From positions 1 through 55,971 of the forward strand of contig CADCWO010000121.1 of assembly GCA_902806435.1 (NCBI GenBank): a DNA stretch of 55,971 nt, in the 5' to 3' direction. Shown piece by piece: positions 1-55,971 of the stretch. The notes under the pieces were generated by a model. The model did not search any database, was not told where the DNA came from, and saw only the letters and a list, made by a program, of their open reading frames with translations. The first letter of the stretch is position 1. Each line of letters begins with the position of its first letter. Position numbers and translations under genes: made by a program. The DNA is from an uncultured Synechococcales cyanobacterium (GTDB lineage: Bacteria > Cyanobacteriota > Cyanobacteriia > Thermosynechococcales > Thermosynechococcaceae).

Positions 1-32
1 GTGATACTATTACTCTTTAGAACTAAGTTCTT

Positions 33-61
33 TTAAGTTCTATTTGATATTTAGAACTTAA
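33..61. repeat. AT-rich inverted repeat
   Basis: The 10-base arms TTAAGTTCTA (33-42) and TAGAACTTAA (52-61) are perfect inverted repeats around a 9-base loop, and a related TTTAGAACT copy lies just before (17-25). It could be an operator or hairpin belonging to a gene left of the window. Nothing else is recognisable in the first 230 bases, which are strongly AT-rich. Confidence 0.4.
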
Positions 62-230
62 GTTTTTCTGCTAAATTTTTCCTGAAAAGTTAGTTGTAGT
101 TAATCGAATAATCTAAAAATTAAGCTGTAGTAGGTTTGATTTAGTCATAATATATTAAACTAATCATTTCAATTTACTTGCTTACTTGAGTTGATAAATT
201 TTACTAGAAAAGTGAAATTATCAGTCTAGC

Positions 231-276
231 CACCTACCAAGCAAGCAATGAAATCACAGCACTTGCCTGGTAGGTG
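231..276. other. Hairpin, possible terminator
   Basis: CACCTACCA (231-239) pairs with TGGTAGGTG (268-276), and the stem can extend with AGCAAG/CTTGCC. It is followed by only a weak T-tract (ATTTCG), so a terminator role is possible but not convincing. It lies between the AT-rich left edge and the decayed RTX fragment. Confidence 0.35.
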
Positions 277-346
277 ATTTCGAATGCAAGACTGATCTCG
301 CTAAGAGTATCTGCTTGCACCCCAGAGAGGATAGCGATCGCCACTT

Positions 347-570
347 TTAGTAAAGGGAAATAACCCAGATATCTGCTCCGCTTTGCGTAAACGTAAGATT
401 AACCGTAGGCTCTGCAAGCTCCTCGAGCTCCGTCACCCCGGCTAAGCCTGTTATCGTGATCGCATTCTCTACCCGTTAGAGTACTGAGGCTATTACCCGC
501 AAACAGAGCATCATCACCGCGATCGCCTGCTAGATAATCATTCAAACTGCCAACCAAGATTGAGTACCGG
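347..570 (-). pseudogene. Remnant of RTX-type calcium-binding repeat protein
   Basis: Read on the minus strand, this stretch gives GSLNDYLAGDRGDDALFAGN followed by STLTG, the glycine/aspartate pattern of hemolysin-type calcium-binding repeats. Then, after a shift of frame around 460-475, it gives LAEPTVNLTFTQSGAD and a TAA stop (347-349), which resembles the C-terminal tail found after such repeats in cyanobacterial proteins. No frame runs through, and no intact N-terminal part is visible upstream, so this is a decayed 3' end. The adjacent 71-codon minus frame at 542-757 could be more of the same gene but is not recognisable. The reading rests on pattern recognition of short segments. Confidence 0.5.
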
Positions 571-1024
571 GGATTGGAACATCACTCAGAGCGCCCAGTC
601 TTTTCACCAGCATGAGCACACCACCGGCAGCAGCATCATTCGGCGTTAGTAAGGGCAACGAGATGATGGGACTGTAGGATGTGCTCCATCCAGGCTGACA
701 ACCGTGCTTGCAAGCGGCAGACTTAGAAGCTATGGAAAACTGGCTACCTACCATCATCTAACGATCAGTACGCTCAACTCCTTCAGAACAAGTCGAGAAC
801 CACGCCCACTACGCTAGACCAGTAGGCTGATCCTAAGCCTGCTCAATCGGGCTTTAACCGTGCTAGAGAGGTGCTCTAAGTCAAGGAGAGGTGTCATTAA
901 CCACTTAGATGGCTTAGGCTAGGTAATGTCTAAGCTGAACAATAGTTGACAAGATCAATGGCTGCTTTTCAAACTAACCTTCAGCAGAGACAATGAAAAA
1001 TATGTTGCCCTTTAACTTTTTCCT
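571..1024. other. Intergenic, nothing recognisable
   Basis: This stretch holds no gene I can support. A 71-codon minus-strand frame (542-757) has no family resemblance. The last 100 bases must hold the thf1 promoter, but no clear -10/-35 pair or Shine-Dalgarno sequence stands out. Confidence 0.4.
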
Positions 1025-1750
1025 GTGAATAACGTCCGCACTGTCTCTGACACCAAGCGAGCTTTTTTCGATACTTACACTAGACCAGTTAACTCAATCT
1101 ATCGTCGGATTGTGGAAGAGTTGATGGTTGAAATGCACTTGCTGGGGGTTAATGAAGACTTCCGTTACGATCCAATTTATGCGTTAGGCGTTGTTTCCTC
1201 TTTCGAGCGGTTTATGCAAGGCTATCGATCGCAGCAAGAGAAGATGGCAATATTCAATGCACTTTGCAAAGCGCAAGAAGTTGACCCCCAGCAGTACCGT
1301 CAAGATAGTGAGCGAGCAGAGTCAGTTGCTACCCACAAGTCTGTGGATGAACTGATTGCCTGGGCAACCAATGCAGTTAATCAAGAAAGTTCAGACGATC
1401 CGCTTGAGGCATCATTACGCGCGATCGCTACCAACGCTCAGTTTAAGTACAGCCGTCTATTTGGTATCGGTCTCTACACGCTGCTAGAGTTAGCTGACCC
1501 AGAGGTGGTCAAGGACGAACAGCGTCGTACGGAAGCACTGCACCAGTTGTGTGCTGCTTTGAATGTCTCAGAGAGCAAGCTCCAAAAAGATATAGAGCTT
1601 TACCGCAGTAACCTCGAGAAAATGGCGCAAGCCCGCAAAACGATTGAAGATATTTTGCAGGCAGACCGCAAGAAACGTGAACAACCAGCTTCAACCTCTG
1701 AAGAGACGGCCGCTCCTGGCCCCCAGGCTCCGAGTGAGACTCCTAATTAA
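1025..1750 (+). CDS. thf1: Thylakoid formation protein Thf1 (Psb29)
   Basis: This 241-residue protein is Psb29/THF1, a thylakoid-associated factor that supports photosystem II assembly and repair, and in cyanobacteria is linked to FtsH protease stability. The family signature is clear at the N-terminus: RTVSDTKRAFF, then RPVNSIYRRIVEELMVEMHL, followed by the conserved YDPIYALGVVSSFERFMQGY. The rest is all-helical, with a charged tail rich in Glu, Pro and Ala. Length fits the family. The start is the GTG at 1025, because the conserved MNN-RTVSDTKR beginning falls exactly there; no strong Shine-Dalgarno sequence is visible. The DUF362 gene follows after 7 bases, so the two are probably co-transcribed. 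Confidence 0.95.
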   Translation: MNNVRTVSDTKRAFFDTYTRPVNSIYRRIVEELMVEMHLLGVNEDFRYDPIYALGVVSSFERFMQGYRSQQEKMAIFNALCKAQEVDPQQYRQDSERAESVATHKSVDELIAWATNAVNQESSDDPLEASLRAIATNAQFKYSRLFGIGLYTLLELADPEVVKDEQRRTEALHQLCAALNVSESKLQKDIELYRSNLEKMAQARKTIEDILQADRKKREQPASTSEETAAPGPQAPSETPN

Positions 1751-1757
1751 CTAGCCT

Positions 1758-2711
1758 ATGTCAGCGTCTGTCAGCCTGCTGCGTGCGAATTCCTATGAAC
1801 TAAAGGCCTTACGAGCTTCACTTGAATTACTTCTGGAGCCTTTAGGTGGTCTAGCTACTTTGGTAAAACCAGGCGATCGCGTTCTCCTCAAACCCAATCT
1901 ACTGACAGGGGGGCGCCCCGCAAAAGAATGCACTACTCGTCCAGAGCTCGTGTACTGCGTTGCCCAAATGGTTCAAGCTGCTGGGGGCAAACCATTTTTG
2001 GGGGATGGTCCGGCGTTTGGCAGTGCTAAAGGGGTTGCGAAAGCCAATGGTTTTCTACCCTTTACTGAGGCGCTCAATTTACCGATTATTGAGTTTCATG
2101 CTCAGCGCTACCAGACGGCCAGTGAGCAGTTTGACCATCTACGGCTTTCCAAAGAGGCAATGGAAGCGGACGTGGTCATTAACTTGCCAAAGGTAAAATC
2201 CCATGTACAGTTGACGCTTACCTTGGGTGTGAAAAATTTATTTGGCTGTGTTCCCGGCAAAATGAAAGCGTGGTGGCATATGGAAGCAGGTAAAGATGCC
2301 AACCGGTTTGGGGAGATGTTAGTGGAGACCGCGCGGGCGATTAGCCCAGACTTGACGATTCTAGATGGAATTATGGGCCACGAGGGAAATGGTCCGAGTG
2401 GTGGGGAGCCGAGATTTCTTGGCTTGTTGGGTGCTTCTAGAGATGTCTTTGCCCTAGATCGCGCCCTAGTCGAAGTCCTAAACGTTGACCCTAAGGATGT
2501 ACCTACTGTAGCGGCAGCTCAGAGATTAGGCTTGTGTCCTCATATAGATTTCCCGCTATTACAGCCACAGGAATTGAAGGTAATGGACTGGCGGCTACCA
2601 GAGCAAATGATGCCTATCGATTTTGGCGCTCCTCGTGTCCTGCAGTCCACCTTTAAGCATCTCTATATCCGTTGGCTGAAAGAGCCGCTGAGTACATACA
2701 CAAGACATTGA
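1758..2711 (+). CDS. DUF362 domain protein
   Basis: This 317-residue protein belongs to the DUF362 family, whose members are often found with iron-sulfur domains but have no settled function. Visible conserved pieces are GDRVLLKPNLLTG near residue 42, a Gly-rich GGKPFLGDGPAFG near residue 75, INLPKVKSHVQLTLTLGVKN near residue 140, and an acidic LDGIMGHEGNGPSGGEP segment near residue 200. No cysteine-rich ferredoxin tail is present, so this is the stand-alone form. No signal peptide or membrane helix is seen. It begins 7 bases after thf1, which suggests one transcript. Function is not inferred beyond the family. Confidence 0.85.
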   Translation: MSASVSLLRANSYELKALRASLELLLEPLGGLATLVKPGDRVLLKPNLLTGGRPAKECTTRPELVYCVAQMVQAAGGKPFLGDGPAFGSAKGVAKANGFLPFTEALNLPIIEFHAQRYQTASEQFDHLRLSKEAMEADVVINLPKVKSHVQLTLTLGVKNLFGCVPGKMKAWWHMEAGKDANRFGEMLVETARAISPDLTILDGIMGHEGNGPSGGEPRFLGLLGASRDVFALDRALVEVLNVDPKDVPTVAAAQRLGLCPHIDFPLLQPQELKVMDWRLPEQMMPIDFGAPRVLQSTFKHLYIRWLKEPLSTYTRH

Positions 2712-2831
2712 GTGCAGTAACTCTACAAGAGCAATTGGGCTATCGACTTGCATCAGGATGATATAGCCTGCAATTTATAGGATTTGTGTCGTAAGTGATG
2801 CTGTGCACGCCCCCCTTAGGGTTAGTGACTC

Positions 2832-3233
2832 TTGAATAGAACAGCTGCTAATTCTAAAGCAGCGTTTTGCTGGGTAGAGTGTCTAATCTCTCCGACCTGG
2901 TTGCAAGCAAGATCAACCGCCATTGGCTTTGTGGGCGGCGCTGCAATTTATACCGCCGCAAATTGGTATCTTGCCATTCAAGGGGCGAAGCATCGCAAGC
3001 GCTCTGGTAAACACCAGCCATCTGAGGCAGAGGATAACGGCAGCGGTTTGGCAATCGCCGTAGGCGCGTTGCTCAACTGTGTGCCAAAGTCAATCGTAAT
3101 TGGCGTCAGTATGATCGCATTTTGGAGGGAGAAATCAGCCAAGGAGAACAGCGCCGCTTTGCGGATAAAGAACATCGCTCCTGAGCAGCCGAGCTTGAAC
3201 AGCATGAGTCATCAGGAACTGAAAAAGAGATGA
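2832..3233 (+). pseudogene. Decayed ZIP-family metal transporter fragment
   Basis: The central part of this 133-codon frame, GFVGGAAIYTAANWYLA followed by GAKHRKRSG and SEAEDNGSGLAIAVGALL, closely resembles the internal region of cyanobacterial ZIP-family metal permeases. The next segment, NCVPKSIVIGVSMI, matches the family's DGIPESIVIG-type helix with the key acidic residues replaced (D to N, E to K). Both the N-terminal helices and everything after this point are missing or scrambled. I read it as a fossil, not a working transporter. It overlaps the 3' end of the convergent sucrose-phosphate synthase gene by about 20 bases. Confidence 0.65.
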
Positions 3234-4711
3234 CTTAACTCCTCTAAGGAAATATCGGTCTCTGGTCGCGGGTCATGAAAGTAAGAATGAATCGGGAGTA
3301 GGTGCTGGGGACGGCGCGCCGCTGGAGCAGGGACAATCTGCTCAATTAGGGCGAGATAATTCTCGGCTATACTCTCCCAAGTGTAGTGCGTTAGCACATG
3401 CTGACGACCACTCTGGGCAAACTTCTCCCAAACCTGGACATTACCGATTACTCGTTCTAGGCCCTGGGCAATACTAGTTGGGTCACTGGGGTCAACCAGA
3501 ATGCCGTACTGTTCATTACCCTTTTGCAAGCTCTCGCTGGGACCACCATTCTGGGTAGCAATCACTGGCAGGCCAGCCACGGCTGCTTCCAAGGGGGCGA
3601 GGCCGAAGGGCTCGTAGTGGGCTGTCAGAGCAAACACCGAGCGACGCTTAGCTAAAAAGCGATAGGCTGCGGCTAGGGCTGGTTGATTAGGTAGAGCAAA
3701 GGCGCTGACTTTACCGCCCAAGTTGTTTTCTTTGATTACCTCACGGATAGGGGCCAGCACATTTTGTTCTGTTTGCTCATCACTGGCTTCTTCCTCGAGT
3801 GGGTTCTCCAACCCACTCGTCACGAGTACTAGGTTAGCTCGCTCCTGGAGAATTTGGCTCTGGGCAAAGGCCTGGACCAAGCCCAGGTGGTTCTTCTTCG
3901 GCTCCAAGCGGCTGGCAGCGATAATTGCCGGTAACTCTCGCCGTTGCTCAGCAATGTCCCGGGCTAATCGCTCTTCAACCAGTCGGTAGATGCTCTCCTC
4001 TTCCTCTATGCAAGCGTTGGCATCAAAGAGGGCCGGGTCAACGCCTGGTGGAATTACCGCAAAGCGGGCGTCATTCTCCACATCTACCGCTCCACGATAG
4101 GCGGGATGATTGTATTGTTCAAAGCGTTCCTGCTGGGTACTGGTAATATTAAGCGCAGAGCGATTCATGCTTAGGCGCTCCGCCACTAGACGGCGGCTAA
4201 AGTTGTAATTTTCATCCATTTCCGCCAAATTCTCTGGGGTGACCTCTAGCTTATCCATCTTCTGCGCCCCCAAGGAGTGGGCGGTGAAGGTGAAGGGGAC
4301 GCCGGTTTCAGCTTCAATCAGGGTGCCGCTTAGCCCGCCATCACCGTAGTGTGTTGTCATTGCATCCGGGAGACCACCATCGTTTTGATAGAATTCCAGA
4401 ATATTAGGCACCCAGTCTTGAACAAGATGGCGCCACAGTGATTCTTTGGGCAAGAAATCGCCGGGTCCGGCTGGTAAGCGGATAATCCGCACATTGGGAA
4501 CATCTGGGTAGCTGTCAAATGGCTCGGCAAACTCCGGCCATTGGGGATCAATGATTTGGCGGGTGAGAATATCTACCCGGTGCCCACGCTCCGCCATCGC
4601 TAGAGCTACCTGCTTGGCATAGACCAGTTGACCACCAAAGTCAGGATGTTCTGTCCAATAACTGTCCTCTGGATCAAAGTTACCTTGGGGATGGAGAAAG
4701 CCAATGTGCAT
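3212..4711 (-). CDS. spsA: Sucrose-phosphate synthase (GT4 family)
   Basis: The protein is a GT-B glycosyltransferase that should make sucrose-6-phosphate from a nucleotide-glucose and fructose-6-phosphate in the cytosol. From the ATG at 4711 it starts HIGFLHPQGNFDPEDSYWT and continues HPDFGGQLVYAK, the sugar-acceptor loop shared with the bacterial Halothermothrix-type enzyme. TTHYGDGGLSG, FTAHSLGAQKMDKL and VIPPGVDP follow. The C-terminal half carries the EPFGLAPLEA donor-binding E-x7-E motif. About 499 residues is the usual size for the single-domain form, with no HAD phosphatase domain fused on. An upstream start at 4756 would add 15 residues before the conserved MHIGFLHPQG, so I prefer 4711. 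A separate sucrose phosphatase is not in the window. Sucrose is a compatible solute in many cyanobacteria. Confidence 0.9.
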   Translation of the reverse strand: MHIGFLHPQGNFDPEDSYWTEHPDFGGQLVYAKQVALAMAERGHRVDILTRQIIDPQWPEFAEPFDSYPDVPNVRIIRLPAGPGDFLPKESLWRHLVQDWVPNILEFYQNDGGLPDAMTTHYGDGGLSGTLIEAETGVPFTFTAHSLGAQKMDKLEVTPENLAEMDENYNFSRRLVAERLSMNRSALNITSTQQERFEQYNHPAYRGAVDVENDARFAVIPPGVDPALFDANACIEEEESIYRLVEERLARDIAEQRRELPAIIAASRLEPKKNHLGLVQAFAQSQILQERANLVLVTSGLENPLEEEASDEQTEQNVLAPIREVIKENNLGGKVSAFALPNQPALAAAYRFLAKRRSVFALTAHYEPFGLAPLEAAVAGLPVIATQNGGPSESLQKGNEQYGILVDPSDPTSIAQGLERVIGNVQVWEKFAQSGRQHVLTHYTWESIAENYLALIEQIVPAPAARRPQHLLPIHSYFHDPRPETDISLEELSHLFFSS

Positions 4712-4860
4712 GGTGGAGTTCCAGTAGGGCTTGCTTTGCTTACAGAATAAGGGCATTTTTACTGCTGAGTTAGCAGCAACTTTAAGCTTTCATAACTTAT
4801 CAGGCATGTCTGTGATTTAATTTGTTGCAGCTCGCGATCGCCGCTGAAGATGGCAGTTAT

Positions 4861-5349
4861 CTATGTAGCGACATCTTGCTGTCCGGTTCGGGCTAAAAGC
4901 CAGCCAGTTATAGCTAAAACGGCACCAAGCAGCAGAAATCCCAAGTCCCAGGCCAATTCATTCGGCCCAGACTTGACGTGGTGGATGCCGAGAATATGGT
5001 GATTGATTACACCTTCCACCAGGTTGAAAGCCCCAGCACCAAACAGTATTGACCCCAGAAAAGTCGGCAAGGACCAGGGTACATCGCGGTGCTGTCCAGC
5101 ACGCCACAACAAAGCAATCCCAATAATAGTCATTAAATAGGTGCTTGCATTAAAAAGGCCATCTGCTAAGGTATTGACTTCCAAGCCGCCGACAGTCCGA
5201 TCAGAGTATCCTGCACTCGTCAGCATGTGGTGCCACTGGAGGATTTGGTGCAGCACAATTCCATCAAAGAAACCTCCTAGACCAAGGCCGAGCAGGACGC
5301 CAGCCACAATCAGGGGCCTGCGATTATTCCCTTGCTCTTGTAATTTCAT
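4861..5349 (-). CDS. DUF2243 membrane protein
   Basis: This 162-residue protein has four hydrophobic helices and the two histidine-rich signatures of DUF2243: GGFFDGIVLHQILQWHHM near residue 25 and EGVINHHILGIHHV near residue 110. The paired histidines at the membrane interface suggest metal or heme binding, but that is inference; no function is established. Family members often sit near cytochrome oxidase assembly genes, which is not the case here. The ATG is preceded by a purine-poor leader with no obvious ribosome site. Confidence 0.85.
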   Translation of the reverse strand: MKLQEQGNNRRPLIVAGVLLGLGLGGFFDGIVLHQILQWHHMLTSAGYSDRTVGGLEVNTLADGLFNASTYLMTIIGIALLWRAGQHRDVPWSLPTFLGSILFGAGAFNLVEGVINHHILGIHHVKSGPNELAWDLGFLLLGAVLAITGWLLARTGQQDVAT

Positions 5350-5389
5350 AGGTAGTAAATTCTCAAAACTTCATAATCAAGGCAACTAA

Positions 5390-5695
5390 GAGGTTGGCGC
5401 TTCGGCCTGGGGGCTGAGTTTATCGTTAGTCTTCATGCATGACTCCTAATTGGCGACAAATTGGCTTGCCGTGAGCCGTGCTTGGCTCAATGCCTCCGAA
5501 GCTAAAAGAAATTTACTAAGATTCGCTTCTAGTAGATGGTGTCGTCCTCAACAGGCTCAAACAGGAATTTCTGGAAGCGCGAGAAGATAGCTCTGGGTTT
5601 TCAGCTCGGGTAGGGGTATTTATCATGGGCGTGCTGCTGGCATTGTGGAGTTGCGCTTATAAACAACCTGAAGGCTCCGAAAAAACAGGTACTCA
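5390..5695. other. Intergenic with short coding-like traces
   Basis: No intact gene is present. On the minus strand a short frame ends in FLFEPVEDDTIY and a TAG stop (5529-5531) after about 20 open codons; it looks like the C-terminus of a lost gene but I cannot name it. On the plus strand near 5610-5660 there is a hydrophobic run, VGVFIMGVLLALWSC. Both are probably debris next to the decayed channel and the IS630 copy. Confidence 0.3.
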
Positions 5696-5699
5696 TACA

Positions 5700-5961
5700 G
5701 AAACGCTGGGAGATGCTTCAACAGCTTGAAGGCTGGCTCGATGGGCCAACGTTGGTACCTTGGCCTTGTATGACTGGTGCTGTTAGGGGTCAGCTGATTT
5801 GGAGCGCGCCTTATTCGATTGTTTTGCTACGGCATCTGGATCATCTTCAATTTTGAACTTCAGGTTGAGTTCACTTTAGGTTGCGTGCCGACATCCTTTG
5901 ACTTCGGAAGTTGGAGCAGACAGAACCCTAAAAGTGTGCTTTTCATACCACAATCACCCAT
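5700..5961 (+). pseudogene. Remnant of a cyanobacterial ion-channel gene cut by IS630
   Basis: Pieces in different plus frames read MLQQLEGWLDGPTLV (from about 5712), then LIWSAPYSIVLL, then GIWIIFNFELQVEFTLG (around 5829-5880). Together they resemble the N-terminal part (cytosolic start, S1 and S2) of six-helix voltage-gated-type potassium channels common in cyanobacteria. At least two frameshifts separate the pieces, and homology fades just before the IS630 left end at 5962. No pore or later helices are found on the far side of the element (after 6913). The call comes from recognising the helix motifs, so the exact family could differ. Confidence 0.5.
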
Positions 5962-6913
5962 TATAGCTCTACGGAGTTGCATTAAGACGTATAGTAGGGG
6001 AAAAGAGTAACAGGAAGTCCTATGCCCGCGCCCTACAGTGATGACCTGCGCATCAAAGCAATCACTGCAGTGGAATGAGGAGAACGCAAAATAGATGTCA
6101 GTCGGATGTTAAATATCAGTCGCAACACCTTAGACCTATGGCTCAAACGCAAAGCCCAGGTTGGGGACTGCCGAGCCATCCGCCACTATCAGCAGGGCTG
6201 TAGGCATAAAATCACTGACTGGCAGAGGTTTAGTGAGTTTGTGCAACAGCATGGAGATAAGACTCAAGCCCAACTAGCACAGTTGTGGGGAGATAACGTG
6301 ACGCAGCAAAACATCAGTGATGGGCTGCGCAAAATTGGAGTTAGTCGCAAAAAAAGACCTACGGATACCAAGAACGCGACGAGCTCAGGCGCCAAGCGTT
6401 TCAAGAGCGATTGAAGAACAAGCCTGCGAGCCAAATCGTGTATGTGGATGAAGCGGGGATTGATAATCGAGCAGAGTACCCCTACGGCTACTGCGAGATT
6501 GGGCAACGCTTCTACGCACTCAAATCAGGGAAGCGCACGAGAGCGGGTCAGCTGGATTGCTGCCCTCAATCAAGGGAAGTTGTTTGCACCGATGACCTTT
6601 GAAGGCTCGTGTAACAGAGACTTGTTTGAGATGTGGTTAGAGCAGTGCCTGCTGCCACAATTGCAACCTGGGGACATTATTGTCATCGACAATGCCAGTT
6701 TCCATCACTCTCAAGCAATCGAGGACATCGTGGCCCAGGCGGGATGTGAGTTGTGGTATCTGCCGCCCTATTCCCCAGACTTGAACAAGATTGAGCAGTG
6801 GTGGTTTGGGCTCAAGAACTGGATGAGGCAACGCTGGAATGAATTTGGTACCTTTCGTGACTGTGTCGATGCTGCCTTCAACCAAAGTCCTAACGTACAT
6901 GCTTAGGGCTATA
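5962..6913 (+). mobile_element. IS630-family insertion sequence, inactive copy
   Basis: A roughly 950-base element carries imperfect terminal inverted repeats, TATAGCTCTACGG on the left (5962 on) and TATAGCCCTAAGC read inward from the right (ending 6913), flanked by the TA dinucleotides typical of IS630 target duplication. It contains one degenerate transposase reading frame. A second, closely related copy begins at 55845 with the same left end and the same transposase N-terminus (MPAPYS-DLR-KAI), so the family has been active in this genome. Confidence 0.85.
6022..6906 (+). pseudogene. IS630 transposase, broken by one stop and two frameshifts
   Basis: The transposase begins at ATG 6022 (MPAPYSDDLRIKAITAVE) and hits an in-frame TGA at 6076-6078, where the second copy at 55908 has an arginine codon. 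The HTH region continues (SRMLNISRNTLDLWLKRK). At the A7 run 6349-6355 the frame shifts, with the expected RKK(K)TYGYQERDE continuing in another frame. The first catalytic Asp is in VYVDEAG. A second shift near 6530-6545 leads to WIAALNQGK, the second Asp in IVIDNASFHHSQ, and the Glu in PDLNKIEQWW. All three DDE residues survive, but the gene cannot make a full protein. Confidence 0.85.
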
Positions 6914-6917
6914 AAGC

Positions 6918-6952
6918 GGTTAGGTGAGTCATCCAGGATGACTCACCTAACC
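6918..6952. terminator. Perfect 17-base-pair hairpin
   Basis: Two perfect 17-base arms (6918-6934 and 6936-6952, beginning GGTTAGGTGAG) are separated by a single base. The hairpin lies 5 bases outside the IS630 right end and about 35 bases after the DUF4912 stop codon, reading on the minus strand. Neither side has a strong T-tract, so it may end transcription of the minus-strand gene imperfectly, or be a palindromic target that the element landed beside. Confidence 0.45.
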
Positions 6953-6986
6953 TTGGAGGCACGATTTGACACTTAGTAGCGTGGCT

Positions 6987-8234
6987 TTAGGTTAACCATT
7001 CCTCAACGGCCTCTGCTTTCGTATTCGTTCGCCGCTCTGGGGTTTCGCGCGTAAACTTCATTTGAATGGCTCGCGTTTGCTCCCCGTCTGCCGCAACTGC
7101 CATGATCGGATAGTCAATCAACCCATCCTGGAAGGACATTTGAAAGCGGAAAGTGCCATCGGGATTGAGCTTGATTGGTTGACCGCCAATCGTCACCGTT
7201 GCGTCTGGCTCAGTTGCACCGTAGACAATTAACTCCGCATCGGCAACCAGCCAAAACTGCCGTGGGCGAATTGGAGGCATTGAAGCGGAAAAACCAGCCC
7301 CAGACATGGTTAAGCCAGACATGTTTGGCATTGCCCACATCCCGACACCCGAAGGAAAAACGTAGGAACTAATCGCCTGCTCGTGAACGGGCACCTGCTG
7401 CATAGAACCATAAAGGGAACCTGCAACACGCTGCGCTTCCACGCCTTGAGCCATACCGAAAATCTGATCGTAGATCGGACTCTCTTGGCTAACAGTACCA
7501 TTTGCGCCTACTGCATACTCCTGGTGGTGCGGAGGCACCAACTTAACCAGGGTCTGGTTACGCAGGTCCATGTTCCAATCCACTGTGATGAATTTGTCTT
7601 CAATCCAGTCAGAGGGATAGGTAGGGGGAATATGGACTGGGGCAGAACGAGCTAGGACCAACCAACGCCCATCAGCACAGCGGTAGCCAAGCTCCACCAC
7701 ATAGTCGCGATCGCTGACTGGGATTGGTAGATACCACTCCCGCGCCAGTTCATCACTGGGATACTCCTGGATACTATGGGGAACTTGATACTCTAAGTTG
7801 ATCTCGGTGGCATCATAAAGGCGCAGTGCGAGTTGCTGCCCACCTTGGTGGCGCAGCTCATCTTTATGCTCATTGGACACATCCCAGTATGTGTAAGCCC
7901 ATTGGGGGTCGCGTGGCATCAAGACAATTCGGCTTTCACCGTACCCCTCCGGCAGGTCGTTTAACTCTTCATCAACGGCTACTAAAGAACCTCCCGCAAG
8001 ATCTTCTTGGCCAACTTCAAACTTTGCGGCTTCCACTTTTTCTTGAGGTGCTAGGTCATCAGATAACATATTGTGAACTGGGTTAGGAGAAGGAACATCT
8101 TTTTGAAGTTCTTGGACCGATGCCAATAGCTGGTCTTTACGCATCCGGCTGTACCGTGACACCCCGTACTCACTCGCAATCAGACGCAGTTGCCGCAGTG
8201 TCATATCTTCAAGGGGGGGCCGTTCTTTTGCCAT
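6987..8234 (-). CDS. DUF4912 domain protein with SAP/Rho-N-like N-terminus
   Basis: This 415-residue protein has three visible parts. Residues 1-45 (MTLRQLRLIASEYGVSRYSR then KDQLLASV) form a helix-extended-loop-helix resembling SAP or Rho N-terminal domains, which bind nucleic acid. Residues about 95-225 carry the DUF4912 core (RIVLMPRDPQWAYTYWDVSN; later YVVELGY and GRWLVLARS). A Met/Gly/Pro-rich linker follows, and residues 325-395 form a beta-rich module (VYGATEPDATVTIGGQPIKL then DGTFRFQMSF) like a bacterial Ig-type repeat. No signal peptide is visible. Function is unknown; nucleic-acid binding is inferred only from the N-terminal motif. The gene appears to stand alone, with 460 bases of mostly non-coding DNA upstream. 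Confidence 0.8.
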   Translation of the reverse strand: MAKERPPLEDMTLRQLRLIASEYGVSRYSRMRKDQLLASVQELQKDVPSPNPVHNMLSDDLAPQEKVEAAKFEVGQEDLAGGSLVAVDEELNDLPEGYGESRIVLMPRDPQWAYTYWDVSNEHKDELRHQGGQQLALRLYDATEINLEYQVPHSIQEYPSDELAREWYLPIPVSDRDYVVELGYRCADGRWLVLARSAPVHIPPTYPSDWIEDKFITVDWNMDLRNQTLVKLVPPHHQEYAVGANGTVSQESPIYDQIFGMAQGVEAQRVAGSLYGSMQQVPVHEQAISSYVFPSGVGMWAMPNMSGLTMSGAGFSASMPPIRPRQFWLVADAELIVYGATEPDATVTIGGQPIKLNPDGTFRFQMSFQDGLIDYPIMAVAADGEQTRAIQMKFTRETPERRTNTKAEAVEEWLT

Positions 8235-8352
8235 TGGGGTCTCCTAGTACAGCATGTAGATTAGTGTGATCCCCAATCCTGCTTAGACTACGTATTTAAA
8301 CCTACGGGGATCACTTTCCTCTTAAAAATGTCACATAGAACTGACAGAAGTC

Positions 8353-8368
8353 AAGGGCTTAAGCCCTT
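8353..8368. other. 16-base perfect palindrome
   Basis: AAGGGCTTAAGCCCTT reads the same on both strands and is followed by ATTTTGG. It sits about 120 bases upstream of the DUF4912 start in a region with little else and could be a regulator site. It has no loop, so it is a poor terminator. Confidence 0.3.
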
Positions 8369-8467
8369 ATTTTGGTGGTGTTTACGGGTTTAGGAGCAAT
8401 CGGGGGAGCAAAAGTCAGCTTTTCATGACACTAGCCAAGCTTAATTAAAAATTGACTTGCAATTGTC

Positions 8468-8605
8468 TTAATGGAGTCGCCAGGATTGGAGATCTTTGCT
8501 GTAGCGAGCTTCGGGATTGGATAAGGCTGTGAACGCAATTGCAACTAAGTACTCTAGAGAGGGAACCAACAGGATAGGTTCCCGTACCAGCCAAAAATAG
8601 CCCAT
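8468..8605 (-). CDS. Short hypothetical ORF (45 codons)
   Basis: A minus-strand frame from ATG 8605 (or TTG 8635) to TAA 8468-8470 encodes MGYFWLVREPILLVPSLEYL followed by VAIAFTALSNPEARYSKDLQ and SWRLH. The composition looks protein-like: one hydrophobic stretch, then a charged tail. The open frame extends upstream without a stop to about 8672. In the neighbouring frame the same DNA reads TPIDGLFLAGTGTYPVGS, which resembles the FAD-binding C-terminus of phytoene-desaturase-type enzymes. So this may instead be a frameshifted remnant of such a gene. It lies just downstream of the methyltransferase on the same strand. Confidence 0.3.
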   Translation of the reverse strand: MGYFWLVREPILLVPSLEYLVAIAFTALSNPEARYSKDLQSWRLH

Positions 8606-8702
8606 CAATCGGGGTCTTATCGTGTCTTGTGACAATCCATCTACTAGTTCAGGTTCTGACCAACTTGCATGAATTAGTCAGGCTAGCGCCTGAGCGATCG
8701 CT

Positions 8703-9371
8703 TCATGCCATCCACGCTCGCTCAGCTGTCCAGTGGCGTTCTGATGATTGATAGACTCTCACCCTCGTCCTACTTGACGGTTGGATCAATTCATTCACCT
8801 CATCAAGCGTCAATGCCGCTTGGAGGGAATCACGAAATAATTTTTTTTGATGAAGGTTGTATGGAGCCATACTTTCTACCAGAGTATTAATCGCTGCCTG
8901 GTCAGGAGGGCGAATTAAGTCACGGATCAGGATGGCACCATTGGGCTTCAGGACTCGCTGGAGTTCTATCCAAAAAGAACGGGGGTCAGGTAAATGATGG
9001 ACAAGGCTGTTTGAGATCACCATGTCGAACTGTCTGTCGGCGTAAGGTAGTTGCTTCGCATCCACCGATGCCAAAACTATTTGTTGCTGCAAGCCAGATC
9101 GAGCAACATTCTCTGAGCCAACCAGCAGCATGTTTTTTGAGAGGTCAATACCGATCACTTGCCACTGCGGTTGCTGCTGACAAACTAGGATCGGAATGCG
9201 AGCGGTGCCAGTCCCTGCATCTAGAAGTAAACCTGTGGGTGGACCTAACTCGATCGTCCGCTGAGCAAAAGCACTATTCACCTTTGTGAAATCCATGGCA
9301 TCGTACTCCACAGCTTCTTTCCAGGTATCCATCACTTCTGGTTCCAGTACTCGCTGCATGGGAAATTTCAC
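8703..9371 (-). CDS. Class I SAM-dependent methyltransferase
   Basis: This 222-residue protein has the Rossmann-type methyltransferase fold. Motif I is LLLDAGTGTARIPIL (near residue 50), followed by IGIDLSKNML (acidic end of strand 2), VDAKQLPYADRQFDMVISNS (motif II/III region) and LQRVLKPNGAILIRDLIRP (post-motif). The substrate cannot be told; the sequence resembles methyltransferase type 11 proteins acting on small molecules. The start is either GTG 9371 or ATG 9359 (MQRVLEPE), four codons apart. It lies 37 bases downstream of the GGDEF/EAL gene on the same strand and could be transcribed with it. Confidence 0.8.
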   Translation of the reverse strand: MKFPMQRVLEPEVMDTWKEAVEYDAMDFTKVNSAFAQRTIELGPPTGLLLDAGTGTARIPILVCQQQPQWQVIGIDLSKNMLLVGSENVARSGLQQQIVLASVDAKQLPYADRQFDMVISNSLVHHLPDPRSFWIELQRVLKPNGAILIRDLIRPPDQAAINTLVESMAPYNLHQKKLFRDSLQAALTLDEVNELIQPSSRTRVRVYQSSERHWTAERAWMA

Positions 9372-9408
9372 CGTTCCTAAGCTAAGGGAGCAAAATATGT
9401 GCTTGCTG

Positions 9409-12400
9409 CTACCAATGGGGATCTGCTGCTAGCAATATCTCTACTGCTTTACGGTCTAGAGGATGTGAGAATAAATATCCCTGTCCATAGTCACATCCCA
9501 TTGCCTGGAGCTGAAGCAGTTGGTTTTGTGTTTCTATCCCTTCTGCAGTAACTGTCATCCCTAGATTGTGGGCTAAGGAAATAATCGTCCGGATGATTGA
9601 GGTTGTGCCATCAGGTGCAGTATCGCTATTCTCAAAAAGTTTACGAGATGCAGGCGCTTTTCCAGACGCCAAACTGGACAAGTTTAGGGAGCTAGTGTGA
9701 TCCTGCCCCATATTGCAAACGAAAGAGCGGTCAATTTTCAACACATCGATCGCGAAGCGGTGCAAGTAACTCAAGGAGGAATAGCCTGTTCCAAAGTCAT
9801 CCATGCACAACTGTACTTTCAAGGCTTGCAGTTGCTGAAGCGTCAGCATGGCAGTGTCAGTATTTTCCATCAAACAGCTTTCTGTGATCTCTAGCTTCAA
9901 GCTGTGGGGATTAAGGCCAGTCTTCTGAAGAATCTGATTGATCTTGTCGTGTAGTCCCGGTTGTGAAAACTGCTTGCTGGAGAGATTGACACTAATCACA
10001 AAGGGGGAAGGGTACACTGCCTGAGCTGCTCTGCGGCGAAGTCGCATCTGGGCAGTCTGGCCGTCTTCACCTGCTAAAGGCTGCCTTGGCTGGACCGGCA
10101 ACCCGTAGTCTAAGTGGGGAAAGGTAAGTTGCCAGTAACGCATTTGGTGACAGGTTTCCCAAAGCATCCACCAGCCAATCGGCATAATTAACCCTGTTTC
10201 TTCTGCGATCGGAATAAATTCATCCGGTAGGATAAGCCCCCGCTGAGGGTGCTGCCACCGCACTAGGGCTTCAAATCCGGCAATCCGACCCGTTTTGAGC
10301 GAGATAATCGGTTGGTAAAGCACTTGAAACTCACCACAGTGGAGTTGCCGCAACTCTACTGGATCGATGTCACTGCTCAAAAAGCGGTTCTGGGAAGGGA
10401 GTAGCTCATGGTGAGACCCTGCGATCGCAGGTAACTTTTCAACGGCCCGGCGTAAGTCAGTTTCGATTGCTAAGCGAGCAACAGCCTGCGTATGCATTGC
10501 GGAGTCGAATAGCTGATGTCGTGCTCTACCCTGAGCCTTGGCCTTGTAGAGGGCAATGTCAGCATCCCGCAACAGATCCTGGGGCTGGTCATAGGTGGCG
10601 GCAAGGTGATCACCCTCAGCATTCAGTACAATGCCAATGCTGGCTGTGGTAAATACCTCATAGGAGCGGGATTTACCTGGTAGCTGGAGATGAAATGATC
10701 GCGTTAGTTCCTGGTGGATGCGCTCTGCGACCTGATAGGCAGTATTGCGATCCTCAATTCCATCCAGGAGGATGGTGAACTCATCTCCCCCTAGTCGCGC
10801 TACCGTATCTGCTGGACGCACTGCCCGCTTCAGCCGTTGGGCGATCGCAATCAAGAGTTGATCGCCGATTCCGTGCCCCAGGCTGTCATTGATATTCTTA
10901 AAGCGGTCTAGATCGAGGTATAAGACAGCAAACAAATATTTGTCAGCCGGTCCCCTATGGCGCTGTGATTGGGCAAGGGCTTGTCCTAAACGGTCTAAGA
11001 ATAAGGCCCGGTTAGGCAAACCTGTCAGTGAATCATAAAAAGCGTTCTGCCGCAACTGCTCTTCCGTCCGCTTGCGCTCTAAGGCATTGACAAAAACTTC
11101 ACCCACAATTTTCAGCAGGGCAATACTGTCTTCGCTCCAAGTCTTTTCAGAACGGACTGAGGTAAAGCCGAGAAAACCTAGCAAAGTACCACCGTGGAGC
11201 ATGGGCACCATTACACAAGCACGAATCTCTCGCTGTTGGAGCACTTCTTTTTCCACTTCGGCTTCTGGGGGCAGTGCCGCCACGCTGGGAATATGCACAA
11301 CCTCACCCCGATTAAGCTTTTGGGCAACCTGGGGGAACGTCGTCACGGGCAGCCCCTGCCACAGATCAAACTGGGATTTAATACCGGCCGCACACCACTC
11401 GTAGCGGTAGTCCAACTTTGTGCCGTTGTCGCATAGCAGGAACAGATAACTGCGATCGACCTGGGCAAACTCCGCGATCGCTTGTAAGGCGTTGTTAAGG
11501 CCCTGGTCAATCTGATCGGTTCTCAGGTTAATGAAGCGAATCGCAAGCGCCGTGATCAAGGCTTCAAATTCAAGCCGGTAATTTAATTCGGCATGGACAT
11601 GATAGTGCTCTGTAACGTCTTCCACCGTTCCCTGGTAGTACAGTGGATTACCCTTTTGATCGCGAATTACCCAGGCATTTTCGGAGATCCAGATGATCCG
11701 GCCATCCTGACGATAGACCTGTGATTCAAACCCTGTCACCACACCCTGAGTTTGGAGTAAATCGATAAACTCTATCCGTCGCTGCGACTGCACGTAAAGC
11801 TGATGAGTAATGTTTGTCACTTTGCTCATCAAGTCTTCTGGGGACTGATAGCCATAGATCTGTGCCAGTTTTGGATTAGCACTGAGGTAGGTGCCGTCAG
11901 GAGTGGTTTGAAAAATTCCTGAGATCGCGTTCTCAAAAATGCTACGGTACTTCGCCTCAGCGGTTTGAAGTGCTGCTTCTGCCCGCTTACGTTCGGTGAC
12001 ATCCTGAGCGGCTCCCAAAACCCCCGCGATCTTTGATTGATTGGAGTCCCATTGCAGGCGAGCGTAATTTCTCACCCAGCGGATTTCGCCCGTTGGCATC
12101 AAAATTCGCAGTTCCTGGGTACTGGATTGCTCAGCGAGTAGGGCCTGGTAGTGCTGCTCAACTAGGGGAAAATCATCCGGATAAATAATATCCCTCCAAC
12201 CCTGTGGGCCTTGGATTTCTGCTAGGGTGTAACCCGTGAGCCGGTAAAAGGCTTCACTCACCCATTCAATGCACCAATCCCCCTCCGGGGTGGCACAGAC
12301 GAAATAAGTAAAGTCAGAGGTTAACTCTGAAATCGTACGATAGCGTTCACTTTCCGGCTGGGCTACTTCTGCTGGCTGGGGTGTCCTATTCTCAGCTATT

Positions 12401-12669
12401 GGAATATCCTCCACTCGCTTACCTTGATCATCTTGGTGGGACACGATTGGCTCTAACAGAGGGTGATGCTGCTCCAACTGTTCTTCAGCCATCAGCGACT
12501 GGCGCCGGGTACGAAGATATCCCCAGAGTAGTATGCTCAAGGCAAAGAAATAAAGGAGATGCCAAAGTGCCGTGAAGCGAGCGCCAGATTGGAGCACTGG
12601 TAGGACTTGCGGCAGACTCAACGCTACCAATAATACTGGTAGGCCAGCTAACGACAAAAGTCGTAGCAT
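9409..12669 (-). CDS. Membrane PAS-PAS-GAF diguanylate cyclase/phosphodiesterase (GGDEF-EAL)
   Basis: This roughly 1086-residue signalling protein should make or break cyclic-di-GMP. Two membrane helices near the N-terminus (LLSLAGLPVLLVALSL and LWHLLYFFALSILLWG) are followed by a PAS with PAC (IRWVRNYARLQ ... AAQDVTERKRAE), a second PAS (IFENAISGIFQTTPDG ... VEDVTEHY) and a GAF domain. The GGDEF domain (NDSLGHGIGDQLL, ARLGGDEFTILL) has an RPAD inhibitory site five residues before GGDEF. The EAL domain is intact: GFEALVRWQHP, LKLEITESCL, DDFGTGYSSL, TAEGIET. Both catalytic motifs are complete. A roughly 25-residue Gln/Arg-rich insert breaks the EAL domain. Start ATG 12669 is preferred over the TTG at 12747. 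It is the last gene of a three-gene operon behind a hybrid kinase. Confidence 0.9.
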   Translation of the reverse strand: MLRLLSLAGLPVLLVALSLPQVLPVLQSGARFTALWHLLYFFALSILLWGYLRTRRQSLMAEEQLEQHHPLLEPIVSHQDDQGKRVEDIPIAENRTPQPAEVAQPESERYRTISELTSDFTYFVCATPEGDWCIEWVSEAFYRLTGYTLAEIQGPQGWRDIIYPDDFPLVEQHYQALLAEQSSTQELRILMPTGEIRWVRNYARLQWDSNQSKIAGVLGAAQDVTERKRAEAALQTAEAKYRSIFENAISGIFQTTPDGTYLSANPKLAQIYGYQSPEDLMSKVTNITHQLYVQSQRRIEFIDLLQTQGVVTGFESQVYRQDGRIIWISENAWVIRDQKGNPLYYQGTVEDVTEHYHVHAELNYRLEFEALITALAIRFINLRTDQIDQGLNNALQAIAEFAQVDRSYLFLLCDNGTKLDYRYEWCAAGIKSQFDLWQGLPVTTFPQVAQKLNRGEVVHIPSVAALPPEAEVEKEVLQQREIRACVMVPMLHGGTLLGFLGFTSVRSEKTWSEDSIALLKIVGEVFVNALERKRTEEQLRQNAFYDSLTGLPNRALFLDRLGQALAQSQRHRGPADKYLFAVLYLDLDRFKNINDSLGHGIGDQLLIAIAQRLKRAVRPADTVARLGGDEFTILLDGIEDRNTAYQVAERIHQELTRSFHLQLPGKSRSYEVFTTASIGIVLNAEGDHLAATYDQPQDLLRDADIALYKAKAQGRARHQLFDSAMHTQAVARLAIETDLRRAVEKLPAIAGSHHELLPSQNRFLSSDIDPVELRQLHCGEFQVLYQPIISLKTGRIAGFEALVRWQHPQRGLILPDEFIPIAEETGLIMPIGWWMLWETCHQMRYWQLTFPHLDYGLPVQPRQPLAGEDGQTAQMRLRRRAAQAVYPSPFVISVNLSSKQFSQPGLHDKINQILQKTGLNPHSLKLEITESCLMENTDTAMLTLQQLQALKVQLCMDDFGTGYSSLSYLHRFAIDVLKIDRSFVCNMGQDHTSSLNLSSLASGKAPASRKLFENSDTAPDGTTSIIRTIISLAHNLGMTVTAEGIETQNQLLQLQAMGCDYGQGYLFSHPLDRKAVEILLAADPHW

Positions 12670-12749
12670 AATTTCTCTCAGCGATCGCAAGGGGGCGGGT
12701 CTACTGTAGATTTCCCATTTACCCGCCCAAGTTACACTGAAAACCAAAT

Positions 12750-15416
12750 TTAGGATATAGCTTGAACTTGACGCGGGAGTTCTACTTTGAACCTGGAGCC
12801 AACACCAACTGAGCTTTCTACACTAATTGTTCCTTGCATTAGGTGAACCAATTGTTTTGTGATTGCTAAGCCCAAACCAGTGCCGTGGAACCGCCGTGTC
12901 GTCGTCTGATCAACCTGCCAAAATTCCCTAAAAATGTGCTCTAAATCCTCGGTGGCAATGCCAATTCCCGTGTCCTGGACAACAATTTCTAGGCGATCGG
13001 GAGAACGTTCCCACACCTCTACGTGAACACTGCCAACGTTGGTGAACTTAATCGCGTTCGAGATCAGGTTTGCCAGGATCTGTTGCAGGCGGAGGCTGTC
13101 GTTAATCACAATGCAGCTCGTCAGCGGCGAATGAAACTGCAAATCTAAGTGCTTCTGATCAGCCAGAGAGCGCAGTTCTTCTGTCGTTGCGTTTACCTGC
13201 TGCACCAAGTTGAATTCTGCCAGGTTAAGCACCAGACGACCGGATTCAATTCTAGAAAGGTCAAGAATATCGTTAATCAAGGCCAGGAGGTTCTTGCCAT
13301 TGTTGAGAATGCGCTCGACCATGTTGGCTTGCTGATCGGCCAGCCTGTTTTGACCTTGACGCAGCAAGAGTTGAGAAAAGCCAATAATCGCATTCATAGG
13401 AGTCCGCAGCTCGTGGGACATCGTTGCTAGAAACTGTGACTTTAGCTGGGCTGCCTCTAGGAGTTTCAGGTTTTGCAACTGAATTTGTTGCCGCTGAAAC
13501 TCCAGCTCCTGATTTTGCTGAGCCAAAGTATCGTTTTGAGTTGCCAGTTGGGCTTCTCGCTCTTCCAGGGCGTTGATTAAGCGGGCATTATTAAGGGCGA
13601 TCGCCGCCTGTTCCCCAAATGCCATCAAAAGATAGCGGTTCTCTTGGTCAAAGGCTTTCACATCTTCCCAGTTGCCAATCACCAGCACTCCCAACCGTCC
13701 TGCTTGGGCAGATTCAATCGTCACCGCACACAGTGAGGCAGGGAGTTGGCCTGTAGCGCTCCTGTTGCCGGAGAGCAACTCCGGCTGCCCCGTCACGAAA
13801 ACCTCGTTCAGCAATTCCGCTAGGACTAAGAACGTACGCTCATCGAGTTTGGCTGCCCCACTGCCAGCTTCTGCTGTTAGTTCCAAGCAATTTAATTGGG
13901 GGTTATAGAGCATGAGTGAGCAAAACTGGGCGTTCGGAATCACCTCCGCGATCGCATCGACCATCACTTGTAGTAGTTCACTTAAATCAGCCAGGCGCTG
14001 GTTTACCAAGTTGGTCAATCGTTGTAGGGTTCGCAGTTGTTGTTGTTGCTCGCCTAAAATCAGGATCGCCCGCCGTAAGCTCTTGCCCACGTCTCGCGCC
14101 TCGTGATAAAGTCGAGCGTTATCGACTGCCAGGGCGGTCCGCCGGGCTAGCTCTTCCGCCAAGGCTAGATCAGTGCTGGTGTACCTGCGCTCAGATTGGA
14201 TATTCAGGCCGAAAGTGAGCACACCTAGCCTGCGAGTACGAGCAACTAATGGCACGGCTAACAAGGAGCGCATCTGGAGCTGGTGCATGAACTGGAGATG
14301 CTGCTCGCTGGTCGCAACTGCTTGCACCCACTCAGTGCTAACCTCGGAAATCAGTTTTGGCTCCCCGGCTTCTAGCAGCTGGGCAACCGGATCCTGTTTG
14401 AAATCGCAGTCGGGGACAAAATGTTGTACCTGGTTAAACCATTCCTGTTTTGCCGGATCCGCATGTTGCCAGGCCACACGCTCAATTTGGTGATTGTTGA
14501 GAACATCAAAAAAACAGAAGTCAGCCAGGGCTGGTATCCCTAAGCGCGCAATGCCAACCAGGATAGCTTTGTAGTCAAGGGAGGTGGCTAACACAGCACT
14601 CGCCTCAGCCAGAAACCGCTGAGCCTCCTGGCCCCGCTTGCGTTCACTAATATCACGAGAATTAACTACAACACTAGAGACGTTGGGATCACTTAAGAGA
14701 TTATTAGCGATCGCCTCTAAATAGACCCATGACCCATTGACATGGCGAAATCGCAACTCCACCGGCAGCGCCACGCTGGGGGTTTCCAGAAGTTGATTGA
14801 CGATCGCTTTTACCATCCCCGCATCTTCTGGATGGATCTTCTGGAAAGCGTTCTTGCCAATTAAGGTTGACGGGTGGTAACCCAAAATTCGGGTTACTGA
14901 AGGGCTGGTGTAGCTGATCGTGCCATCAGCCGTCAGCATCGTGGTGATATCCATTGAGTTTTGAACCAAGGAACGGAAGCGACTTTCGCTTTCTGACAAC
15001 CGCTGGTTCGCTAGTACTATCTGCATTTGGGCCTCGCGCAGCCGCACAGCGTATTGTAGGCTACGAGCAAGGCTTTCTGGGGTAAGCTTGGCTTTGACCA
15101 GATAATCAGAAGCCCCGGCTTTCATCACCTCTACTGCAATTTGTTCATCTCCCTGACCAGTTAAAACAATTAGGGGAACCGTCAGGTGCATACTGCGAAT
15201 TTTCTGAACCAGAGTCAGACCATCCCCATCTGGAAGTAAGTAATCCACGAACGCGCAGTCAAAGGTGTGTTCTTGTAAAGCGGCGATCGCACCTTTGCAG
15301 GTGTCAGCTTCTTGCCAGGCTAGTTGCAGACCTGCTGCCTGAAGCGCCCGGCGGACTAGTGTTCGGTCTATTTCGTCGTCATCGACCACTAGGATGTCAA
15401 GCACCTTTTCAGTCAT
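12750..15416 (-). CDS. Hybrid sensor histidine kinase (REC-PAS-GAF-GAF-HisKA-HATPase)
   Basis: This 888-residue protein starts with a receiver domain (LDILVVDDDEIDRTLVRRAL; phospho-acceptor Asp in CAFVDYLLPDGDG; Lys in ASDYLVKAKL). A PAS domain follows (SESRFRSLVQNSMDITTML to VVNSRDISERKR), then GAF domains at about 270-425 and 445-600, and a Gln-rich coiled coil. The HisKA phosphorylation box is FLATMSHELRTPMNAIIGFS. The ATPase domain has NLISNAIKFTN (N box), VQDTGIGIA (G1) and HGTGLGLAITK (G2). No membrane helix is seen, so it is cytosolic. Its ATG directly follows the TAA of the response regulator gene (TAAATG), so the pair is translationally coupled. The GGDEF/EAL gene lies downstream, so the kinase may feed c-di-GMP signalling. 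The input signal is unknown. Confidence 0.92.
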   Translation of the reverse strand: MTEKVLDILVVDDDEIDRTLVRRALQAAGLQLAWQEADTCKGAIAALQEHTFDCAFVDYLLPDGDGLTLVQKIRSMHLTVPLIVLTGQGDEQIAVEVMKAGASDYLVKAKLTPESLARSLQYAVRLREAQMQIVLANQRLSESESRFRSLVQNSMDITTMLTADGTISYTSPSVTRILGYHPSTLIGKNAFQKIHPEDAGMVKAIVNQLLETPSVALPVELRFRHVNGSWVYLEAIANNLLSDPNVSSVVVNSRDISERKRGQEAQRFLAEASAVLATSLDYKAILVGIARLGIPALADFCFFDVLNNHQIERVAWQHADPAKQEWFNQVQHFVPDCDFKQDPVAQLLEAGEPKLISEVSTEWVQAVATSEQHLQFMHQLQMRSLLAVPLVARTRRLGVLTFGLNIQSERRYTSTDLALAEELARRTALAVDNARLYHEARDVGKSLRRAILILGEQQQQLRTLQRLTNLVNQRLADLSELLQVMVDAIAEVIPNAQFCSLMLYNPQLNCLELTAEAGSGAAKLDERTFLVLAELLNEVFVTGQPELLSGNRSATGQLPASLCAVTIESAQAGRLGVLVIGNWEDVKAFDQENRYLLMAFGEQAAIALNNARLINALEEREAQLATQNDTLAQQNQELEFQRQQIQLQNLKLLEAAQLKSQFLATMSHELRTPMNAIIGFSQLLLRQGQNRLADQQANMVERILNNGKNLLALINDILDLSRIESGRLVLNLAEFNLVQQVNATTEELRSLADQKHLDLQFHSPLTSCIVINDSLRLQQILANLISNAIKFTNVGSVHVEVWERSPDRLEIVVQDTGIGIATEDLEHIFREFWQVDQTTTRRFHGTGLGLAITKQLVHLMQGTISVESSVGVGSRFKVELPRQVQAIS

Positions 15417-15833
15417 TTAGGGTATTTCACTCAACGTCCAGTACTGGGTCAGGGTTGCTACCGCTTCTACAAATTTGCTAAAGGTGACGGGTTTAAGAAT
15501 ATATCCAGCCACATTTAACTTATAGGCTTCTACCTTGTCGCTATCCTCATCCGAAGTGGTTAAAACAATCACCGGAATCAGCTTCAGATCTGCATCAGCC
15601 CGCAGTTCTTGTAAAAACTCGATGCCCCCCATCTTTGGCATATTTAAATCCAGCAAAATTAATCGCTTTCGCGCGGGAACTACTGGTTCCTCACCATTAC
15701 CGCGCAGCATCTGCAATGCCTCTAGCCCATTGGTTGCCACATGGAGCGACATCTTGATGTTGTTGCGTTTGAACGCCCGTTGGACGTTCATGACATCTAC
15801 TTCATCATCATCAACCAACAGGAGATTTAGCAT
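15417..15833 (-). CDS. Single-domain response regulator (Rcp1-like)
   Basis: A stand-alone CheY-type receiver of about 138 residues. Phosphorylation-site residues are visible: the acidic triad in NLLLVDDDEVD, the acceptor Asp in LILLDLNMPKMGG, Thr in IPVIVLTTSDED, and Lys in VAGYILKPV. It has the slightly extended form typical of cyanobacterial Rcp1-like regulators that partner multidomain kinases. A ribosome site AAGGAAG lies 6 bases before ATG 15833, so I take that start over the ATG 15 bases further upstream. It is the first gene of the operon with the hybrid kinase and the GGDEF/EAL protein, and is the likely phospho-relay partner. Confidence 0.92.
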   Translation of the reverse strand: MLNLLLVDDDEVDVMNVQRAFKRNNIKMSLHVATNGLEALQMLRGNGEEPVVPARKRLILLDLNMPKMGGIEFLQELRADADLKLIPVIVLTTSDEDSDKVEAYKLNVAGYILKPVTFSKFVEAVATLTQYWTLSEIP

Positions 15834-15848
15834 TCTGGCTTCCTTCAT

Positions 15849-16190
15849 TTGATCTGGCGGTGGGATAGCTCGGCTAAGAAAAGTAAGTCCTGTCCTAAAG
15901 TTATTGCCACCCCAGCTGGCTAGTCCCTATTGACTTTCCACGACTCTTTGGCACTAGAGAGACCCATTTTGGCCCCTCTAGTTTAGTATTGAGCTTCTAA
16001 GAGCCTGGAAAATAGTCAACACTTCCCATGATACAAGGGCGAGATAGTGGAACGTTGTCTGGGGTAGTCAGCCCGTAACGCCCCTGCTAGCCAGAGAGGG
16101 ACACGGAGCCGTTTAAGCTGACAATGCTAAATACATTTCCTGAACAATCGGGTTTGAGTGTTGGAAACAGTGATAGAATTTCCTGACGCT
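15849..16190. other. Divergent intergenic region
   Basis: This stretch separates the minus-strand signalling operon from the plus-strand cobalamin riboswitch. It holds a hairpin with arms ACTAGAG/CTCTAGT near 15950-15985. No gene was recognised. Promoters for both directions must lie here, but none is clear enough to mark. Confidence 0.35.
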
Positions 16191-16204
16191 TATCAGTTCT
16201 AGTG

Positions 16205-16355
16205 ACGCTCAAACACTAGAGGTAAACAATATTTTCGTTGGTGCAACGGAATCAGCCGCCGAAACTATTGTTTCTGGGGAAATTCCGGGGTAAGTCCGGC
16301 CCTATCCTGCAACTGTGAGAAACATTACTCCTAGCCAGGATGGCCGCCGGTAGGA
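16205..16355 (+). ncRNA. Cobalamin riboswitch
   Basis: The conserved core of the vitamin-B12 aptamer is present in order: GGTGCAACGG (near 16240), GGGAAATTCCGG, AAGTCCGG, then CCTGCAACTGTGAGAAAC, and the B12-box-like AGCCAGGATGGCCGCC (ending about 16350). These are the hallmark boxes of the family, which binds adenosyl- or methylcobalamin and usually turns expression off. The downstream gene is a cobalt-transport protein, exactly the expected type of target. The 5' boundary is approximate. The aptamer ends about 30 bases before the cbtB start codon, so control could be at translation. Confidence 0.88.
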
Positions 16356-16384
16356 TTCATCACTTTAAGGTGCGAGGTACACAG

Positions 16385-16582
16385 ATGAGATCTGCTTCTA
16401 TTAACAGGCTTGGTTCTGCCCAGAGGGCCGTTAGGTTAACCCTGTCTGTGCCTGGGCAAGCACTGCTCTTCACTTCACTTTGTAGCCTGACGCTCTGGAC
16501 AATCTACTTCTCGGATTATCCAGCAGCCCACAACTCTGCCCACTCCCTTCGCCACCACACGGCCCTAGTTGCTTGCCATTAA
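16385..16582 (+). CDS. cbtB: Cobalt transporter subunit CbtB
   Basis: This 65-residue protein has one membrane helix (ALLFTSLCSLTLWTIYF) and ends SLRHHTALVACH, the histidine-rich tail that defines CbtB, a proposed small subunit of B12-regulated cobalt uptake systems. The C-terminal HxxxHSxRHH...CH pattern is visible (AHNSAHSLRHH). An ATG 45 bases upstream (16340) lies inside the B12 box of the riboswitch, so I take ATG 16385 as the start. The usual partner CbtA, a larger membrane protein, is not found in the 500 bases downstream or elsewhere in the window. Repression by cobalamin is inferred from the riboswitch. Confidence 0.82.
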   Translation: MRSASINRLGSAQRAVRLTLSVPGQALLFTSLCSLTLWTIYFSDYPAAHNSAHSLRHHTALVACH

Positions 16583-16880
16583 CTATCTGGCATTGCAGTT
16601 AGTAGAGATCACTCAGATTTCTGCTTCAAGCGATTTGGCTCGGCTAATCAGCATTGCTTGTCTGGTCGTACCGCCTGATCTGAGTTGCAAGGTCAACTCG
16701 CTCTGCCCACCCAACGGTTCAACCCGCGACTAATCCGCTTCTCTGAGCTAGCTCCTGCCTTTTGAGGCGGAAGTGATAAAACCACAGTATCCGGCGTGAT
16801 TAGCTCTGCAATTATTCACTTCCCTGGGGCATTCATTGGAAAATGCCAAAGTTCACTTGCAGATTTTTATCTCGCCAAAA
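16583..16880. other. Intergenic after cbtB
   Basis: No gene is recognised here. I searched all frames by eye for cbtA, the expected partner of cbtB, and saw no helix pattern or motif for it. The sequence before the antiporter end is GC-balanced without clear hairpins. Confidence 0.35.
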
Positions 16881-16882
16881 AA

Positions 16883-17065
16883 TCACTGGTTGACGACAGA
16901 CTTTCCAATTATGGAAGGTACACGGCTGGCTGTAGAGGCCCAAGGTTCAAAGTGCAGGGGAGCACCCACATCTACTATGGGCTTTATTACAGGGGCAACA
17001 GCTAGAACTGTGAGGCCCAGAGCCAGCAGCCAGCTAAGACTACTTGAACTTACTCGGCAAGACAC
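16883..17065 (-). CDS. Small hypothetical protein with one hydrophobic helix
   Basis: A 60-codon minus-strand frame starts at a GTG 15 bases after the antiporter stop codon and encodes an N-terminal hydrophobic stretch (SWLLALGLTVLAVAPVI) followed by KPIVDVGAPLHFEPWASTA. It could be a small secreted or membrane-anchored protein co-transcribed with the antiporter. The opposite strand is also open over this region (16836-17096). I do not recognise a family, and the codon evidence is thin. Confidence 0.35.
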   Translation of the reverse strand: MSCRVSSSSLSWLLALGLTVLAVAPVIKPIVDVGAPLHFEPWASTASRVPSIIGKSVVNQ

Positions 17066-17079
17066 AAAATCTCTAGAAT

Positions 17080-19344
17080 TTAGCTTTTTGAACTGATAAC
17101 TGCTACCGGACAGCTCGCCTGGCGGAGAATCGTGTCTACTCGATGACCAAAAAAAGCCCGACCCGTAATCATCCGCAGGTGACTGCCCAGAACAATCAGA
17201 TCCACCTGCTGACTCTGGGCGAACTCAAGAAGTTGACGTTCTGGGCTCGGTCCTTTAAGAACATAGATTTTTACCTCGGCGCCTAAGCTGCGGGCGATTA
17301 CAGCCTGCTGCTCAAGAATCTGCTCGGCGATGGCCGCAGCTGAGTTGATTGCCTCCCGCTCGAAATGGATGTACTCAACTTGGGGCAAATTAACAACATT
17401 AACCAGCAACACAAAGGCCCCGGTTTGGGCGGCAATGGTACTTGCTATTTCAACGGCATACTTGCTGTCCTCTGTACCAATAGTTGGCACTAAGATCCGG
17501 CTGATCTTTTGGTAGGCAATAGGGGAGGACTGGTCCTTGTCTAAGGGCAGACCTGACTTCACAACCATCGTTGCACAGGCGGCCTCTTGAACGACTCGGT
17601 CAACTAGCACGTTGAAAAGGGAACGATTTGAGCGTCCTTGCTCAGTTGCTCCCATCACAATCAAGTCGTAGCCCCTGCTAGCTTCTTTAAGAATTACCTC
17701 GGCCTTATTTTGGCCAGATTCCATTCGGGTTTGTAATGTTGTCCCCTCTGGTAGATGCATCTCCTCGGCTACGGCTGTGAAGGCAGCCTCAGCCGACTGA
17801 TCTTTAATCGTTTCTACCTTTGTCTTCGCTGCTTTGCGCTGGGGTTTCTTGTCACTAGCAGCGAATAGCGCTGTTACCTCGATTAAATTCTGGTGGGCCA
17901 TATGGCTGACTAACTGCGAGGCAAGCTGCACGTTGGTTCCTCCTCGGGTAGGAATTAGCACCCGGCGGATGTTCTTAACAAAGCTACGGCTAGCATGATC
18001 TTCTTTTTCCAGGCGAGCCGCTTCCTCTTCCCCAATTACAACCTTTGATAACGTCCAGCGCAGCAGGGGGGGGGCCATCAGTGAGGTGACAATTGCAACC
18101 ATGACAATAATCGAGTACATAGATTGGCTGAGCACGCCCAAGGATAGACCGATCGTGGCAACAATAATTTCCATTGCCCCACGGGCGTTCATGCCTGAAC
18201 CCATTGCCAAGCCTTCCCAGTGGCTGAGACCACTAATCCGTGAACCGATATAAGCTCCGCTAAATTTGCCAATACAGGCCACCGCCAGAACAATCAGGCC
18301 GACAATCAAGGTTTGCGGTACTAGCAGTTGCAGCAAGTTGACCTTCAGGCCAGCCGCCGCAAAGAAAATGGGGGCTAAAAATCCAGCGGTGATCACCTCC
18401 AGGGTATGACCGGCTTCGCGGCTAAACCGCGGAGATTGACCGGCAAGGATCCCTGTTACAAAAGCACCAAGGGCCGCCTCCAGTCCTAACCAGTGGGTGA
18501 GAGCTGCTGCCCCCAGAGACAGGATCAGTACCGTTGATAAATTAGCTGTCGTTCCACCGATGTTGTCGTCCACCCACATTAAAACTTGAGCCATCAGCTT
18601 GCGCCCAACTGTTAAGGCAAACCCGAGGAACAAGACTGCTGCGCCAATAGAAGTGAAAACTGTAATCAGATTAAACTTACCGCTACTCGCTAAACCGGCA
18701 ACCACAGACAGCAAAATCCAGCCAATTGTATCGTCTGTCATCCCCGCCGCTAGAGTAACTTGACCGATATCACGGCGAATCAGCTTCAGATCCATCAGCA
18801 CTTTAGCAATCACGGGAACTGCGGAAATACTCATCGCCGTGGCAATAAACAAGCTGAATACCAGACGTTGAGATGGATCAGCTAAAAAGCTTTCTGGCAG
18901 CAGCCAGCCCAAACCCAGGCCGGTTGCAAAAGGAATAATAATACCACCAAGGGAAATTATCAGGGCAGTCCTACCCTTGCGCACTATCAGGTTGAGATCA
19001 GTTTCTAGCCCGGTGACAATTAGCAAAAATAACACCCCTAACCAGGAGACCACGGACAGCAAATCCGACTGCAGCTGGCTTTGCGGAAAAATAAAGCCAT
19101 GTAGGGGTGGTAGAACCCAGCCAAACAGAGAAGGACCGAGTAGCACCCCTGCCAGCAGTTCACCGACAACCGGCGGTAGGTTAATCCGCCGCGTTAGCTC
19201 TCCTAAACCCCGTGCGGTCAGGAGCAATAATGTTAGTTGTAAGAGCACTAGTAGTAATTCGTGGTGGCCCAGGGGCTTGATCACTCCCTTTGCTGCTGCT
19301 TGAGCAGCCAGCATAGGCCAGAATAGCGGGGTAAGATTTTCCAT
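17080..19344 (-). CDS. CPA2 cation/proton antiporter fused to two universal stress domains
   Basis: This 754-residue protein has about twelve membrane helices in residues 30-430 with Kef/NapA-type features (PPVVGELLAGVLLGPSLFG; a TDDTIGW motif with tandem Asp in helix 5; GLEAALGAFVTGILAG; GSGMNARGAMEIIVA). Two cytosolic UspA-like modules follow, at about 460-600 (RRVLIPTRGGTNVQ ... YDLIVMGATEQGRSNRSLF) and 615-754 (SRILVPTIGTEDSKYAVEIA ... VDLIVLGSHLRM). It should exchange Na+ or K+ for H+, with the stress domains sensing a nucleotide or energy state. That regulatory idea is family-based. The length is usual for the cyanobacterial fused form. It is oriented away from the small gene upstream on the other strand. 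Confidence 0.88.
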   Translation of the reverse strand: MENLTPLFWPMLAAQAAAKGVIKPLGHHELLLVLLQLTLLLLTARGLGELTRRINLPPVVGELLAGVLLGPSLFGWVLPPLHGFIFPQSQLQSDLLSVVSWLGVLFLLIVTGLETDLNLIVRKGRTALIISLGGIIIPFATGLGLGWLLPESFLADPSQRLVFSLFIATAMSISAVPVIAKVLMDLKLIRRDIGQVTLAAGMTDDTIGWILLSVVAGLASSGKFNLITVFTSIGAAVLFLGFALTVGRKLMAQVLMWVDDNIGGTTANLSTVLILSLGAAALTHWLGLEAALGAFVTGILAGQSPRFSREAGHTLEVITAGFLAPIFFAAAGLKVNLLQLLVPQTLIVGLIVLAVACIGKFSGAYIGSRISGLSHWEGLAMGSGMNARGAMEIIVATIGLSLGVLSQSMYSIIVMVAIVTSLMAPPLLRWTLSKVVIGEEEAARLEKEDHASRSFVKNIRRVLIPTRGGTNVQLASQLVSHMAHQNLIEVTALFAASDKKPQRKAAKTKVETIKDQSAEAAFTAVAEEMHLPEGTTLQTRMESGQNKAEVILKEASRGYDLIVMGATEQGRSNRSLFNVLVDRVVQEAACATMVVKSGLPLDKDQSSPIAYQKISRILVPTIGTEDSKYAVEIASTIAAQTGAFVLLVNVVNLPQVEYIHFEREAINSAAAIAEQILEQQAVIARSLGAEVKIYVLKGPSPERQLLEFAQSQQVDLIVLGSHLRMITGRAFFGHRVDTILRQASCPVAVISSKS

Positions 19345-19871
19345 GGCGCCTTTCTACTAAACTAATGGTGCTAACTGAGTGATAGACGATATTGATATAG
19401 CCATCTTCGTCGGTCTGTAGACCATACTCCTGAGCTACAGATTGAATGCTGCGATTGTAAAACTGTGGTGAGGTTGGAAAAAATTTTAGACCCGACGTCC
19501 GACCTTCTTCAGTGGCAGACTGCTGTCAGCATTGATAATAGTGTCTCCACTATCATCCACTTGTTCCATGTCTCTCGTCGGCGGATGTACATATTGACTG
19601 GGTCTGCAATCTTAGTATGGAAAACAGTTATCTATCAGCACCACCATTACACCTTAAAAGCGCTCAAATAAGCTCTCAAAGGTAGAGCTTTGGACAGCTT
19701 ACAGTAACACTTGAAACATTCGTTGAATGCTTAGTGCAGACGAAAACCTGGACTGTTGATATAGGTCAAGCGTATCCACGATTTGTAACAGCATATCTCG
19801 ATAAATAGGTATGTAGCACGATTCATGAATTTAGTATTGAAGATGCGATCGCACCAGAATACTGCTTAGAG
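19345..19871. other. Intergenic, nothing recognisable
   Basis: About 525 bases lie between two minus-strand genes. A 68-codon plus frame (19465-19671) has no family resemblance and no ribosome site. A HIP1 octamer lies at about 19848. The antiporter promoter must lie near 19350-19450, but no clear boxes are visible. Confidence 0.35.
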
Positions 19872-20999
19872 CTAGCAGTTTCGCCAAGTCCACCAGGCGA
19901 ATCGAAAAGAAAAGGCGATGAGCAATAGGGTGAAGTAGCCTAGAGTGGCATATCCCCAGCGAGGATAGCGGGCAAGCAACATGCCCAGCGCGATCGCCAG
20001 CGACACAATTCCGTAAGCGTAGCGATCCACGGAACTTAAACTACCAGAGGCCAAGATTAAGGCCAAGGCACAAAAGCCATAGACAACGACGACAGTGCTG
20101 AGCCTGTGGCGTAAGTGCCACAACAGGTAGCCACCCCCCAAAATCATGATTGCTTTGATGAACTCTGTGCCGAATGCCAGACCATCTACCAACAGCCGAA
20201 ACCAAGCCAGCCAATCTAGGCCCAAGGAAGCCCGCCATGCCTGCTGCACATGGACAAAGGCTAAGGGATCGGCAAACCGAATACCACAGTAGATACTGAA
20301 CAATAGCAGTCCTCCGCCGGTAGCTAAACCTGCAACATAGGCAGTCGCTGGCCTGCGTTCTCTCCAGGCTGTGATCAGCAGCGCTGGTACAAGTGCAGCA
20401 CCCGTGATCCGGGTTGCACTCGCCATTGCTCCCCAGAGGGCTGCTCGAAGATGCTGGTGGTTATCAAAGGCTTGTAAAGAGGCTGTACTCAAAAACAGAA
20501 ATAACCCCTCTGTGTAAATTACTGTGCCAAACAGGGAGTAAGGGCACCAAGCCAATACTGCCGTTGCCCACCTGGCAGTCTCGGTACTATGGCGCTCCTG
20601 CACCCAATGGTAGAGAACCAGCAGTGACCCCAAAAATGCGAGGTTATTTACCAGTGTCCCGGCGACTTCAAACGGTAAGCCGAGCAGCATCACCCCACGA
20701 GTAATCAGAGGAAAGAACGGAAAGAAGGCGATATTGCTGTACTTGCCATCGGTAAAGCCGTAGCCAGAGGTAGCGATCGTCTTGTACCAGGCACCATCCC
20801 AATGGGCAAAAAGTTGCCAACCAGGGGTGGGAATATAATTGGGAACAAACCCTAAGTGTGGGTAGGAGTGATTTACAGGTGGTAGGTGTAGTAATGGCGC
20901 AACTCCCTGCATGGCAACCACTACCACGACTCGGCTCAGAAGCCACATAAAGATGATAAAAATAAGGCCATTGGTCCATCGGCTCGCCATAACCTTCAA
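19872..20999 (-). CDS. PIG-V-like integral membrane mannosyltransferase
   Basis: This 375-residue protein has about nine membrane helices and resembles the PIG-V/GT-C mannosyltransferases, which use a lipid-linked mannose donor at the membrane surface. The first lumenal loop carries the catalytic-type motif HWDGAWYKTIATSGYGF (near residue 66), followed by IAFFPFFPLI, the conserved pair seen in this family. ASATRITGAALVPALL lies near residue 195. Bacterial members are poorly studied, so donor and acceptor are unknown; a role in envelope polysaccharide or lipid glycosylation is a guess. No sugar genes flank it. The start is ATG 20999 or the ATG three codons in. Confidence 0.78.
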   Translation of the reverse strand: MKVMASRWTNGLIFIIFMWLLSRVVVVVAMQGVAPLLHLPPVNHSYPHLGFVPNYIPTPGWQLFAHWDGAWYKTIATSGYGFTDGKYSNIAFFPFFPLITRGVMLLGLPFEVAGTLVNNLAFLGSLLVLYHWVQERHSTETARWATAVLAWCPYSLFGTVIYTEGLFLFLSTASLQAFDNHQHLRAALWGAMASATRITGAALVPALLITAWRERRPATAYVAGLATGGGLLLFSIYCGIRFADPLAFVHVQQAWRASLGLDWLAWFRLLVDGLAFGTEFIKAIMILGGGYLLWHLRHRLSTVVVVYGFCALALILASGSLSSVDRYAYGIVSLAIALGMLLARYPRWGYATLGYFTLLLIAFSFRFAWWTWRNC

Positions 21000-21304
21000 A
21001 AAATTGCAGGCAGTTGTCTTTTAATGAACAGAATTTTAGCTGGACAAGTATCTATCTATAATGCTCCGCTTCTTCCGAACAGATCTAAGCAGTTCGCAAC
21101 AAGCCTCTATGCTACGTCCTGAACAGGCATAGACCTTGGAATGCAGAGTAAAAATGGGATGCTTCTAGTGGCACATGCTCCGAAGTATCTGGAAGATACC
21201 AACTAAAGATCAATCTATATTCTTAACCAGTAAGCTAATTCTGTTCCCTTACTTGGACCAAACTAGGTCAAATCCTGCTCGAATAACCTCTAAACCCATT
21301 CATC

Positions 21305-22126
21305 ATGAAACCATCTTCATTACAAGTTTTTCTAGATATTGCAACTGAGGCGGCCCTGGCTGGTGGTGAGGTACTGCAAGCTTATTGGGGGAAGCTAGAG
21401 GGCGTGGAAGAAAAAGGTCGTCCAGGAGACTTGCTCACCGTAGCAGACAAAGCAGCAGAAGTCGCTGTACTGGATGTTTTACAACGTCATTTCCCTAACC
21501 ATCAAATCTTGGCAGAAGAATCTGGGCATCAGGGGGAGCAACAAAGCCCATACCTCTGGGCAATTGATCCGCTGGATGGTACAACAAACTACGCTCACCA
21601 GTATCCATTCTGGGCTACTTCTGTCGGTCTACTCATTGAGGGGGTGCCGCAGGTGGGGGTCATTTTTGATCCGCTTCATAATGATTTATTTCGGGCCGCC
21701 ACTGGGCTGGGAGCAACTCGTAACCGCCGGCCAATTCAAGTTTCACAAACAGCAGATTTGAGTAAAAGCCTTTTAGTGACTGGATTTGCCTATGATCGCC
21801 AAGAAACCCCTGACAACAACTACGCCGAGTTTTGTCACTTAACCCATATCACTCAAGGCGTACGCCGCAGCGGCTCTGCATCGATTGATCTTGCCTCTGT
21901 AGCCTGTGGCCGATTGGATGGCTACTGGGAGCGAGGACTATCCCCTTGGGATATTGCCGCCGGAATTGTGATAGTTCAAGAGGCTGGTGGTAAAGTTACA
22001 GCCTATGATGGTAGTCCCCAGGAGCTTGATTCTGGTCGCATCCTCGCAACCAATGGGCGAATTCACGAAGCCCTGAGCCAGCAGTTACTGGAAGTACAGC
22101 CACTGCCTGTAATCACAGGTGGATAG
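21305..22126 (+). CDS. Inositol monophosphatase family protein
   Basis: This 273-residue Mg2+-dependent phosphatase has all the family's metal ligands: EE in QILAEESGHQG (E71, E72), DPLDGTTN (D88, D91) and the C-terminal SPWDIAAG. In cyanobacteria such proteins act on inositol-1-phosphate, or on histidinol-phosphate in the histidine pathway. The hisZ and hisG genes lie 1-3 kb downstream on the same strand, so a histidinol-phosphatase role (HisN type) is worth keeping open, though the J-domain gene intervenes and the sequence motifs do not decide it. Length is normal. Start ATG 21305; no strong Shine-Dalgarno sequence is seen. Confidence 0.88.
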   Translation: MKPSSLQVFLDIATEAALAGGEVLQAYWGKLEGVEEKGRPGDLLTVADKAAEVAVLDVLQRHFPNHQILAEESGHQGEQQSPYLWAIDPLDGTTNYAHQYPFWATSVGLLIEGVPQVGVIFDPLHNDLFRAATGLGATRNRRPIQVSQTADLSKSLLVTGFAYDRQETPDNNYAEFCHLTHITQGVRRSGSASIDLASVACGRLDGYWERGLSPWDIAAGIVIVQEAGGKVTAYDGSPQELDSGRILATNGRIHEALSQQLLEVQPLPVITGG

Positions 22127-22277
22127 GTCAAAAATACTGTTAATTACCAAGCGCTGTAGAAAAGAAGTTTTGGCGTCTCGTCTAAGCTGGAGCCGCTTTC
22201 TGCCGCCTTTGGCATCAAAAAGAAGGCCATTTCCGTAAACTACACTAGAAGGAATCAAAGCAATGAGATAATGCGGG

Positions 22278-23207
22278 ATGTCTTTTCAAAGCGATCGGGG
22301 GCTAGCTAAGTTTGATTATGTGGACCACCATGCCATCTTAGGAATACCTATTGACGGGAAGGTAGGTGATATCCGTAAGCGTTATCTCAAGATTGCTCGA
22401 AGTTTACACCCAGATAGCTGTATGGAAGGTGATAAACAACTTGCCAGCCAGCTGTTATCAAAATTGGTCAACCCCGCCTATGAAAAGCTGACTCAAGATA
22501 AAGAGCGCACCGAGTACGAAGTTTTACTTAGGTTATTAGGCCAGCGGGTTCTTCAGCAAAAAAACGGTGTTGAACTGAAGAGTGAATTAGCTCAGCAGTT
22601 GTTTAGGGCCAATGACCCAGACAATTTCTATAAAAATTCTGTACAGGATATAGCCGAGAAGCAATACCAAGTGCTGGACCAGGCGATTGAACTGATCGGC
22701 GAACTGAGTGAGTTGAACCTGGCCTACCTGGTGGTGAAAGCAGGCAAGGGAGAAGTGACTATTGGGAGGCCAAAGCAAAGTCTAACCCCTGGAAGTACTG
22801 GTGCGGTACAAGCTAGCTCCTTGACTCCCCAGCAGCAACCAGCCACCCCGGCACCCCCACCTCAGGTCAGCACGCCTTCCCCCAATCAAACGTTTGTTAA
22901 CCAGTATTACCGGCGAGCCGAAGAATTCTTAGCTAAAAACAACCTGCAACAAGCAATTTTAGAACTTCGAGATGCGCTGAAGTTAGAGCCAAGCCATAGC
23001 CGATGTCACGCTTTAATCGGTACAATCTACCTACGGCAAAACCAAATAACTATGGCTAAGGTGCATTTAAATCAAGCCTTAAAGCTTGATCCGAAAAATG
23101 CTATCGCCCTGGCGGGTAAGCAGCAGTTAGACAAGTTAGAGCAAAAAGGTAATGCCGCAAAGCAGAGTGGTGGTTTATTTGGTTTGTTTGGCGGTAAGAA
23201 AAAGTAA
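22278..23207 (+). CDS. J-domain protein with C-terminal TPR repeats
   Basis: This 309-residue protein has an N-terminal J domain (residues about 14-75) with the HPD motif at 44-46 (RSLHPDSCM), which would stimulate the ATPase of a DnaK partner. A helical middle part is followed by a Gln/Pro-rich linker (residues 170-208) and two TPR motifs (YYRRAEEFLAKNNLQQAILE and a second ending in LKLDPKNAIALAGK). The protein ends GLFGLFGGKKK. It lacks the zinc and client-binding domains of true DnaJ, so it is a specialised co-chaperone. The client is unknown. hisZ begins 5 bases after the stop, so they are probably co-transcribed. Confidence 0.88.
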   Translation: MSFQSDRGLAKFDYVDHHAILGIPIDGKVGDIRKRYLKIARSLHPDSCMEGDKQLASQLLSKLVNPAYEKLTQDKERTEYEVLLRLLGQRVLQQKNGVELKSELAQQLFRANDPDNFYKNSVQDIAEKQYQVLDQAIELIGELSELNLAYLVVKAGKGEVTIGRPKQSLTPGSTGAVQASSLTPQQQPATPAPPPQVSTPSPNQTFVNQYYRRAEEFLAKNNLQQAILELRDALKLEPSHSRCHALIGTIYLRQNQITMAKVHLNQALKLDPKNAIALAGKQQLDKLEQKGNAAKQSGGLFGLFGGKKK

Positions 23208-23212
23208 AGCGA

Positions 23213-24412
23213 ATGATTTATCAACCGCCTAGTGGGGCCAGGGATTTATTACCCTTAGACGTTGCCCAGAAGTGCTGGATTGAGCAGCGTCTTCAGCAAG
23301 TATTTAACTGCTGGAGTTATCAGCGCATCATCACGCCGACCCTGGAGCGGTTGGATACCTTAATGGCTGGGGGAGCAATTCAGCCGGAAACGGTCATTCA
23401 ACTTCGTGATGCGGAAGAAGCCATTCTTGGCCTGCGCCCAGAGTTAACTGCTTCTATTGCTAGGGCTGCTGTCACCCGGATGGCCGGAGTCACTTATCCT
23501 CAACGGCTCTACTACAATGCCAATATTTTTCGCCAGACCCAAGATAGCTATAGCAGTCAACAGGAATTTTTCCAAGCAGGGGTGGAATTATTAGGTTGCT
23601 CTGGATTGCTGGCTGACGCAGAAATTCTCTTACTGCTGGCAGACTGTTTGGATAGCTTGGGCCTCCAGCGCTGGCACCTAATTTTAGGCGAAGCAGAACT
23701 AACGCGATCGCTACTGGCTGATTTCCCTCTGCCTTTGCGCGAACAAGTGCGTCATAGTATTGCCCAGCTAGACCGTGTCGCCCTGGAAGCTTTATCTCTA
23801 TCCCCACAACTTCAACAGCGGGCACTTTTCCTACTCGATTTGCGTGGTAAGCCAGGGGATGTTCTGCAACGGGTTGGGGGGTTAGACCTTGCCCCAGCCC
23901 AGCGATTAGTCCTCAACAATCTCAAATCTTTAGTTGAGGTCCTAGGGGAACGATTCTCGCTCACCCTCGACCTCAGCTTGATTCAAACCTTTGATTACTA
24001 CACAGGGCTTGTATTTGAGGCAGTGATTGACACAGAATCTGGAGTGCAAGTGTTAGGTAAAGGAGGACGCTACGATCAATTGCTCAGTTTATATCATCCT
24101 CAAGGGCAACTAGTACCTGGGATTGGATTTGCCCTAAACATTGAAGACTTGCATCAAGTCCTGCTGCCCACTGCTCAGCTGCCGCAGCAAACCCCAGCCA
24201 GTGATTGGTTGGTGGTACCAGAGGACGAGCAGGCGATCTCCGCTGCTTTTACCTATGCTCAGCACCTGAGAGCAGAGGCAAAGCGAGTTGAAATTGATCT
24301 GGTGCCTCGAACAACAGAATCTATTTGGGAATACGCCCGTCAGCACCGGATCCCTCAGATTGCCTGGGTTTCAGCAGATGGCTCCCCTCGGATCATTGCC
24401 CCACCTGCTTAG
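23213..24412 (+). CDS. hisZ: ATP phosphoribosyltransferase regulatory subunit HisZ
   Basis: This 399-residue protein is a class II histidyl-tRNA-synthetase paralogue that has lost charging activity and serves as the regulatory subunit of short-form HisG in histidine synthesis. It begins YQPPSGARDLLPLDVAQK and contains RIITPTLERLDTL, LRPELTASIARA (motif 2-like) and VLGKGGRYDQLL. The tRNA-binding C-terminal domain of HisS is absent. HisZ is found only where HisG is short, and the short hisG is the next gene, so the pairing is complete. It is 5 bases after the J-domain gene, sharing its transcript. Confidence 0.92.
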   Translation: MIYQPPSGARDLLPLDVAQKCWIEQRLQQVFNCWSYQRIITPTLERLDTLMAGGAIQPETVIQLRDAEEAILGLRPELTASIARAAVTRMAGVTYPQRLYYNANIFRQTQDSYSSQQEFFQAGVELLGCSGLLADAEILLLLADCLDSLGLQRWHLILGEAELTRSLLADFPLPLREQVRHSIAQLDRVALEALSLSPQLQQRALFLLDLRGKPGDVLQRVGGLDLAPAQRLVLNNLKSLVEVLGERFSLTLDLSLIQTFDYYTGLVFEAVIDTESGVQVLGKGGRYDQLLSLYHPQGQLVPGIGFALNIEDLHQVLLPTAQLPQQTPASDWLVVPEDEQAISAAFTYAQHLRAEAKRVEIDLVPRTTESIWEYARQHRIPQIAWVSADGSPRIIAPPA

Positions 24413-24486
24413 GCAAGCTTCAGAGCTGAGGCATTTAGTCGCTGGCTCATCCATTAACCTGCACAAGTCAATCCAGAGAATCATTT

Positions 24487-25128
24487 ATGCTGACCATTGC
24501 CCTCCCGAAAGGAGCGTTGCTAAAAGATAGCATTCGCTTGCTGAAGTCCATTGGCCTAGATTTTAGTGGGTTTCTTGAGCCAGCCAACCGCCAATTACAA
24601 GTGTTTGATGCCACTGGAACTGCTAAGGCTTTCTTAGTCAGAACTCAAGATGTTCCCGTCTATGTCGAGTACGGGCAAGCTCAGTTGGGAGTGGTTGGCT
24701 ATGATGTGCTGCGGGAAAAACAGCCACAGGTTGCCCAGTTGATGGACTTGAGGTTTGGGCGTTGCCGTCTATCGGTTGCGGTCAAACAGTCCAGTAGTTA
24801 CCGTTCCGCTCTAGAACTACCAGCTCACAGTCGGGTGGCGTCTAAGTTTACCTATTGTGCCCACGCCTACTTTCGTGATCTGGATTTGCCGGTTGAGATT
24901 ATTCCGCTCTACGGTTCCGTGGAGCTAGGACCCATTACTGGCATGTCGGCAGCGATTGTGGATTTGGTCTCGACTGGACAGACTTTGCGCGAGAATGGTC
25001 TGGTAGAACTAGACGTTTTGTTTGAAAGTACAGCACGGTTGATTGCCCATCCCTTGAGCTACCGTCTGGATAGCTATCGCTTGCATCATTGGGTTGAGCA
25101 ATTGCGCTCAGCCACGGTAACGACCTAA
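24487..25128 (+). CDS. hisG: ATP phosphoribosyltransferase catalytic subunit HisG (short form)
   Basis: This enzyme does the first step of histidine synthesis, joining ATP and PRPP. At 213 residues it is the short form that lacks the allosteric C-terminal domain and needs HisZ, encoded 75 bases upstream. Visible motifs are the N-terminal [15 protein letters not shown], the [16 protein letters not shown] segment and the PRPP-binding loop [20 protein letters not shown]. Feedback control by histidine would act through the complex. The start ATG 24487 matches the family's usual MLTIALPKG beginning. Confidence 0.95.
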
Positions 25129-25175
25129 CTGCGACTTCCTAACGAAACGCCCAGAATGGATTTTAACAAGTTTCT

Positions 25176-26999
25176 ATGACCGCTTCTCCTCTGGCCTCGC
25201 CAGCTCAATCTCGGACTCGTGAGAGCGACTGGCGGTTATTTTTGCGGCTGGTACCCTATGCCCGTCGTCACAGCCGTCTACTGTTGGTGACCGGGGTTCT
25301 CCTGGTGCCCCTGGCGGTAGCAGGTGCGGTGCAGCCGATCTTAATTGGGCAGGCTATTGCCCTGCTGCGCCAAGAACCTACCACCTTTTTGCTGTTGAAG
25401 GACCAAAACTTAGCCACCGGCATTAACATCTTGGCGGGGCTATTGCTACTAACGGTAGCCGTGCGGTTTAGCTTCCAGGCTATTCAGGGCTACCTGGTCC
25501 AAAAGGTGGGCCAGCAGATCACTGCCGATATTCGCAACGATTTGTTTGATCATGTTACCTCCCTAGCAGCGCGCTTTTTTGATCGCACACCCGTCGGCCA
25601 ATTGATTACACGTTTGACTAATGACGTTGAGGCTTTGGGAGACGTATTTTCGACCGGTGCGATTGGGATTGTCAGTGATTTGCTATCGATTGTCGTGATC
25701 GCGATCGCTATGTTTCTGCGGCAGTGGCAGTTGGCAGCGCTACTAGTGCTGATGTTGATCCCAGTCATGGGCTTAATTCTCTACTTCCAATACCAGTACC
25801 GCAAAGCAAACTACAAAGCACGGGAAGAACTTTCAGCCCTCAATTCTAACTTGCAAGAAAATATTGTCGGAATTGGGATTGTTCAATTATTCCGGCGGGA
25901 GCGGTTTAATTCGCAGCTGTTCCGTAAGATTAACCAGCGCTACATCGGTGAAGTGGATAAAACTATCTTCCACGACGCGGCAGTGTCTTCAACCCTGGAA
26001 TGGGTAGGATTTGTGGCAATCGCTGGCGTCCTGTGGCTTGGGGGACTGTGGGTGATGCGCGACACCTTGGATGTGGGTAGGCTTACGGAGTTTATCCTTT
26101 TTTCTCAACGGTTATTTGATCCGCTACGACAACTAGCGGAAAAGTTTACTGCGATCCAAGCCGGTTTTACGGCGGTGGAGCGGATCAGCGGCATTATGAG
26201 AGAGCCGGTGGAGATTCGCGACCCAGAGCACCCGAAATCTTTACCCCCAGCTGAGGACGGCCCGCAAGGGGAAGTGCGGTTCGAGAATGTCTGGTTTGCC
26301 TATAAAGACGATGAGTACATTCTGCGGAACTTGAGTTTCACGATTCAACCCGGTGAAAAGGTAGCGATCGTTGGCCCCACGGGGGCTGGGAAAAGCTCGA
26401 TTATCCGGCTGCTGTGCCGCCTCTACGAAACCACGCGAGGCCAGATCCTGGTGGATGGTCTGGATGTGCGAGATTTGCCACAAACAGAACTGCGTCGCCA
26501 CATTGGCGTCATCCTGCAGGAGGGGTTTTTATTTGCCGGAGATGTTAAAAGCAACATTGCCTTAGGCGAAACCTATTCCCTGTCAGAGATCCAGGCGGCG
26601 GCTGAACAAATGAATGTGGCCCGGTTTATCGAGCAACTCCCCCAAGGCTATGACACCTTGCTGCGAGAGCGGGGCACAAATCTTTCCGGCGGGCAAAAGC
26701 AACTACTCGCTTTCGCCCGAGCTGCCATCCGCAATCCTCGGATTCTGGTGCTAGATGAAGCAACGGCGAACCTAGACGTGGCGACAGAAGGCCTGATTCA
26801 GGATGCCTTAGAGCACCTGCTTGTGGACCGAACGGCAATCATCATTGCCCACCGCCTTTCCACGATCCGCAATGCGGACCGGATTCTTGTCCTCAGTAAA
26901 GGCGAACTCGCAGAATCAGGTAGCCATGACCAGTTGCTCCGCCAGGGAGGAATTTACGCTAGTTTGTACCGACTGCAAATGCTTGGCCAAACGGTATGA
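25176..26999 (+). CDS. ABC exporter, fused permease and ATPase
   Basis: A half-transporter of 607 residues with an N-terminal six-helix membrane domain (about 35-320) and a nucleotide-binding domain. Walker A is GPTGAGKSS, the signature LSGGQKQLL, Walker B ILVLDEATANLD and the H-loop IIAHRLSTI. It belongs to the MdlB/MsbA-like exporters, which work as dimers and expel lipids or drugs; the substrate cannot be told from the sequence. It follows hisG by 47 bases on the same strand but is not expected to function with it. A small hairpin (ATCCTG...CAGGAT) follows at about 27016-27034, between it and the convergent oxidoreductase. Confidence 0.9.
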   Translation: MTASPLASPAQSRTRESDWRLFLRLVPYARRHSRLLLVTGVLLVPLAVAGAVQPILIGQAIALLRQEPTTFLLLKDQNLATGINILAGLLLLTVAVRFSFQAIQGYLVQKVGQQITADIRNDLFDHVTSLAARFFDRTPVGQLITRLTNDVEALGDVFSTGAIGIVSDLLSIVVIAIAMFLRQWQLAALLVLMLIPVMGLILYFQYQYRKANYKAREELSALNSNLQENIVGIGIVQLFRRERFNSQLFRKINQRYIGEVDKTIFHDAAVSSTLEWVGFVAIAGVLWLGGLWVMRDTLDVGRLTEFILFSQRLFDPLRQLAEKFTAIQAGFTAVERISGIMREPVEIRDPEHPKSLPPAEDGPQGEVRFENVWFAYKDDEYILRNLSFTIQPGEKVAIVGPTGAGKSSIIRLLCRLYETTRGQILVDGLDVRDLPQTELRRHIGVILQEGFLFAGDVKSNIALGETYSLSEIQAAAEQMNVARFIEQLPQGYDTLLRERGTNLSGGQKQLLAFARAAIRNPRILVLDEATANLDVATEGLIQDALEHLLVDRTAIIIAHRLSTIRNADRILVLSKGELAESGSHDQLLRQGGIYASLYRLQMLGQTV

Positions 27000-27069
27000 G
27001 CTGGCGGAACGGCACTTATCCTGCCATTTCAGGATGACGTGAGGGATGGCTCACTGCTTCTACAGGTGG

Positions 27070-28608
27070 CTATTCGGCAGAGGCCAAATCATTAGTTGTT
27101 GGTCCATTGATCACCTGCCCCTGGTTATCAAAGCGTGAACCATGACAAGGGCAGTCCCAGGTTTTCTCACCAGAATTCCAGGCCACAATGCAGTGGAGGT
27201 GAGGGCAGACCGCTGAACGTTCGTGTAGTGCCCCTTGCTCGTCACAATAAACTGCTACTTTTTTGAGACCGCGACGGACTACCACTCCTGTACCGGGGGC
27301 GATCGCAGCCAAAGAAAGATCTTCACCCCCTTTTATCCAGTCCAGGTATTGGGTGGCAACATTTAAATTTTCTTGCACAAAATCAGTAGCAGCGCCGAGC
27401 GTGACTCGCGCCGGATCGTAGAGTGTTTGCCAGGGGTTGTCTCGTCCTAGGATTAGGTCGCTGATCAGGATGCCAGCGATCGTGCCGTTGGTCATCCCGG
27501 TGCCGGAATCACCCGTTGCAATATAGACATTTGCCCCATCGAGAGGATTGCGTCCAATGAAGGGCAGCCCATCAATGGGCTCCATCACTTGCCCTGACCA
27601 CCGAAACTCGATCTGCTTCGCCATCGGGAACCTTTCACGCGTCCAGGTTTCCAGCCGCGTATAGCGGAGCATGGCATCATCGGCCTGCCCGGTTTTGTGA
27701 TCTTCACCGCCAACGATCAACAGGTCATCGGTTTCTCCGCTCTTGCCAGGTGTCGCTACATTGGCTAGGCGCACGTAGTGGTAGGGGTCCAGCGTATCCC
27801 AGTAAAGCGCTTTAGGGATAGAACCCTTGGGAACTCGTGCCCCAATCACGTAGGTTTGGTAAGAAGCTTGCTTTGCAAACAGCCCAGAGCGGTCATTGAC
27901 TGGAATATTTGTTGCAACAACAACAGCGTCCGCTGTGACCGTTAGGCCAGTCTTAGTTTCTACTCTTGCTGGGGAACCCCCCTCAATTTTGGTGACATGA
28001 GTTTCTGTAAAAATATGGCCTCCAGCTCCCTCGATCGCTTGCACCAATCCAGCTAGGTATTTCAGGGGATCAAACTGGGCTTGCCTCGGAAAGCGGAGGC
28101 AAGGCCCCGGATCGAAAGAATCCAGTGGCAAGCGAACCTGTTCAACATCCGTCAGCCCTGCGCGATGGGCTGCTGCTAATTCCTGCTCCAGAATATCTTC
28201 GGGCTCGCCTGGTACGTTAAACAAGTAGCCATCTAATCGCTCAAAGTCACAGTCAATCTTTTCCTCGGTCACAATTGCTTCAATCTGATCAATTGATGCA
28301 ATCAGGCTTTGGGCAACTAACTGGGCCTCTTCTTTGCCCCGCAGCTGCTCCACTTCAAAGTAGCGATCGTCAAGCGCGCTGGCAATATGAGCCGTTGTCC
28401 GTCCCGTTTGGCCACCACCAACCGGTTTGTTATCCAGCACTACCACTGACTTCTGCTGGCGAGTCAGCAAGTAAGCCGTTGTCAACCCAGCAATTCCAGC
28501 CCCAATCACACAAACATCTGCCTGTGTACTCTCTGCCAATACCGGCTCTGACGGCACTTCTACTGTCTGCGTCCAGATCGATGTACTTTGCCCAGAAGTT
28601 CTGTTCAT
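27070..28608 (-). CDS. FAD-dependent oxidoreductase with C-terminal Rieske domain
   Basis: This 512-residue protein fuses a DAO-type FAD amine/glycine oxidase fold to a Rieske [2Fe-2S] module. The FAD-binding motif is VCVIGAGIAGLTTAYLL near residue 30, followed by GGGQTGRTTAHI. Residues about 330-365 carry IEFRWSGQVMEPIDGLPFIG and YIATGDSGTGMTNG, typical of the family's FAD-contacting end. The Rieske ligands are CPHLH (Cys, His) and CPCHGSRF (Cys, His) near the C-terminus. Its natural substrate is unknown. No signal peptide is seen, so it is cytosolic. It probably has its own promoter, since the groEL terminator lies between it and groESL upstream. Confidence 0.9.
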   Translation of the reverse strand: MNRTSGQSTSIWTQTVEVPSEPVLAESTQADVCVIGAGIAGLTTAYLLTRQQKSVVVLDNKPVGGGQTGRTTAHIASALDDRYFEVEQLRGKEEAQLVAQSLIASIDQIEAIVTEEKIDCDFERLDGYLFNVPGEPEDILEQELAAAHRAGLTDVEQVRLPLDSFDPGPCLRFPRQAQFDPLKYLAGLVQAIEGAGGHIFTETHVTKIEGGSPARVETKTGLTVTADAVVVATNIPVNDRSGLFAKQASYQTYVIGARVPKGSIPKALYWDTLDPYHYVRLANVATPGKSGETDDLLIVGGEDHKTGQADDAMLRYTRLETWTRERFPMAKQIEFRWSGQVMEPIDGLPFIGRNPLDGANVYIATGDSGTGMTNGTIAGILISDLILGRDNPWQTLYDPARVTLGAATDFVQENLNVATQYLDWIKGGEDLSLAAIAPGTGVVVRRGLKKVAVYCDEQGALHERSAVCPHLHCIVAWNSGEKTWDCPCHGSRFDNQGQVINGPTTNDLASAE

Positions 28609-28727
28609 GCGTTCTCATATCCGTAATATTTCTTTACTTAGTGTAGCTAAGCCAGATCTTTCCTGCGGTAACCCTAAGCAAAAAATTAAACAATTACCAA
28701 AAACTTGAATAGAAAGCGGCACAAGAA

Positions 28728-28756
28728 AAAGACCACTTCTCATGGAAGTGGTCTTT
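28728..28756 (-). terminator. Intrinsic terminator of groESL
   Basis: Arms AAAGACCACTTC and GAAGTGGTCTTT are separated by 5 bases. On the minus strand the hairpin is followed by TTCTTGT, giving a run of five T residues from the arm end. It lies about 35 bases after the groEL stop, in the right place to end the operon. Confidence 0.8.
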
Positions 28757-28791
28757 ACCTGAACTTAAGTTGAAGCGAAGACTACAAGTAA

Positions 28792-30432
<1,641 letters not shown>

Positions 30433-30517
30433 CTATCAGCCTCTCAGGGATACGTGGATCAAAGTGAACATTTATTGCAACTGCCTTGCCAAAGACTTTG
30501 GCAGGGTAAAAAGTTAG

Positions 30518-30829
30518 TTAGTCAACGACCGCCAGGATATCCTTCTCGGATAAAAGCACGTACTCGTCACCGCCAAGTTTGATATCAGTACCTGCATACT
30601 TGGAATACAGCACCTTGTCGCCAACCTTGATTTCAAGCTCTTGGCGAGAACCATCGTCATTGCGTTTGCCAGGACCGACTGCAGAGATTTCACCGATTTG
30701 TGGCTTCTCTTTGGCATTGTCAGGTAGTAAGATACCGCCTGCGGTTTTCTCTTCCGAAGCACTTACTTTGACAAAAACGCGATCGCCCAAAGGCTTAACA
30801 GTAGAAACACTTAAAGATATAGCGGCCAT
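30518..30829 (-). CDS. groES: Co-chaperonin GroES
   Basis: This 103-residue protein is the heptameric lid of GroEL. It has [20 protein letters not shown], the mobile-loop region [26 protein letters not shown] and [20 protein letters not shown]. The length is normal for cyanobacteria. It is the first gene of the operon, read from a promoter with a CIRCE operator about 200 bases upstream. A long plus-strand open frame (30579-30977) overlaps it but is a shadow. Confidence 0.97.
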
Positions 30830-31026
30830 ACAAAATTCTCCAAACGATACGGATACGCCAATGGAAAGGAAAGAACACTACAAGAGACTGGATTTTATAT
30901 CCCATCTCCAACATCAAGAGAGCCTGCCAGTTAAGTTACTTTTGATAGACCCTCATGAAGGGGTTGAGTTTGACTAGGGTTAGACCTCAACACGGTCTCA
31001 GCTCTCAATCAAAATCCTTAATAAAC

Positions 31027-31080
31027 TTAGCACTCTCAGTGCCTGAGTGCTAATCTAGCTAAGTCCAAAGATGGTTGCAA
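31027..31080 (-). promoter_or_regulatory. groESL promoter with CIRCE operator
   Basis: The operator is TTAGCACTC-N9-GAGTGCTAA at 31027-31053, a perfect CIRCE inverted repeat, the binding site of the repressor HrcA. On the minus strand a -35 box TTGCAA (31080-31075) and a -10 box TAGATT (31057-31052) stand 17 bases apart, and the -10 box runs directly into CIRCE. HrcA would block polymerase until heat stress. The groES leader is then about 200 bases long, unusually long for a chaperonin operon. Confidence 0.9.
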
Positions 31081-31258
31081 TGAATAGTCTGTACGGGTTT
31101 CCGAACTTTTTCGTCCTAATCATCTTCAGGAGTCATATTGCATACCTAGATGCGATACACCAACAACCAAGTTCCGGTTCCCCAGTATGTAGCCTAAATA
31201 ACTAAACCTTCTATTGAGTCAGCAGTATCCTATTCTCGCTTCAAGGTGAGGAGAGGGT

Positions 31259-32488
31259 ATGGCTTATAAATATTACAGCTGGGTACTACCAGGAATACTC
31301 CTGGGCATATGGGGGATGGGTTCTTCAGCCGTTGCCAAGGAGTACCTGCTCAAATCCACACCAAAAACTGTGATCTGGGGTCGCCTTTATAAAAAAGATG
31401 CTCAGCCTGCCCTGAAAGTTCGATCGGGAGATATTGTGACTGTTGAAACAGTATCCCATGAAGGCATCTTAGAAGACCAAGCCAAAGATGGAACTGCGGC
31501 GGGGGCAATTGAATTTTTAACAAAAAAAGGCGTACCTGAAAAGGATATTTTGCAAGATCAGCTTACCGTGCGCGCCAGGGTTCCGCATGATGGGAAAGGG
31601 CCTCATGTCGTCACAGGTCCTATCTATGTGGAGGGGGCATTGCCGGGGGATGTGGTCCAAGTGCAGACCCTAAAAATTGCTTATCGTTCTCCCTATGGTT
31701 TTATTTCTAGTCGTAACGGCAAAGGAGCCTTGCCTGGAGAATACCCTGTGGGGAATAAAGTTGTTGATAGTAAATATGTCAAGGTAATCACCGACCCCAA
31801 CCAAATAAAGAGTCTACTCAAATCTCGCAACGACAAAACAACAGTTCCCCTAAGCTTTCAGGACTTTGCACGTCAAGGTATTACCGGACTGGGTATTTTG
31901 CAGCCGGATAAACCGGGTTCTCAAGCCTATGAGATTCCGTTACGACCTTTTATGGGAATGATTGGTGTCGCACCAGCAAACGATAATGAAACGGTGAATT
32001 CTATTCCTCCTGGACGGTATGGAGGGAATATAGACCTTAAATTAATAACGGCGGGCACCTCACTTTACCTGCCGGTTCAAGTAAGGGGCGCACTGGTTTA
32101 CACAGGAGATCCTCATTGCGCCCAAGGAAATGGTGAAGTTGCTCTCACAGCAATTGAGTGTTCCTTAACGCCTACCTTCCGCATCACCCTACGCAAGGAT
32201 TTAAGAGGGATAAAAACCTTTACCCAACCATTTTTAGAGACACCGACTGCTTTTGTGCCCCTTGGTCTTAACCGTGACCTGGATGAAGCCATGAAGGATG
32301 CGGTGCGCAAAAGTATCACTTTTCTGACAGAGGTAACCCCCCTCAATGGTCAAGAGGCCTTGCAGTTTGGCAGTGCCGCCATCGACTTTGAAGTTACTCA
32401 AGTAGTGGATATTGTTAAAGGGATTCACGCGGTTATCAACAAGGACCTGATCAAGACTAATCAGCTAAAAAAGGTCAACAGCCCTTAG
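31259..32488 (+). CDS. Exported acetamidase/formamidase-family protein
   Basis: This 409-residue protein belongs to the FmdA/AmdA acetamidase-formamidase family, which releases ammonia from short amides. Family segments are VRSGDIVTVETVSHEG (near residue 57), GPHVVTGPIYVEGALPGDVV (near 118), PFMGMIGVAPA (near 231) and PPGRYGGNIDLKLITAGTSL followed by GDPHCAQGNGEV (near 258-290). Unlike cytosolic members it begins with a hydrophobic signal-like segment (VLPGILLGIWGMGSSAVAK), so it is probably periplasmic. Whether it acts on formamide is not known from sequence. It is GTG- or ATG-started: I use ATG 31259, preceded by GGAGAGGGT. It is divergent from groESL. Confidence 0.85.
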   Translation: MAYKYYSWVLPGILLGIWGMGSSAVAKEYLLKSTPKTVIWGRLYKKDAQPALKVRSGDIVTVETVSHEGILEDQAKDGTAAGAIEFLTKKGVPEKDILQDQLTVRARVPHDGKGPHVVTGPIYVEGALPGDVVQVQTLKIAYRSPYGFISSRNGKGALPGEYPVGNKVVDSKYVKVITDPNQIKSLLKSRNDKTTVPLSFQDFARQGITGLGILQPDKPGSQAYEIPLRPFMGMIGVAPANDNETVNSIPPGRYGGNIDLKLITAGTSLYLPVQVRGALVYTGDPHCAQGNGEVALTAIECSLTPTFRITLRKDLRGIKTFTQPFLETPTAFVPLGLNRDLDEAMKDAVRKSITFLTEVTPLNGQEALQFGSAAIDFEVTQVVDIVKGIHAVINKDLIKTNQLKKVNSP

Positions 32489-32598
32489 TCAACTACAAAT
32501 CGCTAGCTTTAGGGCAGTTTGAAGCTACTGAATCAATCAAGTTCAATCCGAAAATCTTTCTCAGGTATGCTTAGCAGTGGATCGTTGCAGGTTTTGTA

Positions 32599-33294
32599 AT
32601 GAGACAAATTAGCCGGTGGGCTCAAGTTCTAACAGCAGTAGTTGTCGTGATAGGTCCGGGCACCACCTGTACAGCTGAGACTTCAGCCTACATTAACTAC
32701 TGGGACTTGACTTCCTCACGAACCCCTATTGAACTACGCTTAGATCAAAAATTAGTCACTAAAAAGTATTCACCTAAGGAAATAATGCCTTCCCAGGCGT
32801 TTCCTGCTGGTCAATACGCCATCTGGGTGAACAGTCAACCTAGAAGGCGGTGGTTAGCAAATATTCGCCTGAAAGCTGGGCAGTTTTACACCCTAGTTCT
32901 GCTCCGAGATGCCTCTACTGTAAAAACAATTGTCCTGAACAATTATTTAGCAAAACCAGAACCCACGCTAAGGCTGATGAATTTAGCGCCAGTTAAAGTG
33001 CAGGTCAGTATCTCAACCAAGCCTTTGCTTGAAATCAAACCAGGTGAACAACGGAATGTACCGGTTAATATTACCAATGCTTCTGCTGTGGGCTTAGTCT
33101 CGGTCAAAGTAAACAGCCCAACAGGCCGCCCTAGCTCTGGTGAAGGAACCTTTGGCGTAGGTCCTGACCATCCGTCTGTTTTATTGATTGACCAACCAGG
33201 GACCGCTCTACGGCTAACTCGTTGGCAGTATGACCAATGTGCTGTTCGCATTCAGGCATTCAATTATGATGATGCCTGTGGGCACTCGGACTAG
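32599..33294 (+). CDS. Secreted protein, possible DUF4397-like beta repeats
   Basis: This 231-residue protein begins with a signal peptide (WAQVLTAVVVVIGPGTTCTA) and then has two similar beta-rich segments (AYINYWDLTSSRTPIELRL and LRLMNLAPVKVQVSISTKPL), reminiscent of DUF4397 or alginate-O-acetyl AlgF-like domains that open with 'RxxNLAP'. The second half includes QPGTALRLTRWQYDQ. It is exported and probably periplasmic. It follows the amidase-family gene by 110 bases, so the two may work together, but no role can be given. The 3' end is convergent with cynS, 35 bases away. Confidence 0.6.
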   Translation: MRQISRWAQVLTAVVVVIGPGTTCTAETSAYINYWDLTSSRTPIELRLDQKLVTKKYSPKEIMPSQAFPAGQYAIWVNSQPRRRWLANIRLKAGQFYTLVLLRDASTVKTIVLNNYLAKPEPTLRLMNLAPVKVQVSISTKPLLEIKPGEQRNVPVNITNASAVGLVSVKVNSPTGRPSSGEGTFGVGPDHPSVLLIDQPGTALRLTRWQYDQCAVRIQAFNYDDACGHSD

Positions 33295-33329
33295 AAGGCT
33301 ATCTAGGTTGGGGGCAAGTCAATGGCTGC

Positions 33330-33773
33330 TCACCACTTTTTATAAGGCAAAAATTTACCGGACATGATCACCTGCACGCGATCGCCTTTGGGATCTGATT
33401 GTTTCTCTACATCCAAGGTGAAATCAATCGCACTCATGATACCGTCGCCAAACTTCTCGTGGATCACGGCTTTGAGGGGCATACCGTACACCTGCATGAT
33501 TTCGTAGAAGCGATAGATCAGCGGATCGGCGGGAATCACCGGGTCTAACGATCCTTTAAGTGGGCACTCTACTAGTGCTTGGGCAACCTCTGGACCCAGC
33601 CCCAAGGCAGACACCAGTTGAGTAGCTTCTGCTTCAGAAGCACTGGCCTGACGATAGATCACGGCAGCAATCCAGACTTCGTCACGTCCCAGGGCTTGTT
33701 CTAAGTCGGTGAAACTAATTCCTTTCTGGCGCTTGGCATCCAATAGTTTTTGGGTAATTTCGGGAATTGCCAT
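33330..33773 (-). CDS. cynS: Cyanate hydratase (cyanase)
   Basis: This 147-residue decameric enzyme converts cyanate plus bicarbonate to ammonia and CO2 in the cytosol, so it both detoxifies cyanate and frees nitrogen. The catalytic Arg88, Glu91 and Ser114 are all present ([20 protein letters not shown] then DGIMSAIDF), and the N-terminal helix-turn-helix-like domain ([20 protein letters not shown]) is normal. In many cyanobacteria cynS follows cynABD cyanate transporters under NtcA control; here it instead follows the decarboxylase/dehydrogenase pair by 213 bases on the same strand. No perfect GTA-N8-TAC site was found just upstream. Confidence 0.95.
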
Positions 33774-33986
33774 TCACCACTCCTTGATTCTGTGATTTCT
33801 CTTGGTAGCCGCTCGTCAACCATTACACACCTCAAAAAGTTTCTCAAGTCGATCACATTAAATGCGTCCACCCAAAAACAGCTAAAACTCTCTAGGCTTC
33901 TAGCCAATCGAAGTTTAATGGGACAAGTTACTCTGGCTTTAGTTGTAGTAGAGATTCAGCGTTTGATTTGTAATTGAGACTACTGT

Positions 33987-35624
33987 TCAGGCTTCGCAAC
34001 TCAGCTCACCAGATTTTTGGGAAAACAAAAGATTTTCCCGGTAATCTACCGGACAATCAATCACTGCCGGAACTTCTTGTTCCAGAGCCGTTTTCAGGGT
34101 GGGGAGAAAATCTAAGCTTGATTCAATCCGGTAGCCTTTGAGCCCCATGCTTTCTGCCAGCTTGACAAAATCAGGGTTGCTAAAGTGAACAAAAGCGGGT
34201 TGGAGTGACTGAGTTTGTTGTTTCCACTCAATCAAGCCATAGCCACCGTCATTGAAAATCAGCGTCACAAAGGGAGTCCCAATCCGCAGGGCGGTTTCGA
34301 GTTCTTGCATGTTCATCATAAATCCCCCGTCCCCCGTGACAGCGACAACTTTGCGTTGGGGATAAACCAGTTTGGCTGCTAGGGCACCTGGGATAGCAAT
34401 CCCCATCGCTGCAAAGCCATTGGAGATGATACAGGTGTTAGGGCGATCGCAATGGTAGTGCCGCGCCATCCACATCTTGTGGGCACCGACGTCAGAAATC
34501 ACAATATCCTCTGGTCCCATTACCCGCCGCAGGTCGTAAATTAGCTTTTGTGGCCGCATCGGAAAACTGTCGTCCTGGGCATACTGCTCATAGTCGGCGC
34601 GAATATTATCCCGCAGCTGTATCCCATAGGGGTCGGGTTTGCCTTGGCGATTACTACGTTGTTGAATCTCCCGCAGGGAATCGGCAATATCGCCCACAAC
34701 TTCAACCATCGGAATATAGCTGCTGTCAATTTCTGCCGGAGTTGAGCCGATATAGACAATCGGAATCTCCCCTTTGGGGTTCCACTTTTTTGGGGAGTAT
34801 TCAATCAAGTCGTAGCCAATCGCAATCACCAAATCTGTGTTGTCAAAGCCACAACTGACATAATCGCGCTGCTGCAACCCCACCGCCCACAGGGCCAGCG
34901 GGTGGCTACAGGGAATTACGCCCTTGCCCATAAAGGTATTGGCAACGGGGATATTTAATGCCGTTGCCAATTTCGTTAAGGCTTCACTGGCATTCGCCCG
35001 AATTACCCCATTACCCGCCAAAATTAAGGGATTCTTCGCCTGGGAAATTGCGGTGGCTGCCTGTTCAATACTACGGAAGGCCGCGAAGGTGTGTTCCACA
35101 TCACCCTTACTCAGGGGTTCCCCCAAAGCGGGCATTGCGGCAATGTTTTCGGGTAAATCAATGTGCACCGCACCCGGTTTTTCTGCCTGGGCCAGCTTGA
35201 AGGCCCGACGAACAATTTCCGGGGTATTGCTGGGCCGCACGATCTGGGTGTTCCATTTGGTCACTGGGGCAAACATCGCCACCAGATCCAAATACTGGTG
35301 CGATTCAATATGCATCCGATCCGTGCCTACCTGGCCGGTGATCGCTACCAGGGGAGCCCCATCAAGGTTGGCATCCGCTACTCCAGTCATCAAGTTGGTG
35401 GCACCCGGACCAAGGGTAGAAAGACAAACCCCCGCTTGGCCGGTCAGGCGACCATAAACATCCGCCATGAACGCTGCCCCCTGTTCGTGGCGCGTCGTAA
35501 TAAATTGAATCGAAGAGTGATTTAATGCTTCTAAAACTTGGAGATTTTCTTCCCCTGGCAGTCCAAAAATATAGCGGACGCCCTCGTTTTCTAAGCAACG
35601 TACCAGTAGTTCGGCCGTATTCAT
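33987..35624 (-). CDS. 2-Oxoglutarate decarboxylase (ThDP enzyme, acetolactate-synthase-like)
   Basis: This 545-residue thiamine-diphosphate enzyme looks like an acetolactate synthase catalytic subunit (FGLPGEENLQVLEAL; catalytic Glu in TRHEQGAAFMADVYGR; ThDP motif GDGGFMMNMQELETAL then FNDGGYGLIEW). Its partner is what sets the call: a succinate-semialdehyde dehydrogenase lies directly upstream, the arrangement described in Synechococcus PCC 7002, where the pair converts 2-oxoglutarate to succinate and closes the TCA cycle. The length and the GLPGEENL motif also fit that protein, not an IlvB. I prefer ATG 35624 (MNTAELL, preceded by AGGTGA) over ATG 35645. The genes are 1-20 bases apart, so coupled. 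Confidence 0.85.
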   Translation of the reverse strand: MNTAELLVRCLENEGVRYIFGLPGEENLQVLEALNHSSIQFITTRHEQGAAFMADVYGRLTGQAGVCLSTLGPGATNLMTGVADANLDGAPLVAITGQVGTDRMHIESHQYLDLVAMFAPVTKWNTQIVRPSNTPEIVRRAFKLAQAEKPGAVHIDLPENIAAMPALGEPLSKGDVEHTFAAFRSIEQAATAISQAKNPLILAGNGVIRANASEALTKLATALNIPVANTFMGKGVIPCSHPLALWAVGLQQRDYVSCGFDNTDLVIAIGYDLIEYSPKKWNPKGEIPIVYIGSTPAEIDSSYIPMVEVVGDIADSLREIQQRSNRQGKPDPYGIQLRDNIRADYEQYAQDDSFPMRPQKLIYDLRRVMGPEDIVISDVGAHKMWMARHYHCDRPNTCIISNGFAAMGIAIPGALAAKLVYPQRKVVAVTGDGGFMMNMQELETALRIGTPFVTLIFNDGGYGLIEWKQQTQSLQPAFVHFSNPDFVKLAESMGLKGYRIESSLDFLPTLKTALEQEVPAVIDCPVDYRENLLFSQKSGELSCEA

Positions 35625-35646
35625 CTGTTCACCTAGTTGGCCCATT

Positions 35647-37005
35647 TCACTTCACCCACACCGTTTTAACGTTGACAAATTCATGCATGCCTTGATGGCT
35701 TAACTCCCGCCCGTAACCAGAATGTTTGATCCCGCCAAAGGGTAGTCGGGGATCAGATTTGACCATGCCGTTGATAAACACCGCTCCCGCTTCCAACTCC
35801 GTAATCAGTCGATCGCGCTCGGTTGGGACGGTTGTCCAGGCACTGGCTCCCAAGCCGAACGGCGTATCGTTAGCCAGGGCGATCGCTGCATCAATATCCT
35901 TGACCCGGAACAGCATCGCCACAGGTCCAAACAATTCTTCTCGCGCTGCCGGGCTGCCAGGGGAAATATTCGTCAGAATGGTGGGAGCGTAGAAACTTCC
36001 CTGTAGCGGCTGGCCGCCCACCAGTACTCTTGCCCCTTTAGAAACGGAAGTTTGGACCTGATGATCGAGTTCTTCCAGGAGGGCCCGGGTTGCCAGGGGA
36101 CCAATATCTGTGGATCGATCCAACGGGTCTCCGACTTTCAGAGCTTTAACGTGCTCCACCAGGCGTTGCTCAAATTGGTCGGCGATTGGCTCCGTAACAA
36201 TAAACCGCTTAGCGGCAATGCAAGACTGGCCGTTGTTGATCATCCGCGCTATGACCGCCGTTGCTGCTGCTGCCTCCAGATCTGCACTTTCTAGAACAAT
36301 AAAGGGATCGCTACCCCCCAACTCTAAGACAGTTTTTTTAATCTGTTTGCCAGCAGTGGCAGCCAAACTGGCCCCAGCGGCTTCGCTACCGGTTAAGGTC
36401 GCGGCTTTCACCCGTTCATCCGCCAGGATTGCTGCAACTTCCTCAGAGCCTACCAGCAAGGTTTGAAATACCCCGGCTGCAAAGCCAGCTTGTTGAAACA
36501 CCGCTTCAATTGCCAGGGCGCACTGGGGGACATTTGAGGCATGCTTCAGCAAACCGACATTGCCAGACATTAAAGCGGGGGCAGCAAATCGGAACACCTG
36601 CCAGAAGGGAAAGTTCCATGGCATGACAGCCAGGATTGCACCCAGGGGCTGGTAACGAACAAAGCTCTGCGTGGCGTCGGTTTGGGCTGGCGCATCTGCT
36701 AGAAATTTCGGTGCCTGCTCTGCGTAGTAACGGCAAACCAAAGCGCATTTTTCTATCTCGGCGATCGCAGAAACAATCGTCTTACCCATCTCTAGGGTCA
36801 TAATTTTGCCAAGGCGCTCGCGATCTTGCTCCAAAATTTCAGCAGCCCGATTCATCCATGCTGCTCTTTGAGCGATCGGCACCTGGCGGTACTGAGTAAA
36901 AGCCTGTTGTGCCAGGTCAAGCTTGGCTGCTAGCTCTGCATCACTCAAGGGCACAAACGTTTGCAGTATTTCTCCGGTAAATGGGTTAATGCTCGCGATG
37001 CCCAT
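35647..37005 (-). CDS. Succinate-semialdehyde dehydrogenase (ALDH family)
   Basis: This 452-residue NAD(P)-dependent aldehyde dehydrogenase has the catalytic Glu in VLELGGSDPFIVL and the nucleophile Cys in NNGQSCIAAKRFIV, with the cofactor-site GNVGLLKHASNVPQCALAIE. It begins GIASINPFTGEILQTF, as do cyanobacterial succinate-semialdehyde dehydrogenases. It lies directly upstream of, and almost overlaps, the 2-oxoglutarate decarboxylase gene, and the pair would run 2-oxoglutarate to succinic semialdehyde to succinate. The residues match short-form SSADH more than betaine or lactaldehyde dehydrogenases, but substrate preference needs assay. Confidence 0.87.
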   Translation of the reverse strand: MGIASINPFTGEILQTFVPLSDAELAAKLDLAQQAFTQYRQVPIAQRAAWMNRAAEILEQDRERLGKIMTLEMGKTIVSAIAEIEKCALVCRYYAEQAPKFLADAPAQTDATQSFVRYQPLGAILAVMPWNFPFWQVFRFAAPALMSGNVGLLKHASNVPQCALAIEAVFQQAGFAAGVFQTLLVGSEEVAAILADERVKAATLTGSEAAGASLAATAGKQIKKTVLELGGSDPFIVLESADLEAAAATAVIARMINNGQSCIAAKRFIVTEPIADQFEQRLVEHVKALKVGDPLDRSTDIGPLATRALLEELDHQVQTSVSKGARVLVGGQPLQGSFYAPTILTNISPGSPAAREELFGPVAMLFRVKDIDAAIALANDTPFGLGASAWTTVPTERDRLITELEAGAVFINGMVKSDPRLPFGGIKHSGYGRELSHQGMHEFVNVKTVWVK

Positions 37006-37351
37006 TGTTTTGCCTCCCCATGTTATAAACCCAGAAAATAGCTAATTGATTCAACTTAAGACGGCAGAATCTATCACGAGTTATTGAAATAACTAGTCAA
37101 GGTGCAGGTACGAAAGCAAGCTAGGATACACCCTGTAACTTTACAGTATGTGAATATAGTTAGCAGGTGAAGTGGACTAGTTTTGTTAACTCTACCTGAT
37201 AAAAGCTAGCCTTTTTAGCAATTTAGAATCGGCCTCAACAGCCTTTTGCTCAGTATTCCGACCTTGATTAATGCTCCCTTTAAGCGCGTTTACCGCTGCA
37301 TAAGCAACCGGTAAAGCCAGGCTGGAGGATGGGAAAGTAAGCTACTAGTAC
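37006..37351. other. Divergent intergenic region
   Basis: About 345 bases separate the minus-strand dehydrogenase from the plus-strand response regulator. No small gene or RNA was recognised. No GTA-N8-TAC site is present, so NtcA control of the decarboxylase pair is not supported here. Confidence 0.35.
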
Positions 37352-37789
37352 TTGACACAGTGTTATATGCAACATTCCGGCAACAGAAGCCAAGGATCTG
37401 CCAGTCAGCATCCCCTGGTTCTAGCAGTCGATGACGATGAAGATAACCTGCTTCTATTGACCTACTCCCTAGCACTATTTGGCTATTCGTCAATTAGTAC
37501 CGCTGATGGCGAGACGGCCTTGCTACTAGTCCGCAACTACCGGCCTGACTTGATCCTGCTGGATATTGTCCTCCCGGGCTTAAGTGGGGTTGACGTGGTG
37601 CAGCGCCTAAAGCAAGATCTTCAAACAACAACGATTCCTGTGATTGCGGTAACGAGCCTGGCAGGAGCTGAAGACCGGGAGAAACTTCTCCAAGCTGGTT
37701 GTAGTGATTACATCAGCAAGCCTTATAGCTTGGAAAACCTGGAAGGGATGATTGAGCGTCATCTCATCGCTGCTCCCGTTACAGTTTGA
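37352..37789 (+). CDS. Single-domain response regulator
   Basis: This CheY-like receiver of up to 145 residues has the acidic pocket in LVLAVDDDEDNLLLL, the acceptor Asp in LILLDIVLPGLSGVD, Thr in IPVIAVTSLAG and Lys in SDYISKPYS. No output domain is attached. The first 20 residues are polar and not part of the fold; ATG 37367 is an alternative start. No kinase lies beside it, so its partner is unknown. Its end is 15 bases from the convergent ABC ATPase. Confidence 0.88.
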   Translation: MTQCYMQHSGNRSQGSASQHPLVLAVDDDEDNLLLLTYSLALFGYSSISTADGETALLLVRNYRPDLILLDIVLPGLSGVDVVQRLKQDLQTTTIPVIAVTSLAGAEDREKLLQAGCSDYISKPYSLENLEGMIERHLIAAPVTV

Positions 37790-37804
37790 CTAATGGCAAG
37801 TGCT

Positions 37805-38578
37805 TTAGGCGACTGCCAATGCCTCCTGCCCCTGTCCTCGCAGCAGATCGATTAATTCATCCCGATAGTCATGAAATTTGGAGTGTCGTTTAATCGTATG
37901 GCTGCGTTCCGGCAGGTTGATCGAAACTTCTTTGCTCACGGTGCCAGGGCGGGAACTCAAAGCGTAGATCCGGTTAGAGAGCAGAACAGCTTCCTCCACG
38001 TCATGGGTAATCATGAAGATTGTGATGTTGGTACGCTCCCAGAGGTCTAGGATAAAACTGTGCATTGATTCTTTGGTGTGGATATCTAGCGCACCAAAAG
38101 GTTCATCCATCAACAGAATCTTCGGTTCCGAAGTCAGGGCGCGGGCGATTGCAACCCGTTGTTTCATCCCCCCTGATAGCTCCTTGGGCAGTGACTGGGC
38201 AAACTTTGTTAACCCCACCACGTCCAGATAATAGCTTGCTTTTTGCCGCCGTTCCCGCTTCGGTACACCCTGCAGCTTCAGACCAAATTCAACGTTTCCT
38301 TGCACGCTCATCCAGGGGTAAAGTGTGTAGTGCTGAAACACCATCCCTCGGTCTGGGCCGGGTCCGGCGACGCTTACCCCATCAATTTTGACATCCCCAG
38401 TGGTGGGGGTGTCCAGCCCGGCAATCTGCCGTAGTAAGGTAGATTTTCCCGATCCAGAGGCACCAACCGTGCAGATAAATTCCCCCTGCTCAATAGACAT
38501 ATTAATGTCCTTAAGGACAACTAACTTTCCCTTCTTCGTACTGAAGTGTTTGTGTAGCTTGGTAATTTGGAGATACAT
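37805..38578 (-). CDS. ABC importer ATPase, probable guanidine uptake system
   Basis: This 257-residue ATPase of the nitrate/sulfonate/taurine type powers the importer encoded just upstream. It has Walker A GASGSGKST, the Q-loop FQHYTLYPWMSV, signature LSGGMKQRV, Walker B ILLMDEPFGALD and the switch His in MITHDVEEAVLLSNRI. It is the third gene of the operon (binding protein, permease, ATPase) behind a guanidine-I riboswitch. The substrate assignment comes from the riboswitch, not from this subunit. The 124-base gap from the permease holds no terminator I can see. Confidence 0.87.
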   Translation of the reverse strand: MYLQITKLHKHFSTKKGKLVVLKDINMSIEQGEFICTVGASGSGKSTLLRQIAGLDTPTTGDVKIDGVSVAGPGPDRGMVFQHYTLYPWMSVQGNVEFGLKLQGVPKRERRQKASYYLDVVGLTKFAQSLPKELSGGMKQRVAIARALTSEPKILLMDEPFGALDIHTKESMHSFILDLWERTNITIFMITHDVEEAVLLSNRIYALSSRPGTVSKEVSINLPERSHTIKRHSKFHDYRDELIDLLRGQGQEALAVA

Positions 38579-38702
38579 GAGTTAAACCTTCGAATGGAAG
38601 AGAAAGTTGGCTGATAGGTTTTAAAAAACCAGTTTATCCAGGGGCGTTGCTGTAAAATGGGCGACATTTTAGAGAACTTGTCGTCAGCATGGTGAATCGG
38701 AA

Positions 38703-39545
38703 CTAACGCTTTTGGCTGGCCCAGCGGCAGGACACTCGCAGGAAATACTGAAATAGCAAGTCAAAAGCCAGACCAAAGATTCCAATCACAATTAGACCGA
38801 CAAATATTTCATCAGTTTTGAGGAAGCGGCCGGCCACACTAATTCGACGGCCCAAGCCTTCAGTGGCGGCAATCAGCTCCGAAACAATTACCAGCTGCCA
38901 AGCAGCGGCTAAGTTGATCCGACAAGCATCGATGATGCCGGGTAAGACATGGGGGAAAATTACTTGCAGCAGTGTCTGCAAACGATTGCCTCCCAAGGTA
39001 TAGGTGGCTTCAATCAGATCCTTAGGGACAAATTTCACTGTATCCATGACCATCAGAGAGTTGAAGAAAAACACCCCAATGAAGATCAGAGTAATCTTCG
39101 GTTCTTCCCCAATGCCCAAGTAGAGGATCAGCAAAGGAATAAAAGCAGGGGCTGGCATATAGCGCATTAAGCCAAACAGAGGCTCTAGCAAAGCACGAAT
39201 ACTAGGAAAGCTACCCATCAGTACCCCAACTGGGATAGAAAAGAGAGCTGCCATCAGAAACCCTACGCCAACCCGCCACAAACTAGCGACCGTGTCTTTC
39301 TGAATATCTCCCGTGCTCCAAAGCCGCTGGAAAGCTTGCAGAACATCAGCGGGAGAGGGCAGAAATGTCGGATCAACATTACCAAGTGTTGTGACCAGCC
39401 ACCACAACAGCAGTGGTAAGGCAATGGATGTGATAATTAAACCCGCGTTAAGAGGTTTGGGAATATCTTCGCCAATTCGCCAGAAAACGGTGGAGCGTAA
39501 AGTTTTGGAGGTTCTTGCTCCAACTGATCCAGGATTTTGACGCAT
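38703..39545 (-). CDS. ABC importer permease, probable guanidine uptake system
   Basis: This roughly 280-residue membrane protein has about six helices and the inner-membrane-permease loop EATYTLGGNRLQTLLQVIFP that docks on the ATPase. It belongs to the SsuC/TauC/NrtB group. ATG 39545 (MRQNPGSVG) is used; ATG 39572 would add 9 residues. It sits between the binding-protein and ATPase genes. The first hydrophobic stretch is LNAGLIITSIALPLLLWWLV near residue 30. Confidence 0.87.
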   Translation of the reverse strand: MRQNPGSVGARTSKTLRSTVFWRIGEDIPKPLNAGLIITSIALPLLLWWLVTTLGNVDPTFLPSPADVLQAFQRLWSTGDIQKDTVASLWRVGVGFLMAALFSIPVGVLMGSFPSIRALLEPLFGLMRYMPAPAFIPLLILYLGIGEEPKITLIFIGVFFFNSLMVMDTVKFVPKDLIEATYTLGGNRLQTLLQVIFPHVLPGIIDACRINLAAAWQLVIVSELIAATEGLGRRISVAGRFLKTDEIFVGLIVIGIFGLAFDLLFQYFLRVSCRWASQKR

Positions 39546-39617
39546 GACTGGACTCCGGGTAATGAGGTTCAATGGTAAGCGGTTCGACCAGATTGGCTCT
39601 AAGTTTCGACCGCCAAC

Positions 39618-40697
39618 CTAACTCTTCTTTGCTTTCTCGGCGTACGCTTTGACAAAGCGATCATCGAATAACTTGCTCAGGTCCGGCTTGTTCTTGGCAA
39701 GGCCAACCTTATTCAAAAACTGAGACATTTCATTGGCTGAATAAGTGAGGGAAGACCTGGTGTTACCGGGCTGGAAAGCTTTCAAGTTTTCTTCCACTGT
39801 GAAAATCTTGGTCCCTTTCGCGTAGTCCTTGTACTCATCAACGCTAACTCCTGCTCGCTTGGCCATGATTGCCATAGTCTCGTCTGGATTAGCCTTGATG
39901 TAGTCTAGGGTGGCAAACCAGGAATCTACCATTGCTTGCACCTGCTCTGGGTGGTCGTTCACAAACTTGCGTGTAAATACTAAGTGGTCGGGAATTGCCC
40001 CCGGAAAGTCTTTGGAGCTAAAAAGTTCTTTACTGCCAGGGAGTTTTAGCGCCTGGGTGGTGAAGGGGGCAAACACCCCTACAGCATCAACTTGTCCGCC
40101 GACAAACGCTGCTGCTGCTTTGCCAGTTTCTAGCGGCACGAATTCAATATCCTCTGGCTGCATGCCTGCTTTCTCCAATCCCAGTAGTAGCAGGAAGTGA
40201 TCCACTGTCCCTTCTTCTGCAGCGACTTTTTTGCCTTTTAGGTCCGCGACAGAGTTGATTCCCTGCTTGGCAATAATTTTGTCATTGCCTGTAGAGTTGT
40301 CATTCACCAGCACTACCACCTGATCGGCACCGCCTGCGATCGCGCTAACAGTATCGTTCAAGGTTTGGCTGTTGGCATCAATTTTCTCCGTTGTCAAAGT
40401 GTTAATCGATTCTAGATAGCCATCGAACCATTGCAGGTTGACGGAAACTTTGTTTTGATCGAAAATTTTCTGCTCTTCGGCAACCTGCCAGGGGAACCAG
40501 CCGGGCCAGGCACTAAATCCCAGGCGCAGTCCATTCCCTCCAGAAGAAGTACTAGAAGACATCTGGCTGGCGGGGTTTCCACAGCTGATGATCAAGGTTA
40601 AGCTGGACAGGAAAAGTACACTATAGATTAGTAGCGATCGCTGCAGGCGGGTCTTTAACCATCGCTGCCAGACAGTGGGTAAGCTTTGCAGTTTCAT
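39618..40697 (-). CDS. ABC importer substrate-binding lipoprotein, probable guanidine uptake system
   Basis: This 359-residue protein is a periplasmic binding protein of the nitrate/sulfonate/taurine (NMT1/SsuA-like) fold. A signal peptide ends in the lipobox IISC (cleavage before Cys about residue 39), so it is lipid-anchored. The mature part begins LRLGFSAWPGWFPWQVAEE, with the segments INSVADLKGKKVAAEEGTVD, FVPLETGKAAAAFVGGQVDA and FAPFTTQALKLPGSKELF. Its annotation would normally read nitrate/sulfonate/bicarbonate, but the guanidine-I riboswitch 200 bases upstream points to guanidine as the ligand. It is the first gene of the operon. The long leader holds the switch and its terminator. 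Confidence 0.88.
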   Translation of the reverse strand: MKLQSLPTVWQRWLKTRLQRSLLIYSVLFLSSLTLIISCGNPASQMSSSTSSGGNGLRLGFSAWPGWFPWQVAEEQKIFDQNKVSVNLQWFDGYLESINTLTTEKIDANSQTLNDTVSAIAGGADQVVVLVNDNSTGNDKIIAKQGINSVADLKGKKVAAEEGTVDHFLLLLGLEKAGMQPEDIEFVPLETGKAAAAFVGGQVDAVGVFAPFTTQALKLPGSKELFSSKDFPGAIPDHLVFTRKFVNDHPEQVQAMVDSWFATLDYIKANPDETMAIMAKRAGVSVDEYKDYAKGTKIFTVEENLKAFQPGNTRSSLTYSANEMSQFLNKVGLAKNKPDLSKLFDDRFVKAYAEKAKKS

Positions 40698-40897
40698 TTC
40701 AGGTCCTTAGAGAATTCATTCATAAGTTATTGAACGCCAGCAGCTCAATAGAAGGGTAGTTGGTTAGTAGCCGATTAAGGGATGGTCGTTACTTCTGTTA
40801 AACCTCTGGTTCCGAGGAATTTATTGTCCAGATAAGGGGATTGTTCTTCAATGTCTGAGAAAATTAGGATAATTGAATCAAAGTTTTGCCGCAATTC

Positions 40898-40947
40898 ATA
40901 CAAAAAGCCCAAGAGAATACACTTAGCGTGAATCTCCCGGGCTTTTC
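40898..40947 (-). terminator. Intrinsic terminator, expression platform of the guanidine-I riboswitch
   Basis: On the minus strand AAAAGCCCGGGAGA (40947-40934) pairs with TCTCTTGGGCTTTT (40917-40904), a 14-base-pair stem that counts two G-U pairs, followed by T-rich TTTTTG. The 5' arm is part of the conserved 3' element of the aptamer, so ligand binding and terminator formation exclude each other. Guanidine should therefore let transcription continue. Confidence 0.88.
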
Positions 40948-41070
40948 TCCCGCCGTGCGACTAGCTTAAGCTTCCTTAGTTGGCTTCCCACCAAGAATCC
41001 CAATTCTAGCTGCTTCTCTCGGACCAGGCGCTTAGCGTCAATCTGCGTTAAACCGGAACCCTAGAAGCAA
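40934..41070 (-). ncRNA. Guanidine-I (ykkC) riboswitch
   Basis: Read on the minus strand, the three conserved boxes of the ykkC-yxkD aptamer are present in order: CTAGGGTTCCG (near 41064), CTGGTCCGAGAGAAG (near 41020) and CACGGCGGGAGAAAAGCCCG then GGAGA (40955-40934). This family binds free guanidinium. It precedes a binding-protein/permease/ATPase importer and carries a terminator as its switch. An internal near-repeat is visible: AGATTGACGCTAAGCG and AGATTCACGCTAAGTG. The boxes are too close to consensus for a chance match. Confidence 0.93.
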
Positions 41071-41141
41071 ATATTTTTTTCGTGAGTTTGGCTTGATTAA
41101 CTGAGCCCAAGCCCCTAGCTCCAATTCAACAAGTGGCTATT

Positions 41142-41184
41142 ACTTTAACCAAATCACTTGTCTAAGGTGTGTATCAAAGCATAC
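41142..41184 (-). promoter_or_regulatory. NtcA-type promoter of the guanidine importer operon
   Basis: On the minus strand GTATGCTTTGATAC (41184-41171) is a perfect GTA-N8-TAC, followed after 23 bases by TAAAGT (41147-41142), a TA-N3-T -10 box. That is the layout of NtcA-activated class II promoters, turned on when 2-oxoglutarate is high and nitrogen low. It lies about 75 bases before the riboswitch and just after the end of the DUF2256 gene. Given its spacing it is unlikely to be chance, but a real NtcA site needs a binding test. Confidence 0.72.
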
Positions 41185-41192
41185 CAAACAAA

Positions 41193-41369
41193 CTATGATT
41201 TTTTCCCCGGTAAAATGCTATGTCGTTTATACCTGCGGCAGCGATCGCTACAATAGACGACATCATCCCAAACTCTTTCCCACTTTTTACGCCAGGTAAA
41301 AGGGCGACCACAGACAGGGCAGGTTTTTTGGGGCAAGTTCTGCTTTTTCGGTTTCTTGCTTTTTGGCAC
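41193..41369 (-). CDS. DUF2256 zinc-ribbon microprotein
   Basis: This 58-residue protein begins at GTG 41369 ([20 protein letters not shown]), preceded by AGAG. The [20 protein letters not shown] core with Cys17, Cys20, Cys40 and Cys44 (CPVC and CSDRC) is typical of DUF2256, a small basic zinc-ribbon family with no assigned function. It ends [13 protein letters not shown]. In-frame TAG codons bound it on both sides, so the frame is well fixed. It is too short for a normal gene caller's default. The importer promoter starts 8 bases after its stop. Confidence 0.85.
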
Positions 41370-41370
41370 C

Positions 41371-41561
41371 TCTAAAACCTACGCGGTTCAACTTTCCAAT
41401 CTAGTAGCCAAGAGCCGTCAGAACTATCCAGCTAAGTAGTATTTAGCCATCACCCTTCCAGCACGATAAATGGCATTAATCTGCTGTAGCAAAGCCCTCT
41501 TCTGGCCAGGATTGACAAGTTTAACTATCCAAATACCTTAGAATCGCCAAAGCACTACGCT
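41371..41561. other. Intergenic between DUF2256 and cobW-like gene
   Basis: No gene is seen. The 191 bases hold no clear hairpin or operator that I can name. The DUF2256 promoter should lie here. Confidence 0.3.
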
Positions 41562-42659
41562 CTATTTCCCAAAGCCTTTCCCCCGGTTTCCAGACGGCAG
41601 ACAGACACATTGCTCTAACTGCGATCGCAATGTCTCGTGGTCTAACCCTTGACCAATTAATACCAGTTGATTTTTGGGCGCACCTTTCCACTGGTCGTCA
41701 TCTAAAGAAAACCGCTTACCGCTGAGGTGGAAGATATGACGCTTGGGGCTTTCATCAAACCAGAGGATGCCTTTGGCTCGGAACACATTAATGGGTAGTT
41801 GATGGTCTAAGAAATCCTGAAACTTTTTGATCGCAAAAGGGCGATCGCTTTGAAAGGAAACAGACGTAAACCCATCATTTTCCAGGTGGTGAGAGTGCTC
41901 GTGATCATGATGGTCGTGATGGTGCCCATGATCATGATGGTCATGAGAGTGCTCGTGATGGTCATGGGAAGTAGGACTATCTTCCAACGCTTGTGGCTGG
42001 AAGTATTTATCCGACTCGAATAAACCGATACTCAAGATCAGGGATAGCGGAACTTGACCTCGAACGGTCCGGATAATTCGTGCTCCTTCCTTGAGGTCAC
42101 GCAGTCTCACTTCCAGAGCATCTAGATCAGCTTCATCCACCAAATCTGCCTTATTTAGCAAGATAATGTCGCCATAGGCAATCTGACTTTGGGCCGCTTC
42201 GCTGTTGAACAAATCCAAGCTGAAATTCTCGGCATCGACAACGGTGACAATTGAGTCTAAACGAGTCACATCTCGCAGGTCAGTGCCTAGAAAGGTTAGA
42301 GCGACAGGTAAAGGATCAGCTAGGCCTGTGGTTTCTACAACCAGGTAGTCGATCTTCTCAGAACGTTCTAGAACCTTGTAGACCGCATTTACCAAATCGT
42401 TGTTGATCGTGCAGCAGATACAGCCATTGTTCAGTTCCACCATGTCATCACTGGTGGTAATCAGCAACTCGTTGTCAATACCAATCTCACCAAACTCATT
42501 GACCAGAACAGCAGTCTTTAACCCTGCCTGGTTGGTCAAAATGTGATTTAGCAGTGTAGTTTTGCCACTGCCGAGAAAGCCGGTAATGATCGTAACGGGG
42601 AGACCGTGCTTGGGGGTCTCCATAGCTGGGGTTTGACCGTGACTGACTGCTGATTGCAT
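41562..42659 (-). CDS. CobW/Zng1-family GTPase, metal chaperone
   Basis: This 365-residue G3E GTPase has Walker A TGFLGSGKTTLL (residues 26-37), the metal-binding CICC (Cys80, Cys82, Cys83) in ELNNGCICCTINND, the Walker B-type VETTGLADP, and NKADL for guanine specificity. A histidine-rich stretch (about residues 233-262, many HDH/HHD repeats) probably binds Zn or Co and lies between the GTPase and C-terminal CobW domains. Such proteins deliver metals to client enzymes or help cells when zinc or cobalt is scarce. It sits in opposite orientation to cysS. It is not shown to be linked to the guanidine genes, though nickel guanidine hydrolases need metal chaperones. Confidence 0.85.
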   Translation of the reverse strand: MQSAVSHGQTPAMETPKHGLPVTIITGFLGSGKTTLLNHILTNQAGLKTAVLVNEFGEIGIDNELLITTSDDMVELNNGCICCTINNDLVNAVYKVLERSEKIDYLVVETTGLADPLPVALTFLGTDLRDVTRLDSIVTVVDAENFSLDLFNSEAAQSQIAYGDIILLNKADLVDEADLDALEVRLRDLKEGARIIRTVRGQVPLSLILSIGLFESDKYFQPQALEDSPTSHDHHEHSHDHHDHGHHHDHHDHEHSHHLENDGFTSVSFQSDRPFAIKKFQDFLDHQLPINVFRAKGILWFDESPKRHIFHLSGKRFSLDDDQWKGAPKNQLVLIGQGLDHETLRSQLEQCVCLPSGNRGKGFGK

Positions 42660-42808
42660 AAAACAGCTACTACACCATAATTGATGACTTATGACTTGCG
42701 GGGCAGCTAAGCAGGATACCTACCATCGGCCCTAACATCCCCTATTATTGCTCATTCGCCACCATGGAGTGGGTAGTGACAGATTTTGGGAGGCATATTT
42801 CTTCCTCT

Positions 42809-42840
42809 AAGTAGAGTTTCGATTAAGTAGAGTTTCGATC
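42809..42840. repeat. Tandem 16-base duplication
   Basis: AAGTAGAGTTTCGATT is followed at once by AAGTAGAGTTTCGATC. The duplication lies 60 bases before cysS, in its promoter/leader region. Such a repeat could come from slippage and might alter promoter spacing. Confidence 0.75.
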
Positions 42841-42899
42841 AAACCTTAGGGGCAGAGTTTGCAAATGTCCTAGGCTGATAATAAAGTACGGTAATTTCT

Positions 42900-44438
42900 A
42901 TGGCCCTGAAGCTTTACAACACGCTGACTCGTCACAAGGAACCTTTTGAAACCTTGGAAACTGGCCAGGTACGCGTGTATTGCTGCGGCGTCACGGTGTA
43001 TGACTACTGTCATTTAGGCCATGCTCGCTCATATATTGTGTGGGATACGGTGCGACGCTACTTGCAGTGGTGTGGCTACCAAGTGCGCTATGTGCAAAAC
43101 TTTACGGATATTGATGACAAAATCCTCAATCGGGCGCGGCAAGAAGGCTCAACGATGCAGGCGGTGGCGGAGCGGTTTACACAGGCTTACTTTGAGGATA
43201 TGGAGCGGTTAAATATCCAGCAAGCCGATGCCTATCCCCTGGCTACGCACACGATAGATGGGATTAAACGCCTGATCCATGAGCTAGAAAATAAGGGCTA
43301 TGCCTATCCAGCGGAGGGGGATGTATACTACGCAGTGCGCCGTTTTCCCCAGTATGGTAAGCTCTCAGGCCGTAAGCTAGAGGAAATGCAAGCCGGGGCA
43401 AGTGGTAGGGTGGCGATTGAGGAACCTGGAGTTTCAGATCGTATGTCGCCGAAGAAAGACCCCTTTGACTTTGCGCTGTGGAAGGCGGCGAAGCCAGGTG
43501 AACCTGCCTGGGAATCGCCTTGGGGAATGGGGCGGCCGGGTTGGCATATTGAGTGTTCAGCCATGGTCCGCCAGTGCCTAGGGGAGACGATTGACATTCA
43601 CGTTGGGGGGAGTGATTTAGTTTTCCCGCACCACGAAAATGAAATTGCTCAGTCGGAAGTTGTGACCGGAAAATCCTTGGCCCGCTACTGGTTGCACAAT
43701 GGCATGGTGAATGTGGGTGGCGAGAAAATGTCTAAGTCCTTAGGCAACTTCACGACAATTCGGGATCTGTTAAATGCTCCCAATCTTTTGGAGCCAATGG
43801 TTCTGCGTTTGTTTGTGCTGCAAGCTCAATACCGCAAGCCGATTGATTTTACTGATCCCGCGATCGCTTCGGCTCAAAATAGCTGGCTTACCCTAAAAGA
43901 AGGCTTGTTGTTTGGCTACCAATATGGTGAACAACTCGGTTGGAGCGATAGGCATGATGTATCTTTTGGTGACCCTGCTTGCATGCGTATCTCTACCAGT
44001 GAGCTAGTGAAGCGGTTCCAGATCGCAATGGATGATGACTTCAATACGCCAGGAGCGCTAGCGGTCTTGTTTGAACTGGCTAAAGACTTACGCCGGGAAG
44101 GAAATCTGTTGATCCATGCAGGTACATCAGAAACAGATTCTCAAGCTCTCAGGCAACAATGGCAAACTTTGGTCTGCTTAGCCCAGGTCTTAGGTCTAGA
44201 ATCGCGGCCTCCGATGATAACGGAAACTAGTCATGCAGTAGCTAGCCCTGCAACGGTCAGTGGAACTGGCATAGGTAGTCTCAGTGATGCGCAAATTGAG
44301 TCCTTAGTCCAACAACGACAGTCAGCTCGACAGGCCAAGAACTTTGCGGAGGGAGATCGTATTCGCAACGAACTACAAGCGCAAGGCATCATCCTGATTG
44401 ATCAGCCTGGTGGTGTCACCCGCTGGCATCGTAGTTAG
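42900..44438 (+). CDS. cysS: Cysteinyl-tRNA synthetase
   Basis: This 512-residue class I synthetase charges tRNA-Cys. The HIGH-type motif is HLGHARSYI, the second signature GGEKMSKSLGN, and the zinc-site residues include Cys in YCCGVTVYD plus GGSDLVFPHHENEIAQSE. The length is slightly above the bacterial average because of a C-terminal region ending in GIILIDQPGGVTRW. The start ATG 42900 fits the family's MALKLYNTLTR. It is convergent with the pentapeptide gene, 18 bases apart, and divergent from the CobW-like gene. Confidence 0.96.
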   Translation: MALKLYNTLTRHKEPFETLETGQVRVYCCGVTVYDYCHLGHARSYIVWDTVRRYLQWCGYQVRYVQNFTDIDDKILNRARQEGSTMQAVAERFTQAYFEDMERLNIQQADAYPLATHTIDGIKRLIHELENKGYAYPAEGDVYYAVRRFPQYGKLSGRKLEEMQAGASGRVAIEEPGVSDRMSPKKDPFDFALWKAAKPGEPAWESPWGMGRPGWHIECSAMVRQCLGETIDIHVGGSDLVFPHHENEIAQSEVVTGKSLARYWLHNGMVNVGGEKMSKSLGNFTTIRDLLNAPNLLEPMVLRLFVLQAQYRKPIDFTDPAIASAQNSWLTLKEGLLFGYQYGEQLGWSDRHDVSFGDPACMRISTSELVKRFQIAMDDDFNTPGALAVLFELAKDLRREGNLLIHAGTSETDSQALRQQWQTLVCLAQVLGLESRPPMITETSHAVASPATVSGTGIGSLSDAQIESLVQQRQSARQAKNFAEGDRIRNELQAQGIILIDQPGGVTRWHRS

Positions 44439-44456
44439 CTAAAGTTTAGCCCTGCT

Positions 44457-45617
44457 TTAATCGTGGATTGTTCCGTCCGGCATAGTTGCCCCCTTCAGGT
44501 CAGCGCCTCTGAGGTCTGCATTCTTCAGATTAGCCTCAACTAAATTGGCACCTCTGAGGTCTGCACCGGGTAAGCTGGTCCCGCTGAGGTTGGCGTAGCT
44601 GAGGTTAGCACTTCTCAAGTCTGCACCGCTGAGATTAGCCCGAAATAAGTTGACATTGAGCATGTTGGTACCCTTAAGGTTGGCACCCACCAAGTCGGCA
44701 TTGATTAAAAAAGCGCGACTGAGCTCTGCACCATCAAGGCTGGCACCATTTAGATCGGCACTGATCAGGCTAGCATCGCTTAAATCAGCATTTCTTAAGT
44801 CGGCCTCAACCAGATTGGCGCTATTCAAGTCAATTCTTCTCAAGTTGGCATTGCTCAAGTTTGTATTGACTAGAACAGCATCACTCAGCTCGGCATCAAC
44901 CAGATTACTACCTGCCAAGCTGGCACTAATCAAATTGGCACCTTTAAGGTTGACACCACTCATGTCGGTATCCCTTAGTTCTGCATGGCTCAACCTTACC
45001 CCTCTGAGGTCAGTTCCCCTGAGAATTGCTCCTCTAAGGTCAGCACCACTGAGGTCAGCATCACGCATTTCAGCATGGCTGAGATCGACGTCACACAGAT
45101 TAGCACCGACGAGATTAACATCATTTAAGTTGGCAGCACTGAGATTAGCTCCCCTCAGGTTAGCCTCTACTAAATTGGCTCCAGACAGTTTGGTTAGTCT
45201 TAAACCCTGAAGAACTGCTCCTTTGAGGTTGGCGTCACTCAGGTCTGCATCACCAAGATTGGCACTACTCAAGTCAGTTCTACTCAAGCGGGCACCAGTC
45301 AGATCAGTGTTGCTGAGATTGGCATTGAGCATGCCGGCATTAAGCAGATTAGCACCACGCAGTTTGGCCCCACTCAAGTCAGCATTCCCTAGATTGGTAT
45401 CAGCTAGCTTCGCTTTGCTAAAGTCGACATCTTTTAAGTTAGCCCCACCCAAGTTGGCATTAGCTAGCTGGCCCTCGTGAAAGTTAGCGCCACTCAAATT
45501 GGCACCACTGAGATCGACGCCATTCAGGTTAGCGCGATTAAAATTTCTTTCACCAGCGGCATATCGCTGCAGAAGTTCATCAGCATCCATATCAACTGTG
45601 TCTAAAGTCTTATCCAT
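44457..45617 (-). CDS. Pentapeptide-repeat protein
   Basis: This 386-residue protein is built almost wholly of A(D/N)LXX repeats (for example ADLSGADLRGA, ANLSGANLSGA), about 65 in tandem, which fold as a four-sided right-handed beta-helix. The N-terminus (DADELLQRYAAGERNF) is the usual short helical cap. Cyanobacteria have many such proteins; proposed roles include DNA mimicry (gyrase protection in MfpA/Qnr) and membrane organisation, but none can be assigned here. No membrane helix or signal is seen. Its repetitive antisense strand produces a long open frame that is a shadow. Confidence 0.93.
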   Translation of the reverse strand: MDKTLDTVDMDADELLQRYAAGERNFNRANLNGVDLSGANLSGANFHEGQLANANLGGANLKDVDFSKAKLADTNLGNADLSGAKLRGANLLNAGMLNANLSNTDLTGARLSRTDLSSANLGDADLSDANLKGAVLQGLRLTKLSGANLVEANLRGANLSAANLNDVNLVGANLCDVDLSHAEMRDADLSGADLRGAILRGTDLRGVRLSHAELRDTDMSGVNLKGANLISASLAGSNLVDAELSDAVLVNTNLSNANLRRIDLNSANLVEADLRNADLSDASLISADLNGASLDGAELSRAFLINADLVGANLKGTNMLNVNLFRANLSGADLRSANLSYANLSGTSLPGADLRGANLVEANLKNADLRGADLKGATMPDGTIHD

Positions 45618-45857
45618 CGGACCTATCTCTCAATACCTTGATGCAAAAGTTGACTCAACCGGATCGCCAATCAAGGAAAACCAGCATGGCCGTCAGCATA
45701 GCCTATTCAGAGCAAGTGTAAAAACTGTTGATGGGTAATGAGTAAACCAGTGGCTGCCTACCGAGGACACATATAGTAAGGGTCAGGATGGCTGGTCGGT
45801 TTCAAATCGTCCCAAGCTAATCACTGCTGCTGATTATTGATCCGCAAGAGGTGGTTT

Positions 45858-46150
45858 TCAATGTGGATAATTGTACGTATCAAAACTTCTGCACTTGCTG
45901 CCCATCCAATAGACTAAATCCACCTCAAAGAGATTTTTTAGGCAGTGAGGTAAGGAAAGCCCATAAACTCACCAGTTTCAAATTCAAATTGTGCTTCCTT
46001 CATTTCGGCAGTCGCTTTTCCAGAGATGTAGTAGATAAATTCTTGATAGTGTAAGTGAAACTGAGCCGTCTCTTCTGGTTCTACCCGAACTAAATAAATA
46101 CCCAAATGGGTCATACCTGGGGCATATTACTCAAAAAGGGTATGCCCCAC
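45858..46150 (-). pseudogene. Decayed cupin-domain gene
   Basis: On the minus strand ATG 46112-46114 opens a 58-codon frame, MTHLGIYLVRVEPEETAQFH followed by LHYQEFIYYISGKATAEM, which is the first half of a small single cupin (metal-site pattern HxHYQEF; GKATAEM). After FMGFPYLTA it hits TAA (45938-45940), but the neighbouring frame carries on CLKNLFEVDLVYWMGSKCRS to a TGA at 45858-45860. A single frameshift near 45945-45950 thus splits the protein. Residues before ATG also look cupin-like. A hairpin of GGGGCATA/TATGCCCC (46119-46148) overlaps its 5' end. Confidence 0.62.
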
Positions 46151-46160
46151 GGTAAGTGGG

Positions 46161-47339
46161 TTGAGGCTAGGCACCTTACTAATTTCAGCCATGACTTCAA
46201 TGTCGCTAGGTTTCAGTAAGGCTTCGGATTTTGACTCTGTTGCATCAGAATATAGGTGGATGAATCAGCTCAGAATCAAAGTAGGGCAAATTATAACCAA
46301 CTTATGGGTGCGTAGGCGGCACCGATGTCCTGCTGGTGCGATCGCGGTTGTGTTATTGATGTTCCTGCTTGGGTATAGCTGGCTAGACCTGCAATCGCCC
46401 GCGCAATGTGGCAGGGAAGAGGGCATTCACCTCCAACCGCTAGATAGTCTAGCAGTCACGCAAGTTAATGTTCAATCCACTCAGGAGAAGCGCGAGGTGG
46501 AACTAAAGGAGCAGTTGCGAACTCATTTAGGCGAAATAGTGCGAGAGCGCGATCCTTACCTGAACACAGGCGGCCATTTTTATGTCCAGCAGTATATCCG
46601 CCAACAGTTAGGGCAATGGGGAAACGTCGACACCCACGAGTTCACTGTCCGTGGTAAAGTTCACCAAAATCTGGTGCTCAACCTACCGGCAGCTAGAAGT
46701 AATAAGCGACCCCTACTTTTGATTGGAGCGCATTACGACGCGGTGCCAGGCTCCCCTGGGGCAGATGATAACGCCACAGGGGTAGCAGTGCTGCTGGAAT
46801 TAGCGAGATCGCTGTTTCAGGAGCCAGCAAACTACCCTGTCCGCTTGGTTGCCTTTGATATGGAAGAGTACGGCTTGCTGGGTAGCACTGAGTATGCTGC
46901 TGCTCTGCGGCAACAACAGCAGCCTTTACGCTTGATGATCTCCTTAGAGATGCTGGGCTACCGGGACCAGCGCGTCGGTTCCCAACGCTATCCCGCAGGT
47001 TTAAAGCGCTTCTACCCCAACTGCGGCAATTTCATGGCGCTGATTGGTAATTGGCAGACCCTGCCGGATCTATTTCGTCTTAGTGATCGGCTGCGTAAAG
47101 TCGGGGTACCCAGTGAATGGTTACCCGCAGGCCAACGGGGAACATTGATACCGGCAACCCGATTAAGTGACCATGCTCCCTTCTGGGATCAAGGTTACCG
47201 GGCGATGATGGTGACGGATACCGCTTTTTTACGCAATCCCCACTATCACCAGCAGAGCGATCGTATTGACACCCTCGACTTAGATTTTCTCACGGCTGTC
47301 TGTCGTGGCTTAGCCGTTGGCATTCGTCACTTAGCTTGA
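46161..47339 (+). CDS. M28-family zinc metallopeptidase, membrane-anchored
   Basis: This peptidase has an N-terminal membrane helix (AGAIAVVLLMFLLGYSWL) and an M28 catalytic domain. Zinc ligands are visible: His in LLIGAHYDAVP, Asp in GSPGADDNATG, the catalytic Glu pair in AFDMEEYGLLG, and His near LRNPHYHQQSD. Such enzymes cleave short peptides or N-terminal residues, probably in the periplasm since the catalytic domain follows the single helix. The frame opens at a TTG (46161); ATG 46260 (MNQLRIKVG) gives a more usual short N-terminus of about 359 residues. Its 5' end overlaps the region of the decayed cupin on the other strand. Confidence 0.82.
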   Translation: MRLGTLLISAMTSMSLGFSKASDFDSVASEYRWMNQLRIKVGQIITNLWVRRRHRCPAGAIAVVLLMFLLGYSWLDLQSPAQCGREEGIHLQPLDSLAVTQVNVQSTQEKREVELKEQLRTHLGEIVRERDPYLNTGGHFYVQQYIRQQLGQWGNVDTHEFTVRGKVHQNLVLNLPAARSNKRPLLLIGAHYDAVPGSPGADDNATGVAVLLELARSLFQEPANYPVRLVAFDMEEYGLLGSTEYAAALRQQQQPLRLMISLEMLGYRDQRVGSQRYPAGLKRFYPNCGNFMALIGNWQTLPDLFRLSDRLRKVGVPSEWLPAGQRGTLIPATRLSDHAPFWDQGYRAMMVTDTAFLRNPHYHQQSDRIDTLDLDFLTAVCRGLAVGIRHLA

Positions 47340-47604
47340 ACAATATTTACCAATGCCTCAGTTGTTGGAGAAGATGTGGCTATAGTATTGCTACGCCCCA
47401 TCAAGACATTGTGGATGAGAGAGCCACCGTTGGGTAGAGGTGGATGACCAAGCATTTACTGTGTACTACCAAAATTGTAGAGAGCCGTGATGGCCGCTGT
47501 TGAGAATTAACCCCCACGACTTCTGAAGATTACTAGAGCGCCGCTAGGAAGAATGCTCTACCTTGGTTAAAAGATAAGGTAGAGAGATTTGCGATCAAAA
47601 GCCT
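47340..47604. other. Convergent intergenic region
   Basis: This 264-base stretch separates the peptidase from threonine synthase. No gene or clear terminator hairpin was recognised. Confidence 0.3.
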
Positions 47605-48693
47605 CTAGAACCCGATTAATTTAGCGATGGTATCAAAATTAGGCTTTATGCCCTGTCGGAACTGCTGGCCGGGTTGTTGAATCGCTATCTCTGGGTCCTT
47701 GAGGCCGTTCCCTGTTAGCACACAAACAACAGTTGCCCCTGTTGGTACTTGATCCTTCAACTTGAGCAGGCCAGCAACCGAGGCAGCGCTGGCGGGCTCA
47801 CAAAAAATACCTTCCTGAGAAGCAAGCATCCGGTAGGCAGCGAGAATTTCATCATCTGTTACCGCGTTAAATTCCCCTTGACTGGCATTTTGGACGGCGA
47901 TCGCCCGTTGCCAGTTAGCTGGCTTGCCAATCCGAATTGCCGTCGCTACCGTTTCGGGTTGCGGGAAAATCTGACCCGTGATCAGCGGAGATGCACCTGT
48001 GGCCTGGAAACCCATCATCCGGGGCAGGCGATCGCACTTGCCCTGCTGGTGATACTGGCAGAACCCCATCCAGTAGGCAGTAATATTACCAGCATTACCT
48101 ACAGGAATGCAGAGCCAGTCTGGGGCTTCTCCTAAGGCATCAACGACTTCAAAGGCGGCAGTTTTCTGGCCTTCTATCCGAAATGGGTTCAACGAGTTCA
48201 CCAAAGTCACAGGATAGTTGTCAGCCATCTGTTGGACAACTTCAAGGGCTTGATCAAAGTTGCCCTGGATTGCCAGCACCTCTGCCCCATATAGTAATGC
48301 CTGAGCCAACTTCCCCAAGGCAACATAGCCATCAGGAATTAGGACGAAGACACGCATCCCCCCTCGTCGCCCGTAAGCGGCGGCTGAGGCGGAAGTATTG
48401 CCAGTACTGGCGCAAATAACCGCTTTCGCTCCTGCTTGCTTGGCCTTAGAAATGGCGAGCGTCATGCCCCGGTCTTTAAAGCTACCCGTAGGGTTAAGGC
48501 CATCGTACTTGACGAAAACTTGGACCTGCCTGCCAATTTGGGCCGCGATAGAGGGCACAGCAATCAGCGGTGTATTACCTTCGTGTAAGGTGACAACCGT
48601 TGTCTGTTCTGTCACAGGTAAGTAGGGCCTGTAGGCTTCAATGACTCCAGGCCAGGCATGTTGCCCAAGTTTAGGCGGGAAACTCACAGTCAC
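47605..48693 (-). CDS. thrC: Threonine synthase
   Basis: This 362-residue PLP enzyme makes threonine from O-phosphohomoserine. The PLP lysine is Lys73 in GLNPTGSFKDRGMTLAIS, the phosphate loop is PVGNAGNITAYWMGF, and TVVTLHEGNTPLIAVP opens the domain. Its length is the short bacterial form, without the SAM-binding extension of the plant type. Start ATG 48693. It is not in an operon with hom or thrB. Confidence 0.95.
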   Translation of the reverse strand: MTVSFPPKLGQHAWPGVIEAYRPYLPVTEQTTVVTLHEGNTPLIAVPSIAAQIGRQVQVFVKYDGLNPTGSFKDRGMTLAISKAKQAGAKAVICASTGNTSASAAAYGRRGGMRVFVLIPDGYVALGKLAQALLYGAEVLAIQGNFDQALEVVQQMADNYPVTLVNSLNPFRIEGQKTAAFEVVDALGEAPDWLCIPVGNAGNITAYWMGFCQYHQQGKCDRLPRMMGFQATGASPLITGQIFPQPETVATAIRIGKPANWQRAIAVQNASQGEFNAVTDDEILAAYRMLASQEGIFCEPASAASVAGLLKLKDQVPTGATVVCVLTGNGLKDPEIAIQQPGQQFRQGIKPNFDTIAKLIGF

Positions 48694-48856
48694 AGTAGTT
48701 TAGTTCTATTTAGCAAGAATAACCTTTAGTTTAACCTGAGCAGTTTACTCAAGTTATACCAAGTAGTTAAAGCAGAAGGGATTTGCAGGAAGTCCCGCAG
48801 AGTAGACTGTTACGTTAGCATATGACGGTAGTCCACCAGCACAGTAGACAAGTCTT

Positions 48857-49372
48857 GTGGTAGAGCAAATGCCACCTTTAAGTAGCCAGCAGCCAGTAGG
48901 TTCAGGCATCACGCTGAGCTATGAGGGAACCTACATTTGCCCAGCCTGTCGCCACGGCCAAATTACAGCATTAACGTTGATGGATGCCTTTGCCTGTAAT
49001 TTTTGCCAACATATTTTTACTACTAATCTTCAAGAACAATCCATCCGCGTAGAAGACAGTTCCCAGCCCTTTGCCTGGCGTTGGACAGGACGAGCTTGGC
49101 GCCCTGTTCAACAAGATGACTTTGACCTTACCCTAGTGATTTGGTTGGTTGGGGTAGCTCTGGCTATCTTACCACCCGCTTTCATTTGGTTGTCGTACCA
49201 CACCTTTCCACCCCTACCAGATAGTCGTTTGTCTTGGTTCCCCACCTTTTGGACGGCTCTCACTTTTTTAGTTCACTTCACTTTGGTGTTGTGGCTGTTC
49301 GTAGAGCATTACCAGCTGCCTACTTATATAGCTCTAAAAGTTAAACTCAAAAGGTGGTTAGAGGGACGTTAG
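48857..49372 (+). CDS. Zinc-ribbon membrane protein, hypothetical
   Basis: This 171-residue protein has a CPACRHG...CNFCQH zinc-ribbon (two Cys pairs, residues about 33-53), then a WRWTGRAWRP segment and two membrane helices (VIWLVGVALAILPPAFIWLS; FWTALTFLVHFTLVLWLFV). It ends with a basic tail. A similar layout occurs in conserved cyanobacterial proteins of unknown function. The start GTG 48857 or the ATG 4 codons in (48869) are both possible. It ends 7 bases from the convergent histidine kinase. Confidence 0.65.
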   Translation: MVEQMPPLSSQQPVGSGITLSYEGTYICPACRHGQITALTLMDAFACNFCQHIFTTNLQEQSIRVEDSSQPFAWRWTGRAWRPVQQDDFDLTLVIWLVGVALAILPPAFIWLSYHTFPPLPDSRLSWFPTFWTALTFLVHFTLVLWLFVEHYQLPTYIALKVKLKRWLEGR

Positions 49373-49379
49373 AGTTGCT

Positions 49380-51224
49380 TTAACCTGCACAATCTTCCTC
49401 CAGTACTTGCTGGGGTAGTTGAATAGTGAAGATGGTTTTTCCCCTACCACTGGTAACTTGAATCGATCCCTGCAGTTGCTCAACCAACTTTTTAACCAGC
49501 GTTAGACCTAATCCAGTCCCTCCCTGTTTCCAGGGGTCGGCAGTCGGCACCCGGTAAAACTTTTCAAAAATTCGCGGTAATTCGGCTGGCGGTATTTCAG
49601 TTTCGTTACTCAGGATAAACGTCGTCACAGCTCTCGGAGAGCCAGGCCCGTGGGTCACCCTTAAGGCAATTTTGCCGCCGGCAGGGGTGTATTTGCAAGC
49701 ATTATTCATCAGTTCTGCTAAAATTCGCCCTAAGTTTTCGGGGCCTGAGATGATTGAGGTGGTGGGAGACTCGACTTCTAAAACCTGTTGACGCTCGGAG
49801 ATCCGCAACTGAAATGGTTCTAGGGTGGCAACTAACCAATCATCAAGGTGAATCAGCGCCAGCGAAATTGGATAGGCAGCAGCTTCCAGCCGTTGCAAAT
49901 CCAGCAGATTATTAATTAATTCTGTCTCACGGGCGCACTCCGCTTGTAAAATATTTAGATAATGCTGCCGTCGTGCGACATGGGTAGGCTGTCTTGAGTT
50001 TCTCTCCTGCTTAGAACCTGGTGAACCCAACATATCCAGTTTCAACATGTGAATGGCTAGCTTAATATTGGACATGGGTGTCCGCAACTCATGAGAAACC
50101 GTACTTAAGAAATCATCTTTGAGGCGGTTGAGCTTTTCTAATTCCTCGACTTGAGCTTGAGACGCTTGGTATAGCCGGGCTTGGCGAATCGCGATCGCAC
50201 ACTGGTTCGCCACTTGCTGTACCAAACGGATCTCTAAGGGCTTGAAGACATAATCCTGATGGTTAATTAACCATAGGTCTCCCAAAACTCCTTGATCATC
50301 TAAAATGGGGCAGGCTAGCGATGCTGTTTGCCCCCGTGCAGAGCTGGGGAGAATAGAACAAAATTGAAAGTACTGGCCTTGAAGTAGTTGGCGGTAAATT
50401 TCAGGGGAATCCGCCATCTGAGCGACTCGGCCCTGGGAAACTGATAGGGCAGTTGTGTATTCGTAACAAATAGTAGAGGTTCCCTGCTTCAGTTCATACA
50501 GAGCAGCATTACAACTATTCATACCCAGTACTAAGGCAAGTTCCTCGATCGCCGTTTGTAAAATTTGATTTTTATCCAGGCTGTCGCGCACCTTATCAGT
50601 GATCCGTTTCAGCATCGCCTCAAAGTCAAGCGCTTGTTGCAGTTGTATGGCCTGCTGGCGATAGCGGTCTTCACTTTCTCGTAGGGCCTGCTCTACTTGA
50701 TGACGCTGCTCTAGAGCTCGCTTGAAATCTGTTAAATTCCGGCGTAGCTCAAGTTGAGTCACTACTTGCCGAGCCAAAGCCTGTATTGCTTCAACTTGTG
50801 CTGGTTGCAGTTGCCGGGGCACTTGGTCGAGCACACATAATGTCCCGATCGCGTAGCCTTCAACTGTTACTAAGGGGGCCCCAGCATAAAACTGGATATT
50901 AGGAGCTGACGTGACAGAGGGATTATCAAAAAAACGATGGTCTTGCTGGATGTCCTCTACCACCAATACATCGGCCTGGAGGATGGCGTGAGCACAGATT
51001 GAGAGATCGCGGGGAGTTTCGCTAACGTCTAAACCAATTTTTGACTTGAACCATTGGCGGGTACTATCAACCAAGCTGATCATGGCAATGGGAGCGCCAC
51101 AAATCTGCGCCGCTAAATGACTAAGATCATCGAACGCTGCTTCGGATGGAGTATCAAGAATATCGTACTGGTGGAGGTTATCCAACCTGGCTACTTCATT
51201 GGGAGGGAGTGGTGGTTTCATCAT
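49380..51224 (-). CDS. GAF-domain sensor histidine kinase
   Basis: This 614-residue soluble kinase has an N-terminal GAF domain (GAPIAMISLVDSTRQWFKS to GYAIGTLCVLD, about residues 20-165), a coiled linker, a second GAF (about 205-360), a HisKA box FLSTVSHELRTPMSNIKLAI, and an ATPase domain with LMNNACKYTP, FILSNETEIP and GTGLGLTLVKKL. The HisKA region has an insert (GSKQERNSRQPTHVARRQHY). No chromophore Cys is obvious in either GAF, so I cannot call it a photoreceptor. No response regulator is next to it. The G1 box lacks the usual DTGxGI motif, so the ATPase may be atypical. Confidence 0.87.
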   Translation of the reverse strand: MMKPPLPPNEVARLDNLHQYDILDTPSEAAFDDLSHLAAQICGAPIAMISLVDSTRQWFKSKIGLDVSETPRDLSICAHAILQADVLVVEDIQQDHRFFDNPSVTSAPNIQFYAGAPLVTVEGYAIGTLCVLDQVPRQLQPAQVEAIQALARQVVTQLELRRNLTDFKRALEQRHQVEQALRESEDRYRQQAIQLQQALDFEAMLKRITDKVRDSLDKNQILQTAIEELALVLGMNSCNAALYELKQGTSTICYEYTTALSVSQGRVAQMADSPEIYRQLLQGQYFQFCSILPSSARGQTASLACPILDDQGVLGDLWLINHQDYVFKPLEIRLVQQVANQCAIAIRQARLYQASQAQVEELEKLNRLKDDFLSTVSHELRTPMSNIKLAIHMLKLDMLGSPGSKQERNSRQPTHVARRQHYLNILQAECARETELINNLLDLQRLEAAAYPISLALIHLDDWLVATLEPFQLRISERQQVLEVESPTTSIISGPENLGRILAELMNNACKYTPAGGKIALRVTHGPGSPRAVTTFILSNETEIPPAELPRIFEKFYRVPTADPWKQGGTGLGLTLVKKLVEQLQGSIQVTSGRGKTIFTIQLPQQVLEEDCAG

Positions 51225-51549
51225 TGCCGCTACTGAGGGGCATTACCTGAGTGATAGTGCCGGAAGCTGGGTAGCAGCAGTTAGCTAACTGAGTTCCAAG
51301 CTTGACCTGACTACTGGTTACGAGTATGCCCAAGATCTACTGAACCCCTACTTGAGCTGGTAAACCAACTTGGAGTATCCAGCCCGCTAGCTCTCCAGCT
51401 TTTCTAGCACTTGAGGAATTAAAGTTTTTAAGCGCCAGCGTCAGGAGGCTGCAATCGCTATCACTATGGAGATTCCTCATCGTAGCTCCGGTTAGGCAGC
51501 TAAAAATTTCGTTTATAATTAAGTTACAAAATGTAAACTTTTGTTAAAA
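51225..51549. other. Divergent intergenic region
   Basis: This stretch separates the kinase and the HEAT-repeat gene. No gene or recognised regulator site is present. The segment nearest the HEAT gene (TAAGTTACAAAATGTAAACT) is AT-rich and probably holds its promoter. Confidence 0.35.
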
Positions 51550-52230
51550 ATGACTAATTTTCAGGTAAAAGAAATTGCGGCCCAGCTAGAGAGTGAAAAC
51601 TCTCGCGATCGCATGTTGGCTTTGGCCGCCTTGCGAGAGGTGCCGGCAATCGAGGCAGTGCCTTTAATCAAAAAAGTTTTAGATGACGATAACCTGCAAG
51701 TTCGTTCCATGGCAGTGTTTGCTCTCGGTGTGAAACCAACGGAAGAGTGTTACCCCATCTTGGTACAACTGCTGGAAACTGAGCCAGATTACGGGATCCG
51801 AGCCGATGCCGCCGGCGCTTTAGGCTATCTGGAAGATGCCCGTGCCTTTGAAGCGTTGGTACGAGCGTTTTATGAGGACATAAACTGGTTAGTGCGCTTT
51901 AGTGCTGCTGTTGCTCTAGGCAATCTCAAGGACCAACGTGCTCATGAAGTGTTAATTAGCGCTTTAGAGAGTGAGGAAGTGGTTGTGCAACAGGCGGCAA
52001 TCGCGGCCTTGGGTGAGATCAAAGACTTGGAAGCGGTTGATGCGATTCTCCGGTTTGCTCAGTCTGAAGATTGGCTGGTGCGGCAACGCTTGGCGGAAGC
52101 ATTAGGTCATCTCCCTAGTCAAAAAAGTTTCTCAGCTCTCAAATACTTGCAAAAAGATAGCCACTCCCAGGTTGCAGCTGCCGCTACCATCTCTGTGCAA
52201 CGCCTGAATGGAAGTTTTGAGCAGGAATAA
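51550..52230 (+). CDS. HEAT-repeat protein (NblB/IaiH/CpcE-like)
   Basis: This 226-residue protein is built of about six HEAT repeats (ALREVPAIEAVPLIKKVLDD; VRSMAVFALGVKP; IRADAAGALGYLEDARAFEA; VRFSAAVALGNLKDQRAHEV), each ending in a conserved Ala-Leu-Gly turn. Cyanobacterial relatives include NblB, which helps degrade phycobilisomes in nitrogen starvation, IaiH, and the phycobilin lyase subunit CpcE. I cannot tell these apart by eye. The start is ATG 51550 rather than TTG 51541. It stands alone, 242 bases before the ammonium transporter. Confidence 0.75.
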   Translation: MTNFQVKEIAAQLESENSRDRMLALAALREVPAIEAVPLIKKVLDDDNLQVRSMAVFALGVKPTEECYPILVQLLETEPDYGIRADAAGALGYLEDARAFEALVRAFYEDINWLVRFSAAVALGNLKDQRAHEVLISALESEEVVVQQAAIAALGEIKDLEAVDAILRFAQSEDWLVRQRLAEALGHLPSQKSFSALKYLQKDSHSQVAAAATISVQRLNGSFEQE

Positions 52231-52390
52231 AAATACTTAGTTTTATACCTGAGACATTTGTATAAATCTTAATCTTTAGTACTATTACCAGCCTTCTATT
52301 GGCTAGGAAGATTTTATGTCCTCAAATTGGGGGTTGTAGCTCTGGTTTGCTCTCAAGCTGGGCTATTGGAAAAAGTTGATTCAGCGAAAT

Positions 52391-52404
52391 GTAATGCCTG
52401 ATAC
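52391..52404 (+). promoter_or_regulatory. Candidate NtcA site upstream of amt
   Basis: GTAATGCCTGATAC is a perfect GTA-N8-TAC, 69 bases before the amt start. I find no good TA-N3-T box at 22 to 24 bases, although TAACAT lies at 35 bases. amt genes are known NtcA targets in cyanobacteria, which supports it. Confidence 0.6.
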
Positions 52405-52472
52405 AGAATCACGCTACCTGCAATTGCTGCAATCAGACTTAACATTAAACCTCTGCTGAAGGACGTTAACGA

Positions 52473-53897
52473 ATGTTGAAGATGGTCTTGACGACCGGAG
52501 CAATTGCACTCTGGCTACTCAGCGGCCCCTTGATGGGCAATGCACTGGCCCAAGATGCACCCACCCCGGCGGAGGCGGCTGAGGCCGCCCAAGTGTCTGC
52601 GGACACAGGTTTTATGCTGATTTCTTCAGCCCTGGTGTTATTGATGACGCCGGGGCTTGCTTTCTTTTATGGCGGATTTGTGCGCTCACGCAATGTGCTC
52701 AACACAATGATGATGAGCTTTTTTGGAATGGCATTAGTTGGTGTGATCTGGATTCTTTGGGGCTATAGCCTTGCTTTCGCCCCTGGATTACCGTTTATCG
52801 GTGGGTTGCAGTGGCTATTCCTCAACAGCGTTGGATTAGAAACAACAGATTATCTGACAGGCTCAGAACCGGCTGAGGTTGTTTCCTACGCAGCGACGAT
52901 CCCCCACCAGGCGTACATGATCTACCAGGCGATGTTTGCGATTATCACCCCGGCCTTAATTTCGGGGGCGGTCGCAGAACGGATGAGCTTTCGCGCCTAT
53001 GCTTTATTTATGCTGCTGTGGTCAACCTTCATCTACTGCCCGCTAGCCCATATGGTTTGGGCCAAAGGTGGGTTGATGGGACTGTACGGTGGCTTTGGTG
53101 CTCTCGATTTTGCTGGTGGCACCGTTGTTCATATCAGCTCTGGGGTTGCTGCTCTTGTGGCAGCGATTGTCTTGGGCCCCCGGCGTACTTATCCTAACCA
53201 GACAGCTCCGCCACACAACGTCCCCTATATTTTGCTTGGCGCTGGCTTGCTGTGGTTTGGCTGGTTTGGCTTCAACGCTGGGAGCGCCTTAGCCGCTGGT
53301 TCCCTAGCTACTGTTGCCTTTGTTGCCACCAATACAGCGGCGGCTGGAGCAGCCTTAACCTGGATGATCTTAGAAACAGTACTGCGGGGTAAACCAACTG
53401 CTGTTGGAGCTGCTACGGGAGCAGTGGCTGGTCTGGTCGGAGTTACCCCAGCCGCAGGGTTTGTAACACCAATCGGTGCTTTATTAATTGGTAGTATTGT
53501 TGCCGTTTTTTGCTTTTTCGCAATTAGCTTAAAAGTTAAACTGGGAGTTGACGATGCTCTGGATACCTTTCCAGTGCACGGCGTCGGGGGAACGATAGGA
53601 GCGATCCTGACCGGCATTTTTGCGACAAAGGCAGTGAATGCAGCGGGTGGAGATGGCTTGTTATATGGCAACCCAGGCCAGCTCTTCCAACAGCTAGCAG
53701 CAATTGGCATTGCCTTTATCCTGTCTGGAATTGGTACCTTTATTATCCTCAAAATCCTAGATGCTACAGTGGGCCTGCGGGTTAAGCCAGAGATGGAGTT
53801 GGATGGCATGGATGTCAACGAACATGGGGAAGATGGCTACGGAGAAGAGTTTGGTTCTGTACGAGACCTTGCGGGTCCGACTGCCGAACTGAGATAG
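52473..53897 (+). CDS. amt: Ammonium transporter
   Basis: This 474-residue Amt/MEP channel has a leading signal-type segment (ALWLLSGPLMGNALA) and eleven helices. The pore twin histidines are in GGTVVHISSGVAAL and FPVHGVGGTIGAILTG, and GFVRSRNVLNTMMMSFFGMA and IPHQAYMIYQAMFAIITPAL match the family. It carries ammonium, recapturing NH3 leaked from cells. A Glu/Asp-rich C-terminal tail (GMDVNEHGEDGYGEE) would contact the PII protein. A GTA-N8-TAC site lies upstream and a hairpin follows. No glnB gene is in the window. Confidence 0.95.
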   Translation: MLKMVLTTGAIALWLLSGPLMGNALAQDAPTPAEAAEAAQVSADTGFMLISSALVLLMTPGLAFFYGGFVRSRNVLNTMMMSFFGMALVGVIWILWGYSLAFAPGLPFIGGLQWLFLNSVGLETTDYLTGSEPAEVVSYAATIPHQAYMIYQAMFAIITPALISGAVAERMSFRAYALFMLLWSTFIYCPLAHMVWAKGGLMGLYGGFGALDFAGGTVVHISSGVAALVAAIVLGPRRTYPNQTAPPHNVPYILLGAGLLWFGWFGFNAGSALAAGSLATVAFVATNTAAAGAALTWMILETVLRGKPTAVGAATGAVAGLVGVTPAAGFVTPIGALLIGSIVAVFCFFAISLKVKLGVDDALDTFPVHGVGGTIGAILTGIFATKAVNAAGGDGLLYGNPGQLFQQLAAIGIAFILSGIGTFIILKILDATVGLRVKPEMELDGMDVNEHGEDGYGEEFGSVRDLAGPTAELR

Positions 53898-53925
53898 ACA
53901 TCATCAATTACATCTTTAGGGGAGG

Positions 53926-53973
53926 GCCCACATTTCGCACTTAGATCTGAGTTAAAAAGTGCGAAACGTGGGC
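53926..53973. terminator. Hairpin between amt and the protease gene
   Basis: GCCCAC-A-TTTCGCACTT (53926-53942) pairs with AAGTGCGAAA-C-GTGGGC (53957-53973). The stem has one internal mismatch and a 14-base loop. It lies between the ends of two convergent genes and may serve both. The T-tract is weak on either side. Confidence 0.6.
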
Positions 53974-54051
53974 TAAACTCTTTGGTCCCTTAGGTACAAC
54001 TATTCACGTATTCTATTTCGGATAAGTTACTTCAATGGATTTTTCAATTAG

Positions 54052-54834
54052 CTAGTGGAGGGTGACATGTTTTTTCAGGAAATCACGGGCTGTCGAGGTA
54101 TCTAGCCGCAGGGTAACATTCATCGCCCGGCACACCGCGTCTCCTGTCACTGTGATAGAGGCTATAGTGTTGGTCCTACCGAGGAAGTTCGGCCCACCCG
54201 AATCACCGTAGCAGGTGCCAGCGTCCCCAGTTGCAGGATTTTGTGAAAGACGGAGCCAAGCGCTATTAAGTGCATCGAAAGTCGATACGGCGACCCTTCG
54301 AAAGTTATCGGCCCCGAATGTTGGCTGTCCACCACCAGTCTGTCGCTCTAGTGCACCATAACCAACGGCAATAAATTCCTGTCCCTTCAGCCCGTTTTTG
54401 TCAGCTAGTTTGTCAAACTGGCCAGCTTTGGGTAGTTTAGCAGGGGTAATCCCGTCAACTGGCTCAGTAAACGTAATCACCGCAATATCACCAGGGTCAG
54501 ATTGGCTACGATTAAAGCCTGGATTGGTGTGCATCCTCCCCACAATACGCTTAGAGTCTCCTCTGAGTTCGGAGTCGAAGGACACAAATACTTCGGAAAT
54601 ACCCCGCGACTCAACAGAGGCAGTACAGTGGGCTGCCGTCAAAAAGACAGTAGGAGAAATTAACGTTCCGGAACAGTATTGGCGTTCTTTTCCCTCAATA
54701 TTTACAAGCATTGCGCCGACGTTAGGATAGCCGGTACCATCTTTATCACCATAGGTAATTGCCTGGGTGGGTGCCGCCATGATCAAGGTAGCCACCAGTG
54801 CTGGTAGAAAAGGCAAGTTTTTAACTGGCAACAT
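54052..54834 (-). CDS. Secreted trypsin-like serine protease
   Basis: This 260-residue protease has a signal peptide (LPALVATLIMAAPTQA) and the chymotrypsin-fold triad His69 (TAAHC), Asp116 (DPGDIAVI) and Ser212 (GDSGGP). Four or more cysteines (YCSG, AAHC, TCYG and VCRA) could form disulfides. It would work in the periplasm or outside the cell. No PDZ domain follows, unlike DegP/HtrA. The P1 pocket cannot be predicted safely. It is probably a monocistronic gene, bounded by hairpins. Confidence 0.9.
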   Translation of the reverse strand: MLPVKNLPFLPALVATLIMAAPTQAITYGDKDGTGYPNVGAMLVNIEGKERQYCSGTLISPTVFLTAAHCTASVESRGISEVFVSFDSELRGDSKRIVGRMHTNPGFNRSQSDPGDIAVITFTEPVDGITPAKLPKAGQFDKLADKNGLKGQEFIAVGYGALERQTGGGQPTFGADNFRRVAVSTFDALNSAWLRLSQNPATGDAGTCYGDSGGPNFLGRTNTIASITVTGDAVCRAMNVTLRLDTSTARDFLKKHVTLH

Positions 54835-54892
54835 ATTTTTCCTGAACTGATTGGTGAAATTCTCTAAGCCAGAATCTAGGTACAGACAAAAA

Positions 54893-54931
54893 AGCTACAG
54901 AAGCAGGTGATGATCACCTGCTTCTGTAGCT
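54893..54931 (-). terminator. Perfect intrinsic terminator
   Basis: A 19-base-pair perfect hairpin (AGCTACAGAAGCAGGTGAT and its complement around one central base) is followed on the minus strand by TTTTTTGTCTG. It ends the transcript of the 89-residue protein about 110 bases upstream and insulates the protease. Confidence 0.85.
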
Positions 54932-55040
54932 AGAGTATTAAAGCTTAAATACGTTGATCGGTACTTTCGCCATCTTTTGCTGTTGTGGCTGTGAGGTCGT
55001 TGTAGCTGTACCTTGATTAAAAATTTTTTATAGGGCTTCT

Positions 55041-55310
55041 CTAAACTGACTTACTGGCTAGCAAAGAGTTTTTGGTTCGTGCAGGGGTTGCAAATATGGA
55101 AAGCGCAACGCTGGCCAACAAAAACGCTAGTGTGGCACCGCCCAGGTAAGGAACCCAAGGGGCAGGGGATACAACAATGACTTTAGCTGCACCAGGAGCA
55201 CCTACTGTGTTTGTATAGGTACTCTGAACAGCTAGCTGGCCTGTGATGGCAGTAGGTGTGGTTAGCTGAGATGAGATGGCGGAGGTAAGCAGTGCATCAT
55301 AGGATTCCAT
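55041..55310 (-). CDS. Small single-helix membrane protein, hypothetical
   Basis: This 89-residue protein has a polar, Thr/Ser/Ala-rich N-terminal half (TSAISSQLTTPTAITGQLA), then one hydrophobic helix (WVPYLGGATLAFLLASVALS) and a short basic tail. I recognise no family. AAAGAGAT lies 8 bases before ATG 55310. A strong terminator follows, so it is a real separate transcript. It may be a small membrane peptide of unknown role. Confidence 0.55.
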   Translation of the reverse strand: MESYDALLTSAISSQLTTPTAITGQLAVQSTYTNTVGAPGAAKVIVVSPAPWVPYLGGATLAFLLASVALSIFATPARTKNSLLASKSV

Positions 55311-55643
55311 AGTTATTTATCTCTTTAGGTGGATAAGTTTTTCTGCCTTGAGGCGGATGTCTTTAATAAAAACACTAAAACTCTTGGCTGAAAAGCGTAA
55401 AAAAGTCATCCTTTTGGTAAGAAAAAATCAGGTTAAGTTTAAGTGTGGGTTAAAGGCTACCCCATGATGGAATTGGCACTAGCTGTCGGGTTAGCAATAC
55501 AGCCATAACTTGTATAAAGTCTTCACATTCGTCTTACCGCAAAGCCTGCCCCTACCCTGCTTCTGCAAAGTGAGGGTTGTGGAAATTCCCAGCTACTGCA
55601 TAGAACGCTTAAAAGATAGAGGATGACCACAGCTAGAGGATGG
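55311..55643. other. Intergenic, no gene
   Basis: About 330 bases contain no gene I can support. At 55617-55651 an 17-base near-duplication AGAGGATGACCACAGCT and AGAGGATGGTTACAGGT lies at the 3' end of the LuxR fragment. Confidence 0.35.
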
Positions 55644-55844
55644 TTACAGGTAGAGCAGCCCGAGTCTTTCTAAAGCACGCACTACAGCAGAAGCACGGGT
55701 CTGGACTCCAAGCTTCTGATAAATATTTTCCACGTACTTTTTCACTGTTTTGGAACCAATACTGAGAAGTTGAGCCGTCTCCGTGTTGTTTTTACCTTGG
55801 GCAATCCAAAACAAAACCTCCGCTTCACGTCGGGTCAGGCTCAG
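55644..55844 (-). pseudogene. LuxR-type DNA-binding domain, cut by IS630
   Basis: Minus-strand reading gives SLTRREAEVLFWIAQGKNN followed by TETAQLLSIGSKTVKKYVEN and IYQKLGVQTRASAVVRALE, a near-complete GerE/LuxR helix-turn-helix domain ending LGLLYL and TAA (55644-55646). The N-terminal receiver or sensor part is gone: at 55845 the sequence turns into the IS630 left end (TATAGCCCTA). In the same frame the fragment would read into the element, but no start codon of the original gene remains in the window. The rest may lie beyond the second element. Confidence 0.8.
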
Positions 55845-55971
55845 TATAGCCCTACATAAACAGGTAAGGACGTTATTGTAGAGGAAGAAGCGAGTTCAGG
55901 AATGACCATGCCCGCCCCCTACAGTTACGACCTTCGCACCAAAGCCATCAAGTCAGTCAAACGGGGTGAGC
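55845..55971 (+). mobile_element. IS630-family element, left end only
   Basis: The left inverted repeat TATAGCCCTA begins at 55845, after a TA target site, matching the right end of the copy at 5962-6913. The element runs off the window. Its transposase start and first residues match the other copy, but without its in-frame stop. Confidence 0.85.
55908..55971 (+). CDS. IS630 transposase, 5' part
   Basis: ATG 55908 opens MPAPYSYDLRTKAIKSVKRG, the start of the IS630 transposase, and runs off the edge. The sequence is open where the first copy has a stop codon. This copy could be active, but only 21 codons are seen. Confidence 0.8.
   Translation, partial: MPAPYSYDLRTKAIKSVKRGE

Follow-up and report, generated by a model that had tools for sequence, protein, structure and literature searches.

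The window, a stretch of 55,971 nucleotides from an uncultured Synechococcales cyanobacterium, encodes on its minus strand three genes of an ABC importer. They lie behind a riboswitch and a predicted nitrogen-regulated promoter, and in the direction of transcription the features are:

41171–41184, minus strand: predicted NtcA box GTATGCTTTGATAC (GTA-N8-TAC), an exact match, conserved in the leaders of relatives
41142–41147, minus strand: predicted −10 element TAAAGT, with 23 nt between it and the NtcA box; in relatives this distance is most often 22 nt
40932–41075, minus strand: Guanidine-I (ykkC subtype 1) riboswitch aptamer, an RF00442 match with an invariant core common to 15 other aptamers
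40902–40946, minus strand: intrinsic terminator, AAAAGCCCGGGAGA...TCTCTTGGGCTTTTT, whose 5' arm is the 3' conserved strand of the aptamer (MFE fold, z −2.5)
39618–40697, minus strand: substrate-binding lipoprotein of the Sll1080 type (NMT1/SsuA type, 359 aa, lipobox Cys39), predicted to bind guanidinium
38703–39545, minus strand: ABC permease (BPD_transp_1) of the Sll1081 type, whose orthologues in relatives keep this gene order
37805–38578, minus strand: ABC ATPase of the Sll1082 type, 257 aa, without a regulatory domain, whose orthologues likewise keep their place in relatives

An earlier note on this DNA had described an operon of lipoprotein, permease and ATPase, and all three genes were confirmed. 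The permease ORF opens at a TTG at 39572; the ATG at 39545 is the likelier start. The arrangement of binding protein, permease and ATPase under a Guanidine-I riboswitch is that of the cyanobacterial Sll1080–1082 importers. The Sll1080 type was assigned via this gene order, and operon-type homologues with the sll1077–1082 order are about 50% identical.

The aptamer is the only Rfam match at gathering level in the whole window. It scores 69.2 bits against RF00442 (gathering score 63, E 2.9e-10) over the full model (1–107), which bears out the earlier reading of a Guanidine-I riboswitch ahead of the importer genes. Sister families built on the ykkC scaffold gave no score at this site in the Rfam search, relaxed filters included. 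As in the expression platform of RF00442 riboswitches, the terminator competes for the 3' strand of the aptamer. An equivalent arm pairing of at least 10/11 was found in 75 of 92 aptamers, and in 4 of the 92 when the DNA downstream was shuffled. Since the 5' arm of the terminator is the 3' strand of the aptamer, guanidine is predicted to switch the leader on.

The NtcA box lies 95 nt upstream of the aptamer, and the −10 element follows it at the distance expected of an NtcA-activated promoter (about 22–23 nt). The earlier note had placed both elements just upstream of the riboswitch, where they were found (41184–41171 and 41147–41142). A generic promoter and terminator scan recovered neither promoter nor terminator on the importer strand. 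NtcA promoters have no −35 box, which explains the first miss, and the loop of the terminator may exceed the limit of the scan.

The pattern alone is not rare, and the box owes its significance to the fact that relatives conserve it upstream of this riboswitch. Within 250 nt upstream, 46 of the 78 dereplicated cyanobacterial Guanidine-I leaders have GTA-N8-TAC (shuffled mean 3.24, maximum 9); about 40% of the related leaders are without an exact match. Spacers other than N8 were found in 1–9 leaders, versus 46 for N8, and the rate of GTA-N8-TAC in control windows of the same loci is 2.5%. The combination of a box with a −10 element at 21–23 nt is present in 22 of the 78 leaders, against 0.22 expected. 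Many cyanobacteria have thus, as far as conserved motifs can tell, kept nitrogen control upstream of the guanidine switch, and the NtcA promoter proposed in the earlier note gains support from a level of conservation far above chance.

A different reading is that the box is a chance match, that the promoter is outside NtcA control and that the riboswitch alone matters. The frequency of the loose promoter pattern is in its favour – 154 box-plus-−10 matches in the 4.79 Mb genome, versus 209 for a reversed control. With no enrichment over that control, the genome-wide count was dropped as support for an NtcA promoter. Chance would nevertheless have to explain why, in many genera, the box is strongly enriched at a restricted position ahead of this riboswitch, with a spacer of exactly 8 and a peak in the −10 spacing at 22, and we regard this reading as improbable. 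It is also at odds with the repression of the Synechocystis operon sll1077–1082 by ammonium (PMC10094980). As for guanidine, that operon is induced in strains that produce it (PMC8390497). In the literature covered, no description of conserved NtcA control of guanidine importers was found; importer function or NtcA control may already be on record in Giner-Lamia 2017 NAR, on the NtcA regulon, and in Itzenhauser 2025 PNAS, on guanidine assimilation by cyanobacteria.

The family models give the importer a broad identity. The binding protein is above the cut-off of TIGR01728, a broad SsuA-family model (238.5 vs 163.5), and its predicted fold is that of SsuA/TauA (TauA Z 32.3, SsuA Z 30.1). All substrate-specific equivalog models, for taurine, nitrate and the SsuA/TauA subunits, are below their cut-offs, including the nitrate models ntrB (81.3 vs 209.05) and ntrCD (231.5 vs 291.8). 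Nitrate or taurine as the substrate by family label was rejected, as no substrate-specific model reaches its cut-off.

The ligand residues of TauA and SsuA are known, including Gln30, Gly61, Gly79 and Thr132, which coordinate the sulfonate in TauA (PMC6906117, PMC3839906). The pocket was compared by sequence alignment at about 23% identity, together with the predicted fold, and in this alignment the sulfonate-coordinating residues of TauA/SsuA are not retained. The position of Thr132/Ser141, which holds the sulfonate, is an invariant Val165, Gly61 is replaced by Tyr94, and the loop reads EEG-V-D; Ser62 is aligned to the Gln of SsuA, and the position of Gly79 is ambiguous. D139 and D237, which align with the amine-binding Glu106 and Asp205 of TauA, are invariant in 44 orthologues, though D139 is not diagnostic by itself because SsuA also has a Glu there. 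The predicted pocket suggests that the protein would bind guanidinium.

Had an ordinary importer of nitrate, taurine or sulfonates gained its riboswitch by chance, it would share the SsuA/TauA fold and the TIGR01728 match; NtcA also governs nitrate transport. This origin is hardly credible, given the scores below every substrate-specific cut-off, the lack of an NrtC-type regulatory domain, and an alignment in which Val165, Tyr94 and an acidic loop stand at the sulfonate-coordinating positions. The linkage to the riboswitch is moreover kept at 67 of 80 related named cyanobacterial loci. Some close importer orthologues (L065 and L066, 79% and 75% identical) have no detectable riboswitch upstream.

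The earlier note was correct that no guanidine hydrolase is encoded in the window, though one is encoded elsewhere in the genome. The search for GdmH or a guanidine carboxylase that it had suggested was run, and a GdmH orthologue was found together with nickel chaperones and its own riboswitch, in the order Guanidine-I riboswitch-gdmH-hypA-hypB (contig C69). This protein matches the solved GdmH of Synechocystis (7esr/7oi1) with 768 bits over 386 residues. The genome has three Guanidine-I riboswitches in all, and also encodes NtcA (TIGR03697, 388 bits vs a cut-off of 244.95) and urease alpha. A DUF1989 carboxyguanidine deiminase was not found in the genome search; the guanidine carboxylase route was therefore rejected for this genome in favour of the hydrolase route. 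No exact GTA-N8-TAC precedes the gdmH unit or the third riboswitch unit (C26), so NtcA may not govern both the importer and gdmH in this genome.

The importer type is thus linked to a guanidine-degrading enzyme both in this genome and by adjacency in relatives. Relatives in the same family have a single operon, riboswitch-gdmH-hypA-hypB-SBP-permease-ATPase. Among the 80 loci, gdmH/hypAB accompanies the importer at 35, a urea(guanidine) carboxylase with its UAAP1/2 partners does so at 22, and both do so at none. Two chemically different routes travel with the importer, and guanidine is the substrate common to both. The earlier proposal of a likely guanidine importer is strengthened by the GdmH unit of this genome and by these neighbours in most relatives, and the substrate is very probably guanidine.

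The importer might instead carry another nitrogen compound – urea, agmatine or a substituted guanidine such as methylguanidine – with guanidine merely a signal or a breakdown product. The specificity of the binding protein is deduced rather than observed, and one NCBIfam model that comes near is named 'putative urea ABC transporter', although its score of 155.7 bits is below the cut-off of 333.9. The two enzyme systems that accompany the importer are unrelated, and their characterised common substrate is guanidine. Annotated urea carboxylases under a Guanidine-I riboswitch were also later shown to favour guanidine (PMC12186494), a further point against this reading. Import of another compound is unlikely, if less so than a chance NtcA box.

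The closest known system is sll1077–sll1082 of Synechocystis sp. PCC 6803 (GdmH, GhaA, GhaB and the importer Sll1080–1082), described as a system for guanidine uptake and hydrolysis (PMC8390497, PMC10094980, PMC12186494). Guanidine import by homologues of Sll1080–1082 is already proposed in the literature, and the importer and its RNA switch are of a known kind. Both systems have a Guanidine-I riboswitch, gdmH-hypA-hypB, an SsuA/TauA-type binding protein, a permease and an ATPase. Unlike sll1077–sll1082, the genes here form two transcription units, each headed by a Guanidine-I riboswitch, on separate contigs; the NtcA box is on the importer unit, and the hydrolase unit has no exact box. The riboswitch resembles others of RF00442 in core, length and terminator overlap, but an NtcA-box promoter precedes it. 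Operons for a guanidine importer, guanidine carboxylase and carboxyguanidine deiminase in other bacteria (annotated as urea carboxylase and UAAP) likewise combine a riboswitch-controlled ABC importer with a degradation route, and it is the carboxylase route that the present importer type adjoins at 22 of the 80 cyanobacterial loci; this genome differs in its hydrolase route and lack of a DUF1989 deiminase. TauABC/SsuABC and NrtABCD share the binding-protein fold and subunit layout, but differ in their sulfonate-binding positions and in the fused regulatory domain of the Nrt type, respectively.

It is highly likely that these genes form a guanidine importer of the Sll1080–1082 type known from cyanobacteria, gated by NtcA and guanidine and used for nitrogen scavenging. 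From the sequence elements, their conservation and the gene content, we infer NtcA binding, guanidine binding, transport and AND logic as follows. Under nitrogen shortage, NtcA would bind GTA-N8-TAC, about 41 nt ahead of the start site, and begin transcription. Without guanidine, AAAAGCCCGGGAGA would pair with TCTCTTGGGCTTTTT and transcription would halt; with guanidinium bound, the AAAAGCCCGGGAGA strand would be kept in the aptamer and transcription would reach the three genes. The lipoprotein would take guanidinium in a cleft of invariant acidic and aromatic residues, and the permease and ATPase would bring it into the cell. There, GdmH, from its own riboswitch unit on the other contig and served by the HypA and HypB nickel chaperones, would convert guanidine to urea and ammonium, and urease would complete the breakdown.

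That guanidine can serve in nature as a source of nitrogen has been proposed only recently. Conserved starvation control before a guanidine switch would mean that cyanobacteria treat guanidine as food and not as a poison alone, with uptake opened solely when guanidine is both needed and present. For a family whose members mostly carry sulfonate or nitrate importer annotations, the predicted pocket is a concrete hypothesis of how guanidinium is recognised, and many such labels could be corrected by it. The third Guanidine-I unit (C26), which is rare, encodes a second ABC importer, creatininase-family and metallo-hydrolase enzymes and a type III glutamine synthetase. On balance we lean towards a wider view, in which cyanobacteria would as a general rule control the uptake and breakdown of guanidine through a two-input AND gate, with NtcA acting at the promoter and a Guanidine-I switch acting on a terminator in the leader, whether the unit is of the gdmH type, of the carboxylase type or has a transporter alone. 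In this view, the C26 unit may import and degrade another guanidino compound.

Within the window, the importer unit is encoded on the minus strand; its parts are listed below from the promoter downstream.

41184-41171, minus strand: predicted NtcA box, GTATGCTTTGATAC, upstream of the aptamer
41147-41142, minus strand: TAAAGT (predicted -10), 23 nt from the box and upstream of the aptamer
41075-40932, minus strand: Guanidine-I aptamer, full length (RF00442, 69.2 bits against a cut-off of 63)
40697-39618, minus strand: lipoprotein binding protein, downstream of the aptamer
39545-38703, minus strand: permease with an ATG start, downstream of the binding protein
38578-37805, minus strand: ATPase, downstream of the permease

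The earlier note had described an aptamer, a three-gene operon and a box/TAAAGT promoter here, and that account is accurate. Relaxed scanning of the aptamer region turned up no plausible alternative RNA family. Directly upstream of the unit, also on the minus strand, are a small Cys-rich protein (ca. 41196-41390), whose stop just precedes the NtcA box, and with it a His-rich CobW-family GTPase (41562-42659). A metal connection of these proteins to the nickel-dependent guanidine hydrolase, GdmH, is possible.

In genomes of the same family, the riboswitch, gdmH, the nickel chaperone genes hypA and hypB, and the binding protein, permease and ATPase genes form a single operon, with a gene order identical to that of Synechocystis sll1077-1082. 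Eighty named cyanobacterial loci were collected via the window's binding protein. A covariance model from 16 Guanidine-I aptamers of this family detected a riboswitch at 67 of these, and several of the riboswitch-less loci end at contig edges. 35 loci had gdmH/hyp genes, 22 had an enzyme of the urea carboxylase family, its UAAP1/UAAP2 partners, or all of these (in L121, TIGR02712, TIGR03425 and TIGR03424 all exceed cut-off), and none combined the two routes. Enzymes of both kinds have been shown to use guanidine (reviewed in PMC12186494). Since the importer accompanies two chemically different guanidine routes and a guanidine-sensing RNA, these neighbourhoods are most simply read as pointing to guanidine as its substrate. 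Some loci, including L113:6350-6513, L121:6211-6319 and L085:5485-5648, have divergent riboswitch pairs – one Guanidine-I switch faces the importer, and the other faces UAAP1/UAAP2 and the urea(guanidine) carboxylase. Two orthologues of the window's importer, L065 (79% identity) and L066 (75%), had no riboswitch or exact NtcA box detected upstream; both genomes carry a riboswitch-associated gdmH elsewhere.

As the earlier note observed, no hydrolase is encoded in the window. A search of the whole genome, as that note had proposed, found a GdmH match on another contig, C69, where one of the genome's three Guanidine-I riboswitches precedes an arginase-family protein, then hypA and hypB. Among solved structures, the best match to this arginase-family protein is the Synechocystis guanidine hydrolase (7esr, 7oi1), with 768 bits over 386 residues, followed by 9fek ('putative agmatinase 2'), with 584 bits. 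Urease alpha is also encoded, and DUF1989 (the carboxyguanidine deiminase family) was not found in the genome. Because of the GdmH match and urease alpha, the genome can be said to encode a pathway from guanidine to urea and ammonium, and from urea to ammonia.

The third riboswitch (80.5 bits; unit L004:2168-8382, contig C26) precedes a second ABC importer, whose binding protein shares 29% identity with that of the window and, at E 1e-60, was found in just 3 of the 339 cyanobacterial genomes sampled. This unit also encodes a metallo-beta-lactamase-fold hydrolase, a creatininase-family protein and a type III glutamine synthetase, and is adjoined by a biuret-hydrolase-like amidohydrolase. It may serve another guanidino compound.

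An AlphaFold model of the window's binding protein, built from 44 orthologues (mean pLDDT 88.3), adopts the TauA/SsuA fold (against TauA, Z 32.3 and 2.6 A over 286). TauA contacts the sulfonate of taurine through Gln30, Gly61, Gly79 and Thr132, and the amine through Glu106, Thr132 and Asp205 (PMC6906117); for X. citri SsuA, the residues that bind the sulfonate include Ser141 (PMC3839906). Sulfonate-side positions are replaced in the window's protein and its orthologues: in the 44-orthologue alignment the Thr132/Ser141 position is an invariant Val165, and the Gly61 position is Tyr94. The SsuA loop QKGSS is EEG-[TV]-V-D in the orthologues, and the amine-side positions are the invariant Asp139 and Asp237. 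The loss of anion-holding positions and gain of acidic and aromatic ones, read from a sequence alignment at ca. 23% identity, would fit a cationic ligand.

In the leader, the AAAAGCCCGGGAGA strand, which includes the conserved 3' end of the aptamer (GCCCGGGAGA), pairs with TATTCTCTTGGGCTTTTT just downstream (z -2.5). Across 92 aptamers from this genome and its relatives, 75 show equivalent pairing at 10 or more of 11 positions; with the downstream DNA shuffled, only 4 of the 92 do. This predicted aptamer-terminator overlap is the standard layout of a switch permitting transcription with guanidine bound, and Guanidine-I riboswitches are described as permitting transcription only when guanidine is present (PMC11410670).

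NtcA is encoded in the genome. Within 250 nt upstream of each aptamer, GTA-N8-TAC occurs at 56 of 95 aptamers, or 46 of 78 after dereplication, relative to a mean of 3.24 and a maximum of 9 in 300 dinucleotide shuffles of the 78; the loci are kin, so binomial values for this enrichment overstate certainty. Changing the spacer between the half-sites to any other length from 3 to 14 gave 1 to 9 matches, and control windows elsewhere in the loci had the box in 2.5% of cases (4.0% if AT-rich). A -10 TANNNT follows the box at 21-23 nt in 22 of 78 (versus 0.22), with a sharp peak at 22. The exact box spacer and promoter spacing found here are typical of NtcA activation. The box lies upstream of 14 of 28 importer-first units, 23 of 34 gdmH-first units and 9 of 14 remaining, mostly carboxylase, units; the exact box is absent upstream of this genome's own gdmH unit and third unit. 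Synechocystis sll1077-1082 is repressed by ammonium (PMC10094980), as expected for NtcA control. Together, the comparative evidence suggests guanidine as the importer's substrate, NtcA binding at the box, and an AND gate in which nitrogen shortage and guanidine would both be required.

Proposed guanidine importers of this kind are already known. The operon, its riboswitch and the proposed importer have been described in Synechocystis (PMC8390497, PMC10094980, PMC12186494, PMC12930504), marine picocyanobacteria (PMC10119275) and Limnospira (PMC8400943). Distinctive here are the separately switched split units and the conserved NtcA box; a literature search, covering readable papers other than a 2025 PNAS article on how cyanobacteria assimilate guanidine, found nothing linking NtcA to the Guanidine-I riboswitch. 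In one genome, represented in two collections (L067:4742-4870 and L099:6748-6876), the region upstream of the importer orthologue has an intact NtcA box and -10, yet its Guanidine-I aptamer scores just 33 bits, a strong divergence that could reflect decay or an altered ligand.
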